NCBI GenBank assembly: GCA_003132865.1
Contig: PKYZ01000490.1
Span: 1,797-8,625, forward strand
Length of the DNA: 6,829 bases
Reading direction: 5' to 3'
DNA from: Bryobacterales bacterium
GTDB lineage: Bacteria; Acidobacteriota; Terriglobia; Bryobacterales; Bryobacteraceae
Shown: positions 1-6,829 of the stretch, piece after piece
Numbering within the stretch: the first letter of the stretch is position 1
How the letters are laid out: every line of letters begins with the position of its first letter
Translations under genes and position numbers: made by a program
Notes under the pieces: generated by a model
What the model saw: only the letters and a program-made list of their open reading frames with translations
Told to the model about the DNA's origin: nothing
The model's database searches: none

Positions 1-510
1 TTTGATTCTAAGTTGCTTACACAAGAAGCTCCGGGCCAAACAGATTGGCCGGTATATTGCAGTTTCCAAGGAGCCTGCCGGTGATTCGGGCAGTTCTACG
101 TAGTCGCCGACTTCCAAGCCAAGTGGATAACTTCGGATGTCCGACGATCCGCCAGAGCCTCCCTTTGTTGACCAGTAAAACACGGCAATATCGGCAGTGC
201 GCCGACGAGGAGTGTTCTGTGAGACTTGCGAACCGGAGGATTCGAACAGGCTCCCACTATCCCGTGTTCCGGCGCACGGCATTTTTGTTCGGTTGCGATC
301 GCGCCCCTTTGCGGGGCCAGCAACCGGAAAGCCTCAGGCTCTGCCGGAGGATCGTTACTCAGGTCTATGACAACCGCTCCCGGTTCTGGCTTCGAATCGG
401 AGCCGCGCGCCTCAGTTAACGGTTGGCGTGGTCGCAACGAATCTCGCGGTCGGAGTACGAGGCCCCACAGAAAGCACGTAGAATGATAGTGCGCTATAGA
501 CGCCGCCATC
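1..510. other. Upstream region without a recognisable gene
   Basis: I see no supportable gene here. The open frames present have no family signature, overlap one another on both strands, and have the composition expected of chance frames in GC-rich DNA. Two small self-complementary motifs occur: an 8-bp palindrome at 295-302 and a hairpin at 303-317 (GCCCC, loop TTTGC, GGGGC). A TATAGA at 495-500 lies just before the kinase start and could be a -10 element giving a very short leader. I found no convincing -35 partner, so no promoter is called. Confidence 0.5.
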
Positions 511-2958
511 ATGTCCGGCCCACCGCAGCCCCAACGCGCCGACGACCCGCTCGCCCCCGGGCAACTTCTCGCCGATCGCTTCCGCGTCACACGCCGTATC
601 GCCCAGGGTGGCATGGGAGTGGTCTACGAGGCCTTTGACGAAAAGCTCGGCCGGCGCATCGCTCTGAAGTGTGCGCGTGGAGGGCACGACCGGCATCTGT
701 CTCCCGAAGTCCGCCTGGCCACCAACGTCAGCCATCCCAATATTTGCAAGATCTACGAAATCCACAGCGCGCAAACTCCCCTGGGGCCGCTGGAATTCTT
801 CACCATGGAGTTCCTCGAAGGGTTCACCTTGAAACGCCATCTGGAAGCAGGGAGAATCGGCCGCAAGGAAGCCGAGGCCATCGCCCGCGATTTGTGCGCC
901 GGCCTGGCGGAGGCGCACCGCCACCAGATCATCCATGGCGACATGAAAAGCGCTAATGTCATCCTGACCAAGAATCCAGACGGAACACCGCGTGCCGTGA
1001 TCACCGATTTCGGCCTTGCCCGCGCCGCCCGCACATCCGGCATCCGAGGCGGCTCGGCGGGGTACATGGCGCCGGAACTGTACGCCGGCCAGCCCACCAC
1101 GGTGGCCTCCGATATCTATGCCCTCGGCGTGATCCTGCACGAACTCGCCTCCGGCTTCCGGCCCGACGAGCTGGTCGCCATGTCGGCGAACACGGTGACG
1201 CAACTCCCGTCCGATCCTCCGGTGCGCCTGGACCACCGCCAGCGACTCGCCGCGCTGAGCCAGGCGCCGCCGCGCCCGCTACGTTCACGCTGGGATCCGA
1301 TTCTCAGAACGTGTCTGCAGACCGACCCGAAGCAGCGATACGAAACGGTGGACCAGATTCGGCTGGCGCTGGGGCCCTCTGTGGCGCGCCGCCGCGTGTT
1401 GATTCTGGCCGGCGCGGTGGCGCTGGCTGCCGTCGCCGCCCTGGCGACGTACTGGCGGTCCACCGCACCGACCCAAACCGTGCGGCTCGATGTCGACGCC
1501 GTGCAGGGCCCGCCCCAACTCGCGGCGAAGGTCCGCCAGCAGATGGCGCAACTCAAGAACAGCCCGCTCATCGCGTTTTCCGTGAACGCTTCGCGAGCTA
1601 CCCATCGCCTGTCGGCCGATGTCACGCCGAAGGCCGGCAAGCTGAGGCTGCATGCTGTGCTGAGCGATCTCCGCTCCGGCGCGCCTGTGACGGAGTGGGC
1701 GGCGGATTATGAGCCGGCGCAATTGCGATACGCCCCGGTGGCCCTGACCGGCGTAGCCAGCAGCACCTTCCATCTTCCGCCGCTCACCACCTATGCCACG
1801 GTCAACGCATCGGCGGCGGCTGCTTATCGACAAGGCATCGCGCTCTTGCCGGATGACCGGAAGCTGGACGAGGCTCTCGCCGCCTTCCAGTCCGCCGCCG
1901 GGCTAGATCCCGATTCGGCGCTGCCACTGGCCGGCCTCGCCGAGGTCCAACGGCGCAAGTATTTTCTAACAGACATCCACTCATGGGAGGATCGAGCGAT
2001 GGCGTCATGGCAGCAGGCGGAGCTGCGAAATCCCGACAGCGCCGAGGTGCATTGCATCGCTGGCCTGCTGGAATATGATCGCAGCCACCCGGATCAGGCT
2101 CTCGCCCGCATGCGCCGAGCTACGGAATTTCAGCCTTCACACCGCGATGCCTACCGCCGCCTCGGCCAACTCTATCATCAGGCGGGACAGTTTCCGGAGG
2201 CTCTCCAAGCCTACATCAAAGCCCAGAGTATTGCGCCCGGGGACGCCCGGATTTACCAGGACCTGGCCCACGTCTATAGCGAGCAATCCAATTTCGCCGA
2301 AGCCTCTAAAGCCCTGCAAAGAGCGGTGGAACTCGCCCCGGATCGCCCGCTTTATCGCAGATTGCTTGCCGCTGCCTATCAGGACCAGGGCCAGTTCAGC
2401 GAGGCGGAGGCCGCACTCCGCACCGTGCTCGCTCAGGAACGCTCTCCAGGCACTCTGAGCGCGCTCGGCCACGTCCTCATGTACCAGAAAAGGGACAAGG
2501 AGGCCATCGGGTTGCTATCGGAGGCCGCCAACCTCGAAGATCAGAACGTCTTCACGTGGCTCTGCCTCGGCCTGGCGAGCCAGCGCACGGGCCGCGCCGC
2601 CGATGCGCGAAGAGCGTTTCAGAAAGGGCTCACCGTCGCCGAACACCAAGTCGTGCAACTGCCCAGGAGTGGCTACTTCCACGCCACTCTTGCCTATTTC
2701 TGCGCCCAAACGGGCCAAACCGGCCGCGCCGGCATAGAAGCTGCCCAAGCTGTGCAACTCGCCCCCCGCCACAACGACACACTATGGCTGGCAACGCTAA
2801 CCTACGAACGCATCGGCAAGCGGGCCACCGCCTTAAGAACGCTGGAGTCCGCACCGCGTTCCCTTATACAAGATATGCGGCGTTGGCCGGAAGCGTCCGC
2901 TTTGACCCATGACGAGGGCTTTTCCCAACTGTTGTCGACGTCAGGCGGACAACGCTGA
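511..2958 (+). CDS. Membrane Ser/Thr protein kinase (PknB-type) with C-terminal TPR array
   Basis: This 815-residue protein is a eukaryotic-type Ser/Thr kinase. The kinase domain spans about residues 24-290, with glycine loop AQGGMGVVY (31-39), ATP-binding Lys53, probable helix-C Glu66, catalytic loop HGDMKSAN (142-149, Asp144), DFG 166-168 and APE 187-189. All core catalytic residues are present, but the Arg before Asp144 is replaced by Gly, making it a non-RD kinase. A hydrophobic span at about 296-314 follows three arginines, so the kinase should be cytoplasmic and the rest periplasmic or extracellular. Residues about 320-430 resemble no domain I know; about 437-785 form some eight TPR-like helix pairs, probably a protein-binding sensor. 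ATG 511 is the start giving a complete kinase domain, though no strong ribosome binding site precedes it. The peptidase cassette begins 97 nt downstream on the same strand, so a functional link is plausible but unproven. Confidence 0.93.
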   Translation: MSGPPQPQRADDPLAPGQLLADRFRVTRRIAQGGMGVVYEAFDEKLGRRIALKCARGGHDRHLSPEVRLATNVSHPNICKIYEIHSAQTPLGPLEFFTMEFLEGFTLKRHLEAGRIGRKEAEAIARDLCAGLAEAHRHQIIHGDMKSANVILTKNPDGTPRAVITDFGLARAARTSGIRGGSAGYMAPELYAGQPTTVASDIYALGVILHELASGFRPDELVAMSANTVTQLPSDPPVRLDHRQRLAALSQAPPRPLRSRWDPILRTCLQTDPKQRYETVDQIRLALGPSVARRRVLILAGAVALAAVAALATYWRSTAPTQTVRLDVDAVQGPPQLAAKVRQQMAQLKNSPLIAFSVNASRATHRLSADVTPKAGKLRLHAVLSDLRSGAPVTEWAADYEPAQLRYAPVALTGVASSTFHLPPLTTYATVNASAAAAYRQGIALLPDDRKLDEALAAFQSAAGLDPDSALPLAGLAEVQRRKYFLTDIHSWEDRAMASWQQAELRNPDSAEVHCIAGLLEYDRSHPDQALARMRRATEFQPSHRDAYRRLGQLYHQAGQFPEALQAYIKAQSIAPGDARIYQDLAHVYSEQSNFAEASKALQRAVELAPDRPLYRRLLAAAYQDQGQFSEAEAALRTVLAQERSPGTLSALGHVLMYQKRDKEAIGLLSEAANLEDQNVFTWLCLGLASQRTGRAADARRAFQKGLTVAEHQVVQLPRSGYFHATLAYFCAQTGQTGRAGIEAAQAVQLAPRHNDTLWLATLTYERIGKRATALRTLESAPRSLIQDMRRWPEASALTHDEGFSQLLSTSGGQR

Positions 2959-3055
2959 CCCAACAGCATGACAAGCTCTTGACTTGCCGGCAACCTTGTG
3001 TTGGGATATAGCGACGCTGTATTTTTTCAGCTCTGTGAAAAGGAGACGAATCAGA
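2959..3055 (+). promoter_or_regulatory. Intergenic leader with nested inverted repeats and possible promoter
   Basis: The gap between the kinase stop and the peptide start carries a perfect 7-bp inverted repeat (CCCAACA 2959-2965, TGTTGGG 2999-3005). Inside it are CAAG/CTTG (2972-2975 and 2978-2981) and a perfect 10-bp palindrome TTGCCGGCAA (2984-2993). TTGACT at 2979-2984 matches a -35 box at five of six positions. The best -10 choices (GATATA 3005-3010, spacing 20; TATTTT 3020-3025, too far) are poor. A good Shine-Dalgarno AGGAG (3041-3045) lies 10 nt before ATG 3056. The repeats could be an operator, an attenuator, or a hairpin separating kinase and cassette transcription. No U-run follows, so a classical terminator is unlikely. 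Confidence 0.35.
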
Positions 3056-3211
3056 ATGGCTGCACAAAAAAAGACGGCGCTTGCCAGGAAGCCACGCAAG
3101 GTCAGCCTCAGCGGCGGTAGCGGCGACGCCGGCTCCGGTTCCGATCTCAAAGGCGGCGGATCAAGCGGCGGCGGTAAGATCAAGAAACCCGCAGCAAAGA
3201 AAAAGAAGTGA
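3056..3211 (+). CDS. Small Lys/Gly/Ser-rich peptide, possible peptidase substrate
   Basis: This gene encodes 51 residues in three blocks: a basic N-terminal part (1-16, with KK, RK and RK), a flexible Gly/Ser stretch (17-40, containing GGSG, GGG twice and two Asp), and a basic tail (41-51) ending in four lysines. It has 12 Lys and 11 Gly and no Cys, Trp or Tyr. No signal peptide or membrane segment is visible. ATG 3056 is chosen because AGGAG lies at the right distance; an in-frame TTG at 2984 would add 24 residues but lacks such a site. The stop overlaps the peptidase start (GTGA, 3208-3211), which strongly suggests a real, translationally coupled gene. I do not recognise a family. It could be a substrate, a processed precursor or a nucleic-acid-binding tail protein; the substrate idea rests only on gene order and the Gly-Gly motifs. 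Confidence 0.7.
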   Translation: MAAQKKTALARKPRKVSLSGGSGDAGSGSDLKGGGSSGGGKIKKPAAKKKK

Positions 3212-3765
3212 GCCCCGGCACGACAACTTGCGGTCTTTCGTTCAAAGTGGCGCGGCAGGAGAGGTCCGAATGGTGTTGGGCGGCCGTGTCGGCCGGCGTC
3301 GATCGCTTTTTTCGCCCGGATTCCACCCATAACCAATGTGACATCGCGGGCTCCGTGCTCAATCTGGAATGCTGCAACGGCGCTCAGCCGGCGCAATCCG
3401 ATGCCTGCAACGCGCCGCATGCGCTGCATCCCGTGCTCGGCCGCTATCACTTGCTGGCGGCCGATCCCATTGTGACGCCCCTGGCCTTCGATCGCCTGCG
3501 TACCGAAATCGATGCCGGACGGCCCGTCTGCGTCCTGATCAAATGGCTGGACGGTCAGGGCCAACTGACTGACCGCGGCCACTTCGTCGCCCTCAATGGA
3601 TACCGCGTGACGCCTGCGCAAAAGCAGTTTGTCTCCATCACCGACCCGATATACGGTTCCTCTGAGATCGCCTTCGAGCAATTCACCAGCGGCAAGGGCG
3701 GCTACCGCGACGGTCGCGGCGTGTGGTTCGCCTCATTCCTGGTAGCCAACGAGGCGGCATCCTGA
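3208..3765 (+). CDS. Papain-like cysteine peptidase (AvrRpt2/C70-like)
   Basis: This 185-residue protein matches the compact papain-like peptidase family of Pseudomonas AvrRpt2 (peptidase C70). Cys23 lies in the signature WCWAAVS (22-28), and Gln17 stands six residues before it, as the oxyanion Gln does in papain. His125 is in GHFVALNGY (124-132), and Asp146 in ITDP is the likely third catalytic residue. A cysteine group (Cys44, Cys55, Cys56, Cys67) with the pattern QC-x10-CC-x10-C is typical, as I recall, of bacterial members. The length fits a bare catalytic domain. No signal peptide is seen, so action in the cytoplasm or after leaderless export is likely. It starts at GTG 3208, overlapping the small peptide's stop by 4 nt, and its TGA overlaps the next ATG. 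The fold and catalytic residues are clear; substrate and role are unknown. Confidence 0.88.
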   Translation: MSPGTTTCGLSFKVARQERSEWCWAAVSAGVDRFFRPDSTHNQCDIAGSVLNLECCNGAQPAQSDACNAPHALHPVLGRYHLLAADPIVTPLAFDRLRTEIDAGRPVCVLIKWLDGQGQLTDRGHFVALNGYRVTPAQKQFVSITDPIYGSSEIAFEQFTSGKGGYRDGRGVWFASFLVANEAAS

Positions 3766-4328
3766 TGCCGCTGATATTCGTCCCACCCCCACCCCCCGTC
3801 TATAGCACCTACGAGCAATCGCTGCTCGATTTCATGGGGCCCCACCCTCCCGCAGCCCAGGTCTATCACCTGCCCGTGGGCACGCTAGGGCTGGCGGAAC
3901 TGGCCGCCGGCGCCAAGCTCGCCGACGTCGTTCCCACCGGTTGTCGCATTCTGGCGTCCTGGCCCGATGCAACCTGGACCTCTTGCGAGATGACCAATCC
4001 CACGCTCTACGGGAACGCCAAATTCCGCAATTTCACGGCGGGCGGTCTTGCCGGCGTGGCCTTCGCGCGGATCGGCCAGGCTCAAGCTCTGGACGCGGTG
4101 CGCAGTGAGGATTACGAGCTCCACTTTCTGAGCGTCCCGGGCATCTACCTGGAAGCCTTGCACCTGGTCTGCAAGGGAAAAGGCGGCGACCTCGTTCTGC
4201 CCCTCGTCTCCATCGATCCACAATTGGGCCTCGACGCCGTCTGCGATGAGGCAACGTTCCTCGCCATAGCGCGCGCGAGCGCCGCGGCTCGCGTCAGAAT
4301 GACCAGCACCGATCCCTTGAGCTCGTAG
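3765..4328 (+). CDS. Uncharacterised 187-residue protein coupled to the peptidase
   Basis: I do not recognise this protein. ATG 3765 shares its A with the peptidase stop (TGATG), which decides the start; a frame extending upstream to 3723 lies inside the peptidase gene and is not needed. The protein starts MPLIFV, followed by five prolines (7-11). It then looks like a mixed alpha/beta soluble domain: a helical stretch at 38-52, a Trp/Cys-containing segment at 60-75, an Asn/Phe-rich segment at 78-90 followed by a small-residue helix (92-112), strand-like YELHFLSVPGIYLEALHLV (117-135) and LVLPLVSI (143-150), and a C-terminal helix (161-178). Cys60, 74, 136 and 160 are spread out. It has no signal peptide or membrane span. 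Its position last in a coupled cassette suggests a partner, inhibitor, adaptor or immunity protein for the peptidase; that is inference. Confidence 0.75.
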   Translation: MPLIFVPPPPPVYSTYEQSLLDFMGPHPPAAQVYHLPVGTLGLAELAAGAKLADVVPTGCRILASWPDATWTSCEMTNPTLYGNAKFRNFTAGGLAGVAFARIGQAQALDAVRSEDYELHFLSVPGIYLEALHLVCKGKGGDLVLPLVSIDPQLGLDAVCDEATFLAIARASAAARVRMTSTDPLSS

Positions 4329-4332
4329 CGAT

Positions 4333-4348
4333 CGGGCGTGTGCGCCCG
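4333..4348 (+). terminator. Short GC hairpin just after the peptidase cassette
   Basis: CGGGCG and CGCCCG form a perfect 6-bp stem around a TGTG loop, starting 5 nt after the stop codon of the 187-residue protein. No T-run follows, so intrinsic termination is doubtful. The 3' arm is also used by the larger RNA fold that starts at about 4338, and the two structures exclude each other. Confidence 0.25.
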
Positions 4349-4809
4349 CGGGAAGACAGGGTCGACAAACCTCCCGCGTCGCACAGCGGAACGCCCGCCG
4401 TAAGGGTCCGTCTTGTGCGCGATAGCCGAGCTTCTTGAGTTCTGATCATGCGCACAGCGCGGGCGCGACTCGGCACTGACTACCGGATTTCGTTCCTCGT
4501 AGCAGACCCCTGATGCGGAATCAGCCAACGAAGTCGGCATAGTCCTGAGCGATGGCCCAGGTAGCTTGTTCGTATCCCAATCGCGGCAGCGGCCCTCAGC
4601 AGTACTCCATACAAATTCCGTTTCTGGAAATTGACGCTCACCGCTCCGTCCGACGGCGCATCCGGAAAGTATCCACTTGACGCTGCCACAAGCGCGGCGG
4701 TGGAACCCAAAGGAACGCGAAGTCCTAGCGCTGTATCGGAAGTGAACCGGCACGAGACGTGCATCGGGAGTGGTTTGATGTGCGGCGCCGGTTCGCTTTC
4801 GATACAGCG
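4338..4809 (+). ncRNA. Large structured RNA, possibly group II intron domain I remnant
   Basis: No protein is recognisable here, but the + strand folds into consecutive helices: TGTGCG/CGCACA (4339-4344, 4380-4385) enclosing CGCGGGA/TCCCGCG (4347-4353, 4372-4378); 7 bp 4414-4420/4450-4456 around GAGCT/AGTTC; a bulged 16-bp helix 4478-4494/4527-4544 around CTGAT/ATCAG (4510-4514, 4520-4524); 4549-4555/4577-4584; 4612-4619/4626-4633; 4638-4644/4697-4703; and an uninterrupted 23-bp helix 4729-4751/4787-4809 around 4758-4765/4777-4784. Wobbles in these helices are G-U on the + strand and would be A-C on the minus strand, which fixes the strand. The GTGTG at 4338 resembles a group II intron 5' end (GUGYG), and the size fits domain I. 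No domain V or reverse transcriptase is in the window, so this would be a truncated intron. An undescribed ncRNA or a structured 3' UTR of the upstream cassette is equally open. Confidence 0.5.
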
Positions 4810-4844
4810 ACTTGAAGGAAGCCGCCCGCGTTTGCGGCGGACGC
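4809..4844 (+). repeat. Left copy of an inverted repeat flanking the recombinase remnant
   Basis: GACTTGAA, one mismatch, GAAGCCGCCCGC, four extra bases (GTTT, 4830-4833) and GCGGCGGACGC are the reverse complement of 5349-5380: 31 of 32 aligned bases agree. Within this copy, ACGCGGG (4841-4847) pairs with the CCCGCGT at 4826-4832, so each copy can also form its own hairpin, as palindromic intergenic repeats (REP-like) do. Confidence 0.7.
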
Positions 4845-4932
4845 GGGCCCTATGGGATTTGAATCGGATTTGGAGATCGACGGCGTCTGGTGGGTACGGT
4901 TTCTGACATCTGGCGCGGCAGAGTGGAGATCT
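4845..4932. other. Unassigned stretch between the repeat and the recombinase remnant
   Basis: The minus-strand recombinase frame stays open through here, but its residues no longer resemble the family. The plus-strand frame starting at 4852 has no family signature either. This is best read as foreign or decayed sequence joined to the recombinase remnant. Confidence 0.4.
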
Positions 4933-5283
4933 ACTGTGTGCCGCGTCGATGAGTCTTGCGACTTCTTCCTGACTCAGGATCGCCGGGAGACGAACGACCT
5001 TCTTCGGATAAGGAGTTTCGTTCGCGCTCCATGGCTTGTTGAGGGTTTTAACGAAGAAGAAGCGCAAGGCCGCCAGCCGTTGCGTCACCGTGTTGGGGGC
5101 CAGTTTTCGCTTGCTGAAAAGCTGTGCCTGATACTCGCGGATGTGCTCCGGACCCAACTGGTCTGGCCGGCGCTTGAAGTATCGTGCAAAATCCTCGACG
5201 GTGCGGATATAGGTGGTTGTTGTACTCTGAGAGTAATTGCGACGCTGGAGTTCCTCCAGCATCATTTTTCGTAAACGGGTCAT
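4933..5283 (-). pseudogene. Tyrosine recombinase/integrase, N-terminal remnant
   Basis: From ATG 5283 the minus strand encodes a typical N-terminal (SAM-like, core-binding) domain of a transposon-associated tyrosine recombinase: MTRLRKMMLEELQRRNYSQS, then the TYIRTVEDFARYF, LGPEHIREYQ and NTVTQRLAALRFFFVKTL motifs (residues 25-81), and the linker LPAILSQEEVARLIDAAH (99-116) that normally leads into the catalytic domain. After about residue 116 the similarity stops. The frame runs on to 4480 with unrelated residues and none of the catalytic Arg, His-x-x-Arg or Tyr positions. The protein cannot recombine DNA. Such recombinases are usually about 290-330 residues and, in my recollection, often travel with IS91-type transposases. 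The break near 4933 is a clean loss of homology rather than a visible frameshift, so a deletion or insertion joint is likely. Confidence 0.8.
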
Positions 5284-5302
5284 AGGGACCTCCTATGACC
5301 CG
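5276..5302 (-). promoter_or_regulatory. Perfect palindrome covering the recombinase ribosome binding site and start
   Basis: CGGGTCATAGG (5276-5286) and CCTATGACCCG (5292-5302) are exact reverse complements around a 5-nt loop. On the minus strand, AGGAGG (5294-5289) lies in the first arm and loop, 5 nt before ATG 5283, and the ATG lies in the second arm. A transcript begun further upstream would hide both in an 11-bp hairpin, a classic way to keep a mobile-element gene silent when read-through transcription enters from outside. The same palindrome could also be a recombinase or repressor binding site. Confidence 0.6.
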
Positions 5303-5348
5303 ACAATACTCCAGTCCAACCCCGCCTGCCAGAACATGGCCACGCGCG

Positions 5349-5380
5349 GCGTCCGCCGCGCGGGCGGCTTCGTTCAAGTC
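5349..5380 (-). repeat. Right copy of the inverted repeat flanking the recombinase remnant
   Basis: GCGTCCGCCGC followed directly by GCGGGCGGCTTC, one mismatch and TTCAAGTC is the reverse complement of 4809-4844, lacking its 4-nt insert. The two copies point toward each other across about 570 nt that include the whole recombinase remnant and its regulatory palindrome. CCGCC/GGCGG within the copy can form a small hairpin. Confidence 0.7.
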
Positions 5381-5420
5381 CGGTTGTGGGAAATGGGATC
5401 ATCCATTCGAAGCTAGCCGA

Positions 5421-5436
5421 TTTCGGCGGACGCGGG
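5421..5436 (+). repeat. Partial third copy of the repeat core
   Basis: TTTCGGCGGACGCGGG repeats the inner half of the left copy (TTTGCGGCGGACGCGGG, 4831-4847) in direct orientation with a single missing G. A third copy outside the pair suggests a dispersed intergenic repeat family rather than simple terminal repeats of one element. Confidence 0.5.
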
Positions 5437-5492
5437 TTGACGGCACCACTCCAAAGGCACTCTGCCCTAAGTTAGCGCCCGTCGGCTTGAAC

Positions 5493-5506
5493 CCCGCTCT
5501 TGCGGG
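5493..5506 (-). terminator. Hairpin downstream of phoU, weak terminator candidate
   Basis: CCCGC, loop TCTT and GCGGG form a 5-bp stem about 32 nt beyond the phoU stop (minus strand). No U-run follows on either strand, so termination would have to be factor-assisted. The rest of 5303-5537 contains only the repeats listed above and nothing I can assign as a gene. Confidence 0.25.
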
Positions 5507-5537
5507 ACAGGCCCGTGGCCTCCAGTCCATAGACCAT

Positions 5538-6197
5538 TCACCCGGCCAAAGAAGCGTGATGCCGCACATCGACACCCCGCAGGTAAAAGAGCACATCCTC
5601 GCCGATGTTGGTAGCGTGGTCGGCGATCCGCTCCAGGTGGCGCACTACGAAGAGCAGGTGGACAGCCGACGGTAACGACGACGTATCGCTCTGCATGAAG
5701 GCGATCAGGTCGCTGTAAAGCCCGTCCCGCAACCGATCTACGGCGTCATCCGAAAGCAGGACGCGCTGCGCTAACTCGGCATCCTGACGCGTCAGCGCAT
5801 CCAGGCTGTCGTGCACCATGGCCTCCGCCAGTTGGGCGAGGCGCGGGATGTCCAAAACCGGCAGCGGTGGTTGCTGCATCAAAGAGAGCGCCCGCTCGGC
5901 GATATGTGCGGCCAGGTCGCCCATACGTTCCAGGTCGTTATTGATTTTGATGGTTGCGGCCAGGAAGCGCATGTCTCGCGCCATGGGCTGGTGTAGCGCC
6001 ATCAGACGCACGGCGAAATCGTCGATCTCGATCTCCAAGGCGTCGACATGGGACTCGCTTGCCAGCACCTGGCGCGCGCGCGCCTCGTCCCTATCGACCA
6101 GCGCGCCGATGCTGTTGTGGAGGGCCGATTCTACCTGCCCACCCATTTCCAGCAGCCGGGTCTGCAGATCCTCGAGTTGCCGATCGAAGCGGCGCAA
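5538..6197 (-). CDS. Phosphate signalling complex protein PhoU
   Basis: This 219-residue protein is a full-length PhoU, the cytoplasmic regulator linking the PstSCAB phosphate transporter to the PhoR/PhoB (or equivalent) two-component system. It shows the twofold repeat of three-helix bundles. The first bundle carries FDRQLEDLQ (4-12) and the metal-binding signature NNDLERMGDLAAHIAE (86-101). The second carries HLERIADHATNIGED (187-201). Length and both motifs are normal. The start is called as TTG 6197, preceded by GAGG (6206-6203) at 5 nt; no in-frame ATG or GTG lies between it and the upstream stop at 6266-6264, and ATG at codon 18 would cut into the first helix. pst genes are not visible; the next gene upstream on the same strand is an unrelated lipid-transport ATPase about 400 nt away, so phoU is probably transcribed separately. 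Confidence 0.95.
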   Translation of the reverse strand: MRRFDRQLEDLQTRLLEMGGQVESALHNSIGALVDRDEARARQVLASESHVDALEIEIDDFAVRLMALHQPMARDMRFLAATIKINNDLERMGDLAAHIAERALSLMQQPPLPVLDIPRLAQLAEAMVHDSLDALTRQDAELAQRVLLSDDAVDRLRDGLYSDLIAFMQSDTSSLPSAVHLLFVVRHLERIADHATNIGEDVLFYLRGVDVRHHASLAG

Positions 6198-6206
6198 AAT
6201 ATCCTC

Positions 6207-6230
6207 GTAACGAAACTGTAACAGAGTTAC
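6207..6230 (-). promoter_or_regulatory. Pho-box-like direct repeat overlapping a palindrome before phoU
   Basis: On the minus strand, CTGTTAC (6224-6218), spacer AGTT and TCGTTAC (6213-6207) form two 7-mers with the 11-nt period of a Pho box. The 18-mer agrees with my recollection of the E. coli consensus at 11 positions. It overlaps a 13-bp palindrome GTAAC-AGA-GTTAC (6218-6230). The site ends next to the Shine-Dalgarno sequence, so it is close for an activator site unless the mRNA is leaderless; a repressor site is also possible. Confidence 0.3.
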
Positions 6231-6593
6231 GGGCTGCGCGCTTGCAGGCGACGGAAAGCAATTTCATCGAATCACGTGCCCGTGCCTGCCCGGATCTTCT
6301 TGAAAACATGCTGCAACTGCCAACTCATCGGCCAAGACTGCCGAACCCTCGTGGTACTCTGTGTTGTCGGTAGCCGTTTACCGTTCGGCGATCGGTGGAT
6401 CTGCTCCAACACCACACACAACGCGACAGAATGCAGCCTGATGTAACAGGAAATCGAAAAGAACGGCATTCCGTCCGGACGTAGCCGGGTCCTGCCTGAC
6501 GCGGGCACCTCAACCTATAAGCCTTTAGATCCAATAACTTGGGCTTTGATTGTCCAAAACGCCGTCCGCCCGGACCTCAAAACCAAGCCGCCC
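6231..6593. other. Intergenic region between the ABC ATPase and phoU
   Basis: No gene is supportable; the short frames present lack family features. A perfect 10-bp palindrome CGTCCGGACG lies at 6472-6481. GTCCG/CGGAC with almost no loop lies at about 6564-6575, roughly 20-30 nt past the ABC gene's stop, and could act as a weak terminator for it. A second CTGTTAC motif occurs on the minus strand at about 6445-6451. The phoU promoter should lie in this stretch, but I cannot place it. Confidence 0.4.
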
Positions 6594-6829
6594 CTACGCC
6601 ACCCGGTCCATCTCCAAAAACTCCCGCACGTGCGGATGATCCGACTTCGCCAGATCCGCGGGCGGACCAAAGAAGATCACCTTGCCTTCAAACAGAAACA
6701 CCACCTGGTCGGCGACTTTGTACATCAGGTCCAGGTCGTGCGTCACCACGATCGAAGTCAGCCCGAGGTTTTTCTTTAGCCGCAGCATCAGGTCGCTGAG
6801 GTGGTCGGACATGATGGGGTCCACCATGG
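6594..6829 (-). CDS. ABC transporter ATP-binding protein, MlaF-like (C-terminal part)
   Basis: The gene enters from the right edge; only its last 77-78 codons are visible, so the true start lies outside and the ATG at 6827 is internal. What is seen is the end of an ABC ATPase: D-loop VDPIM (residues 2-6 of the visible part), strand SIVVTHD (25-31) with the switch histidine, then MYKVADQVVFLFEGKVIFFGPP and a tail HPHVREFLEM. The tail (D/H-P-x-V-x-x-F-L) and the DPI-M pattern fit MlaF/Ttg2A, the cytoplasmic ATPase of the Mla system that moves phospholipids between outer and inner membranes with MlaE, MlaD and MlaB. Walker A, Q-loop and signature motif would lie outside the window. Another ABC importer ATPase of the Mce/Mla type is the main alternative. 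The stop is TAG at 6596-6594. Confidence 0.8.
   Translation of the reverse strand, partial: MVDPIMSDHLSDLMLRLKKNLGLTSIVVTHDLDLMYKVADQVVFLFEGKVIFFGPPADLAKSDHPHVREFLEMDRVA

Follow-up and report, generated by a model that had tools for sequence, protein, structure and literature searches.

A papain-like peptidase and its conserved neighbour P3 in a kinase-linked four-gene cassette of Bryobacterales

A peptidase encoded beside its own guard is already a known kind of arrangement among bacterial papain-like enzymes, with the pairs staphopain-staphostatin, SpeB-Spi and Cpe1-Cpi1 as described examples. Spi and the staphostatins are believed to block peptidases that become active too early, while still inside the cell (PMC3462683). 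The locus analyzed here lies in a stretch of 6,829 nucleotides from a Bryobacterales assembly (GCA_003132865.1, contig PKYZ01000490.1), referred to below as the window, and encodes a papain-like peptidase followed by a protein, P3. In comparison with staphopain-staphostatin (a C47 peptidase with a cytoplasmic inhibitor), SpeB-Spi and the C10-Bfi/Bti systems of Bacteroides, the secretion signal is unseen on the window peptidase, P3 is larger (187 aa) and sometimes fused in cis, no solved structure matches it in sequence, and in Bryobacterales its gene goes together with those for a kinase and a Gly-rich protein. The locus differs from Cpe1-Cpi1 in the conservation of P3 across phyla, in its fusion to the peptidase at 14 loci, and in that neither a delivery domain nor a secretion system was seen in the window peptidase or the scanned window genes. 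Neither a peptidase-P3 pair nor the kinase cassette was found described in the open-licence literature searched, and the same holds for P3 as a partner family, for its cis fusions and for the kinase-linked four-gene form.

Layout of the cassette and sampling of its relatives

The preliminary description of this DNA had pictured a coupled block of three genes for a Gly-rich peptide, a papain-like peptidase and an unrecognized third protein. All three ORFs and both gene overlaps were confirmed at their coordinates in the window ORF list (Table 1): the peptide and peptidase genes share GTGA at 3208-3211, and the peptidase and P3 genes meet in TGATG with base 3765 in common. Both overlaps are present again in L118, the closest relative compared at the DNA level, the peptidase of which is 81% identical, and the order peptidase-P3 recurs at 90 of 101 loci. 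The block as described was nevertheless incomplete, having missed the kinase gene at 511-2958, and the full cassette reads kinase, Gly-rich peptide, peptidase and P3. This four-gene unit is two joined modules, the peptidase with P3 and the kinase with the small Gly-rich protein.

Table 1. Features of the cassette in the window (positions counted from its first nucleotide)
Feature	Position	Strand	Basis
Ser/Thr protein kinase with C-terminal TPR repeats, 815 aa, first cassette gene	511..2958	+	Pfam; motifs; orthologues upstream in relatives
Predicted membrane helix of the kinase, about residues 296-314	1396..1452	+	Hydropathy maximum 2.33
Shine-Dalgarno-like GGAG before the peptide gene	3042..3045	+	Sequence AAAAGGAGACGAATCAGAATG; similar motifs ahead of many relatives' peptide ORFs
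Gly-rich, Lys-rich peptide, 51 aa, ATG start	3056..3211	+	ORF; four database homologues (P0159-P0162); same-slot ORFs or segments in relatives
Gly-rich core of the peptide, residues 19-40	3110..3175	+	Motif SDLKGG common to L118 and P0159-P0162
Papain-like cysteine peptidase (C39_2/C70-type, WCW motif), 185 aa, GTG start	3208..3765	+	
From Gln17 (likely oxyanion-hole residue) to Cys23 (likely catalytic residue)	3256..3276	+	Q17 and C23 in at least 90% of 33 sequences
Likely catalytic His125	3580..3582	+	Invariant in 33 sequences
Asp146, likely third catalytic residue	3643..3645	+	In at least 90% of 33 sequences
P3, peptidase partner, 187 aa, ATG start, no Pfam family	3765..4328	+	58 homologues; pairing; model pLDDT 93.3
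P3 C-terminal tail TSTDPLSS, small-residue end in many lineages	4302..4325	+	Cluster count against control ORFs

The closest relatives of the window with a named record are Acidobacteriota, chiefly Bryobacterales, and the protein collection holds a copy of the peptidase that is 99% identical to that of the window (P0001). The survey of Bryobacterales, the order of the Bryobacteraceae assembly G003, covered 257 genomes and gave 28 peptidase matches in 25 of them, and all 28 places were retrieved for neighbourhood comparison. The table of 101 peptidase loci used below combines these 28 with 72 loci from many phyla and one viral locus. Since only the best 80 of 330 confirmed relatives were taken for the cross-phylum set (20 of the 80 from Pseudomonas), the best-scoring relatives are over-represented in it, and eight duplicates were left out (L001-L006, L020 and L078, the same places as L119, L120, L121, L126, L124, L145, L146 and L152).

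On the minus strand beside the cassette, an ORF at 4480-5283 is probably a truncated integrase: of the phage integrases, only the SAM-like domain at the N-terminus is matched, over residues 4-86 of the 267 in the ORF. Farther along the same strand lie a PhoU protein identified by Pfam (5538-6197) and an ORF truncated where the window stops (6594-6827) that resembles by eye the C-terminus of an ABC-transporter ATPase, with no Pfam match. A search for defence systems with PADLOC gave no match for the peptide, the peptidase or P3; the matches of the kinase to PD-T4-6 and other kinase models were not taken as defence, being expected of such kinases.

The peptidase and P3

The window peptidase passes the Pfam model Peptidase_C39_2 (PF13529; 28.3 bits against a cut-off of 24) and falls just under the cut-off of Peptidase_C70 (PF12385; 18.9 against 19), the family of AvrRpt2 and EvpQ, whose model matches several relatives of the window peptidase above the cut-off; of the C70-type label given at first, the papain-like character thus stands and the family assignment is borderline. 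A papain-like fold is present, as seen on a relative of the window peptidase, and Q17, C23 (within the WCW motif), H125 and D146, for which catalytic roles are likely by analogy, follow the clan CA order of Gln, Cys, His and Asp/Asn. No signal peptide was seen when the sequence was read by eye. Four cysteines (C44, C55, C56 and C67) are conserved although the protein is leaderless; disulphides of an exported ancestor and a metal site would both be possible. Matches to the C70 model occur in 68 of the 257 Bryobacterales genomes, P3-linked peptidases included. C70-type peptidases of the same order that do not have the WCW motif differ from the window peptidase in their surroundings, none of the 20 loci examined (L169-L188) having P3, and the eight that were read all look leaderless, which argues against a general rule that a cytoplasmic peptidase comes with P3. 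Large N-terminal repeat regions, with no signal-like N-terminus, are found in the P3-linked peptidases of L013, L014, L015, L035, L054 and L080; tectonin and lectin models are matched in L013, and BTRD1 repeats in L015. The one virus-borne peptidase, on a partial and distant viral contig (L153), is without P3.

P3 is encoded at 90 of the 101 peptidase loci, in every case downstream of the peptidase domain and on the strand of the peptidase. At 14 of these 90 it is fused to the peptidase C-terminus, and HHalign identifies the fused domain as a homologue of P3 (probability 99.4, E 1.7e-21, 177 columns). The 11 loci without it are L022, L024, L031, L044, L049, L067 (at a contig end), L074, L079, L150, L151 and L153 (partial). 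Within Bryobacterales, P3 accompanies the peptidase at 26 of 28 loci, with a weak match in L148 (18.9 bits) and none in L150 and L151. Genome surveys gave the same picture, with P3 in 13 of the 257 genomes of the order, every one adjoining a peptidase match, in 5 of 396 genomes of the phylum, all with a peptidase beside or fused to it, and in 4 of 398 genomes of a proteobacterial sample, three checked directly and found peptidase-paired and the fourth being L051 itself; these tallies are lower bounds, because the first look was loose and few candidates were scored per genome. One single profile recognizes P3 across phyla. Its matches to NCBIfam lie far below the cut-off, and its profile found no match among PDB sequences up to E 10; in this comparison of sequences no resemblance to a staphostatin, a cystatin, a PepSY domain or Cpi1 came up. 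Fold matches of P3 to cystatins and to PepSY domains (YpmB) were at noise level, and no staphostatin appeared among the fold matches listed. In two metagenome proteins (P0155 and P0157) a kinase-domain piece is joined directly to P3, which may reflect either a cassette deletion or an assembly error.

In our view the peptidase and P3 are almost certainly functional partners, and P3 likely holds or regulates the peptidase, by inhibition as we infer. The cassette is indeed inherited together, its papain-like peptidase is leaderless, and P3 as the unrecognized partner fits the earlier suggestion that the third protein controls the peptidase. Hydrophobic signal-like N-termini, scored by a crude test, were seen in none of the 90 peptidases with P3 and in 6 of the 11 without it (Fisher p 3.6e-7). 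The catalytic Cys is replaced by Ala in the P3-less L031 and kept in L049 and L145. Because signal-like N-termini are confined to P3-less peptidases, and because L031 lacks its catalytic Cys, a guard role of P3 is most likely. The split between P3 and signal-like N-termini follows the logic of the staphostatins, a guard against early activity in the cytoplasm, but a secreted peptidase like that of the staphopain pair was seen neither in the window nor among the 90 relatives with P3. Against the guard role speak the common ancestry of the P3-less group, the crudeness of the N-terminus test and the leaderless-looking C70-type peptidases that do without P3.

P3 might instead be a positive partner, that is a chaperone, a specificity subunit or a targeting domain that the peptidase requires for folding or for finding its substrate. 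The natural C-terminal fusions would be no less expected of a working subunit than of an inhibitor, and both the persistence of P3 as one family under a single profile and the extra binding domains of some relatives (a tectonin-like propeller, BTRD1 repeats) are in line with such a role; the absence of P3 from the peptidases with signal-like N-termini, unexpected for an essential folding or specificity subunit, leaves it somewhat unlikely. The fusions bear differently on the idea that the pair is an interbacterial toxin with its immunity protein, similar to Cpe1 and Cpi1. Immunity proteins are not generally known to be fused with the toxins that they counter, which sets the 14 peptidase-P3 fusions against this idea, and the window peptidase carries no delivery domain. 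P3 is, moreover, one conserved family, whereas putative Cpi1 proteins are considerably divergent (PMC12136450), and we regard a toxin-immunity pair as decidedly improbable.

The C-terminal end of P3 offers a possible hint of how a guard could act. P3 ends in two small residues at 60 of 90 loci, and in 24 of 52 cluster representatives compared with 73 of 794 control ORFs, the controls being mechanical ORFs of which some are surely spurious; examples of such ends are DDTMGA, DADTSGLLGS and DPLSS. Cpe1 cleaves at Gly-Gly, and so do its C39-type relatives ComA and LahT (PMC12136450), which makes it an attractive idea that the small-residue tail possibly resembles a cleavage product and in this way mimics a Gly-Gly site. 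In the predicted model of a fused peptidase-P3 protein this tail is of low confidence.

The kinase and the small Gly-rich protein

The first cassette gene matches the Pfam models for a protein kinase (PF00069; 121.5 bits against a cut-off of 31.7) and for TPR repeats, and carries the kinase motifs GGMGVVY, ALKC, HGDMK, DFGLA and APE. One strong membrane helix is predicted, and from its position at residues 296-314 the TPR part would therefore face outside. In its kinase, membrane helix and TPR parts the protein resembles Hanks-type Ser/Thr kinases with TPR repeats, from which the cassette orthologue differs in being tied to the peptidase in the best-scoring genomes. Kinase matches occur in 34 of the 257 genomes; the peptidase is present in 16 of these, including all 13 best-scoring ones, and absent from 18 lower-scoring ones. 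In all six genomes searched, the kinase orthologue was the sole locus matching at E <= 1e-60, and the cassette kinase is thus a specific orthologue. A kinase-TPR gene lies directly upstream of the peptidase at 19 of the 28 Bryobacterales loci, some of these kinases being pieces cut by a contig edge or a broken frame, and the sequence of a twentieth kinase-linked locus (L125), read by eye, begins within the kinase's last residues. As to the remainder, L132 and L149 start at a contig edge, and no kinase was found in the available part of L131, L133, L148, L150, L151 and L152.

Between kinase and peptidase, all 20 kinase-linked Bryobacterales relatives encode a small Gly-rich segment, as an ORF of its own at 18 loci and fused in frame to the peptidase at two (L129 and L135). 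The separate ORFs contain 9 to 35% Gly, the weakest cases being L145 (12%) and L147 (10%), both without GGG. Short forms, Gly-rich with Lys-rich parts, are found in the window, L118, L119-L123, L126, L128 and L146, some with exact repeats such as the three GGGGNPSTR units of L146. Nine long forms, one of them fused, have in common an N-terminal stretch (MxIEYKIxx...TITQRVEP in its best-conserved version), a hydrophobic motif resembling GPIVI, and parts that are rich in Gly; the peptide of L136 lies between the two forms. The long form of L130 (7677-8060) has three GGTQGDPF repeats and a weak, sub-threshold resemblance to an octapeptide-repeat model that is probably one of composition only. No Pfam family matches the window peptide, its NCBIfam matches lie far below the cut-off, and none of ten relatives' peptides and fused forms rose above any Pfam cut-off. 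RTX-type calcium repeats are presumably not its identity, as their spacing seems not to fit.

A strict test, which asked for a Shine-Dalgarno-like motif, GGG or GGSG, at least 26 aa and an end near the peptidase, was passed at 15 of the 21 kinase-linked loci (window included), at 1 of 4 Bryobacterales loci with P3 and without a kinase (L148, an unrelated-looking protein), and at none of 64 loci with P3 outside the order. The six kinase-linked failures comprise the two fusions into the peptidase and four loci (L130, L134, L145 and L147) that failed the motif filter and still have a small ORF with Gly-containing stretches. It had been expected at first that all three proteins would occur together and that the peptide would be conserved. 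P3 proved near-constant, but the peptide, absent by the strict test at 64 of 64 loci with P3 outside the order, is therefore not a constant partner of the peptidase; its conservation holds within Bryobacterales, where it goes with the kinase, and not beyond the order. This distribution, which tracks the kinase, assigns the peptide to the kinase and not to the peptidase.

The same distribution weighs against the proposal that the Gly-rich peptide is a substrate, cut by the peptidase at Gly-Gly sites to release signal or antimicrobial peptides in a RiPP-like or pheromone-like manner. Beyond this tracking of the kinase, at two loci the Gly-rich part forms a single protein with the peptidase itself, and the sequences between the glycines vary widely between relatives, so that we consider such a substrate quite unlikely. 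The RiPP-like reading offered in the preliminary description, like a bacteriocin or double-glycine cassette, was rejected, as no exporter, transporter or modifying enzyme is tied to the cassette among the scanned window genes.

With a low-complexity sequence only 62% identical to that of L118 (9 codons with silent and 19 with amino-acid-changing differences, hence no clear excess of silent changes), the peptide might also be a spurious frame among chance neighbours, with overlaps owed only to dense packing. Its indels relative to L118 are all in-frame, Shine-Dalgarno-like motifs precede the peptide ORFs (in the window the last base of GGAG lies ten bases ahead of the ATG), and the Gly-rich ORF or segment at every kinase-linked relative contrasts with its absence outside the order by the strict test. 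Chance neighbourhood is thus extremely improbable, and the peptide gene appears to be genuine, if only loosely constrained.

A similar trend was found at kinases without the peptidase. Among 13 places with kinase relatives and no known cassette, three end at a contig edge (L193, L200 and L204), and at 7 of the 10 informative ones (L192, L194, L197, L198, L199, L201 and L202) a protein of 106-133 aa is encoded on the same strand 12-48 bases downstream of the kinase, and six of the seven proteins finish in a stretch that contains Gly, for example GGEIVPDSGGS or GGGGGQGGGGNGG; L195, L196 and L203 have no such protein. These proteins match no Pfam family, and no sequence homology between them and the long-form cassette peptides was detected (HHalign probability 0.1), so that position and an often Gly-containing end are all that the two sets have in common. 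Taken with the cassette loci, these data indicate that a small Gly-tailed protein often stands behind the kinase, whether or not the peptidase is present.

A tentative reading of the cassette

The reading that we tentatively favour, while giving it somewhat less than an even chance as a whole, is that of a cytoplasmic peptidase restrained by P3 and coupled through the Gly-rich protein to a membrane kinase. It draws on what was observed: the order of the genes and their co-occurrence, the fusions, the fold of the peptidase as seen on a relative, and the conserved catalytic residues. P3 would bind the leaderless peptidase and most likely hold it inactive or restrict it in the cytoplasm. The second module would consist of the transmembrane Ser/Thr kinase, with its TPR part across the membrane, and the small protein rich in Gly, probably disordered and most likely a partner of the kinase itself, as a putative phosphoacceptor or as a tether. 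A signal sensed by the TPR part may switch the kinase, the state of which would be passed by the Gly-rich protein to the peptidase-P3 complex, and the peptidase, once released, would cut its target; this coupling of the two modules would be found in Bryobacterales. A more specific version, in which the cassette is a one-operon switch whose TPR-kinase receptor phosphorylates a rapidly evolving Gly-rich adaptor and thereby frees the peptidase from an undescribed pan-bacterial family of restrainers, appears unlikely, but if true would make P3 a type of cognate regulator that serves papain-like peptidases across phyla, either in trans or fused in cis.

Through this pairing the uncharacterized family P3 acquires a well-established partner in many phyla, both in trans and in cis, and its function becomes open to a direct test in E. 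coli K-12 with no more than two proteins. Should P3 prove to be an inhibitor, the papain-like peptidases of bacteria, for which few cytoplasmic guards are known, would gain a broad family of them, and if the kinase gates the peptidase, the cassette would represent a compact receptor-to-protease pathway in an order known here mainly from metagenome assemblies.
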